The notes beneath the pieces were generated by a model. The model was not told where the DNA came from. It saw only the letters and a list, made by a program, of their open reading frames with translations, and searched no databases. A DNA stretch of 64,000 bases from Paludisphaera borealis (GTDB taxonomy: Bacteria; Planctomycetota; Planctomycetia; Isosphaerales; Isosphaeraceae): assembly GCF_001956985.1 (NCBI RefSeq), contig NZ_CP019082.1, positions 3,224,001-3,288,000 of the forward strand, written 5' to 3'. The position numbers and the translations under genes are program-made. Positions 1 through 64,000 of the stretch are shown in pieces (positions within the stretch are counted from its first letter, which is position 1; each line of letters starts with the position of its first letter).

Positions 1-283
1 GTTTCGCGCGGGTCTGCACGCCCTGGCTGACAAGATGAAGCCCGAGCTGGTGCTCATCAGCGCGGGGTTCGACGCCCACGCCGAAGATCCCGTGGGAGAC
101 CTGGGATTGGAGGTCGAAGACTTCGACCTGCTCACGCGCGAGGTCGTGGCCGTCGCCGAGACCCACGCCCAGGGCCGGATCGTCAGCCTGCTGGAAGGAG
201 GCTACAACGTGCCGATCCTCGCCGGGTGCACCGTCGCCCACCTGCACGCCCTCGGAGCCGAGCCGGCGAAGACGTCGCGGTGA
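1..283 (+). CDS. Histone deacetylase family protein, C-terminal part
   Basis: Partial gene entering from the left edge; the reading frame is open from base 2 and ends with a TGA at 281-283. The visible ~93 residues contain the family's late block: PELVLISAGFDAHAEDP (the D and H belong to the metal/active-site region), then a GRIVSLLEGGYN segment, which closes the deacetylase fold in AcuC/HdaH-type enzymes. These are zinc-dependent arginase-fold deacetylases acting on acetyl-lysine or acetylpolyamines in the cytoplasm; substrate cannot be told from this fragment. An internal ATG at 35 is not the start because similarity runs upstream of it. Confidence 0.88.
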   Translation, partial: FRAGLHALADKMKPELVLISAGFDAHAEDPVGDLGLEVEDFDLLTREVVAVAETHAQGRIVSLLEGGYNVPILAGCTVAHLHALGAEPAKTSR

Positions 284-363
284 AGACCGACAGCTGTCGG
301 TCGGGAGGCCGTCGTGGAGTGGAGAGCCAGGGCTCTCGAACGGCCGGAAGGAAATTGAAAAAG

Positions 364-435
364 TGACCCCGACGGGAGTCGAACCCGTGCTGCATGCGTG
401 AAAGGCATGTGTCCTAACCACTAGACGACGGGGCC
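364..435 (-). tRNA. tRNA-Glu (anticodon UUC)
   Basis: The minus strand folds as a full cloverleaf of 72 nt: acceptor GGCCCCG pairs with CGGGGUC with one G-U, followed by discriminator A. The anticodon stem CAUGC/GCAUG encloses loop CUUUCAC, giving anticodon UUC, and the T arm contains GGUUCGACUCC. CCA is not encoded. It stands alone between convergent protein genes. Confidence 0.96.
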
Positions 436-621
436 GTCGCTTCGTGCAGGGACTACTTTAAACAGTTCGGGGGTGGCGGGTCAACCCGAACACCGGACGG
501 AACGTCGATTCGAAGTACCGGTTATGCGGCGCGGGGGTTGGACCGTTGAATCCGCGACGGCGACCGTGTAGCCTGTCGAACAGTCGGCCGACCGGGCGCA
601 TATCGATGATGAGGTATCTCG

Positions 622-1188
622 ATGTCCAAGACGATCCTGATGATCACCGGCGACGCCGGCGAGGCGCTCGAGATCTTCTACCCGAAACATCGGCTTGAAG
701 AGGAAGGCTGGCGCGTGGACGTCGCCGCCCTCGAAAAGGGCGCGATTCAGACAGTGATCCACGACTTCGAGCCGGGGTTCGCGACGTACACCGAGAAGCT
801 CGGCTACCGGGTCGCGGCCGATCTCACGGTCGACGAGGTTCGGCCCGAATCCTACGACGCCCTGATCTTGCCCGGCGGCCGCGCGCCGGAGTACCTGCGC
901 AACCGGCTCCGGGTGGTGGCGATCACGCGTCACTTTCTTGACGCAGGCAAACCGATCGCGGCGACGTGCCACGCGCCGCTGATCCTGGCGGCCGCGGGCT
1001 CTTTGCGCGGACGTACCTTGACCTGCTACCCCGAACTCGAACCCGACGTTCGTGTGGCGGGAGGCCTGTTCGTTAATCGCGAGGTCGTCATCGACGGCAA
1101 CCTGGTCACGGCGCGCGCATGGCCCGACAACGGCCCCTGGATGCGCGAGTTCGTTCGGTTGCTGAAATCGCCGGCGAAAGCCACCTGA
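622..1188 (+). CDS. DJ-1/PfpI family protein (class I glutamine amidotransferase-like)
   Basis: 188 residues, full length for the DJ-1/PfpI superfamily. The nucleophile elbow is visible as AATCHAPL with Cys116-His117, and the preceding LILPGGRAPEYL is the usual glycine-rich loop with Arg. An acidic residue near the N-terminus (Glu18 region, GEALE) is in the place of the conserved Glu of PfpI-type proteases. Members act as cytosolic proteases, deglycases, chaperones or hydrolases, so the exact reaction is open. GAGG lies 7 nt before the ATG, supporting this start. Single gene, tail-to-tail with csrA. Confidence 0.87.
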   Translation: MSKTILMITGDAGEALEIFYPKHRLEEEGWRVDVAALEKGAIQTVIHDFEPGFATYTEKLGYRVAADLTVDEVRPESYDALILPGGRAPEYLRNRLRVVAITRHFLDAGKPIAATCHAPLILAAAGSLRGRTLTCYPELEPDVRVAGGLFVNREVVIDGNLVTARAWPDNGPWMREFVRLLKSPAKAT

Positions 1189-1278
1189 TCCTATCATCCA
1201 TCAGGCGGGCGACTCGTTGCGAAATCCTGGGGTCGACTCATTCGAGGCGAGACGAATCCGGAGACCGGCTCGACGCGC

Positions 1279-1482
1279 TCAGGGGTTGATTGCCTGGGTT
1301 CCCGGGTCGTGAGACCGGGCCTGATTCTGGATCGCTTCGTAAACCTCACGACGGTGAACCGTAACGTCTTTGGGGGCTTCGATTCCAAGCCTCACCTTGT
1401 CGCCACGGATTTCGATCACCGTAACCGTGATGTTGTCGCAGATTATGATGCTCTCGTTCTTCTTGCGGGAGAGAACCAGCAT
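1279..1482 (-). CDS. csrA: Carbon storage regulator CsrA
   Basis: 67-residue CsrA/RsmA: begins [12 protein letters not shown] and keeps the RNA-contacting C-terminal strand [16 protein letters not shown]. It is a homodimeric post-transcriptional regulator that binds GGA motifs in mRNA leaders. The start is set by the conserved N-terminus and by an AGAGGAG ribosome site 6 nt upstream; a longer in-frame start at 1524 would add 14 non-conserved residues. The sigma factor gene lies upstream on the same strand across 253 bp without a recognisable gene, so co-transcription is possible but not shown. Confidence 0.95.
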
Positions 1483-1735
1483 CGCCGCTCCTCTCTGGTG
1501 CCCATCGCGCACAGCGCGAACCATCCCATGTCAGGACCAGAACGTCCAATTAGAAAGACGATTGCGTGGTTACACCAAGCTCCATCCTTCGTTAGTAGAA
1601 CTTTACAAGCAGAAAATGGGTGGTCAAGGGGACGGGGGAATTTTCCTCATGGTTGGTAAAGACCAACAGACGCTTGACGTCCCCCGCCCTGGTCGGGAGG
1701 GACTCTTCATCGCCAATCGTCGCAGCCGAAACGGC

Positions 1736-2446
1736 TTAGTGATCGCCCGAGGCGGTGTAGCGGCGATACAGGTGGCCCAGGCCGAGGTCGTAGATCTCGG
1801 CCTCGACGTCGGCTTCGTCGGTGGGATGGATGGTCTCTTTCAACTCGACGATCAAGAGCTCGATGAATTTGGCGCGGGCACGCTGGAGATTCTTGCGGAA
1901 CGCCTCCGGGGTCACCGGGGAGCCGATGATCTGGCCGAGCTTCTCGGTGATGTCGTCGATCGACGCCTTGGGAAAATCGCGGCGGAGCTGAAGGACGCTG
2001 GCGTAGCGGTTCTTGGGGGTCGTGGCCTGGTAGGTTTCGAGCCGCGACCAGACCCGTCGCAGGACGGCCTCGCGCCACACGCGGTCGAAATCCTCGTCGG
2101 GCTGGGAGACGTCGAGCAGGTCGCCAGGCGGAAGCGGCTGGAGCTTGCGGGTGCGGAAATGATCGATGATCAGCCGGTGCAGCACGGTCCGCAGGTAGTC
2201 CCGAAACCGCCCCTTGGTCTTGTCGGCCCCGGACAGCTTGCCGGTCAGGAGCTTGGTCCAGAACTCCTGGAGCACTTCGTCGGCCAGGTGCTTGTCGCGG
2301 ACCTTCAGGTGGATATACCGCGTGAGGGCGTCGTGGTAGCGGCCGACCAGCTCGCCCATCGCTTCCTGGCTCTTGGGGCCGGGGGTGTGCGCGCTGCTGA
2401 TGGTCGTCCAGTTCGTCGGGATCTCGGTCAGCCGTTCTTCTGGCAT
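1736..2446 (-). CDS. RNA polymerase sigma factor, ECF-like (sigma-70 family)
   Basis: 236 residues. Residues ~30-100 match sigma region 2: a helix with LADEVLQEFW (core-binding, DxVQ-like) followed by FRDYLRTVLHRLIIDHFR, the -10 recognition helix typical of ECF sigmas. Region 4 is less clear; the part around VTPEAFRKNLQRARAKFIELL resembles the recognition helix found in the larger planctomycete ECF proteins. Extra acidic C-terminal residues follow. No anti-sigma gene is adjacent. Function as an alternative sigma factor is well supported; regulon unknown. Confidence 0.85.
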   Translation of the reverse strand: MPEERLTEIPTNWTTISSAHTPGPKSQEAMGELVGRYHDALTRYIHLKVRDKHLADEVLQEFWTKLLTGKLSGADKTKGRFRDYLRTVLHRLIIDHFRTRKLQPLPPGDLLDVSQPDEDFDRVWREAVLRRVWSRLETYQATTPKNRYASVLQLRRDFPKASIDDITEKLGQIIGSPVTPEAFRKNLQRARAKFIELLIVELKETIHPTDEADVEAEIYDLGLGHLYRRYTASGDH

Positions 2447-2755
2447 CGCAAGTGTCCAATCCGGGCCGAGGCGGCCTTCGGTCCTGGCTCAATCTCTCGA
2501 TCGGAAACGGAGAGCGAAGCGACGCCGGCCGGTCGAGCGTTTCACGTGAAAACGAACCTCCGGCTTCCCAAACCGGCTCGCCCCCTCAATCATAATACGA
2601 CATCGGCGAGCACGGCGAGAGGCGGCGGTTTCGGACCGTTGTTTCCAGTCGACGGAAAATCCACGATTCCCTGTTCTGGAGGAACCCGCCGCGTCCATCG
2701 TCGGACGCCGCGATGCGACGACGCCGGGTCGTCGACTTGGACAGTCGCGGACGAA
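2447..2755. other. Intergenic region upstream of the sigma factor
   Basis: About 310 bp between the sigma factor start and the first tRNA-Arg. I see no convincing coding frame; reading frames here lack family resemblance and a ribosome site. It presumably holds the sigma factor promoter, but no clear -35/-10 pair stands out. Confidence 0.4.
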
Positions 2756-2829
2756 TACGCCCGGCAGGACTCGAACCTGCGACCGACGGTTTAGAAAACC
2801 GTTGCTCTATCCACCTGAGCTACGGGCGC
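2756..2829 (-). tRNA. tRNA-Arg (anticodon UCU)
   Basis: 74-nt cloverleaf on the minus strand: acceptor GCGCCCG with CGGGCGU, discriminator A, D arm AGCUCAGGUGGAUAGAGC, anticodon stem ACGGU/ACCGU around loop UUUCUAA (anticodon UCU), T loop GUUCGAGUC. No encoded CCA. Confidence 0.96.
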
Positions 2830-2878
2830 GTCGAACGTTCAACGACCGCCCCGGCCGGCTCAAGAAGCCTCCGCCGGT

Positions 2879-2901
2879 CGGTCTATCTGAGTTACGGATG
2901 C
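2879..2901 (-). pseudogene. Possible tRNA 5'-half remnant between the two tRNA-Arg genes
   Basis: The segment reads tctatctgagttacgga on the plus strand, a close variant of the D-arm/acceptor part of both flanking tRNAs (tatccacctgagctacg). No anticodon or T arm accompanies it, so it looks like the decayed 5' end of a third tRNA copy. The match is short. Confidence 0.35.
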
Positions 2902-2972
2902 GCCCGGCAGGATTCGAACCTGCGGCCTGCGGTTTAGGAAACCGCCGCTCTATCCACCTGAGCTACGAGCGC
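2899..2972 (-). tRNA. tRNA-Arg (anticodon CCU)
   Basis: 74-nt cloverleaf on the minus strand: acceptor GCGCUCG with CGGGCGC, discriminator A, anticodon stem GCGGU/ACCGC around loop UUCCUAA (anticodon CCU). It lies 69 bp upstream of tRNA-Arg(UCU) and is very similar to it, consistent with an old tandem duplication covering the AGA/AGG codon box. Confidence 0.96.
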
Positions 2973-3103
2973 TTCTTCGTCAGGGACTGATTCTTGTCCA
3001 GTTCCCGTTCGCTGTCAACCAAATCGTCGCGACATCGGATCTCGGTCCAACCGCCCTGGGACGGTCCCTCGCGGCGACTTTCGAAAGAAAATGGTGAGTC
3101 ATC

Positions 3104-3895
3104 ATGAATTCCAGGTCGAACGGGTCGCAGGTCGCGGTGGTCACCGGGGGAGGTCGAGGCATTGGCCGAGGGATCGTCCTGGAGCTGGCCGCCTCGGGTT
3201 TCTCGATGGTCGTGAACTACCGCCGCGACGCCGAGGCCGCCCGCGACTGCTGCCGCCAGGCCGAGGCCCTCGGCGCGCCCCGGGCCCTGCCGATCCAGGC
3301 CGACGTGGCCGATCTCGACGACGGCCGGCGGCTGGCGGTCGAAATCCTTGACGCCTTCGGCCGGATCGACGTCTGGGTGAACAACGCCGGGGTCGCTCCC
3401 GAGTCGCGGGTCGACCTGTTGGACACGACGCCCGAGAGCTGGGATCGCGTCACCTCAATGAATCTCCGAGGTCCTTTCTTTCTCACCCAGACCGTCGCCC
3501 GGCGAATGATCGATCTGGCCGAGCGCGGGATCGTCGCCCAGCCACTCATCATCTTCATCACCTCGATATCGAGCGATACGGCGAGCGTCGAGCGCGGCGA
3601 ATACTGCGCGGCGAAAGCCGGCCTGAGCATGGTCGCACAGCTTTTCGCCGTCCGGCTGGCGGCCCATGGGGTGCACGTCCACGAGGTCCGGCCCGGCGTG
3701 ATCGAGACCGACATGACCCGTCCCGTCCACGACGCCTACTCCGCGCGGATCGCTGCGGGCCTGTCGCCGATCCGCCGCTGGGGGACTCCAGCCGACGTCG
3801 GCAAGGCGGTCGCCGCGCTGGCCTCGGGAGCCTTTCCGTTCTCGACCGGCCAGGTCTTAAACGTCGACGGCGGCTTGAACTTGCGCCGCCTTTGA
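3104..3895 (+). CDS. SDR family oxidoreductase, 3-ketoacyl-ACP reductase-like
   Basis: 263-residue classical short-chain dehydrogenase. The NAD(P) Rossmann motif TGGGRGIG is at residues 14-21, NNAGV at 93-97, and the catalytic Tyr-x3-Lys is Y167/K171 (EYCAAKAG) with serines at 154/156 ahead of it. The C-terminus ends in the TGQVLNVDGGLNL type segment of FabG-like enzymes. It reduces or oxidises a carbonyl/alcohol using NAD(P)H; the natural substrate is not visible, and the lack of other fatty-acid synthesis genes nearby argues against calling it the main FabG. Single gene. Confidence 0.9.
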   Translation: MNSRSNGSQVAVVTGGGRGIGRGIVLELAASGFSMVVNYRRDAEAARDCCRQAEALGAPRALPIQADVADLDDGRRLAVEILDAFGRIDVWVNNAGVAPESRVDLLDTTPESWDRVTSMNLRGPFFLTQTVARRMIDLAERGIVAQPLIIFITSISSDTASVERGEYCAAKAGLSMVAQLFAVRLAAHGVHVHEVRPGVIETDMTRPVHDAYSARIAAGLSPIRRWGTPADVGKAVAALASGAFPFSTGQVLNVDGGLNLRRL

Positions 3896-4201
3896 CCGGC
3901 CCTCCGAACGGGGGGTGTCCGATCCACTCAAAAAGTTCGTATGATGTTCTCGTGAGAGAGCGGCGACTGCGTCGATCGTTCCGGACCCCGGCCTCGCGGC
4001 CGTCGGCGATCGACTCGACCCGCCGCGCCACTTCCATCGTTCGGGTCGGATCGTGGTCTTCGATCATCCTGGCGTCGGCATCGCCATAAGCCACGACTGC
4101 GTGACTGGAGTATTGCTTGCGGAACAAGCAAGGGTTTTCGTTCCAGTTCAGCGCGCGGTCGGTCGAGCGGATCGACCAGGAAGCGGAGAGAACGGGTTGT
4201 C
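3896..4201. other. Intergenic region upstream of the protein kinase
   Basis: 306 bp with no convincing gene on either strand. It must contain the promoter of the kinase gene; I cannot identify the boxes. Confidence 0.4.
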
Positions 4202-7200
4202 GTGATGCCCGAGACTGAGCCGGTCAACACCGAGCCGTATCGCCTCCGGATAGGGAGCTACGGCGTCCTGCATCCCCTCGGCACGGGGGGCATGAGTTCA
4301 GTCTATCGGGCTGTGCACGTTGAGTCGGGGCATGAGGTGGCGCTCAAGGTGCTGCCGCCGTTTCTGGCCCGCAACCCGACGGTTCTCAAGCGGTTCATGG
4401 GCGAGGCCAAGAGCGCCGAGGCGCTCGAGCATCCCAACATCGTTTCGATCTACGACCGCGGCAGCGACCAGGGTCGGCACTACCTGGTGCTCGAGTACGT
4501 CAAGGGGGGCGACCTCCACGAGTACGTCCAGCGCGGGGGGCCGATGGTGCCCGTCGAGGCGATCGAGGCGGTCGTCCAGGTCGTCAAGGGGCTTGAGTAC
4601 GCGGCCTCGCGCGGCCTGATCCACCGCGACGTCAAGCCGTCGAACCTGCTGCGAACGCCCGACGGCGAGATCAAAATCGCCGACCTCGGCCTGGCCCTTC
4701 GTTCCGAGGCCGAAGACGAACGGGTGACGCGCGAGGGGACGACCGTCGGCACGGTCGACTACATGGCCCCGGAGCAGGCGCGCGACAGCCGCGCGACGAG
4801 CTTCCAGAGCGACATCTACTCGCTGGGCTGCACGCTCTATTACTTGCTGACCGCGTTGCCGCCGTACCCCGGTGGCGACATCGCCGACAAGCTGACCCGG
4901 CACGCGCGAAACCCGGCGCCGGACGTCCGCGACCTCCGCCCCGACCTTCCCCCGACCCTCTCGGCCCTCGTCCAGCAGATGATGGCCAAGCGCCCCGAGG
5001 ACCGCTTCGGCAGTTACCCGGATTTGCGTTCGGCTCTCGCCAAGGCCGCCCGCGAGGTCATCGGCGACGAGTCGAGCATCGCCCTGGTCCCGATCGAGGA
5101 CGACCGCCACGAACCGACGCGGCCGGCGCGGGTGCCGCCCGCCGGCGGTCTCGGCGATTCCCACCGCCCGAACTCCTCGGTGCCCGAGATCTCGCTGGCC
5201 ACGCTCGCGCCGGTCTTTTTCGAGGAGTCGCCGGCGACCGGCTTGCAAACCACCCACGGGCCCTCGCCGCTCGGCTCGGTGTTGCCTCGCCTCGGGGCCG
5301 AAGGGGCTCAGCCCCTGGCCGAGCCGCTCGAAGTCGGCGATCCGTTCGGCATTCGGGGGTCGTCGATCTCGGCGACCGCCTGGGTGGCCCGTTGCGTCGT
5401 CCTGGGCGTGCTGGCCGTCGTCGTGATCATCGGTCTGGACCTGCTGCTGCGGGGGCCCATCACGCCTCCCGCGCCTCGGAGTGGCGGCGACCAAGCGTTG
5501 GCGCCGGTGCTCGACCACGTCGAATTCACCGCCCCGCACGTCCCACGGCCGTCGCCGGCTCCGCACGTCGATCAGCGGCCGTCGACGATCGTCAAGGAAT
5601 CGACCGAGCCCCCGGTCGTCGAGACCTGGGTCGAGCCACTCGACGAAGAGCCGATCAGGTTGACGCCGACCCGGTACACCCCCGAGGTGCATATCAGATA
5701 CCTTCCCTCCTGGGGACGTACCCCGATTCCCGACCAGATCGACGGCCCGATCACGCTGGTCCGGAGGGTGCCGGAAACCCGAGAGCCCGGGACCGTCTCA
5801 AGCCTTCGACACGCCCTCGACGTCCCCAAGGGAACCGTCGAGATCTGCGACGCGGGCCCGTTCATTATCGACGACTTCCGCGTCCCCGGCGAAACCCGTT
5901 TGATCCGCGCCCGGCCAGGCTATCGGCCGGTCGTCCAGATCGACGGCCCGCAGCTCCCGGTGGTCCGCGATCTGCCGGGAGTCGTGACGCTCGACAACCG
6001 AAATCTGACGCTCGACTCGCTGGACCTGGTCGTCAACGTCCGCGAGCTGCCGGTGAACCAGCGGACGCTCTTCCACTGCGCCGGCGCTCAGTTGACGCTG
6101 AAGAATTGCACGATCACGATCGTCAACCCGTTCAAGACCCCGTTCACGTTCCTCCGCGCCGACGATCCGGGCGGGCGGACGTCACGGGTCCGGATCGAGA
6201 AGTGCTTGATCCGGGGCGACCTGGCGTCGCTGTTCGAACTGAGGAGGGGCCCGGTCGAGTTGATGGTCGATCGCTCGGTCCTGGCCAGCGAAGGGCCGAT
6301 CGTCCGCATCCTCAGCGCGCCGACCCCGGCCGAGCACCGCCTCCACCTGCTGGGGAACGTCCTGGCATGTCGCGGTCCGTGCATCGATCTCGGAGGCGAG
6401 GGACGCTCCGATCCGCCTCCGAAGCGGCTGGTGGTTCGCGCGTTCGACACGACGTTCGGCCGGTTTCAGGGGGCCGGCACGTCGAGCCTCACGGCCACCG
6501 AAAATCCGTCGGCCAGTCTGGCGGAGCGGATCGACTGGCTGGGCGACAACAACCTGTTCCTGGGATGGCGAGGCTACTTCGCCGCCGGACCCGAGCATAC
6601 GATCCTCACCCGCAACCTGCCGGCGTTCCGTTCCACGTGGAGCGCCATCGAGCAACACGGCCAGGAGATCTTCGTCGAATGGCCGCCGCCCGCGGCGATC
6701 GCCGACCTGACGACGGCCGACCTGGCGCCGTTCCTCCCCGGTCGCGAGGCGTCGCTGGAACAGGTGGCGCGGCCGCGCCCGTTCCTGCTAGCCAAGACGC
6801 TTCTGAACTTTCCCGCGCCACCGACGCCCGTCTTGAAACTCGGGTCGACCGCCCCGGCCGACGCGACCGCCAAGCCAGGCCAGCGCATCTCGCAGGAGGT
6901 CAGACTCGAGCCCGGGCAAACCGAACCGCCAAAGCCCAGGCCCGTGACAGCCACCCCGGAAGGCGGTCCGTCGGAGCTGGTCTTCGACGCCGACTCGGCC
7001 GATTGGAAGGGCGACCTTGGCGCGTTCCTCCGCGAGAAGGTCGTCGGCCCTGCCCGCCGGCTCCGCGTCCGGGTGCGGGGCGCGGGTCCCAAACGGTGCT
7101 CGCCCGTCCGCCTTCCCGACGGCACGATTCTGGAGATGCAGGTCGAGAGGCCGAAGGGGGCGGAAGACGACTGGCTGACTTGGATCCCCACGCCCAAGGC

Positions 7201-8128
7201 GACCGGCCGGGCGCTGATCGAGCTTCACGGCGGCGCCCTGACGCTGTCGCAGTTTCGGATTCAGGCCGAGGACGACTGCAAGCTCGAATCGCTGCTGCAC
7301 GTCGACGACGGCTTCCTCGTACTCCAGCGCTGCGAGCTGACGGGCTCCCAGGCGGCCGCCCCCGGGCCGACGCGGCTGATCACCTACCGGGCGGCGTCGA
7401 CCCGCCCCAGGCCCGTCGAGTCGGAGCTGTTCGCCACGCCCTGGGATCGACCGGTCTGCCTGGTCTCGGAGTGCATCCTGATCACCGGGGGCGCCGGGAT
7501 TCACGCGGAGATCGGCCTCGGATTCGTGGGGCTGTCGAACTGCGTCGTCGCCGCCCGGGGCGACGTCGTCAGCCTGGCGCCGGCCCTGGTGGCGCGCGAT
7601 CGGTTCAACGCGGATCTGAGATTCGACCATTGCACGATCGCGGCCGGCGCGGCGGTCGTCCGGGTGGCGGCCTGGCCGGGCGGAGCCCCGGGTCCCGATC
7701 GTCCCTGGCTGATCTCAAGCGCCTACACCGCCTACCTCGACTTGCTCACCCGCGAAAGCGTCTTGCTCCGCGCCGACGTCGAGGCGATCGCCCAGGGGCA
7801 GGTGTTCTGCCAGCAGACCAACGACGCCGTGGAGGTCTTCGGTTTCGCCGAGGCCGGCCAGGCGCCGGTCCCCAACCGCACCCGCGACATCGTGCCCCAG
7901 TGGATCAACCTCTGGGGAAGCAACCACATCCAGGCCGTGACCGGCCCGCGCGTGGGAGCGGCGCCCGCGAGCGTCCGGTTCCTCGAACGCCCACGGCCGG
8001 GGCGGCTCGAACCGGCCGACCTGGTCCTCGACCCGAACCACCATCCGGGCCGGACCAGCCTCGACGTCGGCGCCCCCCCGGCGCTGCTGGGCAGCCGCCC
8101 GCGCTCGCCGATCGTCCGCAGGCGATGA
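4202..8128 (+). CDS. Membrane-anchored serine/threonine protein kinase with large C-terminal domain
   Basis: 1308 residues. Residues ~20-285 form a Hanks-type kinase: glycine loop GTGGMSSV, Lys49 (ALKV), catalytic HRDVKPSN (D143), metal motif DLG (D161) instead of DFG, and APE at 189-191. A proline-rich linker leads to one transmembrane helix at ~394-416. The ~890 residues after it should lie outside the cytoplasm; they are rich in short hydrophobic strands with repeated asparagine/cysteine turns (LTLKNCTITIV, LVLQRCELTG, VGLSNCVVAA), which suggests a right-handed beta-helix of the pectate-lyase type. Likely a surface sensor kinase. Start may be GTG 4202 or the next codon ATG 4205. Confidence 0.88.
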   Translation: MMPETEPVNTEPYRLRIGSYGVLHPLGTGGMSSVYRAVHVESGHEVALKVLPPFLARNPTVLKRFMGEAKSAEALEHPNIVSIYDRGSDQGRHYLVLEYVKGGDLHEYVQRGGPMVPVEAIEAVVQVVKGLEYAASRGLIHRDVKPSNLLRTPDGEIKIADLGLALRSEAEDERVTREGTTVGTVDYMAPEQARDSRATSFQSDIYSLGCTLYYLLTALPPYPGGDIADKLTRHARNPAPDVRDLRPDLPPTLSALVQQMMAKRPEDRFGSYPDLRSALAKAAREVIGDESSIALVPIEDDRHEPTRPARVPPAGGLGDSHRPNSSVPEISLATLAPVFFEESPATGLQTTHGPSPLGSVLPRLGAEGAQPLAEPLEVGDPFGIRGSSISATAWVARCVVLGVLAVVVIIGLDLLLRGPITPPAPRSGGDQALAPVLDHVEFTAPHVPRPSPAPHVDQRPSTIVKESTEPPVVETWVEPLDEEPIRLTPTRYTPEVHIRYLPSWGRTPIPDQIDGPITLVRRVPETREPGTVSSLRHALDVPKGTVEICDAGPFIIDDFRVPGETRLIRARPGYRPVVQIDGPQLPVVRDLPGVVTLDNRNLTLDSLDLVVNVRELPVNQRTLFHCAGAQLTLKNCTITIVNPFKTPFTFLRADDPGGRTSRVRIEKCLIRGDLASLFELRRGPVELMVDRSVLASEGPIVRILSAPTPAEHRLHLLGNVLACRGPCIDLGGEGRSDPPPKRLVVRAFDTTFGRFQGAGTSSLTATENPSASLAERIDWLGDNNLFLGWRGYFAAGPEHTILTRNLPAFRSTWSAIEQHGQEIFVEWPPPAAIADLTTADLAPFLPGREASLEQVARPRPFLLAKTLLNFPAPPTPVLKLGSTAPADATAKPGQRISQEVRLEPGQTEPPKPRPVTATPEGGPSELVFDADSADWKGDLGAFLREKVVGPARRLRVRVRGAGPKRCSPVRLPDGTILEMQVERPKGAEDDWLTWIPTPKATGRALIELHGGALTLSQFRIQAEDDCKLESLLHVDDGFLVLQRCELTGSQAAAPGPTRLITYRAASTRPRPVESELFATPWDRPVCLVSECILITGGAGIHAEIGLGFVGLSNCVVAARGDVVSLAPALVARDRFNADLRFDHCTIAAGAAVVRVAAWPGGAPGPDRPWLISSAYTAYLDLLTRESVLLRADVEAIAQGQVFCQQTNDAVEVFGFAEAGQAPVPNRTRDIVPQWINLWGSNHIQAVTGPRVGAAPASVRFLERPRPGRLEPADLVLDPNHHPGRTSLDVGAPPALLGSRPRSPIVRRR

Positions 8129-8258
8129 AGCGAGCACGCGCTTCGGCCTGACGTTCCACGATTCGGTTCGGAGTCGCCATTTACCTTGGCGCGACGACTC
8201 GCGATAATTCCAGCGACGGAAGTTCCACGGTCGTGCCTGGAGGGAGCTTCGGAACGCC

Positions 8259-9221
8259 ATGTCGAAACGACTTCTCCACGCGACGGCTCTGACGCTGGTC
8301 CTGGCCGCGGCCTTCCCGGCCCGAGCCCAGACTCACCGCTCGAGATCCGCGCCGTCAGGATCGGCGCCGGCTCAGGCCGGATCGGATCAAACCGACGGCG
8401 GGGACGGCTCGTCCGATGCGAAGGTCCCCGGCTCCGTCTCGTCGGGGTGGGCTCGCTATCGTGGTCCCTTCTACATCGCCACCGCGACGCCTTCTGGAAT
8501 CGTCTACACGTTCTTCCCGCCGCCGTTCGGCATGCCGGTCGTGGTTGGTGCCGGCAACGTCAGCGGCCCCTTGGCCGCGCCCCCGAGGTTTGATCGGGGG
8601 ACCGTCGCGCCGCTTCCGCCTCCCGGCCTGATACGGCCGGCCCAGCCCGAGCGCCCGGTGGTCCAGGTCCGGCGGAGCGATATCAACCGCTCGTCCCAGC
8701 TCGTGACGCTGGGCGACCGGATGTTCCGGATCGCGAACTGGAAGCGGGCCGAGGAACGCTACCTTCAAGCGGCGCGTCTTGATCCCCGCGCGGCGGCCCC
8801 TCGGGCCCGGCTCTCCCAGATCGCACTCGTCCGCGAGCAGTACCGCGAGGCGGCCGATCGGCTTCGCGAGGCCGAGATCGCTCAGCCGGGCTGGATCGTC
8901 ACCGCGCCCGACGTGCAGGCGCTCTACGCCGAGCCGGCCGACTTCGCGCGGTACGTCGCCAAGCTCGAATCGCACCTCCACGCACACCCCGACGACCGAG
9001 ACGCCTGGCTCGTGCTCGGCGCGCAGTGGTATCTCTCGGGCCGGGCGGGGAGGGCGGCCGACGTCTTCCTCCGGCTCGACGATCCGCACCGCCGGCCCGA
9101 CTTGATCCTCGCCGCCTTCCTCGACGCCACCAACCATCAGAAACAATCGCAGCCCGCCAGACCGACCCCGATCCCGCCCGAACCCGGCGACCCGTTCAAG
9201 GCGCCGGATCGCGAGCCCTGA
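8259..9221 (+). CDS. Exported TPR-repeat protein
   Basis: 320 residues with a Sec signal peptide (basic start MSKRLLH, hydrophobic core, cleavage after ARAQ near residue 25). Residues ~135-260 contain tetratricopeptide-like helices (LGDRMFRIANWKRAEERYLQAARLDP, then AAPRARLSQIALVREQYREAADRLREAE). The region before them is Pro/Gly-rich. TPRs usually mount protein partners; none is evident. It follows the kinase by 130 bp on the same strand and could share its promoter. Confidence 0.78.
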   Translation: MSKRLLHATALTLVLAAAFPARAQTHRSRSAPSGSAPAQAGSDQTDGGDGSSDAKVPGSVSSGWARYRGPFYIATATPSGIVYTFFPPPFGMPVVVGAGNVSGPLAAPPRFDRGTVAPLPPPGLIRPAQPERPVVQVRRSDINRSSQLVTLGDRMFRIANWKRAEERYLQAARLDPRAAAPRARLSQIALVREQYREAADRLREAEIAQPGWIVTAPDVQALYAEPADFARYVAKLESHLHAHPDDRDAWLVLGAQWYLSGRAGRAADVFLRLDDPHRRPDLILAAFLDATNHQKQSQPARPTPIPPEPGDPFKAPDREP

Positions 9222-9285
9222 CCCGCGTCCGATCCGGAACGCCGGATCGCGACCGCAACCGCAACCGACCATTGAGTGACACCCT

Positions 9286-10218
9286 GTGATCGAACGCTAT
9301 TACGCCGCCGTCTGCCAGACTGACTTACCCTGTCCTCGGAGCCGCGACGAGATCGCCAGCCGGGTCGGATTCCTGCTCGGGATGATCGACCGCGCGGTGG
9401 TCGGTTACGAGCCGTTCTTCGACGTCCGGCTCGTCGTCTTCCCCGAGTTCGCCCATGCCGCGCCGGTGTACGAGACCGTGGACGAGCTGCGCGAAAAGCT
9501 GGCGGTGCCGATCCCCAACGAGCACACCGACCGCTACGCCGCCAAGGCGAAAGAGCGGGGGATCTACATCCAGACGGGAACGTTTTTGGAGGTCGACAGC
9601 AAGTGGCCGGGGGCGGTTTTCAACACGACCTGCCTGATCGGCCCCGACGGCCTTCTGAGCCGATACCGCAAGGTGAATCCCTGGCTGCCGTGGGAAGTTC
9701 ACGCCAGCCCCCACGACCTTCCCGGCTACGACGAGCCGTTGTTCCCGGTGGTCGAGACCGAGATCGGCCGCCTGGGCGCGGCGATCTGCTACGACTGGCT
9801 GTTTCCAGAAGCCATTCGCGCGCTGGCGCTGGCGGGGGCCGAAATCTTGATCCGGGTGTCGGCGTATATGGACCCCTGGGGCGCGACGCCGCCGCTCGAC
9901 TGGTGGACGCTGTTCAACCGGGCGCGCGCGGTGGAGAACATGGCGTACGTGGTGGCCGCCAACCAGGGGGCGAGGGCCGAGAACTACCCGCCGTTCTCGT
10001 GGCCCGGCGGCAGCATGATCGTCGACTACGACGGCCGCATTCTCTCGCAGGCCGATCCCGGACCGTTCGAGAAGATCGTGGTCGGCCCGATCGATCTCGC
10101 CGCCCTCCGCGCCGAACGCCAGCGCCGGCGCGGGCATCATCTGCTTTCGCACCTCCGCGCCGAAGCCTATACTGACCTCTACGCCCGGCCCATCCATCGC
10201 CCCGCGACGCGGTCCTGA
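9286..10218 (+). CDS. Carbon-nitrogen hydrolase (nitrilase superfamily, amidase-like)
   Basis: 310 residues with the full Glu-Lys-Cys triad of the nitrilase superfamily: Glu54 in FPEFAH, Lys129 in YRKVNPW and Cys168 in AAICYDWLFPE. The family hydrolyses non-peptide C-N bonds (amides, carbamoyl groups, nitriles) through a Cys thioester; context does not give the substrate. The aliphatic-amidase/formamidase type is closest in feel because of the RKVNPW and CYDWLFPEA blocks, but this is judged by eye. Start is GTG, 65 bp after the TPR gene. Confidence 0.87.
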   Translation: MIERYYAAVCQTDLPCPRSRDEIASRVGFLLGMIDRAVVGYEPFFDVRLVVFPEFAHAAPVYETVDELREKLAVPIPNEHTDRYAAKAKERGIYIQTGTFLEVDSKWPGAVFNTTCLIGPDGLLSRYRKVNPWLPWEVHASPHDLPGYDEPLFPVVETEIGRLGAAICYDWLFPEAIRALALAGAEILIRVSAYMDPWGATPPLDWWTLFNRARAVENMAYVVAANQGARAENYPPFSWPGGSMIVDYDGRILSQADPGPFEKIVVGPIDLAALRAERQRRRGHHLLSHLRAEAYTDLYARPIHRPATRS

Positions 10219-10341
10219 CGATCCGCGACCCGGTGGTTTCCACGCGCCGACGACTCGATCGAGACGTCCTCCGGCGTGGGCGACAGCCCTGCCGGGTGGT
10301 TCGTTCGCCTGATCGTTTCTTGTTCCGCGAGGAGTTCTCTC

Positions 10342-13300
10342 ATGCCGCTAGACACCTCCCAGCATCGTCGCTGGGTACGGTTCGTCGCCCTGATCGTGAT
10401 GCTGTTCGCCGCATCGGCCTGCCAGAGCGGCGACGAACCCACGGAGATTCCCAAGTCGCCGCCGCCGGGCCAGAGCCTTCCGAAGGTCGCCGAAGCCCCC
10501 GCGGCGGTCGAACCGCTCAAGGACGAGATCCCGCCCGCGGAGCTCGACGCCGTGTCGACGGCCCATTTCCGGGGCCTGGGCCTGATGGAGCAGTACGAGT
10601 ACCGCAAGGCGGCCGAGGCGTTTCGCGACGTCCGCCGCCGCGCGCCCGGTTGGATCGCCGGGTCGATCAACCTGGCGATCGCCCTCCTGAACGACAGCGG
10701 CGCGCAAGCCTCCGAAGCCAAGAAGTCCGGCGACGGCGCCGCGGTCCAGAGTCACTTCGACGAAGCCCTGAATCTACTTCAGGGCGTTCTCGATCGCGAC
10801 CCCGACAACCGCCACGCGCACTTCTGCCGGGGGATCATCCTCGAACAGCAGGGCGCGCTCGACCGGGCCCACACGCACTTCCGTCGCGTGACCGAACTGG
10901 ACCCCAACGACGCCGCGGCTTGGTACTGGACCGCGAGCACCCTGACCGACCCGGCCGACCCGACCCAGCCCGCCGGCCCCGCGCAAGCCAAGGAGCAAGT
11001 CGAGCTGCTGACCAAGGCCCTCGCGTGCGATCCCTACCTGACGCCGGCCATCTACAAGCTCTCGTTCGCCTACCGGCTGGCCGGCGAGCCCGCCAAGCAG
11101 AAGGAGCTGCTCGACCGCTGGCGCGAGATCAATCCGGACCGCCAGCAGCCCGTCCCCGGCCCCGGCAATTCGGCCGAGAAGGTCTACGGCGAGATGGGCC
11201 GATACGCCCTCGGGATGAACCCGTTCGGGCCGGCTGAAGCGGCCAAGTTCGCGAGAGCCGCGCCGCCGAAGTTCGACCGCCCCGAGCCGTTCCACGTGAA
11301 ACTGGCCGACGGCGACCGCTGGGCCGGACGCGGCGACTTCCAGGGCAAGCACGCCGTGATCGACCGGGTCCGAGCCCGGTTCGGGGCAGGGGTCGCCACG
11401 TTCGACGCCGACGGCGACGGCAAGACCGACGTCTATCTGACTTCCGCCGTGATCGGGCCCAAGGGCCCGCACGACGTCCTGCTCCTGAACAAAGGCGACG
11501 GTGCGTTTGAGGACGCCTCGGCCGCGTTCGGCCTTTCCCCCGATCAAGCCAGCCTGGGCGCGGCCGCCGCCGACTTCGACGCCGACCGCCGCATCGACCT
11601 GTTCCTGACCGGCGTCGGCGGCAACCGGTTGCTTCGCAACAAGGACGGCAAAGCCTTCGAAGACCTGACCGCCTCGCTCAAGAACCCCGGCCCCCCCGCG
11701 CTTTCGCTCGCCGCCCGCTGGCTCGATCTCGACCAGGACGGAGACCTCGACCTCTACGTCGTCAACTACACCGCCGCCGAGCACGCCGACAAAGCCTTCA
11801 TCGCCGGCCAGCCCGCGCCGCCGGGCCTGGCGAATTCGGTCTACCGCAACGACGGCCAGCCGGCGGCCATCCCCGGCAGTCCCGCGCCCGCCTGGGCGCC
11901 CCTGGCCGTCGCCTGGGAGAACGTCAAGGCGAACCAGGGCCTCTCGGTCAACCTCGTCCCCTGGACGGGCATGGAGCCGCTCCTGGGAGGCGTGACGGCC
12001 CACACCGGAGTCGCCGCCTGCGACGTCGACGGCGACCGCGACATCGACCTGATCCTGACCGCCGACTCCGCCCCCAGCGTCGCCGTCCTCAACGACCGGC
12101 TGGGCGCGTTCCACGAAGTCGCGCTCAAGGACGCGCTGCCGATCGAGAACGCCTCGGGCCTGCTGACGGCCGATTTCGACGCCGACGGCCGACCCGACCT
12201 CGCCGCGCCTTCCGCGAACGGTCGGCTCCAGGTCTGGCGGAACACGACCGAGCGATCGACCGCGGCCGACACCCAAATCACCTTCGAGAAGTTCGCCGCG
12301 AACGCCGAGAACTGGCGATCGGCCGTCGCCTTCGACATGGACCTCGACGGCCACGTCGACCTCCTGGGCCTTTCGCTCGACGCGCCGAAGTGGTCCCGCA
12401 ACGAGCGGAGCCGGCTGGCCGCCGAGCCCCTGCCGATCGGAATCGAGACGCCGGCCCTCGACGGCCTGGCGCTGGTCGACCTGGCGGGCGACGCGCTCCC
12501 CGACCTGCTCGTCCTCAGCCCCGGCGCGCCGCCGACGTTGGCCCGCGCCCTGGGCAACGGCAACCACTGGCTGGGGCTCCGGCTGGGCGGCCACTGGCGG
12601 GTCAAGCCCGAGCTGATGCGGACGAACTCGCACGCCGTCGGCGCGCGGGTGCTCGTGCAAGGGCAGGGGATTCAAGTGGCTTATGATCACACGACGCCCG
12701 ACTCGGGCCTCGGCCAGTCGATCGGCCCGGTGGTCCTCGGCCTGGGAAGTCGACAGGCGGCCGAGCTGGTCCACGTCCGCTGGCCCGACGGCGTCATGCA
12801 GTGCGAACTGAACGTCCCCTGCGATCAAAGCATGGTCTTATCAGAGAACAACCGCAAGACCGGGAGCTGCCCGGTCCTTTTCACGTGGAACGGCGAGCGG
12901 TTCGTCTGCCTCGGCGACTTCCTGGGAGGCGGCGGCATGGGCTACCTCGTCGCCCCCGGCGTCTACGGCCAGCCCGACCGCGACGAGTCGGTGGCGATCG
13001 CCGCCGACCAGCTTCGCGCGGAGCAGGGGGCCTTCCGGATCTCGATCACCGAACCGATGGACGAAGTCGCCTATCTCGATAAATTGACGCTCGACGTCGT
13101 CGACCGCCCCCCCGGCGCTTCGGTCGCGCTCGACGAGCGGTTCGCCCCGACCGGCCCCCGGCCGACCGGCGGCTTGCTCGCCTGGCGACGGGCCGTCGAG
13201 CCCGCCAAGGCGACCGACCTGGCCGGCCGCGACATGGCCGAAGCGCTCAAGCATTGGGACCGCCGCACGGTCGACGGCTTCGCTCTGCGCAACGGCTGGA

Positions 13301-14154
13301 TCGGCTACGCCGAGGAGCATGGGATCGTCCTCGATTTCGGCGACCGACTGAGCGGCTTCGGCCCCGACAACCGCCTCGTCCTCTGCCTCGCGGGGTGGGT
13401 CGAGTATCCGTACTCGCAGACCAACTACGCCGCGGCGACGGCCGGTGTTTCGCTCAAGCCTCCGGTGATCGAGCGCCGGCGCGACGACGGGACGTGGCAA
13501 GTGATCGAGCCGCACGCCGGCTACCCCGCCGGGCTCCCTCGAATGACGACGCTCGACCTCACCGGCAAGCTCGGCGGCGGGCGCTGCGTCCTGCGGATTC
13601 GGACGAACATGGAGTGCTATTACGACCAGGCTTTCGTCGCCGTCCGCGACGCCGACGCCGAGAGAGCGCTCAAGGTCACGAGCCTCCCCGTGGCCCGCGC
13701 CGTGCTCGGTCATCGCGGCTACACGCGCGAGATTTCGCCCGACGGCCGCTTGCCGCTGGTCTACGATTACGACTACATCGACCCCGCTCCGCTGGCCCGG
13801 ATGTCGGGCCGGCTCACCCGCTACGGCGACGTCGCCAAGCTGCTGCAATCCGACGACGACCAGCACTGCGTCGTCGGCCCCGGCGACGAGGCGCGGATCG
13901 AGTTCGCCGCCCTCGACCTCCCGGCCCTGCCCGACGGCTGGACCCGAAGCTACGTTTTGCGAAGTATCGGTTATTGCAAGGACGCCGATCCGTTCACCGC
14001 CGGAAGCGACACGGTCGAACCGTTGCCCTGGCGCGGGATGCCCGACTTCCCGTTCGCCGACCCCAAGACCGAACGTCCCCGCGATCCCGCTTATGAGCGT
14101 TATCTACGCGAGTACCAAACCCGCCCCGCCGGCGGGCCTGAAGCGAAGCTGTAA
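10342..14154 (+). CDS. Large lipoprotein with TPR, FG-GAP/VCBS and ASPIC/UnbV domains (CRTAC1-like)
   Basis: 1270 residues. ATG 10342 is preferred over the longer in-frame start at 10276 because GAGGAG lies 8 nt before it and the protein then opens with a lipoprotein signal ending in AASAC. Residues ~60-290 hold TPR helices (FDEALNLLQGVLDRDPDN). Residues ~340-720 hold FG-GAP/VCBS blades with calcium loops DADGDGKTD, DQDGDLDL, DVDGDRDID and DADGRPD. An ASPIC/UnbV region follows (SHAVGARVLVQGQG...VHVRWPDG). The last ~430 residues are unassigned. Probably a surface adhesion or scaffold protein. Tail-to-tail with the O-antigen-ligase-like gene. Confidence 0.85.
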   Translation: MPLDTSQHRRWVRFVALIVMLFAASACQSGDEPTEIPKSPPPGQSLPKVAEAPAAVEPLKDEIPPAELDAVSTAHFRGLGLMEQYEYRKAAEAFRDVRRRAPGWIAGSINLAIALLNDSGAQASEAKKSGDGAAVQSHFDEALNLLQGVLDRDPDNRHAHFCRGIILEQQGALDRAHTHFRRVTELDPNDAAAWYWTASTLTDPADPTQPAGPAQAKEQVELLTKALACDPYLTPAIYKLSFAYRLAGEPAKQKELLDRWREINPDRQQPVPGPGNSAEKVYGEMGRYALGMNPFGPAEAAKFARAAPPKFDRPEPFHVKLADGDRWAGRGDFQGKHAVIDRVRARFGAGVATFDADGDGKTDVYLTSAVIGPKGPHDVLLLNKGDGAFEDASAAFGLSPDQASLGAAAADFDADRRIDLFLTGVGGNRLLRNKDGKAFEDLTASLKNPGPPALSLAARWLDLDQDGDLDLYVVNYTAAEHADKAFIAGQPAPPGLANSVYRNDGQPAAIPGSPAPAWAPLAVAWENVKANQGLSVNLVPWTGMEPLLGGVTAHTGVAACDVDGDRDIDLILTADSAPSVAVLNDRLGAFHEVALKDALPIENASGLLTADFDADGRPDLAAPSANGRLQVWRNTTERSTAADTQITFEKFAANAENWRSAVAFDMDLDGHVDLLGLSLDAPKWSRNERSRLAAEPLPIGIETPALDGLALVDLAGDALPDLLVLSPGAPPTLARALGNGNHWLGLRLGGHWRVKPELMRTNSHAVGARVLVQGQGIQVAYDHTTPDSGLGQSIGPVVLGLGSRQAAELVHVRWPDGVMQCELNVPCDQSMVLSENNRKTGSCPVLFTWNGERFVCLGDFLGGGGMGYLVAPGVYGQPDRDESVAIAADQLRAEQGAFRISITEPMDEVAYLDKLTLDVVDRPPGASVALDERFAPTGPRPTGGLLAWRRAVEPAKATDLAGRDMAEALKHWDRRTVDGFALRNGWIGYAEEHGIVLDFGDRLSGFGPDNRLVLCLAGWVEYPYSQTNYAAATAGVSLKPPVIERRRDDGTWQVIEPHAGYPAGLPRMTTLDLTGKLGGGRCVLRIRTNMECYYDQAFVAVRDADAERALKVTSLPVARAVLGHRGYTREISPDGRLPLVYDYDYIDPAPLARMSGRLTRYGDVAKLLQSDDDQHCVVGPGDEARIEFAALDLPALPDGWTRSYVLRSIGYCKDADPFTAGSDTVEPLPWRGMPDFPFADPKTERPRDPAYERYLREYQTRPAGGPEAKL

Positions 14155-14195
14155 TTGAGCGACCCCGACACGGATTCCGAGCCTCCGAATACGAT

Positions 14196-14275
14196 CCCGA
14201 AGCGCCAGCGAGTGCATTCCCAGTCCGCGTGCTGAATCAGCAAACGCAAAACCATGCACTCGCTGGCGCTTCGGG
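14196..14275. repeat. 22-bp perfect inverted repeat between convergent genes
   Basis: Left arm 14196-14217 starts CCCGAAGCGCCAGCG and right arm 14254-14275 is its exact complement, ending CGCTGGCGCTTCGGG; the loop is 36 nt. It lies between two converging genes, so it can fold in both transcripts and may act as a bidirectional terminator or mRNA 3' stabiliser, although no U-run follows either arm. Similar GAAGCG(C/T)CAGCGAG words are, from memory, dispersed in planctomycete genomes, so this is probably a REP-like element. Confidence 0.75.
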
Positions 14276-14315
14276 CTCGTCGCAGACCTGGTGTCCGCGA
14301 TGAATTCAGGCCGCG

Positions 14316-16703
14316 CTACGGAGTCGCCGGAAGGCCGCCTTGCTTGGCTTTCTCGGCCCACTCGGACTTCTTCTCCTGAAGCTGCTTGCGAACGGCGGCG
14401 GGCAGCCTCTTGTCGGGGTGGGGAGCGAGGAGGACGTCGAGCCGGAGCGCCTCGTCGGCCTCCTTCACGGCGTCCTTGAACATCGACACCTCGGCGCTGG
14501 CTTCGGCGAGCCGCGCACGGAGCATCGCGTTGGTGGGGTAAAGCCGCGAGGCCGTGCGCGTGGCTTCGACGATCTTCGCTTGCATCTGAATCGTCTCGCG
14601 AGGCGACAGCGTCGACGCGACCCTGTTGAGCAGCATGCGGGTCATGCCGGCGCGTTCGCTGTGCAGCGTCCAGGAGTCGGGGCTGCGCGGGGGTTCGACG
14701 GCCTTCGTCATCTGGATGAGGATCGTCTTCCAACGCAGGTCTTCGGGCTTCGCCCCGCGCGACTGCCACGCAAGGAATTGCAGGTAGGCGTGACCGACCC
14801 AGGCGCGGGCGTTGTAGTGGTCGAGTTGCTCGGCGCGCACGTAGGCGTTCTCGGCCTTCTCGAAATCCGGCGGCCGGTGCGCGATGAACTCTTCGGCCTT
14901 GGCGATCTCCGCCTCCGACTGCCAGAACGGGACCGTGTACCCCACGAACGTGCCCGCGACCGCCGCTCCCACCACGCCGAGCGCGAAGGCCGGCAGCCGG
15001 CTTTCGACCGTCCGGAGCCTGCCGCTCAGGGCGTTCTCGCGCTGGTTCAGGCCGAGGGCGATGAGGCTCCAGAGGCCCAGCGCGACGGTCGGAATCCCGA
15101 TCCCGCCCGCCGCCAGAAGGTTGATGACGATGGCCGCCGCCGCCGCGCCGAAGACGAACGAAGGCATCGGCGAACGTCGCCAGAGCGGCGCGAGCAAGAG
15201 GGCGGCGAGCAGCCAGGCGAAGCCGAGGATTAGCCAGCGGGGGAGGAGGTCGTCCTGGAACAGGTTCATCCGCCCCAGCAAGATCACCATGACCCAGCCC
15301 ATGCCGGCCGCGAACACCAGCCAGGTCGACCGCCCCGGCAAGTCGTCGGGCGACGCTGGCTCGGGCTCGGCGGTCGCGTCCGCGACGGGTTTCAGCAAGA
15401 ACCAGAGCGCCGAGCCGAGGGCCGTCAAAAGCGCGATCAAGGCCCAGACGCCGGCCGTCGCCCAGACTTCGAAGAACAGGTTGTGCGGGTCCTGGATCTC
15501 CTCGCTCGACTGCGGCAGCTTGTGGAGCAAGTAGTGCGAACCGAAGTTGCCGGGTCCGACGCCGGCCCAGAACGTGTACGTCCCTAACGCCCTCGCGAAC
15601 GACGGCGCCCCCTCTGAGATCACGCCCCACGCGCCTCGCCAGTATTCCAGGCGATAACGCATCGACATGCTCGACTGCGTAAGCACCTGCGGATCGAGTC
15701 GCTTGGTCGCGAGCCCCGCCGCCGTCAGGCCGACGACGACGACCGCCCCGGCGACGAGTAGGCCGACGAACTCACGCCTCGGCAGCAGCCGACGCGACCG
15801 CCAAGCGAGGATCGCCGAGGCGACGAGCAAGCCCAGCCAGGCGCTCCGGCTCTTGGTGAGGGTCAGGCAAACGAGGATCAGCAGGGTAGGGGGCGCGGCC
15901 ATGACCAGCGATCCCCACCGCGACCCTCGATCGCCGGAGCGAGCCAGGTTCTGGAGGGCCAGACCCAACACCAGCACGAGTGGCCCGACCAGAAAGCCGG
16001 CAAGCGAATTGGGGAGGCCGAACGTCGAGTAGACTTCGTTCGAGCCGATCAGCCGACTCTCGAACGCCTGCTGGGCGGGCGTGCCCGGCTCGATCTTCAT
16101 TTCCGCGAGGATGCGCGCGGGATCGCGGCGGTAGGCGTTCTGAAGCTCGGGCAGCTCGACCGCGCCCTGGAAGAGGCCGTACGCGGCGACGGCCGCGGCG
16201 GTCGCCGCGAAGGCCAGGGCCAGCGCGCTCGACTCCCCGCGCGTTCGCGGCAGGATGCGGAGGAGCAGATAGACGATCCCGAGCGCGACCCATTCCCACG
16301 CCAGGTTGATCGCGATCCGCCAGTCGACGCCGCGCCGCGAGCTGATGGCCACGAGGGCGGTCAGGACGATCACGGCGGCGTCGGTCGGCGCCCATCGGAA
16401 GGCGAACTTGCCGGTGACGAGCGAGGGGAGCAGGGCCATCCCGCCGACGAGGAAGACCGCGACGACCCAGACGAGGCCCGCCCCCGCGCCCTCCTTCAGG
16501 TTGGGCTCGCTGGGCCAGAAGGCCCGCGCAACGACCAGGGCCGCGAGCAAGCCGAGGGCGAGCCGTCGCGTCCGCTCGGCCAGTCGGAGGGCGGCCTCTT
16601 CCTTGTCGTCGTGATCGTGGTCGTTCCACGAATTCGCCGGTCCCTCAGTCCGACTGCCGCCCCGTCTCTCGTTCGAGAGCTTCGGCGGTCTCGCGCCGCG
16701 CAT
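14316..16703 (-). CDS. O-antigen ligase-like polytopic membrane protein with C-terminal TPR region
   Basis: About 795 residues. The first ~520 contain roughly a dozen hydrophobic helices and the Wzy/WaaL-type block: LTKSRSAWLGLL, then a periplasmic loop GVGPGNFGSHYLLHKLP followed by DPHNLFFEVWATAG, which is the ligase family signature. The last ~250 residues are soluble and TPR-like (AENAYVRAEQLDHYNARAWVGHAYLQF). Members move or polymerise lipid-linked glycans on the outer face of the inner membrane. The start is uncertain: ATG 16703 overlaps the preceding gene by 59 nt and lacks a good ribosome site, but no better in-frame codon follows before the first helix. Confidence 0.82.
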   Translation of the reverse strand: MRGARPPKLSNERRGGSRTEGPANSWNDHDHDDKEEAALRLAERTRRLALGLLAALVVARAFWPSEPNLKEGAGAGLVWVVAVFLVGGMALLPSLVTGKFAFRWAPTDAAVIVLTALVAISSRRGVDWRIAINLAWEWVALGIVYLLLRILPRTRGESSALALAFAATAAAVAAYGLFQGAVELPELQNAYRRDPARILAEMKIEPGTPAQQAFESRLIGSNEVYSTFGLPNSLAGFLVGPLVLVLGLALQNLARSGDRGSRWGSLVMAAPPTLLILVCLTLTKSRSAWLGLLVASAILAWRSRRLLPRREFVGLLVAGAVVVVGLTAAGLATKRLDPQVLTQSSMSMRYRLEYWRGAWGVISEGAPSFARALGTYTFWAGVGPGNFGSHYLLHKLPQSSEEIQDPHNLFFEVWATAGVWALIALLTALGSALWFLLKPVADATAEPEPASPDDLPGRSTWLVFAAGMGWVMVILLGRMNLFQDDLLPRWLILGFAWLLAALLLAPLWRRSPMPSFVFGAAAAAIVINLLAAGGIGIPTVALGLWSLIALGLNQRENALSGRLRTVESRLPAFALGVVGAAVAGTFVGYTVPFWQSEAEIAKAEEFIAHRPPDFEKAENAYVRAEQLDHYNARAWVGHAYLQFLAWQSRGAKPEDLRWKTILIQMTKAVEPPRSPDSWTLHSERAGMTRMLLNRVASTLSPRETIQMQAKIVEATRTASRLYPTNAMLRARLAEASAEVSMFKDAVKEADEALRLDVLLAPHPDKRLPAAVRKQLQEKKSEWAEKAKQGGLPATP

Positions 16704-17814
16704 GGCCAAGAGTCTGCTCCGATCTGTTCCCTGAGAGTTCGAGGATCGCGACGATCCCCAAGAGGCAGCCGGTCTGCGCCAGCACGAGGCCCGCGCCCCA
16801 GGCGTCGAGCCGGTGGAGCAAGAGGGCTCCGAGGCCGCAGGCCAAGGTCACCAGATCAATCGTCCAGACCGCCTGCGGCGGCGTCAAGCCGCGCGCCACC
16901 AGGCGATGCGAGAAATGCCGTCGGTCTCCCTGGAACGGACTCCGCCCCTCGCTGAGCCGGATCAAGATCACCGAGGTCATGTCGTAGAGCGGCACGGCCA
17001 TCACCAGCAGCGGGGCCAGCACGCTGAACGGCGAGGCGACCCCCTCGTGGAAGAAGCTCCCCGCCACCGTCAGCGAGCCGAGCAGGAAGCCCAGAAAATT
17101 GCTGCCGGCGTCGCCCATGAACAGCCGGGCGGGCGCGTGGTTGTGGACCAGAAAGCCCGCCAATGCGCCGACCACGATCAACAACACCGCCGGCGCGAAC
17201 AGGCTTCCCACCGCCGCCTGCGCCGCGCCGAAGATCAACGCCGCGATCAGGCCGACGCTCGCGGCCAGGCCGTCCATGTTGTCGAGCATGTTGAAGGCGT
17301 TGGTGAGCGCCACGATCCAGAGCACCGTGACCGCCCCGCCCAGCAGGGGATGGGTGAACGGGCCGAACAGCGTGATCCGCACGCCCGCCGCCGCGACCAC
17401 CGCCGCCGCGCAGCCGACCTGGATCGCCAGCCTCGGCTTCCAATGAAGATTCTTGCGATCGTCGATGAAGCCCATCACCATCATGACGGTGCTCAAGCCG
17501 ACGATCCACGCCAGCTCCCCCGCGCGCTGGCGGAGGCCCCCCGCGTGCCTGGCGATCGCCTCGGGGAGCCGGTCGGGGCCGAACAGGACCAGCAGGCCGC
17601 AGGCCGAAAGGACGATCATGATCGCCAACCAGATGGCGACGCCCCCTCCCAGGGGGGTCGGGACGCGGTGTCCCTTGTGCCCCCCCGGCCGGTCGAGCAA
17701 GCCCCACCGGGGCGCCATCCGGCGGAGCGCCGCGCAGAAGACGACGCTCAAGAAGAACGACGACGCGATCAGCGCCAGGCCGAACCGGAGCAACACGCTT
17801 TGATCGGTGGACAT
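16645..17814 (-). CDS. WecA/MraY-like undecaprenyl-phosphate sugar-phosphate transferase
   Basis: 389 residues with about 10-11 transmembrane helices. The family's cytosolic motifs are present: DDRKNLHWKPRL (the DD loop), NMLDNMDGLAASVG (the NxxNxxDGxDGL-type motif), and FMGDAGSNFLGFLLG (GD-x3-FLG). These enzymes transfer a phospho-sugar (commonly GlcNAc-1-P) from a UDP-sugar to undecaprenyl phosphate, the first step of surface polysaccharide assembly. The C-terminal HFSHRLVARG matches the HxHH-like end loop of the WecA branch more than MraY. Directly followed by the O-antigen-ligase-like gene with overlapping ends, supporting a joint glycan-assembly role. Confidence 0.9.
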   Translation of the reverse strand: MSTDQSVLLRFGLALIASSFFLSVVFCAALRRMAPRWGLLDRPGGHKGHRVPTPLGGGVAIWLAIMIVLSACGLLVLFGPDRLPEAIARHAGGLRQRAGELAWIVGLSTVMMVMGFIDDRKNLHWKPRLAIQVGCAAAVVAAAGVRITLFGPFTHPLLGGAVTVLWIVALTNAFNMLDNMDGLAASVGLIAALIFGAAQAAVGSLFAPAVLLIVVGALAGFLVHNHAPARLFMGDAGSNFLGFLLGSLTVAGSFFHEGVASPFSVLAPLLVMAVPLYDMTSVILIRLSEGRSPFQGDRRHFSHRLVARGLTPPQAVWTIDLVTLACGLGALLLHRLDAWGAGLVLAQTGCLLGIVAILELSGNRSEQTLGHARRETAEALERETGRQSD

Positions 17815-17878
17815 CGTGGTCCTTGATGCGTCTCAGAGTGGCGAATCGAAGAGTCAGGGAATTCTATGAAGGCGCGAG

Positions 17879-18157
17879 CTAACGATCATGCTTGGGCTCG
17901 TCGCCGGCGGCCGTGGTCGGGGCCGGCCGAACGTGCCACCAACCGATGGTCACGCAGGCCGTGAAGCAGGCCGCGAAGAGGACCAGGACCAGACCGACGC
18001 CGACCCATTCGACGGGGCGATCGGGGGGCCAGCCCGACTGCGGGCCCCCCCAGAGAATGACCGCGATCAGGAACGGACCGCCGAACGAGATCAGCGTCAT
18101 CAGGCCCAGCAAGACGAGGGGCAAGCGGGACGGCGGCGCGGCGGCGGGACGGCTCAT
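17879..18157 (-). CDS. Small two-helix membrane protein coupled to proS
   Basis: 92 residues: two hydrophobic helices (LPLVLLGLMTLISFGGPFLIAVILW is the first; VGVGLVLVLFAACFTACVTIGW the second) joined by a short polar loop, with a charged tail ending EPKHDR. Its ATG overlaps the proS stop in an ATGA, so translation is coupled. I do not recognise a named family. It would easily be missed because a longer open frame runs upstream, but the overlap and the membrane profile fix this start. Confidence 0.72.
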   Translation of the reverse strand: MSRPAAAPPSRLPLVLLGLMTLISFGGPFLIAVILWGGPQSGWPPDRPVEWVGVGLVLVLFAACFTACVTIGWWHVRPAPTTAAGDEPKHDR

Positions 18158-19923
18158 GACGACTTGGCCCCGGCGCGCTGCTCCCGGCGGACCTGGCAAT
18201 CGGCGGCCAGGCGGTCGCGCGCCGCTTTCAACTCGGCCAGAGCCGCGTCGCCGGCGGTTTCGAGCGGGACGTTCTTGGATTCCGACTCGTGCCGCCACTT
18301 CATCTCGATCGTGCCGTCCTTGAGCCCGCGCTCGCCGACGACGATCCGCAACGGGATGCCGATCAGGTCGATGTCCTTGAACTTGAAGCCCGGGCGCTGG
18401 TCGCGGTCGTCGAGGATGACGTCGACGCCCGCCTCGGTCAGCCGCCGCTCGATCTCTTCGGCGGCGTCCATGACGGCCTTGTTGTTGACCTGAAGCGGCA
18501 CGACGGCCGCCTGGTACGGCGCCAGGTTCAGCGGCCAGACGATCCCGTTGGCGTCGTGGCAGGCTTCGACGGCCGCGGCGACGATCCGGTTCACGCCGAT
18601 GCCGTAGCATCCCATGATGAGCGGGATCTCGGTCCCCTTCTCGTCCTGGTAGTTCGCCCCCATCGCCTTCGAGTACTTGGTTCCGAGCTTGAAGACGTGG
18701 CCGATTTCGAGGCCCGCCTTGACGACCATCGCCGCGCCGCAGCGGGGACAGGGGTCCCCCTCGTCGGCGTTGCGGAGGTCGAGCGCGCGGTCGATCGGGA
18801 AGTCGCGGCCGGGAACCACGCCGGTCAGGTGGACGTCGACCTCGTTGCCGCCGACGACGATCGTCTCCATCGCCGTCACGGCGCGGTCGACGATCATCGG
18901 GATCTTGATCGCGATCGGGCCGAGGAAGCCCATCGGCGCGCCGGTGGCTTTCTGGATCGAGTCGGGATCGGCCGGGGCCAGGACGGCCGCGCCGAACGCG
19001 CGACGCACCTTGGCCTCGTTGGCTTCATGGTCGCCGCGGAGCAAGACGGCCACGGGCTTGCCGTCGGCGAGGAAGACGAGCAGCTTGCCCGACGTCGCCT
19101 CGTCGACCTTCAGGAAGGCGCAGACGTCGCGGATCGTCCGCTTGCCGGGCGTGGGCTTCGCCTCGTAGGGCGGCGAGTCGGCCCGTTGCGGGGCGGCGGC
19201 GGATTCACCGACCTCGGCCTTCTCCTGGTTCGCCGCGTAGTTGCACGACGGACACTGGATGACCTTGTCCTCGCCGGTGGAGCAGGGGACCATGAACTCG
19301 TGCGAGGCGTCGCCGCCGATCGGGCCGCTCTCGGCGTCGACGACGACGTACGGCAGGCCGCAGCGGTCGAAGGTCCGGCAGTAAGCCTCGTACATGGCGT
19401 CGTAGCTCCTACCGAGCTGGTCGACGTCGGCGTCGAAGCTGTACGCGTCCTTCATGAGGAACTCGCGGGTCCGGAGGATGCCGAACCGGGGCCGGGGCTC
19501 GTCGCGGAACTTGGTCTGGATCTGGTAGAGCGTGATCGGCAGTTGCTTGTACGACCTTACGAGGTCGCGGACCAGGTCGGTGATCACTTCCTCATGCGTC
19601 GGCCCGAGGGCCATGTGGTGGCCGCCGCTGATGGTGAGCTTCATCAGCAGGTCGCCGAAGGTCTCGAACCGGCCCGACTCCTTCCAGAGCTCGACCGGCT
19701 GAAGCGCGGGCATCAACAGTTCGACGGCGCCGGCGGCGTCCATCTCCTGACGGACGATCGCCTCGGCCTTGTGGAGCACCCGCAGCCCGAGGGGCAGGTA
19801 CGTGTAGGCGCCGGCGCCGAGCTGGCGGATCATGCCCGCCCGCAGCAAGAGAATGTGGCTGGGGGCCACGGCGTCGGCCGGTGTTTCCTTGAGCGTCGGG
19901 ATCAGGGCGCTAGACCACCGCAC
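18154..19923 (-). CDS. proS: Proline--tRNA ligase
   Basis: 589 residues, class II synthetase of the bacterial ProS type that charges tRNA-Pro in the cytoplasm. Motif 2 lies around FRDEPRPRFGILRTREFLMKD, and motif 3 is GCYGIGVNRIVAAAVE. A YbaK-like editing insertion sits at ~225-375, and the anticodon-binding domain occupies the C-terminus. The start is GTG 19923 because a GGAGG ribosome site lies 8 nt upstream; the longer in-frame start at 19953 would place that site inside the gene and adds residues unlike the family's RWSSALIPTLKE beginning. Head of a minus-strand series with the small membrane protein. Confidence 0.96.
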   Translation of the reverse strand: MRWSSALIPTLKETPADAVAPSHILLLRAGMIRQLGAGAYTYLPLGLRVLHKAEAIVRQEMDAAGAVELLMPALQPVELWKESGRFETFGDLLMKLTISGGHHMALGPTHEEVITDLVRDLVRSYKQLPITLYQIQTKFRDEPRPRFGILRTREFLMKDAYSFDADVDQLGRSYDAMYEAYCRTFDRCGLPYVVVDAESGPIGGDASHEFMVPCSTGEDKVIQCPSCNYAANQEKAEVGESAAAPQRADSPPYEAKPTPGKRTIRDVCAFLKVDEATSGKLLVFLADGKPVAVLLRGDHEANEAKVRRAFGAAVLAPADPDSIQKATGAPMGFLGPIAIKIPMIVDRAVTAMETIVVGGNEVDVHLTGVVPGRDFPIDRALDLRNADEGDPCPRCGAAMVVKAGLEIGHVFKLGTKYSKAMGANYQDEKGTEIPLIMGCYGIGVNRIVAAAVEACHDANGIVWPLNLAPYQAAVVPLQVNNKAVMDAAEEIERRLTEAGVDVILDDRDQRPGFKFKDIDLIGIPLRIVVGERGLKDGTIEMKWRHESESKNVPLETAGDAALAELKAARDRLAADCQVRREQRAGAKSS

Positions 19924-20409
19924 AGGGTCGTTCCTCCGGAAAGATCGCATCAACCTGGGACATTCGATTTTGGCAGAGGCAGTCTACCAGATCGACGCGT
20001 CCGGGGAGAGATCGGTTCGCTTGTTGGAACTCGTTGCCGGTCCGTCGGCTGGGGCGAAGGGGAGGGGCCTTCCGATCCGCCGGGCCGAGGCTCGCGATCG
20101 ACCTCCACGGCTCAATCCACACAGGTCTTGCAACCCGGTCGTTTGCGCCTCGCGGCACGTCGTTCACAACAGGAAATCGGGGTTTCGAGAGGGGTGGAAT
20201 CGCTCGAAACGGCCGGTCGGCGAAGACGACACTAAGATCAAAGGTTCGCCGGTCCCGCGGTCGCGTGCCGCGGTGTGGGACGTTGCGATCCAGTCGTTCC
20301 CTTATTTTCCGTGGTTCGCGACGGTTCAACCGAGATATGGCCGCGGGATCGCAACGGCTTTCCGATTCGTCGGAAAAAGCCGCGATTCCGGGCCGCAGGG
20401 AGGTGTTCG
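19924..20409. other. Divergent intergenic region
   Basis: 486 bp between the divergent proS and surface-protein genes. It must hold both promoters. Frames crossing it are not convincing as genes: the long one running into the surface-protein gene is interrupted by its ribosome site. No tRNA-like or T-box-like structure was evident. Confidence 0.4.
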
Positions 20410-21549
20410 GTGTTGCCAAGGGATTATCTCCGCGCGCGTCACGATCGTCGAGCCCGCCGCCGGACCGATCTGACCGCCCTGGAAGCCCTCGAAGAGCGGC
20501 AGTTGATGGCGTACAGCTCGCTCGGATTCTCGTTGTCCGATTTGCAGATCTCGGGGCAGTCGGCCCCGACCGCCAACTGGGGCGGCACGGTGACGCTCAA
20601 GATCACCGTCCAGAACACCGGCGCGAGCACGATCGTCGAGCCGCTCTCGCTGGTGCCGAGCCAGCAGATCCAGAACGGTCCCGACGGCTTGCCGGTCCCT
20701 CCTTATGAACTCCCCAGCTCGTCCGACGCGATCGGCACCCAGATCGGCGTCTACCTCGTGCCCAACGGCCGGTCGCTGAGCAGGGGGGTGAAGGTCGCCA
20801 GCATCGCCGCCCCGGCGCTGCTCCAGAACAGCCTCGATCAGTTCGAGACCGACGTCACGCTTCCTTCGCGTCCCCAGGGCTTCCCCGCCGACGGCCGCTT
20901 CACCATCCGGCTCGTGGCCAACGAGAACCGGACGGCGCTGGAATCGAACTACCGCAACAACGTGAGCCCGCCGATCTCGGTACGCATCTTCAATACGCCG
21001 GCCACGGCGGCCCTCCGGGCGATCACGCTCGACCTCCCCGCGGGCCTTCAGCCGGGCGACACCGTCGCGCCTTACATCCAGATCGCCAACGTCGGCACGG
21101 CGGCCATCCCGGCCGACACCCCTGTTGAAGTCGCCCTGGTCGCCTCGACGACGCCCGACTTCAACCTCGGCAGCTCGATCATCTCGGTCTACACCGTGCG
21201 GGGCGGAATCCTCGGCACCAACTCCACGCCGCTGCCGACCCTCGGCCACCACTTCAGGCGGTCCATCGCCGCGAACCTCAAGGGCAACATCACGACGCCG
21301 AGCAACGTCGTCACGATCCGGGGCGGAAACGCCACCCTGCCGGCGAGTCCCGACAAATACTACGTCGGCGTCGTGATCGACCCGTACAACAAGCTCAACC
21401 TGACGAACCAGCCGACCGACCGCCTCGAACTGTCTCAGCTCGTCCAGGGCGGCAGTCTCAGCGGCCTGGGTTCCAGCGGCGTCGTCAGCACGGCGAACAC
21501 CGGACTGTTCCCGAACCCTCCCGACGGCGTGCCGATCGGCATCGTCTGA
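20410..21549 (+). CDS. Exported surface protein with planctomycete LEALEER leader and CARDB-like domains
   Basis: 379 residues. A GGGAGG ribosome site at 20398-20403 points to GTG 20410 (or TTG 20413) rather than the upstream in-frame ATG at 20275. The Arg-rich start is followed by LTALEALEERQLMA, the leader motif shared by many large planctomycete exported proteins. The rest shows two to three immunoglobulin-like repeats of CARDB type: GGTVTLKITVQNTGAS, then FTIRLVANENRTALESNYRNN, then GDTVAPYIQIANVGTAAIP. Such domains serve cell-surface adhesion or display. Ends 80 bp before a strong terminator. Confidence 0.75.
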   Translation: MLPRDYLRARHDRRARRRTDLTALEALEERQLMAYSSLGFSLSDLQISGQSAPTANWGGTVTLKITVQNTGASTIVEPLSLVPSQQIQNGPDGLPVPPYELPSSSDAIGTQIGVYLVPNGRSLSRGVKVASIAAPALLQNSLDQFETDVTLPSRPQGFPADGRFTIRLVANENRTALESNYRNNVSPPISVRIFNTPATAALRAITLDLPAGLQPGDTVAPYIQIANVGTAAIPADTPVEVALVASTTPDFNLGSSIISVYTVRGGILGTNSTPLPTLGHHFRRSIAANLKGNITTPSNVVTIRGGNATLPASPDKYYVGVVIDPYNKLNLTNQPTDRLELSQLVQGGSLSGLGSSGVVSTANTGLFPNPPDGVPIGIV

Positions 21550-21628
21550 TCGACCTCCCACGGGTCGACCGCGGCGGCCAGCCAATCGCCTCCCTTGACC
21601 CCACGGAGCAGGGGCTCCTAGAATCAAC

Positions 21629-21661
21629 GCCGTGGCGGGTTTTCCCGCCACGGCTTTTTTT
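21629..21661 (+). terminator. Rho-independent terminator
   Basis: Perfect 11-bp stem GCCGTGGCGGG / CCCGCCACGGC with a TTTT loop, followed by seven T residues. It terminates the surface-protein transcript and lies 35 bp before the exonuclease start, so that gene needs its own promoter or read-through. Confidence 0.93.
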
Positions 21662-21695
21662 ATTACGTTCCACGCCTACCGAGTCGATCCATCGC

Positions 21696-22694
21696 ATGAG
21701 TCGCCGCTACGTAAACCAGTTGTCGCATGGGGACTCCGTCGACGAGGCCTTTCTGGTCGCCGACAAGCAGCTCCGGGCCAACCGCCAGGGCAATCTTTAC
21801 CTCCAGATCGAGCTGCGCGACAAGACCGGCAGCGTCGGCGCGCGGCTCTGGAACGCGACCGAAGACCTGGCGCGGTCGTTCGAGCCGGGCGACTTCCTCC
21901 GCGTCCGGGGCAAGACCCAGATCTTCCAGGGCTCGCTCCAGGTCATCCTCACGCATATCGACGTCCTAGACGCCGGCCGCGTCGAGCCCGAGGACTTCCT
22001 CCCCCAAAGCTCGCAGAACGTCTCCAAGCTCTTCGCCCGGCTCCGCGAGCTGCTGCTGGCGATGAGCAACCCCCATCTCCGCGCCCTGGTCGAGTGCTTC
22101 CTGATCGACGACGAATTCGTCGCCAAGTTCACCTCGGCCCCGGCCGGCATCAAGAACCACCACGCCTACCAGGGGGGGCTGCTCGAACACGTCGTCACCC
22201 TGCTGAACGTCGCCGACCGGATTCTCGACCTCTACCCCGAGATCGACCGCGACCTGCTGCTGACCGGGATCTTCCTCCACGACGTCGGCAAGATCGACGA
22301 ACTCTCGTACGACCGCGCCTTCGCCTACACCGACGAGGGCCAGCTCGTCGGCCACCTGGTCATGGGCGTCGAGCTGCTCCGCGAGAAGGTTCTCCGGACC
22401 GTCGAGCTGACCGGCGAGTCGTTCCCGCCCGAGCTGTTGCTGCGGCTCAAGCACATGATCGTCAGCCACCACGGCGCGTACGAGTACGGCAGTCCCAAGC
22501 TGCCGATGACGCTCGAAGCCGTCGCCTTGCACTACCTCGACAACCTCGACGCCAAGATCCACACCTTCGGCCGCGAGATCCGCGACGACCCCAGCCGCGA
22601 CTCCTCCTGGACCCCGTTCCAGCAGAGCCTCGGCCGACGTCTCTTCAAGGGAACCCCCGGCCAGGCCGCCGACGGCGACACTTCCGACTTCTGA
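21696..22694 (+). CDS. YhaM-type 3'-5' exoribonuclease (OB fold plus HD domain)
   Basis: 332 residues. Residues ~10-95 form an OB nucleic-acid-binding fold (YLQIELRDKTGSVGARLWN). The HD hydrolase domain follows with metal ligands in HAYQGGLLEHV (His165) and the HDVGK signature (His195-Asp196), plus a later HHGAYEYGSP segment. This arrangement is that of Bacillus YhaM, a Mn-dependent exonuclease acting on RNA and single-stranded DNA. RNase R follows on the same strand 234 bp downstream, grouping two 3'-5' exonucleases. Confidence 0.9.
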   Translation: MSRRYVNQLSHGDSVDEAFLVADKQLRANRQGNLYLQIELRDKTGSVGARLWNATEDLARSFEPGDFLRVRGKTQIFQGSLQVILTHIDVLDAGRVEPEDFLPQSSQNVSKLFARLRELLLAMSNPHLRALVECFLIDDEFVAKFTSAPAGIKNHHAYQGGLLEHVVTLLNVADRILDLYPEIDRDLLLTGIFLHDVGKIDELSYDRAFAYTDEGQLVGHLVMGVELLREKVLRTVELTGESFPPELLLRLKHMIVSHHGAYEYGSPKLPMTLEAVALHYLDNLDAKIHTFGREIRDDPSRDSSWTPFQQSLGRRLFKGTPGQAADGDTSDF

Positions 22695-22731
22695 TCGGCG
22701 ATGGATTATCGCATCGGCCACCGTTGTTTCA

Positions 22732-22759
22732 TTCATGACGCCGTCGACGGCGTCATGAA
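22732..22759. repeat. 28-bp perfect palindrome
   Basis: Reads identically on both strands, centred on GTCGAC, with half-site TTCATGACGCCGTC. It lies 38 bp after the exonuclease stop and ~170 bp before rnr. As RNA it would form an 11-12 bp hairpin with almost no loop and no U-run; as DNA it has the shape of a dimer-binding operator. Confidence 0.8.
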
Positions 22760-22928
22760 CATGGGGCTCCGGATCGTCCCGCAGGCGGCCGGGCGTCCCG
22801 ACGGCGTCGTGATGGTGTGAATTCCGAAGATGCCCATGTGCGACGCGCGACAATAGGCAGGCCGTCGGGGGTTTCGGTAGCATGGAACCGGAAACCTGCC
22901 TCGCCTCCCCTTCGAGGACCCTCGACTC

Positions 22929-25232
22929 ATGTCCAGCTTCGCTGATCGCGTGCTCAAACTGGTGGCCGAACCGTCGTACAAGCCTCGGACGATCAAGGCG
23001 CTCTCGCGGTGGTTCAAGATCGATCCCGACGACTACGCCGCGTTCCGGGCCGAGGTCAAGGGCCTCGTGAAGGAAGGCAAGCTGGATGTGGCCCGCGATA
23101 AGACGTTGACCCGGGTCGACACGGCCGGCACGATCATCGGCCTGTTCCGGCGGTCGTCGAAGGGGTTCGGCTTCGTCCGCCCGCACGGCGTCAACGCCAA
23201 GGCCGACCAGATCTACATCGCGCCTGAGTCGGCCGGCGACGCCTCCAGCGGCGACGAGGTGGCGGTCAAGATCCTCAAGAAGGCGCGCCGCGACGGGATG
23301 AACGACGAGGGCAAGATCGTCCAGATCGTCGCGCGGGCCACCAGCGGCTTCGTGGGGACCTACTACGAGGAAGGCGAGTCGAGCTACGTCAAGGTCGACG
23401 GCACCACGTTCCACGGCCCGATCTACGTCGGCGACCCCGGGGCCAAGGGGGCGAAGCCCGGCGACAAGGTCGCGATCGAGATCGTCCGCTACCCGACCCC
23501 GTACCAGGAAGGGGAGGGGGTCGTCTCCGAGATCCTCGGCGTGCGCGGAGCGCCCGGAGTCGACACCCTTACGGTGATCCGGGCGTTCAACATCCCCGAC
23601 GTCTTCGATGACTCGGTGCTCGACGAGGCCCGCCAGCAGGCCAAGCATTTCCACGAGGACGACGTCGCCGGCCGGCTCGACCATCGCGGCGTCTTGACCG
23701 TGACCATCGACCCGGCCACGGCCCGCGACTTCGACGACGCCATCTCGCTCGAACGCGACGAGAAGGGGTTCTGGACCCTGGGCGTCCACATCGCCGACGT
23801 CTCGCACTTCGTCGAACCGAATTCGGAACTCGACCACGTCGCGCGGAAGCGAGGCACCAGCGTCTACCTGCCCGACCGCGTCGTCCCGATGCTGCCGGAG
23901 ATCATCTCCAACAGCCTCGCCAGCCTTCAGGCCGGTCATACGCGGTACACCGTGAGCGCGTTCCTGGAGTTCAACGACGACGGCGTGCTGACCTCGAAAC
24001 GGTTCGCCCGGTCGGCGATCCGGGTCGACCACCGGTTCGCCTATGAGCAAGCGTTCGAGGTGATGAAGAACCCCGAGGGCGAACACGAAGGGGTCGCGCC
24101 CGAGGTCGTGAACATGGTCGTGAACATGCTGTCGCTGGCGATGACGCTGCGCCGCCGCCGGTTCACGCGAGGGGCGCTCGAGCTGAGCCTGCCCGAAGTC
24201 GAGATCAAGCTCGACGACCAGGGGAAGGTCGCCGGCGCCCACCTGGCAAGCCACGACGAAAGCCACCAGGTGATCGAGGAGTTCATGCTGGCGGCCAACG
24301 AGGCCGTGGCGTCTTACCTGAGCGAGCAGCACGTCGGCTTCCTCCGTCGCGTGCATCCCGATCCCGAGGAGCACAAGCTCGCCGAATTCGCCGAGTTCGT
24401 CCGCAGCCTGGGCATCCCGCTCGACCTCCCGCAGAGCCGGTTCGAGCTGCAAAAGGTGCTCGACGAGACCAAGGGGAAGCCCGAGGAATACGCGGTCCAC
24501 TACGGCCTGTTGCGCAGCCTCAAGCAGGCCGTCTACTCGCCCGAGCCCGAAACCCACTACGCTCTGGCCAGCGACGACTACTGCCACTTCACGTCTCCGA
24601 TCCGCCGCTATCCCGACCTGCAGGTCCATCGCCAACTGACCACGCTGCTGGCGGGCAAGAAGCCGCGCAGCAACATGGACGAGCTGGCGGTCCTGGCCGA
24701 GAGTTGCAACCGAACCGAGCGGCGGGCCGAGGCGGCCGAGCGCGAGCTGGTGCGTGTGAAGATGCTCATGTATATGGAATCGAAGATCGGCGAATCGTTC
24801 CACGCGATCGTGGTCGGCGTCGAGGATTTCGGCCTGTTCTGCCGACTCGTCGAGCTGCCTGTCGAGGGCCTGATCCACGTCACCAGCCTGGCCGACGACT
24901 TCTACTACCTCGAAGCCGGCACGCACACACTCGTCGGCCGACGCTCAGGAGTCCGGCATCGGCTGGGCGATCGCATCGAGATCCGCGTCGCGCACGTCGA
25001 CGTCGACCGCCGCCAACTCGATCTGGTGCTCGCCACCACGCCCCTGAGCAAGACGCGCACGCCGGCCCGCAAGCACTACTACGAGTCGACCCCCGCCTCG
25101 CGATCGCCAAAGCCGCCCCGTGCCGAGGCCGAGGCGAACGCCTCGCCGCGCCCCCGCCGGCCCGGCGTCAACAACAAGAAGAAAGCCAAGCCCAAGGGAA
25201 CCAAGAAGCCCAAGCGGCGGAGACCCTCGTAG
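22929..25232 (+). CDS. rnr: Ribonuclease R
   Basis: 767 residues, usual RNase R length. N-terminal winged-helix-like segment (residues 1-60), cold-shock domains from ~65 (GLFRRSSKGFGFVRP), the RNB catalytic domain with TIDPATARDFDDAISL (D261, D267, D269, D270 region coordinate Mg), an S1 domain near residues 625-705 (FHAIVVGVEDFGLFCRL), and a Lys/Arg/Pro-rich tail. It degrades structured RNA processively 3' to 5' and takes part in rRNA and tmRNA quality control. Confidence 0.96.
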   Translation: MSSFADRVLKLVAEPSYKPRTIKALSRWFKIDPDDYAAFRAEVKGLVKEGKLDVARDKTLTRVDTAGTIIGLFRRSSKGFGFVRPHGVNAKADQIYIAPESAGDASSGDEVAVKILKKARRDGMNDEGKIVQIVARATSGFVGTYYEEGESSYVKVDGTTFHGPIYVGDPGAKGAKPGDKVAIEIVRYPTPYQEGEGVVSEILGVRGAPGVDTLTVIRAFNIPDVFDDSVLDEARQQAKHFHEDDVAGRLDHRGVLTVTIDPATARDFDDAISLERDEKGFWTLGVHIADVSHFVEPNSELDHVARKRGTSVYLPDRVVPMLPEIISNSLASLQAGHTRYTVSAFLEFNDDGVLTSKRFARSAIRVDHRFAYEQAFEVMKNPEGEHEGVAPEVVNMVVNMLSLAMTLRRRRFTRGALELSLPEVEIKLDDQGKVAGAHLASHDESHQVIEEFMLAANEAVASYLSEQHVGFLRRVHPDPEEHKLAEFAEFVRSLGIPLDLPQSRFELQKVLDETKGKPEEYAVHYGLLRSLKQAVYSPEPETHYALASDDYCHFTSPIRRYPDLQVHRQLTTLLAGKKPRSNMDELAVLAESCNRTERRAEAAERELVRVKMLMYMESKIGESFHAIVVGVEDFGLFCRLVELPVEGLIHVTSLADDFYYLEAGTHTLVGRRSGVRHRLGDRIEIRVAHVDVDRRQLDLVLATTPLSKTRTPARKHYYESTPASRSPKPPRAEAEANASPRPRRPGVNNKKKAKPKGTKKPKRRRPS

Positions 25233-25439
25233 ACCCGCATCCCTAGCGACCTTACGCACCGAGCTTCCACACCCCTCATCCGGCGAATCTGTTCATTTGA
25301 ACAGGATCGCCGACTGAATTGATCTTCACAAAATCGGGCCCCCGACGACAATTCACGCGAGTGGAAGCCCGGGGAAAGCCGAAGGAAGATCCGAATCGGG
25401 CGACGCCGAAAACGGGTTCCGCTCGCGGGGAGGTGTATC

Positions 25440-26486
25440 TTGAGTCGATGGCGATATGTCGCGGTGGGAGCGTGCGTCGCTTCCTGCTGGATCGGGAGCG
25501 GCTCGGGATCGTCGGCCCTCGCGCAAAGCGAGAGCCGCGAACGTGACGTGAAGGTGACCGGCCCGCGCGGCCGGTCGATCGAGCGTCGCGTGGAAGTGGA
25601 ACGGGGGCCGGGCTACTCCGACCGCCAGGTCCAGATCCAGCGTCCCGGCGGAACCTATTCGCGCGAGGTTCGCGTGGCGGGGGGGCGGCCCGGACCTCCG
25701 CCGATGTACCGGCCGGGTCCGGGGTATCGCCCTGGCTATGGGTTCGGTCATCGCCCCCCGGTCATCATCGAGCGTAACGTGTTCGGCGGCGCCGGGACGT
25801 TCGCGCTCGGCATGCTCGGCGGCGCGGCGTTGACGGCGCCGTTGTGGGCGCCGCCGCTCGTGTCGCCGCCGGTGGTGGTCGCGCCAGGTCCGGCCGTGAT
25901 CGTCCAGCAGTCCGCGGTGATCTCGGCCCCGGCCCCGTCCGTCGATCCGCTCGACGGCGTCGCGCTGGCGGCGCAGCGGCTCCAGAGCCACTATCCCGGA
26001 AGCCGCCGCGAGGCCGCACAGACGCTCGGCCGGCTGGGCGACCCCCGGGGCATTCCGCCACTGGTCGACGTGCTCAAGAACGACTGGTTCAAGGACGTCC
26101 GGATCGCCGCCGCCCAGGCGCTCGGCGAGATCGGCGGCCCCGAGGCCGAAGCCGTGCTCGAACGTGCCGTCGTCTACGAGAAGAAGCAAGACGTCCGCGA
26201 CGCAGCGGCCGCCGCTCTGCACATGGCTCGGGAGCGACAGGTCACCGTCCACCCCGCGGCCCCGGCGTCCGCCGGGACGATCATCGAGTCGACCGTCGAA
26301 GAATCGCCGCGCCCCGCGACGCGCCGGCCGGTCCCGCCGCCCCCCGCGCCCGGCGTCCACCGGCCTCTCCAGTGGAAGGCCAAGACCGACGCCGCCCCGG
26401 CCCTCGACGAGCCGGCCCTTGAAGCCCCCGCTAATCGAGTCCCACCACCGCCGCCGTCGCCGGTCTCGTCCAATCCGGGATCTTGA
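25440..26486 (+). CDS. Exported HEAT-repeat protein
   Basis: 348 residues starting at TTG, placed by a GGGGAGG site 6 nt upstream. A signal peptide ends near ALAQS (residue ~30). The middle is Arg/Gly/Pro-rich with a hydrophobic stretch (FALGMLGGAALTAPLWAPPLV). Residues ~180-265 carry two to three HEAT repeats (EAAQTLGRLGDPRGIPPLVDVLKNDWFKDVRIAAAQALGEIGGPEA in order). The tail is Pro-rich. HEAT repeats mediate protein contacts; partner unknown. Ends 32 bp from the converging DUF1559 gene. Confidence 0.75.
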   Translation: MSRWRYVAVGACVASCWIGSGSGSSALAQSESRERDVKVTGPRGRSIERRVEVERGPGYSDRQVQIQRPGGTYSREVRVAGGRPGPPPMYRPGPGYRPGYGFGHRPPVIIERNVFGGAGTFALGMLGGAALTAPLWAPPLVSPPVVVAPGPAVIVQQSAVISAPAPSVDPLDGVALAAQRLQSHYPGSRREAAQTLGRLGDPRGIPPLVDVLKNDWFKDVRIAAAQALGEIGGPEAEAVLERAVVYEKKQDVRDAAAAALHMARERQVTVHPAAPASAGTIIESTVEESPRPATRRPVPPPPAPGVHRPLQWKAKTDAAPALDEPALEAPANRVPPPPPSPVSSNPGS

Positions 26487-26518
26487 TCGGCTGAGACGAA
26501 ACCGGCTGATCGACTCGC

Positions 26519-27487
26519 TCAGTAGGCGTCGGACGAGATCACCTCGCCGCCGGCGCGGGTCGCGAGCGCTTGCCACGGGGTGGGATTGATCGAGTTCTTG
26601 ATGAACCGGACCGAGCCGTCGCCGAACGCGAAATTGACGCCTCCCGGGTGTCGGCTCCAGTAGTCCTCGACGTGCGCCTCGGGGTGGTTGGGCGTCCTCG
26701 GGCCGTTTTCCATGCCGACGGGCCCGAGGATCATCGTGAACGACTCCTCGGGATCGACCGCGAACTGGTCGGCGCCCCCCTCGAACGACGAGGTCTTGAA
26801 CAGCCAGCCGCCGATCGCGCGGCCGGTCCAGGTGACGTAGCTGAGGTTGTGGCTCCGTTCGCCCACGGCGATCGTATTGCTGGTGCCGTCGGTGATCGCC
26901 GCGAAGCCGATGCGGCTGTTGCGGAAGAACATCCCGTCGCCGCGTCCCGGTGCCGCGCCGATCTCGCCCCGGCCGTACATGCCGACGTAATTGCCGCTGC
27001 CCACCGTGTACACCGTCTCGGTGTTCGCCTCGTTGCGGACCGGCACGGTTTCGAGCGTCACGTCGGACGGGCAGAGGTAGCTGCCGACCCGCAGCAACTG
27101 GGCGGTGTAGTTGGCGGGGAAGGTCATCGTCAGGTTGAAGTTGATCGCGTCGTACAACGGCCGCTGCTCGATATGCGGCAGGATCAGGCTTGCCCATCCC
27201 CAGCCCTGGCCGATGTCGTCCTCGGCGGTCCCGGCGTCGCCGCCGTCCTTCTTGTAATAGCTGGTGTAGCCGGGGGGGAAGACGTTGTGCGAATCGCTGT
27301 AATTATGTAGCCCCAGGCCGATCTGCTTGAGGTTGTTGACGCATTGCGCCCGCCGCGCGGCTTCGCGGGCGGCTTGCACGGCCGGCAACAACAGCGCGAT
27401 CAAGACCGCGATGATCGCGATCACCACCAGCAGCTCAATAAGAGTGAAGCCCGCCGTCGGCCTCGACGACGTGTTTTGATCTTTCAT
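26519..27487 (-). CDS. DUF1559 domain-containing prepilin-like protein (copy 1)
   Basis: 322 residues. ATG 27487 is preferred over an upstream in-frame TTG because GGAG lies 6 nt before it. A short basic leader ends at Gly before the class III (type IV pilin) motif [12 protein letters not shown], so prepilin peptidase should cleave it. The DUF1559 body contains the usual [18 protein letters not shown] helix and the C-terminal [13 protein letters not shown]...[12 protein letters not shown] signature. The family is greatly expanded in planctomycetes; its role (pseudopilin, secretion or surface) is unproven. The second DUF1559 gene lies 38 bp upstream on the same strand, making a likely operon. 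Confidence 0.93.
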
Positions 27488-27525
27488 TCCTGTCTCCAAT
27501 TAGGCCGAGATCGAATCGGGAGGGA

Positions 27526-28581
<1,056 letters not shown>

Positions 28582-28991
28582 CTTGATGAGTCCTGAAACT
28601 CGTACGCTCGCCGACGACGATCGTGGGGAAATGGGACGTTGCGAAGTCGATGCGGACCCTGGGCTCGGTCCGCGGTCTTCGAAGTCGAAAACGGCCTGGG
28701 GCGATCAGCGAGGGAGCCTCGCGAACGCAAGGGATCGACGGAGAGGAGCGCGGGCGAGTCGCCGCCGAGGCGCGAACGGCCTGGGCTGGAACTCAAGAGT
28801 TCGCGGGCGGATCGCCCGACGGCGGGAAAGTCGAGCCGCTCAGTCCGTGCGAATCCGAGATCGGATCGCGTCGGGGCGGTCGCCTTCGCCATGGCGGGCG
28901 AGGTCGGCCTGGAACGCGCCGGGGGGGCGGGATCATGATGTGGCGTCGGTCGACGCCGGGATCACGCCGCGCGCAGCGCTTCCGCGCTCGT
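28582..28991. other. Intergenic region upstream of the DUF1559 pair
   Basis: 410 bp. Plus-strand frames here are Arg/Gly-rich and look like antisense or random high-GC translation. Expected to contain the promoter of the DUF1559 pair; nothing else recognised. Confidence 0.4.
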
Positions 28992-29333
28992 TCAGACGAG
29001 CGGAGGAGCGCGCGGACTGGAAGTTGCTTCCGGAGCGGGGGGGAGGAAAAGCGGCGGATCGGCCGGGGGGCGAATCCGAACGACGTCGACCACAAGATGG
29101 GCGTCGGCGTCGACCTGGAACAGAGCCTGGGTGTGGAGATGGCAGACCGGGCAGTCGTGGTTCGACTCGCGGCCGAGATCGGTCGAGCCGGGCGTCGCGT
29201 CGTCGTGTCGTCGCAGCTCGGCCGCGTGATGGTTGAATCCCGGCAGCGCGTGCAGCGCCGGTCCAGCCAGGGAGATGATCCCGTGCAGGGCCAGGAAGGC
29301 GACCAGCAGTAGGCGACTCGACCGCGACGACAT
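28992..29333 (-). CDS. Small exported Cys/His-containing protein of unknown function
   Basis: 113 residues from ATG 29333 (a longer in-frame start at 29402 precedes the hydrophobic signal and is less likely). Signal peptide MSSRSSRLLLVAFLALHGII...LAGPALHAL, then a His-rich segment with GFNHHAAELRRHDDA and a compact HDCPVCHLHTQAL motif, which could hold a metal. The C-terminus is Pro-rich. This resembles small planctomycete periplasmic proteins and the Cys-x2-Cys/His style of DUF2946, but I cannot assign a family with confidence. Confidence 0.6.
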   Translation of the reverse strand: MSSRSSRLLLVAFLALHGIISLAGPALHALPGFNHHAAELRRHDDATPGSTDLGRESNHDCPVCHLHTQALFQVDADAHLVVDVVRIRPPADPPLFLPPAPEATSSPRAPPLV

Positions 29334-29507
29334 GAAGGCGATGGGCTCCGGGCGATGAACGACGGGCGACAGGGAGCGGCAAGCTCCCGTGTCGCCGTTC
29401 ATGCGGGAAACGAGATTGATTCCTCAGTAGTTTGTAAGCACGGCCGGAATTTCGTCAATCCCATTGTTCTCGAATTATCCCAATTCACCCGCACGATCGT
29501 CGGTCGT

Positions 29508-30809
<1,302 letters not shown>

Positions 30810-30944
30810 CGGAAATCCCATCCTCGAAAGCAAATGAGTGAGCCGAAGAACCGTCGTCGAGCCGCCGCCCCAGGGGCCGCGGAAACAACGACGACCCGGG
30901 CCATCGGCGGGCGGCCCGGGGCGAAATAGTGTAACGGGTTGCGA

Positions 30945-32294
<1,350 letters not shown>

Positions 32295-32314
32295 TCAGCG
32301 CCGTTTGAAAGGGA

Positions 32315-32343
32315 GGCGGCGGGGAGCGTAACTCCCCGCCGCC
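32315..32343 (-). repeat. Intercistronic stem-loop between the two SAH hydrolase genes
   Basis: Perfect 11-bp stem, ggcggcgggga with tccccgccgcc, and a 7-nt loop, placed in the 72 bp between the upstream ahcY stop and the ribosome site of the second gene. On the transcript it is followed by only a weak U-tract (UCCCUUUC), so it may be a partial terminator/attenuator or a processing site that sets the ratio of the two proteins. Confidence 0.75.
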
Positions 32344-32354
32344 GAGAAAGCCGA

Positions 32355-33776
<1,422 letters not shown>

Positions 33777-33800
33777 GTTCAAAGTCTCCTGAAACGATGA

Positions 33801-33881
33801 ACGGGCGCGGTTGCACGTTATTAATCCACCTCAGCGAGCCTGGCAGGAACGCCCGTGCGTGCCGTCGCAGCGCCCCTCGAC
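33801..33881 (-). promoter_or_regulatory. S-adenosylhomocysteine (SAH) riboswitch
   Basis: The ahcY leader on the minus strand reads GUCGAGGGGCGCUGCGACGG, then a variable hairpin, CCAGGCUCG, a short linker, and GCAACCGCGCCC, which matches the SAH riboswitch core in order. P1 forms between GGGCGC (33870-33875) and GCGCCC (33803-33808); proteobacterial examples have GAGCGC/GCGCUC, so the A-U to G-C change is compensatory. The CGAG near the 5' end can pair with CUCG of CCAGGCUCG to make the pseudoknot. It ends ~10 nt before the ahcY ribosome site. In known cases SAH binding turns expression on. Confidence 0.88.
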
Positions 33882-34133
33882 GAAGTGGTGTGACTTGTTG
33901 AATGTAAGCAAGGCTCCGCGGCAGAACCAATCCGGCGGAACTCCTCCACCGGCAGGGCTTTCGCGTGCTGGCCGTACGCGTTCCACACGCGAGCCGCCGA
34001 CAAGCCCCACTCGGCAAGCCGATGGCTGGGCGAACGCCATGGACGTTGGTCCACGACACGCACAGCTCCGTCGGCCCGACCATGTGGCTGAAGTGCACCT
34101 GCCAGCGCGGGACGGGGGCCGGGGATCACGGCT

Positions 34134-34531
34134 TCAGCGTCCGTCCCAGAGCAGGCGAAGGGTTTTGCGCCGCTCCCAGTCCATCCAGTCGAGGGGACCG
34201 GTCGGCTCGGGACTCGCGTCGGTCGAACGGACTAGGGCGGAAACCGTCTGGCCGTAGGCGCGGGCTTGAGTCGACGCGTGGGGCGCGAGGGTCTGCACCA
34301 GCGCCTCGAAGCGCATCCAGTCGTCTTCGGACATCGCCACCCGCAGAGCCTTGCTGATCCACTCGTCGGGCAAGGGGGGGTGCAAGGGACGGAGACCTCG
34401 CTCTTGGTCGGGCCGGCGTCGTCGGCCCATGCGATCTCGTTCCACGACTCAACCTCGTCTCTATCCTCTGGTGACAACCCGCGATCCCAAACCGAGGGAC
34501 GCACCTTAACACACGCGTACGCACGTATCAA
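34134..34531 (-). pseudogene. Small gene of unknown function split by a one-base frameshift at a G/C run
   Basis: Two overlapping minus frames read as one protein if a base is added in the run of seven G (plus strand 34374-34380). The upstream frame (from ~34531, TTG) gives MIRAYACVKVRPSVWDRGLS and ESWNEIAWADDAG; the downstream frame continues LPDEWISKALRVAMSEDDWM, then FEALVQTLAPH and ends TLRLLWDGR. Joined length would be ~132 residues. The continuations past the run look like nonsense in each unshifted frame. It may be a real frameshift, a homopolymer sequencing error, or slippage-controlled. I do not recognise the family. Confidence 0.5.
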
Positions 34532-34723
34532 GAAAAACTATCGGCGTTTTCGGGAGAATCGTTGAGTCCGTCGTTTTCCGCGCTTCCGGCGGACGATCGG
34601 GTTTTACCCCGGAGGCGCCGGGCGAGTAAGATGGCGGTGCCGACATGACAGGCGGTCCGGACGTACCGGAACCCGCCGATGGGTCGGTTCCCCTATTCGA
34701 ATATTCAACGGAGCCTTCCTCTC

Positions 34724-35296
34724 GTGGTCCCCGCCAAGGATTTCAAGCGCCGCATGGTCGTCGAGATCGACGGCGCACCGCACATGATCGAGCATATTCA
34801 GGTTCAAACCCCCTCGGCGCGGGGCGCGGCCACGCTTTACAAAATCAAGGCCCGGAACCTCAAGACCAAGAACCGGGTCGAGAAATCGTACCGCGGGACC
34901 GACTCGCTCAACGAGTCGAGCTTCGAGCGCAAGCCGATCCAGTACCTCTACCGCGACGCCGACGAGCTCCACTTCATGGACTCGGGCGATTTCTCCCAGT
35001 TCACGTTCCGGGCCGACGAGCTGGCCGACCAGATCCCGTACATGTCCGAAAACATGGAAGGGATCGATGCGCTGGTGGTCGACGACGAGGTCATCGCCAT
35101 CGAGCTGCCCGACACCGTCGAGATGACGATCACCGAGACCGCGCCGGGCGTCCGGGGCAACTCCGCCACCGGCCGGACCAAGCCGGCGACCCTCGCCACC
35201 GGCCACGTCATCCAGGTCCCCGAACACCTCGACGAGGGAACCAACGTCAAAGTCGACACCCGCACCGGCGAGTACCTCGGCCGGGTTTCGGGCTGA
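34724..35296 (+). CDS. efpL: Elongation factor P-like protein EfpL (YeiP type)
   Basis: 190 residues from GTG 34724, which has GGAG 10 nt upstream and gives the family's exact usual length; the in-frame ATG at 34679 adds 15 unlike residues. Three EF-P beta-barrel domains. The tip loop reads TPSARGAATLYK with Arg33 where canonical EF-P carries the modified Lys, as in E. coli EfpL. Later blocks LPDTVEMTITETAPG and TGHVIQVPEHLDEG fit domains II and III. EfpL binds ribosomes stalled on proline-containing motifs and promotes peptide bond formation. Confidence 0.94.
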   Translation: MVPAKDFKRRMVVEIDGAPHMIEHIQVQTPSARGAATLYKIKARNLKTKNRVEKSYRGTDSLNESSFERKPIQYLYRDADELHFMDSGDFSQFTFRADELADQIPYMSENMEGIDALVVDDEVIAIELPDTVEMTITETAPGVRGNSATGRTKPATLATGHVIQVPEHLDEGTNVKVDTRTGEYLGRVSG

Positions 35297-35528
35297 CGCG
35301 AACGCCCCTCGGCGTCGGGCGTCCCCATGGCGGCGTTCGCGCCGGGCTCGGGTACGGCCGCCGAGGTGGAATCGCACCGTGGCGTGGGCCGTGGCCGACT
35401 TGGGGCTTCGGGGCTCGCCATCGTCCCTGATTGACCAGGCTTCACACGGGACCTAGAATGTCTCAACCCGGTTGCGGGAACGACCTTTCCGGCGGGATCG
35501 AGCGGGCAAGCGGAATTTCAAAGACCTG

Positions 35529-36059
35529 ATGGCCATCACGTACTACAAGCGGCTGCGCATGGAGATCGATCTGAACGGATCGGCTCTGCCGCGGTCGTTG
35601 CCCGAGCCGCTGTACTGGGCGCCGTGGGACGAGCCACTGCTGGCCGATCACGCCGAGGTCAAGTATCTGAGCTTTCGAAGCGAGATCGACGCCGCCGTCT
35701 TTCCTTGCCTGGGGGACCGATACGGCTGTCAGCGATTGATGCGCGAGATCCGTCGCAAGCCGGGGTTCCTGCCGGAAGCGACGTGGTTGATCGCCGGCCC
35801 CGAAGGGTACGTGGGGACGATCCAGGGAGTCGTCGATTACGGCCCGATCGGCGCGATCCAGAACGTCGGGGTGATCCCTTCGTACCGGGGGCTGGGCCTG
35901 GGCCGAGCGCTGGTCGACCGGGCGCTCGCGGGGTTCATTCAGGCGGGGCTGGAGCGGGCGTACCTCGAAGTGACCGCCGAGAACCGCGCCGCCGTCCAGC
36001 TTTACCGCAGCCTGGGGTTCCGCAGGGCCAAAACGCTCTATAAGGCGGTCGACGGATGA
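35529..36059 (+). CDS. GNAT family N-acetyltransferase
   Basis: 176 residues from ATG 35529 (MAITYYKRLRMEIDL); an in-frame TTG at 35472 would add 19 Arg-rich residues and seems less likely. The acetyl-CoA site is the VIPSYRGLGLGRALVDRAL segment, followed by YLEVTAENRAAVQLYRSLGFR, the end of the GNAT fold. The N-terminal third (PWDEPLLADHAEVKYLSF and VFPCLGDRYGC) is not typical of RimI and appears to be a lineage-specific extension. Acceptor substrate unknown. Confidence 0.85.
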   Translation: MAITYYKRLRMEIDLNGSALPRSLPEPLYWAPWDEPLLADHAEVKYLSFRSEIDAAVFPCLGDRYGCQRLMREIRRKPGFLPEATWLIAGPEGYVGTIQGVVDYGPIGAIQNVGVIPSYRGLGLGRALVDRALAGFIQAGLERAYLEVTAENRAAVQLYRSLGFRRAKTLYKAVDG

Positions 36060-36300
36060 CGTCGCCCGCGCCGTTCCCGAGCGCCTTCGGCCGCATCGCA
36101 CGGAGGTCGCGGACGGTTGTTTTGTATACTAGATTGGTGACGCTTCCCGTCCGTCGATCGCCGCGGACGGAGGGACGCCGTGGCCCAACGCGGGGAAATC
36201 TTGTATCGTAGTGGGCGATTCCGATCGTAAAGGATTGCGCCGTTCGGCCGTCGCGGGATGCGCCTGGCCTTGAGACGGTGCCACAAATTGAGGGTCCGCC

Positions 36301-37569
36301 GTGCCGGCATCAATCGCGACGATTCAGCAGCATGAATATCCCAACGGACTGGTGCTTGTCGCCGAGGAGATGCCTGGCGTGCAATCGGCCTCGTTCACCC
36401 TGTTGATCCCTGCCGGCGCGGCCTTCGAGGCGGCCGAGGGGCTTCACGTGGGGGGCGGGTCGGCGGGCATGACCTGCGAGTGGATCACCCGCGGGGCCGG
36501 CGACCGCGACAGCCACGAGTTGCTCAACGCGCTCGACAACCTGGGCGTCAGCCACTCTGAGAGCGCGCAGACGTTGCACACCAGCCTGGCGGCGGCCACG
36601 CTGGGCCGAAATTTAATCCCCGCGCTCGAACTCTTCTCCGACATGGTGCTTCGCCCCCGGTTCGACGAGCTGGAGGTCGAGCCAATCCGGGCGTTGTGCC
36701 TGCAAAACCTGCGGAGCCTGGAGGACGACCCGGGGACGAAGGTCATCTACGAGCTGCGGAAGCGGCACTTCCCCGAGCCCTGGGGGCGGCCGTCGCCGGG
36801 CACGGCCGAGGACGTCGCCCGGATCACGCCAGCGAACCTGCGGACCTTCCACGAGTCAACCTATCGTCCCAACGGCGCGATCCTCGGCGTGGCCGGCGCG
36901 ATCGACTGGCCGGTCCTCAAGGACGCGGTCGGCCGGCTGTTCGGCGAGTGGAAGCCCCGACCCGACCCCTGGCTGGTCGAGCGTCCCGGCGGTCCCCGCC
37001 GCGACCATCTCCACCGCGAGACCCAGCAGATCCAGATCGCCATGGCCCTGCCGGCCGCGACCGTCGACAGCGACGACTACTACCGCACCCGCGCCACGAT
37101 CGCGATCCTCGGCGGCTACTCGTCGGCCCGATTGTTCACCGAGGTCCGCGAGAAGCGCGGGCTGTGCTACTCGGTCTACGCCAGCTACGAAGGCCAGCGC
37201 GAGCGCGGGGCGATGCTCTGCTACGCCGGAACCTCGACCGAGCGCGCCCAGGAAACCCTCGACGTCATGCTCGCCGAGCTGAACCGCCTGGCCGCCGGCG
37301 GCGTCGAACTTGAAGAACTCGACACGATGCGGGCGGGGCTCAAGAGCTCGCTGATCATGGCCCAGGAATCGAGCATGAGCCGGTCGAGCGCCCTGGCCTC
37401 CGACTGGTACTTCCTGAACCGCGTGCGACCGCTCGCCGAGATCGCCAGAGAGCTTGACGCCCTCACCCCCGATTCGGTCTCGGACTACGCCAAGCGGCTC
37501 CTGAACCTCGACGACCTGACGATTTTGACGCTCGGCCCGAACCCGCTGAACGTCGCCCCGCCGGGCTGA
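36301..37569 (+). CDS. M16 family peptidase subunit lacking the zinc motif
   Basis: 422 residues, GTG start with GAGGG 6 nt upstream. M16 fold is clear (EYPNGLVLVAEEMPGVQSASF; YRPNGAILGVAGAI; EVREKRGLCYSVYASYE), but the HxxEH zinc site is replaced: the place corresponding to HFLEH in its neighbour is EWITRG. It keeps the C-terminal half Arg/Tyr substrate-binding block (REKRGLCYSVYA). It should therefore be the non-catalytic partner in a two-subunit peptidase with the next gene, as in mitochondrial MPP and several bacterial pairs. Confidence 0.88.
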   Translation: MPASIATIQQHEYPNGLVLVAEEMPGVQSASFTLLIPAGAAFEAAEGLHVGGGSAGMTCEWITRGAGDRDSHELLNALDNLGVSHSESAQTLHTSLAAATLGRNLIPALELFSDMVLRPRFDELEVEPIRALCLQNLRSLEDDPGTKVIYELRKRHFPEPWGRPSPGTAEDVARITPANLRTFHESTYRPNGAILGVAGAIDWPVLKDAVGRLFGEWKPRPDPWLVERPGGPRRDHLHRETQQIQIAMALPAATVDSDDYYRTRATIAILGGYSSARLFTEVREKRGLCYSVYASYEGQRERGAMLCYAGTSTERAQETLDVMLAELNRLAAGGVELEELDTMRAGLKSSLIMAQESSMSRSSALASDWYFLNRVRPLAEIARELDALTPDSVSDYAKRLLNLDDLTILTLGPNPLNVAPPG

Positions 37570-37611
37570 ATGGATCTGGCGTCTCGTCTATCTTGATCCG
37601 ACGGATCTTGT

Positions 37612-37635
37612 CCGGTGGGCCGGCGCCCACCCTAC
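37612..37635. repeat. Short GGTGGGC...GCCCACC inverted repeat
   Basis: 7-bp arms GGTGGGC and GCCCACC around CGGC, followed by CTAC, lying between the two M16 genes. Words of the form GGTGGGC-n-GCCCACCCTAC are dispersed in many planctomycete genomes (from memory), so this is probably one copy of a small interspersed repeat and may also be an intercistronic hairpin. Confidence 0.5.
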
Positions 37636-37651
37636 TCACGGTTGGGAACTG

Positions 37652-38890
37652 ATGCGATTCCATCACACGACGCTGGATAACGGGCTGGAAGTGATCGCCG
37701 AGCTGAACGACCAGGCGCACTCGATCGCCGCCGGCTTCTTCGTCAAGGCGGGGAGCCGCGACGAGACCGACGATCTGGCCGGCGTGTCGCACTTCCTTGA
37801 GCACATGACGTTCAAGGGGACCGAGCGCCGCGACGCCCTAGCCGTCAACCGCGACTTCGACAAGGTCGGCGCCAAGCACAATGCGCAGACGTCGGAGGAA
37901 GACACCTTCTACCACGTCACCTGCCTGCCCGAGTATCTGCCCAGGGCGTTCGACGTCCTGTCTGACATCTTGCGCCCGACGCTCCGCGAGGAAGACTTCG
38001 AGACCGAGAAGAAGGTCATCATCGAAGAGATCCGGATGTATCTGGACAACCCGATGTCGGTCGCCTACGAGGCCGCCAAGGCCGCGCACTTCGGCGAACA
38101 CCCGCTGGGCAACAGCATCCTCGGCACCGTCGATTCGATCACGGCGATGAAGGCCGACGAGATGCGGAAGTATTTCGCCAGCCGCTACAGCCCGGCCAAC
38201 ATCGTTCTGGGCTTCGCCGGCAAAGGCGACTGGAACCAGCTCGTCGACCTGGCGTCGAGCCACTGCAAGGCGTGGCAAGGCGAACCCGCCACCCGCCAGG
38301 CGAATCCGGTGCGCGGTACGAAATCGTTCGAGGCGATCCTCCGCGAGGAAGACCAGCAGCAGACGGTTGTCGGCGTCAGCGACGGCCCCCCGCTCGAAAG
38401 CGACGACCGCTACGCCGCGCACCTGCTGGCGACGATCCTCGGCGATCACACCAGCTCGCAGCTTTACTGGGAACTCATCGATCCCGGCCACGCCGACGGC
38501 GCCGAGCTGAGCTACCAGGACTACAACCAGGCGGGGGGCTACTACACCTTCCTGAGCTGCGAGCCCCAGGACACGCAGGCCAACCTGGCGCGGGTCGCCA
38601 AGGTCTATCGCGGCGTCAGCGAGAACGGGGTTTCCCAGGAAGAACTCACGCAGGCCAAGAACAAGGTGCTCGCCCGGTCGGTCCTGCGGAGCGAGCGCCC
38701 CATGGGCCGCCTCTCCTCGCTCGGCTTCCACTGGGTGTACCGCCACGCATACCTGCCCATCGAGCAAGAGCTGGACGCGTTCTCGAAGGTCTCGCTCGAC
38801 CAGATCCGCCGCCTGGTCCACGACTGGCCGCTCTGGCCCATGACCATCGTCTCCGTCGGCCCGACGACGAAGATCAAGCCGCCGAAGTGA
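37652..38890 (+). CDS. M16 family zinc metallopeptidase, catalytic subunit
   Basis: 412 residues. Inverted zinc motif HFLEH at residues 47-51 (GVSHFLEHMTFKGT) with the distal Glu in KKVIIEEIRMYLDNP; both halves of the M16 fold are present. The protein lacks the Arg/Tyr block carried by the preceding gene product, complementing it. Such pairs degrade or process peptides; no signal peptide, so cytoplasmic. 82 bp after its partner gene and clearly the same unit. Confidence 0.93.
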   Translation: MRFHHTTLDNGLEVIAELNDQAHSIAAGFFVKAGSRDETDDLAGVSHFLEHMTFKGTERRDALAVNRDFDKVGAKHNAQTSEEDTFYHVTCLPEYLPRAFDVLSDILRPTLREEDFETEKKVIIEEIRMYLDNPMSVAYEAAKAAHFGEHPLGNSILGTVDSITAMKADEMRKYFASRYSPANIVLGFAGKGDWNQLVDLASSHCKAWQGEPATRQANPVRGTKSFEAILREEDQQQTVVGVSDGPPLESDDRYAAHLLATILGDHTSSQLYWELIDPGHADGAELSYQDYNQAGGYYTFLSCEPQDTQANLARVAKVYRGVSENGVSQEELTQAKNKVLARSVLRSERPMGRLSSLGFHWVYRHAYLPIEQELDAFSKVSLDQIRRLVHDWPLWPMTIVSVGPTTKIKPPK

Positions 38891-38910
38891 GCCTTGGTGG
38901 AAACCACCCC

Positions 38911-39825
38911 ATGCGGATCGTCAGCCTGCTCCCCTCCCTCACCGAGCTGGTCTGCGCGCTGGGTCGGCGCGACGACCTCGTCGGCGTGACGCACGAGTGC
39001 GACTACCCGCCGGGCGTGGAAAAGCTGCCGTGGCTGACGCGGAGCAACATCCCGACCGCCGCGTCGAGCGCCGAGATTGATGCGTTGGTCTCCGCGCAGC
39101 AGGGGAGCCTGTACACGCTCGACGAGGCGAAGCTCGCCGAGCTGGCCCCGAACCTGATCCTGACGCAGGAGCAGTGCGACGTCTGCGCGGTCAACGAAGT
39201 CGCCGTGCAGCGGGCCGCCGCCCGGCTCCCCGGCCGGCCGCACGTCGAAAGCGTCAATCCGCTGTCGCTCGACGGCGTGTTCGCGATGTTCCGACTCGTC
39301 GGCGACCTGATCGCCGAGCGGGCCGCCGCCGATTCGTTGATCGCCGGCTATCAGCGCACGGCCGATGCGATCGCCCGCCGGCTCGGGCCGTCGCCGCGCC
39401 GTCCCCGGGTCCTGCTTCTCGAATGGCTCGATCCACCGTTCTGCTCGGGGCACTGGAACCCCGAGATCATCGGTCACGCCGGTGGCGAGGAAGTCGTCGG
39501 CCGCGCGGGCGAAGCGTCGCGGCGGATCACCTGGGATGAAGTCGCCGAAGCGCGTCCCGAGGTCGTCATCCTCTCGCTCTGCGGGTTCACCGTCGAGCGG
39601 GCCGAGCACGAGCTTCAAGCGTTCGCCGACCGCCCGGAATGGCGATCGCTGATCGACGGCTGCGACCGGCTCGCCCTGGTCGACGGCTCGGCGTATTTCT
39701 CCCGCCCCGGCCCCCGACTCGCAACCAGCCTGCGGATCGCCGGAGCCGTGATCCACCCCGACCGCCTGCTCGACCTCGCCCCGCCCGAGGGCCAGGGGTG
39801 GCGGTTCCTGCCCGCGTCGCCCTGA
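38911..39825 (+). CDS. BtuF/TroA-like cobalamin-binding domain protein
   Basis: 304 residues from ATG 38911 (MRIVSLLPSLTELVCALG); a longer frame upstream is out of phase with the M16 gene it overlaps. The periplasmic binding protein class III blocks are clear: VGVTHECDYPPGVEKLP, LILTQEQCDVCAV, SLDGVFAMFRLVGDL, and LEWLDPPFCSGHWNPEII. No signal peptide or lipobox, so unlike BtuF it appears cytoplasmic; such stand-alone proteins are common near unrelated genes and may bind corrinoids. Starts 20 bp after the M16 gene. Confidence 0.86.
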   Translation: MRIVSLLPSLTELVCALGRRDDLVGVTHECDYPPGVEKLPWLTRSNIPTAASSAEIDALVSAQQGSLYTLDEAKLAELAPNLILTQEQCDVCAVNEVAVQRAAARLPGRPHVESVNPLSLDGVFAMFRLVGDLIAERAAADSLIAGYQRTADAIARRLGPSPRRPRVLLLEWLDPPFCSGHWNPEIIGHAGGEEVVGRAGEASRRITWDEVAEARPEVVILSLCGFTVERAEHELQAFADRPEWRSLIDGCDRLALVDGSAYFSRPGPRLATSLRIAGAVIHPDRLLDLAPPEGQGWRFLPASP

Positions 39826-39923
39826 CGCCACTCGCGTACTTCTCCTCCGCGCCGGCCGTGTCCTATGAAAAGACAGGGGCTTTGCGCCGAGGTCGAGTTC
39901 GCGGGGCAGGGGATGTTTTCAAG

Positions 39924-41522
39924 ATGACGCGCTGGCGGATCACGCTGCTTGGCTTGTTTCTGACGGTCTTCGCGATCGCGAGTCTATCCGGTCCCGGGCG
40001 GACCGATTCGATCGACGGCTTGACCCGGTTCGAGGTCGCGTGCAGCCTCGTTGATCACGGCGACTCGGTGATCCGCAACGACAACGTCTGGTTCAGCGTG
40101 TTTCCCGGCCGCGACGGCCAGCGGTACTCGACGTACCGCTTCCCGCAGTCGGTCCTGGGCGCCGTCGCCGTGCTGATCTCCGACGCCACCGGCCCGATCC
40201 AAGGTGTTCGCCGGCGGTTCTTCTTCTCGCTCACGAGCCCGTTCGCGGCGGCCTGCATGGCGGTCTGCTACGCGGCGCTGTTCCGGAGGCTTGGCCATAG
40301 CCCCCGGGGAGCCGTCTTCTGGGCGGCGGCGGGGGTCTTCTGCACCCCGAGCTGGTTCTACGGGACGAGCCTGTACGACGATATCCTCGGCTCGGCGACG
40401 GTCGTCTTCGCACTCACCGCGGCGCTGCTCGGCAGGCGGCGACGGCCCTGGCTGGGGGCGACGCTTTCCGGCCTGGCGATGGGCCTCGCCTTCAACTGCA
40501 AGCAACCGCTGGCGCTCTTCACGCTGCCGGTTCTGGCCGCGATCCACGACCCGGAACGTGATTGGCGGGCCCAGCGCGGCCGGTACGCGGTCGTCCTGGG
40601 TCTGCTGGCCCTGGGGATCTTCGTGCAGCAGGCTTACGAACGGATCAAGTTCCCACCGGGGTTCACCGACGCTCGCGACTTCATGCAGGCGATGTACGTC
40701 CCGGTCTGGACCGACGACCCGACGCCGGCGATGCTGGCGATGACCCTCAGCCTGGGCTGCGGGGTGCTTTTTTACAACGCGCCGATCCTGTTGTCGGTGG
40801 CCGGACTCAAGACCTGGCGACGCACCGAGGAGTTGTTCGCGACGGCCCTGGTCGTGGCGTCGATGTTGTTTTTCCTCTTCATCTGCTGCCTGACGTTCTA
40901 CAAAGGGGACAACGCCTGGGGACCGCGCTACCTGACGCCGGTCTTCGCGGTACTCTGGATCTTGGCGCCGGCCGGCGCGTGGGCCACGAGGCGGTGGGCG
41001 GTCGTTGCGCAGCTCGCCGTCGGCCTGCTGGTTCAGATCGGCGCGCTCAGCCTCGACCCGCAACGGCTCTACATGGAGCGCGCGCTGGCGTCGGGTTTCT
41101 ACCTCAAAGACCCGACGATCTATTTCGATCCGTCGATCGCGCATGTGATCCAGCGGCCTCGCGAAATCTGGTCGGTGTTCACGTCTTGCTACCGGCCGAA
41201 CGAGGTGTTTGAAGCCTTCGAGCCGGACGGCAAGCCGACGCGCGGCTACCTTGTCAATGGACGGGTCGAGTACGGCGCGAGCGGGCTCCTGAAATACAAC
41301 ACGATGAACTCGTTCCGGCCGTGGTGGGCCCACTTCGGCCTGTTCTTCAAGAAGCAACCGCCGGTCGACGTGCCGCGAACCGCAATCCTGTTCGCGGCGA
41401 TCGCCGCGGCGGGCTCGGTGCTGACGGCGATCGGCCTGAGCGCGCCCATCCGCCTTGCGGAGATCGAGACGCCGGCGATCATCCTGGACGACCGACCGCG
41501 CGAGGGGTTCGCGGCCGTGTGA
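39924..41522 (+). CDS. Polytopic membrane protein, possible glycosyltransferase of the GT-C type
   Basis: 532 residues from ATG 39924; a longer in-frame extension to 39639 overlaps the upstream gene and is Arg/Pro-rich, so it is rejected. About ten hydrophobic helices. The first loop carries DSIDGLTRFEVACSLVDHGD and a later RYSTYRFPQS, i.e. the acidic first extracytoplasmic loop expected of GT39/GT83-type (PMT/ArnT-like) enzymes that use lipid-linked sugars. Assignment is by topology only. No sugar donor can be named. Confidence 0.68.
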   Translation: MTRWRITLLGLFLTVFAIASLSGPGRTDSIDGLTRFEVACSLVDHGDSVIRNDNVWFSVFPGRDGQRYSTYRFPQSVLGAVAVLISDATGPIQGVRRRFFFSLTSPFAAACMAVCYAALFRRLGHSPRGAVFWAAAGVFCTPSWFYGTSLYDDILGSATVVFALTAALLGRRRRPWLGATLSGLAMGLAFNCKQPLALFTLPVLAAIHDPERDWRAQRGRYAVVLGLLALGIFVQQAYERIKFPPGFTDARDFMQAMYVPVWTDDPTPAMLAMTLSLGCGVLFYNAPILLSVAGLKTWRRTEELFATALVVASMLFFLFICCLTFYKGDNAWGPRYLTPVFAVLWILAPAGAWATRRWAVVAQLAVGLLVQIGALSLDPQRLYMERALASGFYLKDPTIYFDPSIAHVIQRPREIWSVFTSCYRPNEVFEAFEPDGKPTRGYLVNGRVEYGASGLLKYNTMNSFRPWWAHFGLFFKKQPPVDVPRTAILFAAIAAAGSVLTAIGLSAPIRLAEIETPAIILDDRPREGFAAV

Positions 41523-41551
41523 GCGAACCGAGCCGTCGTCCTCGAACAGCG

Positions 41552-41666
41552 TGTTGCATTTTCGGCTCTCGAATTCATGAGGTGTTGATTTGCATGGTCG
41601 TCTCGGACTGCCTGTTGCGTTTTATGGCCTTGAATTCATGACGTGTGAATTTGGACGATTGCATGG
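41552..41666 (+). repeat. Imperfect direct repeat
   Basis: Two copies, 41552-41596 and 41613-41666, both beginning TGTTGC(A/G)TTTT, containing GAATTCATGA and ending GCATGG. The AT-richer repeat stands out in a GC-rich setting between two genes. Confidence 0.55.
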
Positions 41667-41747
41667 GCGTGGCCTACGCTTAAAGTGAGCGGCAGGTTTT
41701 GCGGGTAGTCCGTGGGCGCCGCGTCATTCGCCGGTTGAGGATGCGCG

Positions 41748-42476
41748 ATGAAGATCGAAGAAGAGCGATGCGATCTTAAAGGTTTCTCGCCCGCCTGGGT
41801 GCGTCATCAGCACATCGAGCGTTATCGATGGGCGTCGCGGTACGTCGCCGGCCTGCGGGTGGTCGACGCGGCGTGCGGGACGGGCTACGGGTCGGCGATG
41901 TTGGTCCGAGCGGGGGCGGGCCGGATCGACGGCTTCGACATCTCGGCCGAGGCCGTGGCCCAGGCCTCGCACGTTTGCAAGTCGCCGTCGGCTCGGTTCG
42001 CGGTCGCCTCGGCTCTCCAGCTTCCGGCGGCCGATGCGACGTACGACGTCTACATCTCGTTCGAGACGATCGAACACGTCGACGACGACGAGGGTTTCCT
42101 CGCCGAGGCCGTGCGGGTGCTACGGCCAGGAGGGCTGTTGCTGCTCTCGACGCCGAACCGCCAGGTGCTCGACCCCGGGACGTCGATCCACGACCGCCCG
42201 TTCAACCGATACCACGTCCGCGAGTACATCCGCGAAGAGCTTGAAGCCAAGCTGCGGTCACGGTTCGCATCCGTCGAATGGTACGGTCAGCGGCCGTTCG
42301 CCGACGGCTACGTTCAGTGGCTCAACCACATGGGGCGCCGCTGGCCCAGTCTGGCCGTGAAGGTCCACCAGGCACGCAAGTGCGCGGGGTTGCTGTGGGA
42401 ATCGCCCGATCGCCACGTCCCCACCCCCGGCCCCCGCGGCGCCGCCGAGATCCTGATCGCCGCCTGCCGGACCTGA
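41748..42476 (+). CDS. Class I SAM-dependent methyltransferase
   Basis: 242 residues. SAM-binding motif I is VVDAACGTGYGSAML, motif II-like DGFDISAEAVAQA, motif post-II YISFETIEHVDDDEGFLAE and the RPGGLLLLSTPN strand, all as in the Methyltransf_11/25 type. The FNRYHVREYIREEL segment near the C-terminal half is usual in enzymes methylating small molecules or glycan precursors. It lies next to glycosyltransferases (opposite strand), hinting at glycan or lipid modification, but this is inference. Confidence 0.88.
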   Translation: MKIEEERCDLKGFSPAWVRHQHIERYRWASRYVAGLRVVDAACGTGYGSAMLVRAGAGRIDGFDISAEAVAQASHVCKSPSARFAVASALQLPAADATYDVYISFETIEHVDDDEGFLAEAVRVLRPGGLLLLSTPNRQVLDPGTSIHDRPFNRYHVREYIREELEAKLRSRFASVEWYGQRPFADGYVQWLNHMGRRWPSLAVKVHQARKCAGLLWESPDRHVPTPGPRGAAEILIAACRT

Positions 42477-42488
42477 GCCCGACTCCGC

Positions 42489-43463
42489 TCAGCCGGGCCG
42501 CGCGGCAATCCTGCTCGCCAGACCGATCCGGCAGCGCGGCGCGATTCGCTCGACGATCCGCGAATCGCGGAGGTAGCGGCGCCAACCGTTCGGGCCCAGC
42601 CGAACGAAGCTCGGAACGAGGCCGAGCACCGACGGCTTGCGGCCGTGGACGGCCGCCGCGAGCCACGCGTTGACCTCGACCGAGAAGGCCGATGCGCGGC
42701 GGGCGGCCGAGGCGAGCCGATGAGACGGCTCCCACGCCGCGAGATGGCGCGCCAGAACCACGTCGAGCTGCGCGCGGAACTCGGCCGCGTCGCCGGTCCG
42801 CCGGATCGTCTGCGCGTCGGGGTGAATCCGGTAGGCCGCCAGCGGGCGCGAGTCGTAGACCGTGCCGCCGACGGCCGCGAGCTTGAGCCAGAAATCCCAG
42901 TCGGCCGTGTACCAGAGCGAGGCGTCGAGCCCGCCGACCGCAACCGCCGCGCGGCGGGAGAAGATCGGCGCGGGCGTCGCGATGAAATTCTGCACGAGCA
43001 GCCGCTCGATCACCTGTTCGGCCCGCAACTCGACGCCCGCCGGCAGCGGGCAGGTCCAGCGTCCCACGACGTCGCCCCGAGGGTCGATGTAATAGGCAGG
43101 ATGAAGAAACAGCGAGGCGTTCGGAAACCGCTCGACCCGCGCGCGGAGCGCGTCGAGCCGGCCGTCGAGCCAGCCGTCGTCTTGATGGAGGAAGCAGGCG
43201 AATTCGCCTCGGGCCGCCTTGAGCCCCTCGTTGCTGCTGGCCACCCAGTTGTGGAGGTCGGGGAACGAAACCACGCGCAACGGCAGCCGGGACTCGTACG
43301 ACCGGAGGATCTCCGCCGTCCGATCTGTCGAGCCCCCTTCGATCGCGATCACCTCGATCGAGTCGTCAGCCTGGGCGGCGACGCTCGCCAGGGCGTGTTC
43401 CAGGTATTTCTCGCCGTTGTAGACCGGCAGCACGACCGAAAGCCAGGGGACAGGGGCGCTCAT
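42489..43463 (-). CDS. Family 2 glycosyltransferase
   Basis: 324 residues. GT-A fold opening: WLSVVLPVYNGEKYLEHAL, then IEGGSTDRTAEIL and CFLHQDDGWLDGRL, where QDD is the metal/nucleotide-sugar site. LWYTADWDFWLKLA is the acceptor-side WDxW-like block. Transfers sugars from NDP donors in the cytoplasm. Its ATG overlaps the stop of the preceding gene in ATGA, so translation is coupled. Confidence 0.9.
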   Translation of the reverse strand: MSAPVPWLSVVLPVYNGEKYLEHALASVAAQADDSIEVIAIEGGSTDRTAEILRSYESRLPLRVVSFPDLHNWVASSNEGLKAARGEFACFLHQDDGWLDGRLDALRARVERFPNASLFLHPAYYIDPRGDVVGRWTCPLPAGVELRAEQVIERLLVQNFIATPAPIFSRRAAVAVGGLDASLWYTADWDFWLKLAAVGGTVYDSRPLAAYRIHPDAQTIRRTGDAAEFRAQLDVVLARHLAAWEPSHRLASAARRASAFSVEVNAWLAAAVHGRKPSVLGLVPSFVRLGPNGWRRYLRDSRIVERIAPRCRIGLASRIAARPG

Positions 43464-44725
43464 GCGACCTTCTCTGCGCTCGGAGAGACCTCGTCGCGTT
43501 GAGGGCGTCGGACGACGTGCGGCCCCCCTTCGCCGGGGGCGGCCGACCGCGACATGTCGAGGATGCCGACGAGGAACGCGCCCGCCGCGGCTTCGACCCC
43601 GAGGCTGAACAGCGTGCCGGCGAAGATCCACTGGCCGGGGATCGGCACCGTGCCGTATTGCAGCCAGTGGCCGACGACCGGCGCGCCCAGGGTCACGGCC
43701 AGGGCGATCAACGAGACCCCGGTGGTCAATCCCCGCTCGACCGAGAAGAACGACGCCCAGCGCTCTACGCCCGGATCTTGGAACACGGGATCGACGAGGT
43801 GGGCGTAGTACTTGCCCAGAAGTCCGAAGACCAGCAGGTGGAAGCCGCTGACGGCGATCATCGACGACGTGTACAGGAAGTTCGGGCCGAAATAGCCGGT
43901 GGAGACGCCGAAGCCCGCCGCCAGCGTGATCGGGATCGCCGCCAGGCCGAGCAAGGTCAAGATCAACCCCGGGATCACGAACAGGAACGTCGGGGCGCAG
44001 AGGAGCAGGTAACGGAGGTGCCGCCAGCCGTCGCGAAAGCTCCGCAGGTGGGGCGGCCGGTCGCGGCCGTCGGGGTGAAGGACGATCGGCACCTCGGCGA
44101 TTCGCTGTCGGCTGACGCTCGCCCGGACCACCATCTCGCTCGCGAACTCCATCCCCGTCGCCGACAGCCCGAGGCGGTCGCACGAGTCTTTCCGGAACCC
44201 GCGCAGCCCGCAATGGGCGTCGCCGATCGGGCTGCGGTAAAGGACGTTGAGGATGCCGGTGAGCACCGGATTGCCGACGTAGCGGTGCAGCCAGGGCATG
44301 GCGCCGGGCCGGATGCCCCCCCGGAACCGGTTGCCCATCACCAGGTCGTAGCCGTCGCGGAGCCGCTCGACGAACGGCGCGAGGGCCGAGAAGTCGTACG
44401 AGTCGTCCGAGTCCCCCATGATGACGTATCGCCCGCGCGCCGCCTGGATGCCGGCGCGGAGCGCATGGCCGTAGCCCTTGCGCGGGACGTCGACCACCCG
44501 CGCGCCGAGGTCGCGGGCGATCTGCTGCGAGCCGTCGGTGCTGCCGTTGTCGGCGATCACCACCTCGCCCCGGACGTTCCCCTCGCGCATCGCCCGCAGC
44601 GCCTTCTCGATACAAAGCCCGACCGTCCGCGCCTCGTTCAAGCAGGGCATCACGACCGACAGCTCAAGCTCGTCGCCCCCCGACTCGCTCCCGTCCTCGA
44701 CGCGAGCCACCAACGTCATGCTCAT
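43460..44725 (-). CDS. Family 2 glycosyltransferase with C-terminal membrane helices (DPM1/GtrB-like)
   Basis: 421 residues from ATG 44725, placed by a GAGAGGGGGG site. GT2 domain: VVMPCLNEARTVGLCIEKAL, ADNGSTDGSQQIA, MGDSDDSYDFSAL (DSD metal site), GNRFRGG and AHCGLRGFRK. Four transmembrane helices follow from ~residue 245. This architecture is found in polyprenyl-phosphate mannose/glucose synthases that charge a lipid carrier. Together with the overlapping second GT2 gene and the GT-C-like protein nearby, it suggests a small surface-glycan locus. Confidence 0.9.
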   Translation of the reverse strand: MSMTLVARVEDGSESGGDELELSVVMPCLNEARTVGLCIEKALRAMREGNVRGEVVIADNGSTDGSQQIARDLGARVVDVPRKGYGHALRAGIQAARGRYVIMGDSDDSYDFSALAPFVERLRDGYDLVMGNRFRGGIRPGAMPWLHRYVGNPVLTGILNVLYRSPIGDAHCGLRGFRKDSCDRLGLSATGMEFASEMVVRASVSRQRIAEVPIVLHPDGRDRPPHLRSFRDGWRHLRYLLLCAPTFLFVIPGLILTLLGLAAIPITLAAGFGVSTGYFGPNFLYTSSMIAVSGFHLLVFGLLGKYYAHLVDPVFQDPGVERWASFFSVERGLTTGVSLIALAVTLGAPVVGHWLQYGTVPIPGQWIFAGTLFSLGVEAAAGAFLVGILDMSRSAAPGEGGPHVVRRPQRDEVSPSAEKVA

Positions 44726-44832
44726 GCCGTCCCCCCCCTCTCGCGTTGCGGGTTCTCGAAGCGAGGCCGCCCGAGCGCGCGGACTCCTCACTTCTCTTAT
44801 AGAACACGGATGGGGAACAGTGGGGCCGGAAA

Positions 44833-44875
44833 CGCGAAACCGCCCGCCGCGAGCGGGTCGCGACGAGCGGTTCGG
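44833..44875 (-). terminator. GC-rich inverted repeat after the first Gly/Met-rich gene
   Basis: Arms AACCGC (44838-44843) and GCGGTT (44867-44872) enclose a smaller CCCGC/GCGGG hairpin; 43 bp beyond the stop of the gene, with TTTCG following on the transcript. It looks like a terminator without a strong U-run. The same element follows the second gene copy. Confidence 0.5.
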
Positions 44876-44917
44876 GTTTCCAGTTCGGGTTCGATCAGCC
44901 CAGCGGATCGGCCGAGA

Positions 44918-46537
44918 TCAAAGGCCGCTGAGGTCGGCGGCGATGATCCGGACCCCCTTCTTGAGCCCCAACCCCTTGACGATCTCGTCCGTCGCCGGCA
45001 CCGTCAGGCTCCGCCGCGGCGCGATCGAGATCCCCGACAGCTCCTTGGACTGCTCGTCCGCCGGGCTGCCGGTCCCCAGCACCGCCAGACCGTTGAGGAT
45101 CAACGGCGACGCGTTGTCGATCCGGATCTTGAACGTCTCCTTGCCCTTCACCCGGGGCCCCTTGGCGAGCTGCGCCCGGACCATCCGGCTCAGGACGCCC
45201 TCGGCCAGCGCGTCGGTGAACTTCTCGACGTCGACCTTGCCGTCCTTGCGGGCCACCGGCACCGTGAACTTGCCGAACGGAACCCACGTCTGGCCCGTGC
45301 TGTTGCTCGAGCTGACCAGAACCGTCGCCTCCTCGCCGTTGAGCCGCACCCGGCAGGCCACCGCCGGGCCTTCGGGCTCGGCCGGAACGCCCTGGCGGGC
45401 CCACAGGCCCAGAATCGGCTTGTCCTTCAGCGTCGCCGTCAGCTCCTCCGCCAGGGCCTTGTCCTCGGCGGCGGCCGCGTCGACCTGGAACAACAGCGAG
45501 CCGGATTCGTCGTCCGGCAGGCTGTCGAGCCGGTCGACGAAGTCCTGCGCCATCGTCAGCTCGTAGGAGTTCCCCCACTTCTCGGTCAGCCGGGCGATCA
45601 CGTCCCATTCCAGACCCGAAGCCAACCGCCACATCACCATCTGCGAGATCGATTCGGGCGCCTTGGCCGCGGCCAACCGCTTCAGCGCCTTCTGGACGCG
45701 CGGGTCGGGGTTGATCTGCGCGACGTCGCCGATCTGGAGCTTCTCGCCTTCGGCGGGGAGCTTGACGCCGCCGTTCTCGTCCGGATCGCTCAGGCTCACC
45801 AGCCGGGTCGGCAGCTCGCGGGTCTTGCCGGGCTTGATGTCGGCGAACGGCAGGCCGGTGGGAGGCACCGAACGCATGCCGCCGCCCATGCCGCCCATGC
45901 CGCCCATGCCCCCCATGCCGCCGCCGCCCATGCCGCCGCCGCCCATGCCGCCGCCCATGCCACCCATGCTGCTCATCAGGGACCGCTGGTCCCAGCTGTC
46001 GTAGTCGCCGCAGAGCGACATGATGAGCCGGCCGAGCATCATGAGGCCCATGGTCGGGGGCATCACGCCCCCCCCCATCATGCCGCCGCCCATGCCGCCG
46101 CCCATGCCACCCATGCCGCCACCGCCGCCGCCCATGCCACCCATGCCGCCGCCGCCCATGCCGCCGCCCATGCCGCCGCCGCCCATGCCACCGCCGCCCA
46201 TGCCACCCATGCCGCCCATCTGGCCGGTGGCGCCCTGAGCGATGAGGCCCGGCGGCAGCACGACGCGAAGCTGGCGCTTGGTGTTGTTGGTGACCGACAT
46301 GGTCATGCGGCCGTCGCCGCGCCCCTCGGCCTCGACGTTGACCAGGCCGTCGCGCATGGCGTCGAGCAGGTTGTACGTCGGAACTTCGGCCTCAGTCGAG
46401 GCTTGCGTCTTGCTCTTGGTTTCGGCCTTGGGCTTGGCCTTCGCCTTGGGCTCGTCGGCCGACGCCCCGGTGAACGGCGTGGCGGCCAGGAGCATCGCTC
46501 CGGCGATCAATCGTGTGCGGAACCGCGTGAGGACCAT
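44918..46537 (-). CDS. Exported Gly/Met-rich repeat protein, copy A
   Basis: 539 residues from ATG 46537. Signal peptide (MVLTRFRTRLIAGAMLLAATPF, cleavage after GASA), a Lys/Ala linker, then a small folded segment (PTYNLLDAMRDGLVNVEAEGRGDGRMTM). Two Gly/Met tracts (units MGG, MGGG, MGGGG; 51 and ~33 residues) flank the insert MPPTMGLMMLGRLIMSLCGDYDSWDQ. The C-terminal ~300 residues are a mixed-fold domain without motifs I recognise (PSDDESGS, GTGSPADEQSKELSG). Part of a tandem duplication with copy B. Function unknown; Gly/Met tracts could be flexible or metal-binding. Confidence 0.82.
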   Translation of the reverse strand: MVLTRFRTRLIAGAMLLAATPFTGASADEPKAKAKPKAETKSKTQASTEAEVPTYNLLDAMRDGLVNVEAEGRGDGRMTMSVTNNTKRQLRVVLPPGLIAQGATGQMGGMGGMGGGGMGGGGMGGGMGGGGMGGMGGGGGGMGGMGGGMGGGMMGGGVMPPTMGLMMLGRLIMSLCGDYDSWDQRSLMSSMGGMGGGMGGGGMGGGGMGGMGGMGGMGGGMRSVPPTGLPFADIKPGKTRELPTRLVSLSDPDENGGVKLPAEGEKLQIGDVAQINPDPRVQKALKRLAAAKAPESISQMVMWRLASGLEWDVIARLTEKWGNSYELTMAQDFVDRLDSLPDDESGSLLFQVDAAAAEDKALAEELTATLKDKPILGLWARQGVPAEPEGPAVACRVRLNGEEATVLVSSSNSTGQTWVPFGKFTVPVARKDGKVDVEKFTDALAEGVLSRMVRAQLAKGPRVKGKETFKIRIDNASPLILNGLAVLGTGSPADEQSKELSGISIAPRRSLTVPATDEIVKGLGLKKGVRIIAADLSGL

Positions 46538-46945
46538 TTGAAAACGCCTCTTGTCTTCCAGAAGGCCGAGAGAGCCGCACAACTTCGCCGTCCGCCGGAT
46601 TCGACGCCAGGCTTTCGATCGGCCTGGTCGTCGATGGATCGGGGGCAAAGCCTGGGATCGATCGTAGTCCCGGAGAAATCTAGTGGGGTTTTGTGGATCT
46701 TGAGGGGCTGACGACTGGCAACGATCGTCGCGACCACTCCGGCTGGTCGTGAACCGCCCTGAACCGCCCGGGATGGGCGTTTGGGGTTGCGAGAATGCTT
46801 CTCGTCGCCTTCCAGTGTACAAGACGTTTTCTCCAGCATTCCTATTCGCTCCAATTCTCGTTCCAAGGCGTTGATCGACTCCAGCGGCCGAGCGACCTCG
46901 GGCGGTGGATGATCCTATCTTGCCGATCGACTTCACGAATCGGTC
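46538..46945. other. Spacer between the duplicated genes
   Basis: About 400 bp upstream of copy A, weakly similar in places to the region upstream of copy B (the GTCGTCGATGGATC and CGATCGT words recur in order), showing the upstream part of the unit was duplicated too but has diverged. It should hold copy A's promoter. No gene seen. Confidence 0.45.
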
Positions 46946-46955
46946 GGGCCGGAAA

Positions 46956-46998
46956 CGCGAAACCGCCCGCCGCGAGCGGGTCGCGACGAGCGGTTCGG
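46956..46998 (-). terminator. GC-rich inverted repeat after the second Gly/Met-rich gene
   Basis: Same element as after copy A, displaced by exactly 2123 bp: AACCGC at 46961-46966 and GCGGTT at 46990-46995, with the inner CCCGC/GCGGG hairpin. Probable terminator for copy B and a natural boundary between the two transcripts. Confidence 0.5.
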
Positions 46999-47040
46999 GT
47001 TTCGGGTTCGATTTCGATCAGCCCAGAGGCTCGGCCGAGA

Positions 47041-48660
47041 TCAAAGCCCGCTGAGGTCGGCGGCGATGATCCGGACCCCCTTCTTGAGGCCCAACCCCTT
47101 GACGATCTCGTCCGTCGCCGGCACCGTCAGACTCCGCCGCGGCGCGATCGAGATCCCCGACAGCTCCTTGGACTGCTCGTCCGCAGGGCTGCCGGTCCCC
47201 AGCACCGCCAGACCGTTGAGGATCAGCGGCGACGCGTTGTCGATCCGGATCTTGAACGTCTCCTTGCCCTTCACCCGAGGGCCCTTGGCGAGCTGCGCCC
47301 GGACCATCCGGCTCAGGACGCCCTCGGCCAACCCGTCGGTGAATTTCTCGACGTCGACCTTGCCGTCCTTGCGGGCCACCGGCACCGTGAACTTGCCGAA
47401 CGGAACCCACGTCTGGCCCGTGCTGTTGCTCGAGCTGACCAGAACCGTCGCCTCCTCGCCGTTGAGCCGCACCCGGCAGGCCACCGCCGGGCCTTCGGGC
47501 TCGGCCGGAACGCCCTGGCGGGCCCACAGGCCCAGAATCGGCTTGTCCTTCAGCGTCGCCGTCAGCTCCTCCGCCAGGGCCTTGTCCTCGGCGGCGGCCG
47601 CGTCGACCTGGAACAACAGCGAGCCGGATTCGTCGTCCGGCAGGCTGTCGAGCCGGTCGACGAAGTCCTGCGCCATCGTCAGCTCGTAGGAGTTACCCCA
47701 CTTCTCGGTCAGCCGGGCGATCACGTCCCACTCCAGACCCGACGCCAACCGCCACATCACCATCTGCGAGATCGACTCGGGCGCCTTGGCCGCGGCCAGC
47801 CGCTTCAGCGCCTTCTGGACGCGGGGGTCGGGGTTGATCTGCGCGACGTCGCCGATCTGGAGCTTCTCCCCCTCGGCGGGGAGCTTGACGCCGCCGTTCT
47901 CGTCCGGATCGCTCAGGCTCACCAGCCGGGTCGGCAGCTCGCGGGTCTTGCCGGGCTTGATGTCGGCGAACGGCAGGCCGGTGGGAGGCACCGAACGCAT
48001 GCCGCCCCCCATGCCGCCCATACCGCCCATGCCGCCCATGCCGCCGCCCATGCCACCGCCCATGCCGCCGCCCATGCCACCCATCATTCCCATCATCAGG
48101 GACCGCTGGTCCCAGCTGTCGTAGTCGCCGCAGAGCGACATGATGAGCCGGCCGAGCATCATGAGGCCCATGGTCGGGGGCATCACGCCCCCCCCCATCA
48201 TGCCGCCGCCCATGCCGCCGCCGCCCATGCCACCCATGCCGCCGCCGCCCATGCCGCCCATGCCGCCGCCGCCCATGCCACCCATGCCGCCGCCGCCCAT
48301 GCCGCCCATGCCGCCGCCCATGCCACCCATGCCGCCCATCTGGCCGGTGGCGCCCTGAGCGATGAGGCCCGGCGGCAGCACGACGCGAAGCTGGCGCTTG
48401 GTGTTGTTGGTGACCGACATGGTCATGCGGCCGTCGCCGCGACCCTCGGCCTCGACGTTGACCAGGCCGTCGCGCATGGCGTCGAGCAGGTTGTACGTCG
48501 GAACTTCGGCCTCAGTCAAGGCTTGCGTCTTGCTCTTGGCTTCGGCCTTGGGCTTGGCCTTCGCCTTGGGCTCGTCGGCCGACGCCCCGGTGCTGAACGG
48601 CGTGACGGCCAGGAGCATCGCTCCGGCGATCAATCGAGTGCGGAACCGCGTGAGTGCCAT
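47041..48660 (-). CDS. Exported Gly/Met-rich repeat protein, copy B
   Basis: 539 residues from ATG 48660, nearly identical to copy A outside the repeats; start and stop are both displaced by 2123 bp. One extra residue in the signal peptide (TPFSTGAS) offsets one fewer residue in the second Gly/Met tract. The first Gly/Met tract has the same total length (51) but a different order of MGG/MGGG/MGGGG units. The C-terminal domain (from ~residue 230) is conserved almost residue for residue, as is the MPPTMGLMMLGRLI insert. Function unknown; export predicted from the signal peptide. Confidence 0.82.
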   Translation of the reverse strand: MALTRFRTRLIAGAMLLAVTPFSTGASADEPKAKAKPKAEAKSKTQALTEAEVPTYNLLDAMRDGLVNVEAEGRGDGRMTMSVTNNTKRQLRVVLPPGLIAQGATGQMGGMGGMGGGMGGMGGGGMGGMGGGGMGGMGGGGMGGMGGGGMGGGMMGGGVMPPTMGLMMLGRLIMSLCGDYDSWDQRSLMMGMMGGMGGGMGGGMGGGMGGMGGMGGMGGGMRSVPPTGLPFADIKPGKTRELPTRLVSLSDPDENGGVKLPAEGEKLQIGDVAQINPDPRVQKALKRLAAAKAPESISQMVMWRLASGLEWDVIARLTEKWGNSYELTMAQDFVDRLDSLPDDESGSLLFQVDAAAAEDKALAEELTATLKDKPILGLWARQGVPAEPEGPAVACRVRLNGEEATVLVSSSNSTGQTWVPFGKFTVPVARKDGKVDVEKFTDGLAEGVLSRMVRAQLAKGPRVKGKETFKIRIDNASPLILNGLAVLGTGSPADEQSKELSGISIAPRRSLTVPATDEIVKGLGLKKGVRIIAADLSGL

Positions 48661-49026
48661 GGGGAATATTCTCCCTATTCGTTCGGGGCCCCGGGAGAGC
48701 CTGACGACGTCGCCGTCCGGCGGCTTCGACATCAGGCGCATGGCTGGCCTGATCGTCGATGGATCAAGGGGAAACGGCTGAGATCGATCGTCGTCCCGGA
48801 GAGATCTTGTAAACTCAAGTAGTTCTCGGGAGCGGCGACGAACGGCGATGATCGTTTTGACCAACGTGGGCCGGTCGTCGACCGTCCTGAACGGCCTGGA
48901 TAGACCGATTCGGGCAGCGAGAGGCTTCTGGCTCACCTGCTCGATATAAAAATGACGTTCTCGGGGCCGTGTTTATTCGCGCCGAATCTTGACAGGACGC
49001 GCGATTCAAAAGGAGGCGTGATTCGC
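48661..49026. other. Divergent intergenic region
   Basis: 366 bp between copy B and the threonine synthase gene, read outward in both directions. An AAAGGAGG ribosome site near 49010 serves the threonine synthase start. Promoters not resolved. Confidence 0.45.
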
Positions 49027-50295
49027 ATGCGATATGTGTCGCATCTTGCCTGTTCGGTCTGCGGAAGCACGTTCGAGGCGACGGCCGTCCTGAACCTTTG
49101 CCCTCACGACGGCCGGCCGATCTGGATGGTTCTTGACCTCGACCGACTCAAAAGGGAGCAAGGACCGGACGGCTGGTGGAACCCCGACCTCAAGAACCTC
49201 TGGCGGTTCGGCGGCTTGCTGCCGCTCGACTGGTCGGACCCGGACGATCGCCGGAGCATCGTCACGCTGGGGGAGGGCTGCACGCCGTCACTCGCCTACA
49301 CCCACCCGCTGGCCGACCGCCTGGGATGCCGCCTCGAAGTGAAGGACGAGGGCCGACCGCACGCCGGCTTCGGCGCGAATCCGACGCTCTCGTTCAAGGA
49401 CCGGGGGATGGCGGTGACGGTCTCGATGGCCAAGGCGCTCGGGATCGGCCGGCTGGCCGTGCCGACCCAGGGGAACGCCGGCGACTCGCTGGCCGAGTAC
49501 GCCGTCGCGGCTCGAATCGAGGCGGCGATCGTGATGTCGCCCGACACCGATCTGCCGGTTCTGGGAAAGGTCGCCGCCTACGCCCGGCTTCACCCCGACC
49601 TGATCACGCTCGACCTGGTCGAGGGGACTATCATCGACTGCGGAAAGCGCGTCCGCGAGCATTACGTTCCGCTCGGCTACATGAGCGCGGCGACGTTCCA
49701 GGAGCCCGGCTGGCGGACCGAGGGGAAGAAGACGCTGGGCCTGGAGATGGCCGAGCCGGCCGGCGACCGCCTGGCCGACCGCCGCTGGGAGCTTCCCGAC
49801 GTCATCGTCTACCCGACCGGCGGCGGCACGGGGGTCGTCGGCATGGCCAAGGCGTTCGACGAGCTGGAGGCGCTCGGGCTGGTCGGCTCGCGGCGTCCCC
49901 GGATGATCTGCGTCCAGAGCGAGGCCGCCACGCCGATCGTCCGGGCGCTCGCCGAGGGCGCCGCCGACGTCACCCCGCTGCCCCCCGGCCGGACCGTCGC
50001 GACCGGCCTGAACGTGGCGCAGAACGTCGGCCACGTCAACGTGCTGCGGATCGTTCGCGAGAGCGGCGGCTGCGGAGTGGCCGTGAGCGACGAGGCGATC
50101 CACGGGACGATCGCCGACGAATGGCGGCGAGTCCGGTTCGCCTGGTCTCCCGAAGGCGCCGCCGCGCTCGCCGCCCTCCCCGAACTCGCCGACCGCGGCC
50201 TGATCAAACCAAACGACCGCGTCGTCCTCGTCAACACCGCCTCGCCCGAGAAATACCTGCCGAGCATCCGCGACGCGCTCGACGGGGGCTTGTGA
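49027..50295 (+). CDS. thrC: Threonine synthase-like PLP-dependent enzyme
   Basis: 422 residues from ATG 49027, which lies 10 nt after AAAGGAGG; upstream in-frame starts would overlap that site. Short Cys-rich N-terminus (LACSVCGSTFEATAVLNLCPHDGRP) resembles a zinc ribbon. The PLP lysine is in NPTLSFKDRGMAVTVSMA, the phosphate-binding glycine loop in YPTGGGTGVVGMAKAF, and QGNAGDSLAEYA completes the fold type II core. Converts O-phosphohomoserine to threonine. The closely related cysteate synthase and other fold type II enzymes are alternatives, but the Zn-ribbon plus SFKDRG supports threonine synthase. Confidence 0.88.
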   Translation: MRYVSHLACSVCGSTFEATAVLNLCPHDGRPIWMVLDLDRLKREQGPDGWWNPDLKNLWRFGGLLPLDWSDPDDRRSIVTLGEGCTPSLAYTHPLADRLGCRLEVKDEGRPHAGFGANPTLSFKDRGMAVTVSMAKALGIGRLAVPTQGNAGDSLAEYAVAARIEAAIVMSPDTDLPVLGKVAAYARLHPDLITLDLVEGTIIDCGKRVREHYVPLGYMSAATFQEPGWRTEGKKTLGLEMAEPAGDRLADRRWELPDVIVYPTGGGTGVVGMAKAFDELEALGLVGSRRPRMICVQSEAATPIVRALAEGAADVTPLPPGRTVATGLNVAQNVGHVNVLRIVRESGGCGVAVSDEAIHGTIADEWRRVRFAWSPEGAAALAALPELADRGLIKPNDRVVLVNTASPEKYLPSIRDALDGGL

Positions 50296-50319
50296 GTCGA
50301 AGTCGGGGCGCACTCACTG

Positions 50320-51666
50320 TCACTTCGCCTTCGCCCCTTCGACGTCCGCGCCGAATAACGAGATCATGACGTCGGCGTCGTCGAGGCCCGTGTCAACGTA
50401 GACGATCACCAGGCTGACTCCCGCTTTCTTGCCGAGAGTCGAAGTACCGGCCAGCGGTTCGAACTTGGGCGTCTTTCCTTTCCAGCCGTCCTTGACCAGC
50501 GCGGCGTGGATCGCCTGGACGGCCGCCATCGCCTCGCCGGCGGCGAGCTTGAATTCGACCTTGTCCTTCGAGCGCTCCACGTCTTTCGCTCCGGCGGGCA
50601 CGTTGATCGCGACTTTCACCCGGTCCTTGGCGGCCTTCTCGGCGGCTTTCTTCGTGTATTCCGCCGAATCGGCCATTCGCTTCGCCTCTTCCGCCGCGGC
50701 CAGCCGGATGTCTTCCTCGAACTCGGCGGCGGTCTTCTGGTCGATGTTCGCCCGCAGCCTCCCCTCGAACTCGTGCATCTTCAGGGTGGCGATGTCCTTT
50801 GCGTCGTTGCGGAAGATCATCATATCGCGGAAATCGATCTTTACGGGCTTGTCGGTGGTGGCCTTCCATCCCGCCTTGCCCAGCGCCTCCTTGTAAAAGG
50901 CCGCCAACGCGTCGGACTTCATGTCAACTTCGAGGGAAAGCGCCTTGGTCGTGTCGGCGTAAGCGGCGGTGAGCAACGAGGGGGGGGCGGGCAGGTCGAC
51001 CGACATCAGCTCGGTCGAGAGCTGGATCACCGTCTTCCCCCCCTGGGCCGGCGCGACCGAGGGCCAGGCCGAAAGCTTGACCGCGTTCTTCTTGAAAAAC
51101 AACGAATCGCCCGCGTGGCCGTAAGGCTCCCATCCCTCGGCCGTCAGAAGCGCCCGGATGGCCTCGGAGGTCTCCTTCACGGTCTTCTCGGTGACGTAGG
51201 CCGTGGTCGTGGGGAAGGTGTAAAGAGGTTTCGAGCCGGGCGGGACCGGCAGCTTGCTCACGTCGACGTTTCCATGATTCGCCAGACGGATGTCGACCAA
51301 TCCGGCGGCTCCCGGGCCGTAGGCGGGACTCGTCGACACCGACACCGTGAATCCATCCTTTCCGAACGTGCCGCTGCAAGCCTGGTCGCTTTGATATCCG
51401 CCGGGAAGCTCCTTCCAGCCCCGCTCCTCCAGCGTCTTCTTCTGGAAGGCGAACGCCCCGCGCGTGTCGCTCCTGGCGGAATAGCCGAGGTTCGCCAGGC
51501 GGCGAGGCGCCTTCGAAACGCCGCCGGGCATCAGCGGGAAGGTCTCCAAATTGATCGCCTTGGCCGCTCCGGCGACGGTGGCGGGCTCCTGAGCCGCTAG
51601 GCCCCCAGCCGGGACGGCGAGGATCGCCATGGCGAAGAAAGCCGGACGGAACTTCACGGACATCAT
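50320..51666 (-). CDS. Exported protein of unknown function
   Basis: 448 residues from ATG 51666 with GGGGA 6 nt upstream; the in-frame extension to 51807 is rejected. Signal peptide MSVKFRPAFFAMAILAVPAGGLAAQ. The body appears to contain three similar modules of ~100 residues (EERGWKELPGGY; TAEGWEPYGHAGD; GKAGWKATTDKP; KDGWKGKTPKFE recur as 'xxGWxx' turns), pointing to internal duplication. A coiled Ala/Glu/Lys helix lies at ~330-375. I do not recognise the family. Confidence 0.75.
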   Translation of the reverse strand: MMSVKFRPAFFAMAILAVPAGGLAAQEPATVAGAAKAINLETFPLMPGGVSKAPRRLANLGYSARSDTRGAFAFQKKTLEERGWKELPGGYQSDQACSGTFGKDGFTVSVSTSPAYGPGAAGLVDIRLANHGNVDVSKLPVPPGSKPLYTFPTTTAYVTEKTVKETSEAIRALLTAEGWEPYGHAGDSLFFKKNAVKLSAWPSVAPAQGGKTVIQLSTELMSVDLPAPPSLLTAAYADTTKALSLEVDMKSDALAAFYKEALGKAGWKATTDKPVKIDFRDMMIFRNDAKDIATLKMHEFEGRLRANIDQKTAAEFEEDIRLAAAEEAKRMADSAEYTKKAAEKAAKDRVKVAINVPAGAKDVERSKDKVEFKLAAGEAMAAVQAIHAALVKDGWKGKTPKFEPLAGTSTLGKKAGVSLVIVYVDTGLDDADVMISLFGADVEGAKAK

Positions 51667-52148
51667 TCTCGATCCCCTTTGGAACGCCAACTTCGGCGTG
51701 AACGATCGCCACTTAGGACTTGGCACGAAATAAGTGTAGCAAATCCCAAGTTCCGGTCCCTCCGCTGTGATTCGGAACTTTGGGGGTTGCTCACGAACAA
51801 CGTCCAACTCGAAGTGCGAAGTCGAAACGTCGCGGCGAAGAAATTCATGAACTCACCACGGAGGATGCGGAGCGGAAAGAGAGAGGATTCGGAAAGGTCG
51901 ATCCAATGAATCGTTCCTCTTCGTATTCTCCGAGTCCTCCGTGGTGAATTTCCTCAATCCAGCAATCGGGCCTTGTTCTTGGACGGTCCGTTAAAACGCG
52001 AAACGGGGCCTGCGCCCGCAAAATCCGCAATCTCCACCTCAAAACCGTCCGAAATCCCCCAGATACTTTTCTGAAACGGGTCGTCCGGCGACATCTTGAT
52101 CCTTAGAGGCCTCATCGACGACGCCCCCTCCGAGGAGATCGCCCCGCC
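51667..52148. other. Intergenic region with a dispersed inverted repeat
   Basis: 482 bp without a convincing gene, divergent between the exported protein and the next gene. It contains the inverted repeat described separately at 51853-51947; the DNA here is visibly AT-richer than its surroundings. Confidence 0.5.
51853..51947. repeat. Inverted repeat of the TCACCACGGAGGA type
   Basis: TCACCACGGAGGA at 51853-51865 and its exact complement TCCTCCGTGGTGA at 51935-51947, with further complementarity of GGATGCGGAG and CTCCGAG just inside. Sequences of this TTCACCACGGAGGA...CGGAG kind recur in intergenic regions of many bacteria including planctomycetes (from memory), so this is likely a small mobile or MITE-like repeat. 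Confidence 0.65.
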
Positions 52149-53180
52149 ATGGCCACCGACGCCCAGATCCTGGCCAACCGCGCCAACGCCAAGAAAAGCT
52201 GCGGACCGAAATCCGACGACGGCAAGGCTCGATCGCGGCTCAACGCCCTCAAACACGGCCTTTGCGCCAAGACCGTCAACCCGGTTTTGCCGCACGAGGA
52301 CCCGGCCGAGCTGGAAGCCAAGATCCAGGACTGGATCGACGACTACCAGCCGACCAACGCCATCGAGCGCGAACTGGTCAGCCGCGCCGCGCGGATCTCC
52401 TGGAGCCTCGACCGGGCCGAACGGTACGAGACCGCCTTGCTTGCGCGCAAGGTCAGGAAGGCGATGCTCAAATCCAAGGCCAGGCGCACCGAGAAGGTCT
52501 GCGACCTCGGCCGTAAACTCTTCTACATGGCGGGGAAACGGCTGCTGCCGATCTCCGGGCCGGCCTGGTCGGACGATCCGTCGGCCTTCGTCGCCCGGCT
52601 CGAAGAATCGCCCGAAGGCGTCCGTTGGCTGCTGGACCGCTGGGTCGAAATGAGGTGCCTCATCATCTCGAACGAAGACTGGACCTTCCTCGACCAGTTC
52701 AAGTTCGTCCGCCTGCTCGGCAAACAGCCCCTCGCCGCGATCGACGACCCCGAGCTGAACGAGATCTTCCTCGCCTGGGAGACGATCGAGGAGAAGTGGG
52801 GGACGCGGTTCTGGCTCCAGATGCAAGAGTTGACGCCGTACGAAGATCCGGCGTTCAGCGCCTGGCGGGTCTGGCGCGAGATCGTGCCGCGTCCCGAAAG
52901 TCCCGAGGCAGGCGTCGCGTTCCTTCGATCGATCGCCGAACGCGAAATCGAACGGCTTCAAGACTTGCTCGCCGACCTGGAAGAAATCGAGGGCGACGAC
53001 GCGCTGGAGCTGGCCGAGCAAGCGTCGTTCTCCGCCAGCGACGCCTCTGAGCGGCTGCGGCGATACCAGACCGCCCGGACCCGCGAGCTGCTCCGGACCA
53101 TCGATCTGCTGGCGAAGATCCGCAAGGCCGAGGCGCAGGCGTCGAAAGCGGAGAAAAAACCGCCGAAGGAACGGTCATGA
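52149..53180 (+). CDS. Conserved protein of unknown function (ANRxNAxxSxGPKSxxGKxxSRLNALKHG family)
   Basis: 343 residues. The N-terminus AQILANRANAKKSCGPKSDD then GKARSRLNALKHGL is a motif I have met at the start of a large family of uncharacterised bacterial proteins, common in planctomycetes and acidobacteria and often in accessory DNA. The remainder is helical and highly charged (ISWSLDRAERYETALLARKV; EREIERLQDLLADLEEIEG) with coiled-coil character at 245-335. The stop is 11 bp before the first hairpin of the IS110 upstream region, so the natural C-terminus may have been altered by the insertion. Confidence 0.75.
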   Translation: MATDAQILANRANAKKSCGPKSDDGKARSRLNALKHGLCAKTVNPVLPHEDPAELEAKIQDWIDDYQPTNAIERELVSRAARISWSLDRAERYETALLARKVRKAMLKSKARRTEKVCDLGRKLFYMAGKRLLPISGPAWSDDPSAFVARLEESPEGVRWLLDRWVEMRCLIISNEDWTFLDQFKFVRLLGKQPLAAIDDPELNEIFLAWETIEEKWGTRFWLQMQELTPYEDPAFSAWRVWREIVPRPESPEAGVAFLRSIAEREIERLQDLLADLEEIEGDDALELAEQASFSASDASERLRRYQTARTRELLRTIDLLAKIRKAEAQASKAEKKPPKERS

Positions 53181-53446
53181 GCCTTTGGCTCAACCCGTCC
53201 CATGAAAATGGGGTCGGGTTGGGTTATGCTGCGGATGTCCGGCCCTGGGCGAGAGGCCGTCATTGGCTTTGGTGTCGCGAACCCGCGAAGGAACTTGGTC
53301 CCGGCCTCGGCTCGACTTCATGTCGAACCCCGTCCTGTCGCCCCCCGGAAGCGGGGGAGCACGTAGAAGAAACTGCTTTACGCCCCGAGGTCGTCCCACC
53401 GGCTCGGACTGCTTCGTTTCCGACCACTCGAGTTGGAGGGGACGTC
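53181..53446 (+). ncRNA. Candidate IS110 bridge RNA region
   Basis: 266 non-coding bp directly upstream of the IS110 recombinase, the place where IS110-group elements encode their bridge RNA. Hairpins seen: 53191-53221 (CAACCCG with CGGGTTG plus CCC/GGG past one mismatch, loop ~8), 53312-53326 (TCGAC/GTCGA) and CCCCC/GGGGG at ~53341-53357. Whether this is one RNA, and where its target- and donor-binding loops lie, cannot be told from one copy. Confidence 0.5.
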
Positions 53447-54595
53447 ATGGACATCGTTCACGATCGCTGCGCCGGGCTCGACGTCCACAAGAAGACCGTC
53501 GTCGCCTGCGTCCGCCACATCAACCCCGACGGCTCGGTCGCCTCGGTGGTCCACACCTTCGGCACGATGACCGCGGACTTGCTGGCCCTGGCCGACTGGC
53601 TCGACGCCCACGGCGTCCGCGAGGTCGCCATGGAGAGCACGGGCGTCTACTGGAAGCCGATCTTCCACATCCTGGAAGGGCGATTCGACGTGATGCTGGT
53701 CAACGCCGGGCGGCTCAAGCAGGTCCCCGGCCGCAAGACCGACGTCAAGGACGCCGAGTGGATCGCCCAGTTGCTCCAGCACGGCCTGCTGTCGCCCAGC
53801 TTCATCCCCAAGCCGGAGATCCGCGAGCTTCGCGACCTGACCCGGCAGCGCACCGAGTTGGTCCGCGACCGCGCCGCGGTGGCCAATCGCCTCCAGAAGA
53901 CGCTGGAGGACGCCAACGTCAAGCTGGGGTCGGTGGCCAGCGACGTCCTGGGGGCCTCGGGGCGCGCCATGATCCGGGCGATCATCGACGGCCAGGACGA
54001 CCCGGAGAAGCTGGCCGATCTGGCCAAGCAGCGGCTCCGGGGCAAGATCCCCGAGCTGAGGCGGGCGCTGTTGGGCCGGGTCACCGACCACCACCGCTTC
54101 GTGCTCCGGCTGCTGACGGATCAGATCGACGCGTTGGAACGCCTGATCGAGCGGCTGGACGAGCGGATCGACGAGGCCATGAGGCCGTTCGACGAGGCGG
54201 CGGGCCGGCTCCAGGGGATCCCCGGAGTGGGGGATCGGGCGGCGGAGGTGATCGTGGGGGAGATCGGGCCGGACGTGGAGTCGTTCCCGACCGCGGGCCA
54301 CCTCTGCTCCTGGGCGGGGCTGTGCCCGGGCAACGACCAAAGCGCCGGCAAACGCCGCAGCGGCAAGACGACCAAGGGGAGTCCGTGGCTGCGTTCGCTC
54401 CTGGTGCAGTCGGCGTGGTCGGCCAGCCACGCCAAGAACACCGCCTTCAGCATCTGCTACCGTCGATGGGTCCCACGACTCGGGAAAAAGAAGGCTCTGA
54501 TCGCCGTGGCGCACAAGATCCTGGTGGTGATCTGGCACCTGCTCAAGAACGGGGCCGACTACCGCGAACGCCAACTACCAGCCCCTGCAGCCTGA
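53447..54595 (+). CDS. IS110 family transposase/recombinase
   Basis: 382 residues from ATG 53447, preceded by GGAGGGG; frames running upstream are rejected. The N-terminal RuvC-like DEDD tetrad is visible: D12 (AGLDVHKKTVVACV), E63 (AMESTGVYWKP), D99 and D102 (GRKTDVKDAEWIA). The C-terminal Transposase_20 domain contains LQGIPGVGDRAAEVIVGEIG and WAGLCPGNDQSAGKRRSGK, where the family's catalytic serine is expected (SAGK). These enzymes use a bridge RNA and leave no terminal inverted repeats. Appears intact. The C-terminus QLPAPAA is short for the family, so the true end of the element could be further on. Confidence 0.95.
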   Translation: MDIVHDRCAGLDVHKKTVVACVRHINPDGSVASVVHTFGTMTADLLALADWLDAHGVREVAMESTGVYWKPIFHILEGRFDVMLVNAGRLKQVPGRKTDVKDAEWIAQLLQHGLLSPSFIPKPEIRELRDLTRQRTELVRDRAAVANRLQKTLEDANVKLGSVASDVLGASGRAMIRAIIDGQDDPEKLADLAKQRLRGKIPELRRALLGRVTDHHRFVLRLLTDQIDALERLIERLDERIDEAMRPFDEAAGRLQGIPGVGDRAAEVIVGEIGPDVESFPTAGHLCSWAGLCPGNDQSAGKRRSGKTTKGSPWLRSLLVQSAWSASHAKNTAFSICYRRWVPRLGKKKALIAVAHKILVVIWHLLKNGADYRERQLPAPAA

Positions 54596-54599
54596 CACA

Positions 54600-54821
54600 T
54601 GGCCCGGAAGATTTTCAGAAGAACCCAATCCCCCGGCCCCCCGGAAGCCGGCCGCGCGCCCGTCCTCGTACCGATCCGACCCGATCGAAACCCTCGTCGC
54701 CGAGGGGATGACCGATTACCTGGCGAAGCTGCTGGAAGCGGGAAGGCCGACGGTCCATCCCACGAACGCCGTCAAAAAAAGCGCGAACGAAGCCATTCCG
54801 GCCCGGCCGTCGGGTGGATGA
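54600..54821 (+). pseudogene. Coding-like fragment after the IS110 element
   Basis: One frame reads without stops from ~54600 to the TGA at 54819-54821 and contains natural-looking protein: SSYRSDPIETLVAEGMTDYL, then AKLLEAGRPTVHPTNAVKK and SANEAIPARPSGG. It has no start codon or ribosome site of its own before ATG 54709. It may be the severed 3' end of a gene interrupted by the IS element, possibly the gene ending at 53180, which is in the same phase. Judged by composition only. Confidence 0.4.
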
Positions 54822-54830
54822 CGGCCGGGC
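54801..54830. terminator. Stem-loop between convergent genes
   Basis: Perfect 11-bp stem GCCCGGCCGTC / GACGGCCGGGC with an 8-nt loop, 39 bp beyond the stop of the Nramp gene on the minus strand and just after the fragment on the plus strand; CTTTTT follows 10 nt later on the plus strand. Probable bidirectional terminator. Confidence 0.7.
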
Positions 54831-54869
54831 CAGGTAGGGGCTTTTTGACAATTCGGCTGTCGGTGGAGG

Positions 54870-56837
54870 TCAGGAGTCGCCCGAAAGGGGCGTCGAGCGG
54901 TCGGGCCGCGCGATGAGCATGGGGATTTCGAGGCGGTGGCGGACCCGGTCGACGGTCTGGCCGTACAGCAGGTCGCGCAACAGGCCGTGGCCGTGCGAGC
55001 CGACGACCAGCAGGTCGACGGGTTCGTTGCGTAGATGTTCGATGAGGCGGCCGGCGGGGTCGGTCCCGTGGAGCAGGGCGGAGCGCGCGCGGAAGCCTTT
55101 CTCGTGCAGGGCCCGGACGAGATCGTCGAGGTAGTCGGCGTCGGCGCCCGTCTCCAGGTCGGCCGTCAACGCGCCGTGGACGACCGTCATGGCGGTGTCG
55201 ACGACGTGCAGCAAGACCAGCTCGCGGCGGCCGGGATCAGCCTGGGCCAGGCTGATCGCCCGGTTGAGGATCTCGGAGTCGCCCGGCTTGTGCTCGAGCG
55301 CCACGCCGATCCGTGAAAGCGGGCGGGGCCGGAGCGCCTCGTCCCAGTCGATTACCACGCGCCCGGGGGGCGACCACGCGGGCGACGGCCGGACCAGCGG
55401 CTTGATCAGAACCCAGACCAGCAGCCCGGCGACGCTCCCCGCGCCCCCGATCAGGCCGATCGCCGCCAGCCAGGACAGCGGGATCGGACCGTAATGGATT
55501 CCCGAGTCGGCCGCCGCCTCGATCCAGCCCTTGATCTGATCAACGACGAGGTAGCCGTTGAGCCCCACGATGATCGCCGCCACGGTCCAGGCGAGGATCT
55601 TCCCCCACCAAGGAGTCGCGAAGACCCCCATGTTGCGGCGGTTCGACGTGAAGTGAATCAACGGAATGACCGCGAACGAGAGCTGCAAGCTGAGGATCAC
55701 CTGGCTGAGCACCAGGAGTTCCTGCGTCGACTCCTCGCCGGTCAGGGAGATCACCACGACGGCCGGGATCAAGGCGAGCATCCGGGTGATGAGCCGTCGC
55801 AGCCAGGGGGCGATCTTGAGATGCAGATAGCCTTCCATCACGATCTGCCCGGCCAAGGTCCCCGTCAGGGTCGAACTCTGCCCCGCGCACAACAGGGCGA
55901 TGCCGAACAGGATCGGGGCCGACGCCCCCAGGAACGAGGGGAGCAGCTCATACGCCTTCTCGATCGAGGCGACGTCCTGCATCCCCCCGCTGTGGAAGGT
56001 CGCCGCGCTCACGACGAGGATCGCCGCGTTCACGAAGAAGGCCGCGTTCAGCGCGATCGCCGAATCGATCAGGTAGAACTTGCAGGCCGACCTCCGGCTC
56101 GCCTCGTCCTTGCCGATCCGCCGCGACTGCACCAGCGCCGAGTGGAGATAAAGGTTGTGGGGCATGACCGTCGCCCCCAAGATCCCGATCGCCACGAACA
56201 ACGATCCCGGCGGCAAGGTCGGCCGCAAGCCGACGGCCATCGCCGCCATGTCGGGCCGGGCCAGGAAGACCTGGACCAGGAAGCAGCCGCCGATCGTCGC
56301 CACCAGCACCAGGATCACGGCTTCCATCTTCCGCATCCCCCACCGCTGGAGGTAGAGCAGGAGGAAGGTGTCGAACGCTGTGACCAGGCATCCCCAGAGC
56401 AGGGGCATCCCGAACAGCAGCTTGAGCGCGATGATCGTCCCCAGGATCTCGGCCAGATCGGTCGCCGCGATCGCGACCTCGGCCAGCAACCAGAGCACCC
56501 GGTTGACCCTCGGCGAATACTCGGCCCGACACGCCTGCGCCAGGTCGTGGCCGGTCACCACCCCCAGCCGAGCCGCCAAGGTCTGGAGCAGCACCGCCAT
56601 GATGTTCGACATCAACAAGACCCAGAGCAGCGCATACCCGAACCGCGCGCCCCCCTCCAGGTCGGTCGCCCAGTTGCCCGGGTCCATGTAGCCGACGCTC
56701 ACCAGATAGGCCGGTCCCATGAAGGCGAACAGCCGGCGAAACCGCCCCCCACGCCCCACCTCGGACGGAACGTCGACCGACCCGTGCACCTCCTCCAACG
56801 ACCGACGATCCACCTTAGCGCCCTCGACCACCACCAT
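54870..56837 (-). CDS. Nramp-type divalent metal transporter with C-terminal universal stress protein domain
   Basis: 655 residues from ATG 56837, which has GAGG 6 nt upstream; an in-frame start 19 codons earlier is weaker. Residues ~30-450 are an Nramp transporter with about 11 helices and both metal-site motifs: DPGNWATDLEGG in helix 1 and ATVMPHNLYLHSALVQ in helix 6. Such proteins bring in Mn2+/Fe2+ with protons. A linker helix leads to a cytosolic UspA domain from ~505 (SRIGVALEHKPGDSEILNRA; VVGSHGHGLLRDLLYGQTV), whose nucleotide loop deviates from the usual GxxGxxxxxxxxxGS at the end. The fusion suggests nucleotide- or stress-controlled uptake. Confidence 0.92.
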   Translation of the reverse strand: MVVVEGAKVDRRSLEEVHGSVDVPSEVGRGGRFRRLFAFMGPAYLVSVGYMDPGNWATDLEGGARFGYALLWVLLMSNIMAVLLQTLAARLGVVTGHDLAQACRAEYSPRVNRVLWLLAEVAIAATDLAEILGTIIALKLLFGMPLLWGCLVTAFDTFLLLYLQRWGMRKMEAVILVLVATIGGCFLVQVFLARPDMAAMAVGLRPTLPPGSLFVAIGILGATVMPHNLYLHSALVQSRRIGKDEASRRSACKFYLIDSAIALNAAFFVNAAILVVSAATFHSGGMQDVASIEKAYELLPSFLGASAPILFGIALLCAGQSSTLTGTLAGQIVMEGYLHLKIAPWLRRLITRMLALIPAVVVISLTGEESTQELLVLSQVILSLQLSFAVIPLIHFTSNRRNMGVFATPWWGKILAWTVAAIIVGLNGYLVVDQIKGWIEAAADSGIHYGPIPLSWLAAIGLIGGAGSVAGLLVWVLIKPLVRPSPAWSPPGRVVIDWDEALRPRPLSRIGVALEHKPGDSEILNRAISLAQADPGRRELVLLHVVDTAMTVVHGALTADLETGADADYLDDLVRALHEKGFRARSALLHGTDPAGRLIEHLRNEPVDLLVVGSHGHGLLRDLLYGQTVDRVRHRLEIPMLIARPDRSTPLSGDS

Positions 56838-57134
56838 GCACAGCCTCGTTTCCCCATTCCCACGCCGGCCACTTCCAAGACAGGACGGCGCCATTCTTGC
56901 CTGTGGATGTCATGGTACTGGTTTTTCGACCGTCTGCAATACCCGCTTGAAAATATCCAAAACCTTGTTTTTGGGAAACCGAAATTCGATCGGCGAGATT
57001 CTCGATGGACGTCCTGTCTCGCAAGGCGTACGAGAGGTATGATTGATGTGGATGGTTGGGGGTGTGTCGCATTTCGAATCGCGGCGCGCGATTTCAGCGG
57101 CGGCGGTCCCCCCTGGCTCCGGGAGACGACACTG

Positions 57135-57686
57135 ATGAATCGCGTTTTCGGCATTTGGCTTGCGTCGTCGCTGGCGATCGGGCTGGCGTCGACGGTTTCC
57201 GCGCAAGAGTACGTCTTCCCGGGGGCCGTGGTCGACGGACCGGTCGTGGACGGCGGCTTCGTGAACGGCGGTTTCGGCAACACGTACGTCCAGCAGCCCC
57301 CGATCTCGGGCGTTCCGGGCAACCGCTGGAACATGCTGGGCGGGCCGACGTATCTCGACGGCGTCATCTACCCCGAGTCGTACCTTCAACCCGGAACCGT
57401 CGTCACGCAGCCAGGGACCGTGATCACGCAACCCAGGCCCGTCGTTGTGCAACCCAGAACCGTCCTGGGCCGGCGGCGCACGTACACGCGCGGATACAAT
57501 GCGGGGCCCGCCCCGTATCGCACTCCGCTCCCGCAGACCCGGCTGTACGGCGAGGGAGGAATGATGGCGCCTAATGCCTACTCCCCCTACAACCGTCAGC
57601 AAACCTACGGCGAGGCGTACGGCCTGGGGCCCTACGGCACCAACTACTACTCCGAATACTACCAGGGCCGCCCGCTCTATCCCTGA
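57135..57686 (+). CDS. Small exported Gly/Tyr/Pro-rich protein
   Basis: 183 residues from ATG 57135 with GGGAG 9 nt upstream; an open frame running far upstream is antisense to the Nramp gene and rejected. Signal peptide MNRVFGIWLASSLAIGLASTVSAQ. The mature part is low-complexity: PGAVVDGPVVDGGFVNGGF, QPGTVVTQPGTVITQPRPV, and a Tyr-rich end (GTNYYSEYYQGRPLYP). Similar short, repetitive secreted proteins are frequent in planctomycetes; a cell-wall or envelope role is likely but not shown. Confidence 0.72.
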   Translation: MNRVFGIWLASSLAIGLASTVSAQEYVFPGAVVDGPVVDGGFVNGGFGNTYVQQPPISGVPGNRWNMLGGPTYLDGVIYPESYLQPGTVVTQPGTVITQPRPVVVQPRTVLGRRRTYTRGYNAGPAPYRTPLPQTRLYGEGGMMAPNAYSPYNRQQTYGEAYGLGPYGTNYYSEYYQGRPLYP

Positions 57687-57863
57687 CGTCGGCGACGACG
57701 ACGGTGGACGCGGGGGAATCTCGTCCGGCGCGTCCGACCCGGTCCTCGAAGATGCGGTAGAATGAAGGCGTCGGGCCCGCGGTTCGACCGCGCACCAGCG
57801 CGTCGGCCGGCGGCCCCGCCCGGTCGATCGATCGAACGTCATTCACCTTGAGGATTTCGGACC

Positions 57864-58313
57864 ATGCGACGACTTGCGCTGATTGTCTCGGCCGGGGTTC
57901 TTCTGGCGACGTCCGCTCGGGTCGAGGCCCAGGCCGTGGTGGGTGGCCCCGCTGTCGGAACCTACCGCGTCGGCGACTATTTCGCCGCTCCAGGTCTTTA
58001 CGGAACCAGCTACGGCTACGCGAGTTACGGCATACCACGCACCTACACGTCGTACTCGGCGGCCCCCTGGTCGTCGTACTCGGCGAACTACCCGAGCAAC
58101 GGCTTCCTGCCCGGCCGGTACGGCGTCAACCTGTGGCGTCCCGGCTTTGTCGCCCCCGGCTACGTTTACGGGTCGCCGACGTCCGGCTCCATCTACCAGA
58201 CCTTCCCCGTCGTCTCCGGCACCGGCCTGACCCCTTCTCAGATCGCCCCGCCCCCCTCGATCGGCGTCTACGCTCCCAACCTCGGCCCGGGGATCGGCCT
58301 GTATGGGCGGTGA
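57864..58313 (+). CDS. Small exported Tyr/Ser/Gly-rich protein
   Basis: 149 residues. Signal peptide MRRLALIVSAGVLLATSARVEAQ; GAGG 10 nt before the ATG. Mature part low-complexity with repeated aromatic turns (YGTSYGYASYG; YTSYSAAPWSSYSANYP; GPGIGLYGR). It resembles the preceding exported protein in style but not in sequence, and lies 178 bp after it on the same strand. No family recognised. Confidence 0.72.
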   Translation: MRRLALIVSAGVLLATSARVEAQAVVGGPAVGTYRVGDYFAAPGLYGTSYGYASYGIPRTYTSYSAAPWSSYSANYPSNGFLPGRYGVNLWRPGFVAPGYVYGSPTSGSIYQTFPVVSGTGLTPSQIAPPPSIGVYAPNLGPGIGLYGR

Positions 58314-58425
58314 GAGGAGCCGCCCCGCCCACGACCTGGAGGTCTTGTGCGTTTTTTGCGGGTCAACGATGATGTGAGTCCGCACCCAGGCTTCGCTCAA
58401 CAGGGAATCGAGGAAGAGGAAGACG

Positions 58426-59625
58426 TTGATATCAACCGATGTCGCTATAATCGGCGGCGGGATCGTCGGGCTCGCGACGGCCTACCAGCTCAATAAAGCC
58501 CTCCCGCAACGTCGCGTGGTGGTGCTCGAAAAAGAGGCCGAGGTGGGCCTCCATCAGACGGGTCACAACTCGGGCGTGCTCCACTCGGGGATCTACTACA
58601 AGCCCGGCTCGCTCAAGTCGACCAACTGCCGCGAGGGCAAGAAGTTGATGGAGGCGTTCTGCGAGGCGGAGGGGATCGCTTATGAGATCTGCGGCAAGGT
58701 CATCGTGGCGATCGACGAGGCCGACCTGCCGGCCCTCGACCGGATCTACGAGCGCGGGCAGGCCAACGGCGTCGTCTGCGAGGTGATCGGCCGGGAACGG
58801 CTGGCCGAGCTGGAGCCGCACGCGGCGGGGATCAAGGCGATCCACGTCCCCGAGGCCGGCATCGTCGACTACAAGCAGGTCTGCCGACGCCTGGCCGAAC
58901 GCATCCGCGAGGCCGGCGGCCAGGTCCTCACGTCGGCCAGGGCGACCAAGATCGAGCGCAAGGGGGACAAGGTCGTGATCACGACCGCCGCCGGCGAGGT
59001 CGAGGCCAGCCAGGTCGTCAACTGCGCGGGGCTCTACTCCGACCGCGTCACGGCGCTCGGCGGCCAAAAGCCCGACGCCAAGATCATCCCGTTCCGCGGC
59101 GAGTACTTCGAGCTGAAGCCCGAGGCCGAGCACCTCTGCAAGAACCTGATCTACCCGGTGCCCGACCCGGCCTTCCCGTTCCTCGGCGTCCACTTCACCC
59201 GGATGATCGAGGGGGGGGTCGAGTGCGGGCCCAACGCCGTGCTGGCCTTCGGCCGCGAGGGCTATCGCAAGACCGACTTCAACCTGGCCGACATGGCCGA
59301 CACCCTCAGCTACGCCGGCTTCCTCAAGCTGGCCGCCAAGTACTGGAAGACCGGACTGGGCGAGATGTGGCGGTCGGCGAGCAAGAAGGCGTTCGTCCGG
59401 GCCCTGTCGCGGCTCGTCCCCGAGATCCGGGCCGAGCACCTGAAGCCCGCGCCGGCCGGCATCCGGGCGCAGGCCGTGACGCCCGACGGCGCGATGGTCG
59501 ACGACTTCCTGATCCAGGAGGCCGACCGGATCGTCAACGTCAACAACGCCCCGTCGCCCGCCGCGACGGCCTCGCTCAACATCGGCAAGACCATCGCCGA
59601 GCGACTGGTCCCGCGCCTGAGCTGA
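58426..59625 (+). CDS. lhgO: L-2-hydroxyglutarate oxidase/dehydrogenase LhgO
   Basis: 399 residues, TTG start with AGAGGA 5 nt upstream. FAD-binding [13 protein letters not shown] near the N-terminus, then the family block [23 protein letters not shown]. Middle and C-terminal blocks ([43 protein letters not shown]) match LhgO rather than general DAO oxidases. It oxidises L-2-hydroxyglutarate to 2-oxoglutarate, passing electrons to the quinone pool at the inner membrane. First of three closely spaced genes. Confidence 0.93.
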
Positions 59626-59665
59626 CCCGCTTCATCTCCCCACCCGCCGCATAGGTCACACAACG

Positions 59666-60970
59666 ATGAACCTCCCCAACCTCGCCCGCGTCCGACAGCA
59701 GATCCCCCAGCCCCGCGTGGAAGACCTCGCGGGGACGGTCCGCCGGCTGATCCTCGAAAGCCGGATTCGCGACCGCGTGCCGGCCGGCGGGACGGTCGCG
59801 GTGGGGGTCGGCAGCCGGGGCGTCAACCGGATCGCCGTGATCGCCAGGGAGACCGTCCAGACGCTCCAGGAGATGGGCTTCAAACCGTTCATCGTCGCGG
59901 CGATGGGGAGCCACGGCGGCGCCACGGCCGAGGGCCAGGCCGAGCTGCTGGCCAGCTACGACGTCACCGCCGAGAGCATGGGCGTGCCGGTCAAGACCGA
60001 CATGGACACCGTCGTGCTGGGGACCAACCCGGTCGGCCTGCCGATCTACTTCGACCGCAACGCCTACCAGGCCGACGGCATCGTGCTGCTCAACCGGGTC
60101 AAGCCGCACACCGACTTCGTCGCGACCTACGAGTCGGGCGTGGTCAAAATGCTCACGATCGGCCTGGGCAAGCGCGACGGCGCCAGCCAGGTCCACAAGC
60201 TGGGCCTCCGGGGGCTGAAGGAAGTGCTCCCCGCCGTCGGTCGGTTCCTGGTGGAGAACACCAAGTTCGCTCTCGGCCTGGCGATCATCGAGAACGCCCG
60301 CGACGAGACCGCCGAGATCGTCCCGCTGGAGCCCGAGACGGTCTTCGACCAGGAGCCCGCCCTGCTCGACAAGGCCCGGGCGCTGATGGGGAGGCTGCCG
60401 TTCGACCAGATCGACCTGCTGGTGGTCGGCGAGCTGGGCAAGAACTACTCGGGCGCCGGCATGGACCCAAACGTCATCGGCCGGCTGATGGTCGAGACTC
60501 AGAACGACTTCGACCGCCCCGTCGTGACGCGGTTGGTGGTCCTCGACGTCTCCGACGAGAGCCACGGCAACATCGTCGGCGTCGGCTTCGCCGATTTGAC
60601 CACCGAGCGCCTGGTCTCGCGGGTCGATCAGGAGGCGCTCCGAATCAACACCCTGACCTCGTGCTGCCTCGAACGGTCGCGGATTCCGATCACCCTGCCC
60701 ACCGACCGCGAGGTCATCGAAAAGGGCATCGACACCTGCTGGCGGATCGACCCCGCCGAGGCCCGGATCGTGGTGATCCCCAACACGCTCGAAGTCGAGG
60801 AGCTGTGGGTGTCGAAGCCGCTCGAAGCCGAGGTCGAGGCGAACGCGAGCCTGAAGCGCGAGACCGAGTATCTGCCCATGCCGATCTCGGCCGACGGGAC
60901 GCTCGACCGGGCGGGGATGTTCCCACACAGCGTCTGCGGCCGACGGACCCATGCGAACCGGGCTACATGA
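59666..60970 (+). CDS. LarA-like (DUF2088, lactate racemase domain) protein
   Basis: 434 residues. The N-terminal half matches the DUF2088/LarA fold: VAVGVGSRGVNRIAVIARETVQ, FIVAAMGSHGGATAEGQ (GSHGG motif), and LLNRVKPHTDFVATYESGVVKML with conserved Lys and His residues. Biochemically known members are nickel-pincer racemases/epimerases of 2-hydroxy acids, and residues HGG and KPH lie where cofactor contacts occur; whether this one carries the cofactor is unknown. No larB/C/E nearby. Starts 41 bp after lhgO, which also handles a 2-hydroxy acid, and overlaps the next gene by ATGA. Confidence 0.82.
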   Translation: MNLPNLARVRQQIPQPRVEDLAGTVRRLILESRIRDRVPAGGTVAVGVGSRGVNRIAVIARETVQTLQEMGFKPFIVAAMGSHGGATAEGQAELLASYDVTAESMGVPVKTDMDTVVLGTNPVGLPIYFDRNAYQADGIVLLNRVKPHTDFVATYESGVVKMLTIGLGKRDGASQVHKLGLRGLKEVLPAVGRFLVENTKFALGLAIIENARDETAEIVPLEPETVFDQEPALLDKARALMGRLPFDQIDLLVVGELGKNYSGAGMDPNVIGRLMVETQNDFDRPVVTRLVVLDVSDESHGNIVGVGFADLTTERLVSRVDQEALRINTLTSCCLERSRIPITLPTDREVIEKGIDTCWRIDPAEARIVVIPNTLEVEELWVSKPLEAEVEANASLKRETEYLPMPISADGTLDRAGMFPHSVCGRRTHANRAT

Positions 60971-61842
60971 GCCGTCCTCGATTCCGCATCCTGGCCCTGG
61001 ACGTCGACGGCACCTTGCTCGACCGCTTCGGCGCGCTGCGGACGACCACGGCCGACGCCGTGACGCGCGCGGCGAGGGCCGGGATCAGGCCGATCCTCTG
61101 CACCGGCCGACGCTACCGGCGGGCGCGGCCGATCGCCGAACTGCTCGGCCTCGACGCGCCGATCGTTTGCAACTCTGGCGCGATCGTCAAGAGCCCGGCC
61201 GACCACGGCACGCTCTGGCGGGCCGATTTCGAGCCGTCGCTGGCCCACGCCTTGCTCGACCTGTTCCACGCCCACGACCAGTTGATCGTCGCGTTCAACG
61301 ACCGCCGTCCGGATCAGGCCGACTTCCGAGTCTCGCGGCACCCCTCCGGCCGGCCGCTGTACGACGACTACGTCGACCGCAACCGCGCCCACGCCGAGGC
61401 CGCCTCCGACTGGACCGCCGAGCCGCTGTTCCACATATGCGCCATCGGATCACGTGACGACATGCTTGTGTTCGAGCGGATCGTGCTCGACGCCTATTCC
61501 GACCAGGTCCGCACGTTCGTCCAGCGCAGCCCCCAGTACAAGGGGACGATGTGCGAGGTGGTCCGTCGCGACGCCGGCAAGTGGGCGGCGGTGCTTCACG
61601 TCGCCGAACTGTGGGGCGTCGCTCCCGAGGAGATCTGCGCCGTGGGGGACGACGTCAACGACGTGTCGATGATCGAGGGCGCCGGCCTGGGAGTCGCGAT
61701 GGGCCACGCCCCGCCCGACGTCCTCGCCGTCGCCGACCACGTCACCGGCGACCACGACGGGGACGGCGTCGCGATGCTGATCGAGCGGCTGCTGGCGGGC
61801 GGAGTCGGGCCTGGCAGGGCCGTCCCTGAAGACTCTTCGTGA
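60967..61842 (+). CDS. HAD superfamily phosphatase (Cof/IIB type)
   Basis: 291 residues. HAD motif I LALDVDGTLL (D-x-D), motif II ILCTGRR, a C2B cap at ~85-190, motif III Lys in GKWAAVLHVAELWGV and motif IV AVGDDVNDVSMIEGAG. Typical Cof-type enzymes dephosphorylate sugar phosphates or nucleotides. Its ATG overlaps the stop of the LarA-like gene by 4 bp, so the three genes form one unit; a phosphorylated hydroxy acid or sugar acid (for example phosphoglycolate) would fit, but is not shown. Confidence 0.92.
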   Translation: MSRPRFRILALDVDGTLLDRFGALRTTTADAVTRAARAGIRPILCTGRRYRRARPIAELLGLDAPIVCNSGAIVKSPADHGTLWRADFEPSLAHALLDLFHAHDQLIVAFNDRRPDQADFRVSRHPSGRPLYDDYVDRNRAHAEAASDWTAEPLFHICAIGSRDDMLVFERIVLDAYSDQVRTFVQRSPQYKGTMCEVVRRDAGKWAAVLHVAELWGVAPEEICAVGDDVNDVSMIEGAGLGVAMGHAPPDVLAVADHVTGDHDGDGVAMLIERLLAGGVGPGRAVPEDSS

Positions 61843-62063
61843 AACCCACACAGATTCCGCGTCTGGTCGTCACGATCTCTCGATAGGATGTTGGCCGTGC
61901 GCGAGTCAGGCTTTGAAGGCGAGTCGCACGCGATGAAGCGGCGCTCAACGGCCTCCCGCGAGTCCGACCCCCTCGGACTCTCGAAATCGGAGACGTCCCC
62001 ACCGCCTGATCCACGCGTCCCACCCCCGGCCGAATTCTCGAATTCTTTCGTAGGATGAACTTC

Positions 62064-63161
<1,098 letters not shown>

Positions 63162-63204
63162 CCCCGATCGACCGCACGCACGCGACGACGCCCGAGGTTC
63201 TTTC

Positions 63205-63675
63205 ATGAGTACGCGGTATCGAATCCTCAGCCTTGCGATTCTGCTCTTTCCCCTCGCGGGATGCGGCTCGACCAGCGCGTTGCCGACCGCCGACGCGTCG
63301 GATGAGGCGGCGCTCCAGCAGGTCGGCGAGATGCTCCGGGACTACCAGTTGTCGAACGGCGCGCCGCCCCACACGCTCAAGCAGTTGCAAGCGAACGCCG
63401 GGGCGTCGCCCGGCGGCGTCGAGCAGCTCAGGTCGAGCGGGGTCGTCGTGATCTGGGGCGCGACGTTGCCCGACACCAAGGAAGAACCCGGCGGCAGCCC
63501 CGACGAAGACGTGCTCGCCTACGGCAAGGACGCGCCCGAGAAGGGGGGGGCCGTCCTCCTGCTCAACCGGACCGTCCGGACCATGACCGCCGACGAGTTC
63601 AAGGCGGCCCCCAAGGCCAAGTCGAGCGCCCCGCCGGCCAAGTCCCCCTCGAAAGCCCGGAGCAACGCTCGATGA
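63205..63675 (+). CDS. Small lipoprotein following a DUF1559 gene
   Basis: 156 residues. Lipobox LFPLAGCGS gives a lipidated Cys at residue ~20. The mature part has a helix-rich start (LQQVGEMLRDYQLSNGAPP), a compact VVIWGATLPDTKEEPGGSP segment and a basic Ala/Lys/Ser tail. Small lipoproteins directly after DUF1559 genes are common in planctomycetes (from memory), which suggests they act together. 43 bp after the DUF1559 gene; its stop overlaps the next start (ATGA). Confidence 0.8.
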   Translation: MSTRYRILSLAILLFPLAGCGSTSALPTADASDEAALQQVGEMLRDYQLSNGAPPHTLKQLQANAGASPGGVEQLRSSGVVVIWGATLPDTKEEPGGSPDEDVLAYGKDAPEKGGAVLLLNRTVRTMTADEFKAAPKAKSSAPPAKSPSKARSNAR

Positions 63676-64000
63676 ACAAACGTGGATGGACGCTCGCCCT
63701 CTGCTTGCTCGCTCACGCCGCCGCGCCGGCCTTCGCCGCCGAGCCGACCCGGATTCGAGTGCTCAGCTACAACATCCACCACGGCGAGGGGATGGACGGC
63801 AAACTCGACCTGGAGCGGATCGCCAAGGTGATCTTATCGGTCGATCCGCATGTCGTCGCGCTTCAGGAGGTCGATCGCGGCGTCAAGCGGACCGAAGGGG
63901 TGGACGAGCCCGGCGAGCTGGGCCGACTGACGAAGATGACGCCGATCTTCGAGCGGAACATCGTTTTCCAGGGGGGCGATTACGGCAACGCCGTGCTGAC
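63672..64000 (+). CDS. Endonuclease/exonuclease/phosphatase family protein, N-terminal part
   Basis: Partial gene running off the right edge, coupled to the lipoprotein by ATGA. Signal peptide NKRGWTLALCLLAHAAAPAF ends near FAAE. Then the EEP fold opening: RIRVLSYNIHHGEGMDGKLD (N and H of the metal/active site) and PHVVALQEVDRGV (catalytic Glu). The family includes DNases, sphingomyelinases and inositol-phosphate phosphatases; an exported one probably acts on extracellular phosphodiesters or monoesters. Confidence 0.87.
   Translation, partial: MNKRGWTLALCLLAHAAAPAFAAEPTRIRVLSYNIHHGEGMDGKLDLERIAKVILSVDPHVVALQEVDRGVKRTEGVDEPGELGRLTKMTPIFERNIVFQGGDYGNAVL

Follow-up and report, generated by a model that had tools for sequence, protein, structure and literature searches.

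A SAH riboswitch upstream of ahcY in a planctomycete, most likely acquired together with its gene from Pseudomonadota

The stretch of 64,000 nucleotides of the Paludisphaera borealis genome that was analysed here (the window) carries, on its minus strand and directly upstream of a gene for S-adenosylhomocysteine (SAH) hydrolase, the enzyme that clears SAH, a toxic product left by methylation, an element that, as judged by its sequence, truly belongs to the SAH riboswitch class. The reading to which we assign a probability of about 0.85 as the whole explanation is that of a true SAH riboswitch, acquired with a long type of ahcY from Pseudomonadota and taking over from a short type of ahcY.

Results

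The window was scanned against all 4227 Rfam families. RF01057 (SAH riboswitch) alone was reported at the aptamer site, with a score of 44.1 bits (cut-off 37, E = 6.9e-5) and a match spanning model positions 1 to 78 of 78 (Table 1). The same scan gave no match to RF01727 (SAM/SAH riboswitch) in the window, and the RF01057 match was the sole one found across the 7.65-Mb genome. These results bore out a sequence-only reading, in which the element had been named as a SAH riboswitch in a planctomycete, placed before ahcY. The three core stretches quoted in that reading were found on the minus strand in the order given, the host is a planctomycete, and the first downstream gene was ahcY (TIGR00936; 617.8 bits, cut-off 497.6). 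The core sequences CAGGCUCG and AACNGCGC were present in the window aptamer, as in RF01057.

The structure was scored in an alignment of 22 Isosphaeraceae copies (21 distinct rows) for 8 pairs in P1, 8 in P2 and 8 in the pseudoknot. These pairs were formed in 94.4% of cells of the distinct rows, whereas slid control structures had only 36 to 47% of cells paired. Covariation was detected in the same alignment: both bases had changed in 6 pairs, compared to a shuffled mean of 1.9. The window copy had one mismatch in P1 and one in the pseudoknot. Two details of the structure differed from those proposed in the sequence-only reading. The CGAG/CUCG pairing, which had been taken for the pseudoknot, was found to be P1, the pseudoknot being GGGCGC/GCGCCC, and a compensatory change from A-U to G-C, which had been placed in P1, does exist but lies in the pseudoknot. 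The changed pair was A-U in 37, G-C in 8 and G-U in 7 of 52 scorable non-planctomycete rows; the compensatory G-C change is ordinary for the SAH riboswitch class and not special to planctomycetes.

Table 1. Features of the riboswitch-ahcY locus in the window
Feature	Coordinates	Strand	Remarks
SAH riboswitch aptamer (RF01057)	33796..33884	-	44.1 bits, cut-off 37
P1, 5' strand	33876..33883	-	partner strand 33831-33838; the window copy has a single U-C mismatch
P1, 3' strand	33831..33838	-	alignment of Isosphaeraceae copies
P2 hairpin	33844..33864	-	alignment of Isosphaeraceae copies
Pseudoknot, 5' strand GGGCGCUG	33868..33875	-	99.4% of cells paired, 21 distinct rows
Pseudoknot, 3' strand CCGCGCCC	33803..33810	-	alignment of Isosphaeraceae copies
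Ribosome-binding site AGGAGA	33785..33790	-	5 bases past the aptamer
Short hairpin (GUUCA...UGAAC) spanning the ribosome-binding site	33777..33802	-	may act as expression platform; no better than chance in Isosphaeraceae
Long-type ahcY (SAH hydrolase)	32355..33776	-	ATG at 33776
Second, short-type ahcY	30945..32282	-	41% identical to long ahcY
DUF1015 open frame	29508..30833	-	frequent neighbour downstream of short ahcY in Isosphaeraceae
Divergent elongation factor P-like gene	34679..35296	+	upstream bound of the locus

The gene order in the window was riboswitch, long ahcY, short ahcY and DUF1015, with 19 bases between the end of the aptamer and the ATG of the long gene and a gap of 72 bases between the two ahcY genes. 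The closest solved chains were 3d64_A for the long-type AHCY and 7o5l_A for the short type, which is the more widespread form of ahcY in Isosphaeraceae and is without a riboswitch. Two overlapping open frames between the riboswitch and the elongation factor P-like gene (34134-34531, minus strand) could be read by eye as a single small gene disrupted by a frameshift. No sigma-70-like promoter was found in a scan of 33700-34700, and the one terminator-like site detected in this region, 47 bases upstream of the aptamer, was within chance.

In the available text of PMC7057144, higher ahcY expression in response to SAH is reported for the SAH riboswitch class. A ribosome-binding site was located 4 to 8 bases past the aptamer in 21 of 22 Isosphaeraceae leaders, a spacing that makes a terminator hardly possible and points to control at translation. 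Folding of the 22 leaders with the aptamer held in its formed state left the accessibility of the ribosome-binding site unchanged (mean of 0.54 free versus 0.52 held). Synonymous-codon shuffles, in which a doubtful start was taken for L010 and L012, gave no sign of selection on the early codons for start-region pairing (mean z of 0.20, with 11 of 22 negative). Whether the start region pairs with the 3' strand of the pseudoknot and its tail was examined in 77 of 89 leaders, those with the core motif and a start found, against shuffles that keep single-base content only. The mean z for 27 Isosphaeraceae leaders was -0.29, with 4% under 0.05, and swapped strands in these leaders also gave -0.29. 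For 50 non-Isosphaeraceae leaders, some of them near-copies, a mean z of -2.26 versus shuffles was obtained, with 64% under 0.05, and the value versus strands swapped between species was -1.03. The pairing partner in several of these 50 leaders contained the ribosome-binding site or the start codon, and such downstream pairing of the pseudoknot 3' strand and tail would compete with the SAH-bound pseudoknot. The Isosphaeraceae counterpart, the GUUCA/UGAAC stem, was short and no better than chance. The window riboswitch would most likely sense S-adenosylhomocysteine, and a build-up of SAH would lead, through translation, to greater production of SAH hydrolase.

The distribution of the element was determined in 45 Isosphaeraceae genomes. 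A SAH riboswitch was present in 22, in every case above the cut-off (39.9 to 56.9 bits) and, in 22 of 22, with long ahcY directly downstream. Long ahcY (at least 90% identity, one a fragment) was detected in exactly these 22 genomes, 7 of which held both ahcY types; short ahcY alone was present in 22 further genomes, and one genome (77% complete) had no ahcY match. The chance of this coincidence of riboswitch and long ahcY is 1/C(44,22) = 4.8e-13 if the genomes are independent, which they are not.

A sample of 392 planctomycete genomes, two of them from Isosphaeraceae, was used for the phylum, and about 11 candidates were scored in each genome. A match was present in six genomes besides that of the window. 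Outside Isosphaeraceae, a credible copy was present in 4 of 390 genomes, all of one family (f36). Weak matches in L027 (G265), which is without the CAGGCUC core, and in L028 (G209), which overlaps an apparent hemC start as read by eye, were judged to be due to chance. Five sites were found in f36, two above the Rfam cut-off and three below. The riboswitch preceded ahcY in three f36 genomes (L025, L026 and L029) and metE in two (L023:1501-1563 and L024:1501-1561), with one genome having both arrangements. The aptamer of L024 scored 34.9 bits, below the Rfam cut-off, and the metE matches were to truncated frames with scores below the curated cut-offs of the models; in L023, a metF-like gene was present on the opposite strand. 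Among Pseudomonadota, a match was found in 85 of 249 sampled genomes, 84 of these above the cut-off.

To represent the nearest loci to the long ahcY, the top 80 out of 595 confirmed loci were examined. Six of these were planctomycete-like, at 90 to 94%, and the other 74, at 82 to 87%, were from Pseudomonadota except for nine from Desulfuromonadales/Geobacteraceae and one titled Mycobacteriaceae. Other planctomycetes among the matches listed had the long type at 60 to 75% and, in one case (G122), at 83%; no riboswitch was found in the fetched locus of the latter. Within the best 80 of 595 loci, a riboswitch preceded ahcY in 64 of the 74 non-planctomycete loci, 42 being called by our own model R1 at E <=0.01 and 22 by Rfam above the cut-off, while the ten loci without one were the nine from Desulfuromonadales/Geobacteraceae and one contig ending at the gene. 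These nine (L127, L130, L150, L151, L156, L160, L162, L165 and L166) had a beta-type ahcY and no RF01057 match. The ahcY of Desulfuromonadales/Geobacteraceae grouped with riboswitch-bearing ones (five loci in a 100-row tree), and apparently either ahcY moved into these bacteria without the riboswitch or the riboswitch was lost. The locus titled Mycobacteriaceae (L159) had a riboswitch-ahcY of proteobacterial type, and its record is likely a mislabelled or mixed assembly. A second SAH riboswitch, before metK, was observed in a Thiothrix MAG (L126:160-242 with L126:243-1440; Rfam, 59.7 bits) and in a Sulfuriferula MAG (L143:1579-1650 with L143:1651-2891; own model only, 33.5 bits), and in both the riboswitch-ahcY lay behind the riboswitch-metK. 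SAH riboswitches do not control metK according to the accessible part of PMC4239095.

The origin of the long AHCY was examined in a tree of 66 hand-chosen rows (46 earlier rows and 20 further Pseudomonadota from 133 genomes with a match), for which riboswitch labels were taken from adjacency and the bootstrap was not fully settled (0.985). Isosphaeraceae formed one clade (100/99), which was nested in a 37-row clade with Pseudomonadota (100/98); further riboswitch-bearing Pseudomonadota branched outside the 37-row clade. Family f36 branched near the base of a 48-row clade holding most riboswitch-bearing rows (86/92). The placement of all planctomycetes on one side was rejected in an AU test (dlnL of 212.6, p-AU of 8e-143), as was that of Isosphaeraceae plus f36, a group picked after seeing the tree (p-AU of 1.9e-5), and the rejection of both groupings suggested two entries into Planctomycetota. 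In a sample without the distant Pseudomonadota (100 of 132 rows, the 32 dropped being mostly near-copies), placing planctomycetes on one side could not be rejected (p of 0.298). Riboswitch-bearing AHCYs were not one clade: L233 (Pseudomonadota G534), with an AHCY 65% identical to that of the window and a riboswitch just upstream, was placed outside the main clade; its long branch, weakly supported at the join (80/11), was located among other planctomycetes. The position of L233 means that riboswitch and ahcY are linked beyond the main clade as well, and hints that the riboswitch is also able to swap its ahcY partner.

The 22 of 22 linkage, the placement of the AHCY among Pseudomonadota and the riboswitch-ahcY arrangement in 64 of 74 relatives indicated that riboswitch and long ahcY were most likely transferred from Pseudomonadota jointly and not separately. 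The recipients would have been an ancestor or members of Isosphaeraceae. It had been proposed from the sequence that a planctomycete copy either extends the class or indicates transfer; the AHCY trees favoured transfer, with the element being common to the 22 of 45 Isosphaeraceae genomes.

Gene order was compared in 20 short-ahcY loci (17 from short-only genomes and 3 from genomes with both types) and in 19 of the 22 long-ahcY loci. DUF1015 was located within ~340 nt after short ahcY in 15 of the 20 short loci. Five of the 19 long loci, including three from the genus of the window, had DUF1015 immediately after long ahcY and no intervening short gene. Two more genomes had long and short ahcY in tandem on contigs ending there, one had the order short-riboswitch-long, and three kept the two genes apart; the fetched stretches of the remaining long loci either contained no DUF1015 or had it in another arrangement. 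Because the window has long-short-DUF1015 and its relatives have short-DUF1015 or long-DUF1015, it represents an apparent intermediate of replacement in place. The simplest reading, with a direction and order that we infer, is that the cassette was inserted at the native locus in some lineages and that the short gene was then lost in sister species. Long ahcY would have displaced the short ahcY of Isosphaeraceae in many genomes, and in the window, where both enzymes stand side by side, this replacement would be unfinished.

Discussion

Several observations could be reconciled with a window aptamer that is a decaying, non-functional copy: its score is the second lowest of the 22 (44.1 bits in a range of 39.9 to 56.9), P1 contains a U-C mismatch, a pseudoknot pair is U-C as opposed to U-G in the 20 other distinct rows, and a second SAH hydrolase is present. 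We nevertheless consider decay improbable. Base 33809 is C in the window and G in the 21 other sequences of alignment A1, but 17 of 54 scorable non-planctomycete rows carry C or U at the equivalent position, and the planctomycete L092 carries C. A first reading of 33809 as a damaged binding-site base was abandoned because relatives elsewhere often have C or U there. The P1 mismatch falls at a position where the standard pair is missing in 7 of 21 distinct rows, that of the window included. Bases that we take to be the equivalents of the ligand contacts (G, C, A and C, mapped through the numbering of the crystal RNA and checked in sequence only) are present and unchanged in the window copy. The contacts to SAH named in the available text of PMC7057144 are G15, C16, A29 and C46. 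The chance that the element belongs instead to another class sensing SAM or SAH, such as RF01727, or is a fortuitous match appears negligible, for although such classes have similar ligands and small pseudoknots, only RF01057 was reported among the 4227 families, conservation and covariation extend over 22 genomes and ahcY is directly downstream in 22 of 22.

A different history, in which riboswitch and long ahcY are an ancestral heritage of planctomycetes and proteobacteria received them from planctomycetes, would fit the presence of riboswitch-ahcY in a second planctomycete family near the base of the 48-row clade, and the one-side test on 100 rows was not significant. This history is unlikely in view of the rejection of planctomycetes on one side once distant Pseudomonadota were added and of the post hoc grouping of Isosphaeraceae with f36. 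Furthermore, at about 11 candidates scored per genome, a credible copy was present in only 4 of 390 planctomycetes outside Isosphaeraceae, compared with a match in 85 of 249 Pseudomonadota. Acquisition from Pseudomonadota is therefore the reading that we retain.

The window element resembles the RF01057 elements of proteobacterial ahcY leaders in its full-length match to the model, its P1, P2, pseudoknot and core and its position upstream of ahcY. It differs in the phylum of its host, in the spacing of 4 to 8 bases from aptamer to ribosome-binding site seen in 21 of 22 Isosphaeraceae leaders, and in what follows, as the window ahcY is succeeded by a second ahcY type and DUF1015 with no metF in that place; metF was found in ahcY operons of most proteobacterial lineages surveyed, according to the accessible part of PMC4239095. 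The SAM/SAH riboswitch RF01727 is similar in sensing SAH (and SAM) and having a pseudoknot (PMC7367207, available text) but is described before metK in Rhodobacterales (PMC4239095 and PMC7367207, in the same portions). The SahR regulator of other proteobacteria follows the same logic of SAH-controlled ahcY, as described in the accessible part of PMC4239095, although it is a DNA-binding protein and not an RNA. No report of a SAH riboswitch in planctomycetes was found in the open-access papers that were searched, and an earlier annotation may exist. The portion of PMC2864571 available to us mentions both the SAH riboswitch and planctomycetes and names the latter for another motif.

These results extend the SAH riboswitch to a phylum other than the Proteobacteria, the group surveyed for the class by PMC4239095 as far as its accessible text goes, and provide a clear case in which a riboswitch most likely moved across phyla with its gene. 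We would put at roughly even odds the broader proposal that riboswitch and enzyme form a self-regulated cassette which travels between phyla, has reached Planctomycetota on two or more occasions and, within Isosphaeraceae, displaces the resident riboswitch-free SAH hydrolase in place, with the window caught midway. On this proposal, two unlike SAH hydrolases share the gene row downstream of one leader that would sense SAH, so that the short enzyme may be controlled by SAH too. What sets the finding apart from the routine is that riboswitch and gene were likely transferred jointly and that stages in the replacement of the enzyme can be seen. With short-only, both-type and long-only genomes in one family, it becomes testable whether built-in regulation aids the replacement of a resident gene by a foreign one.
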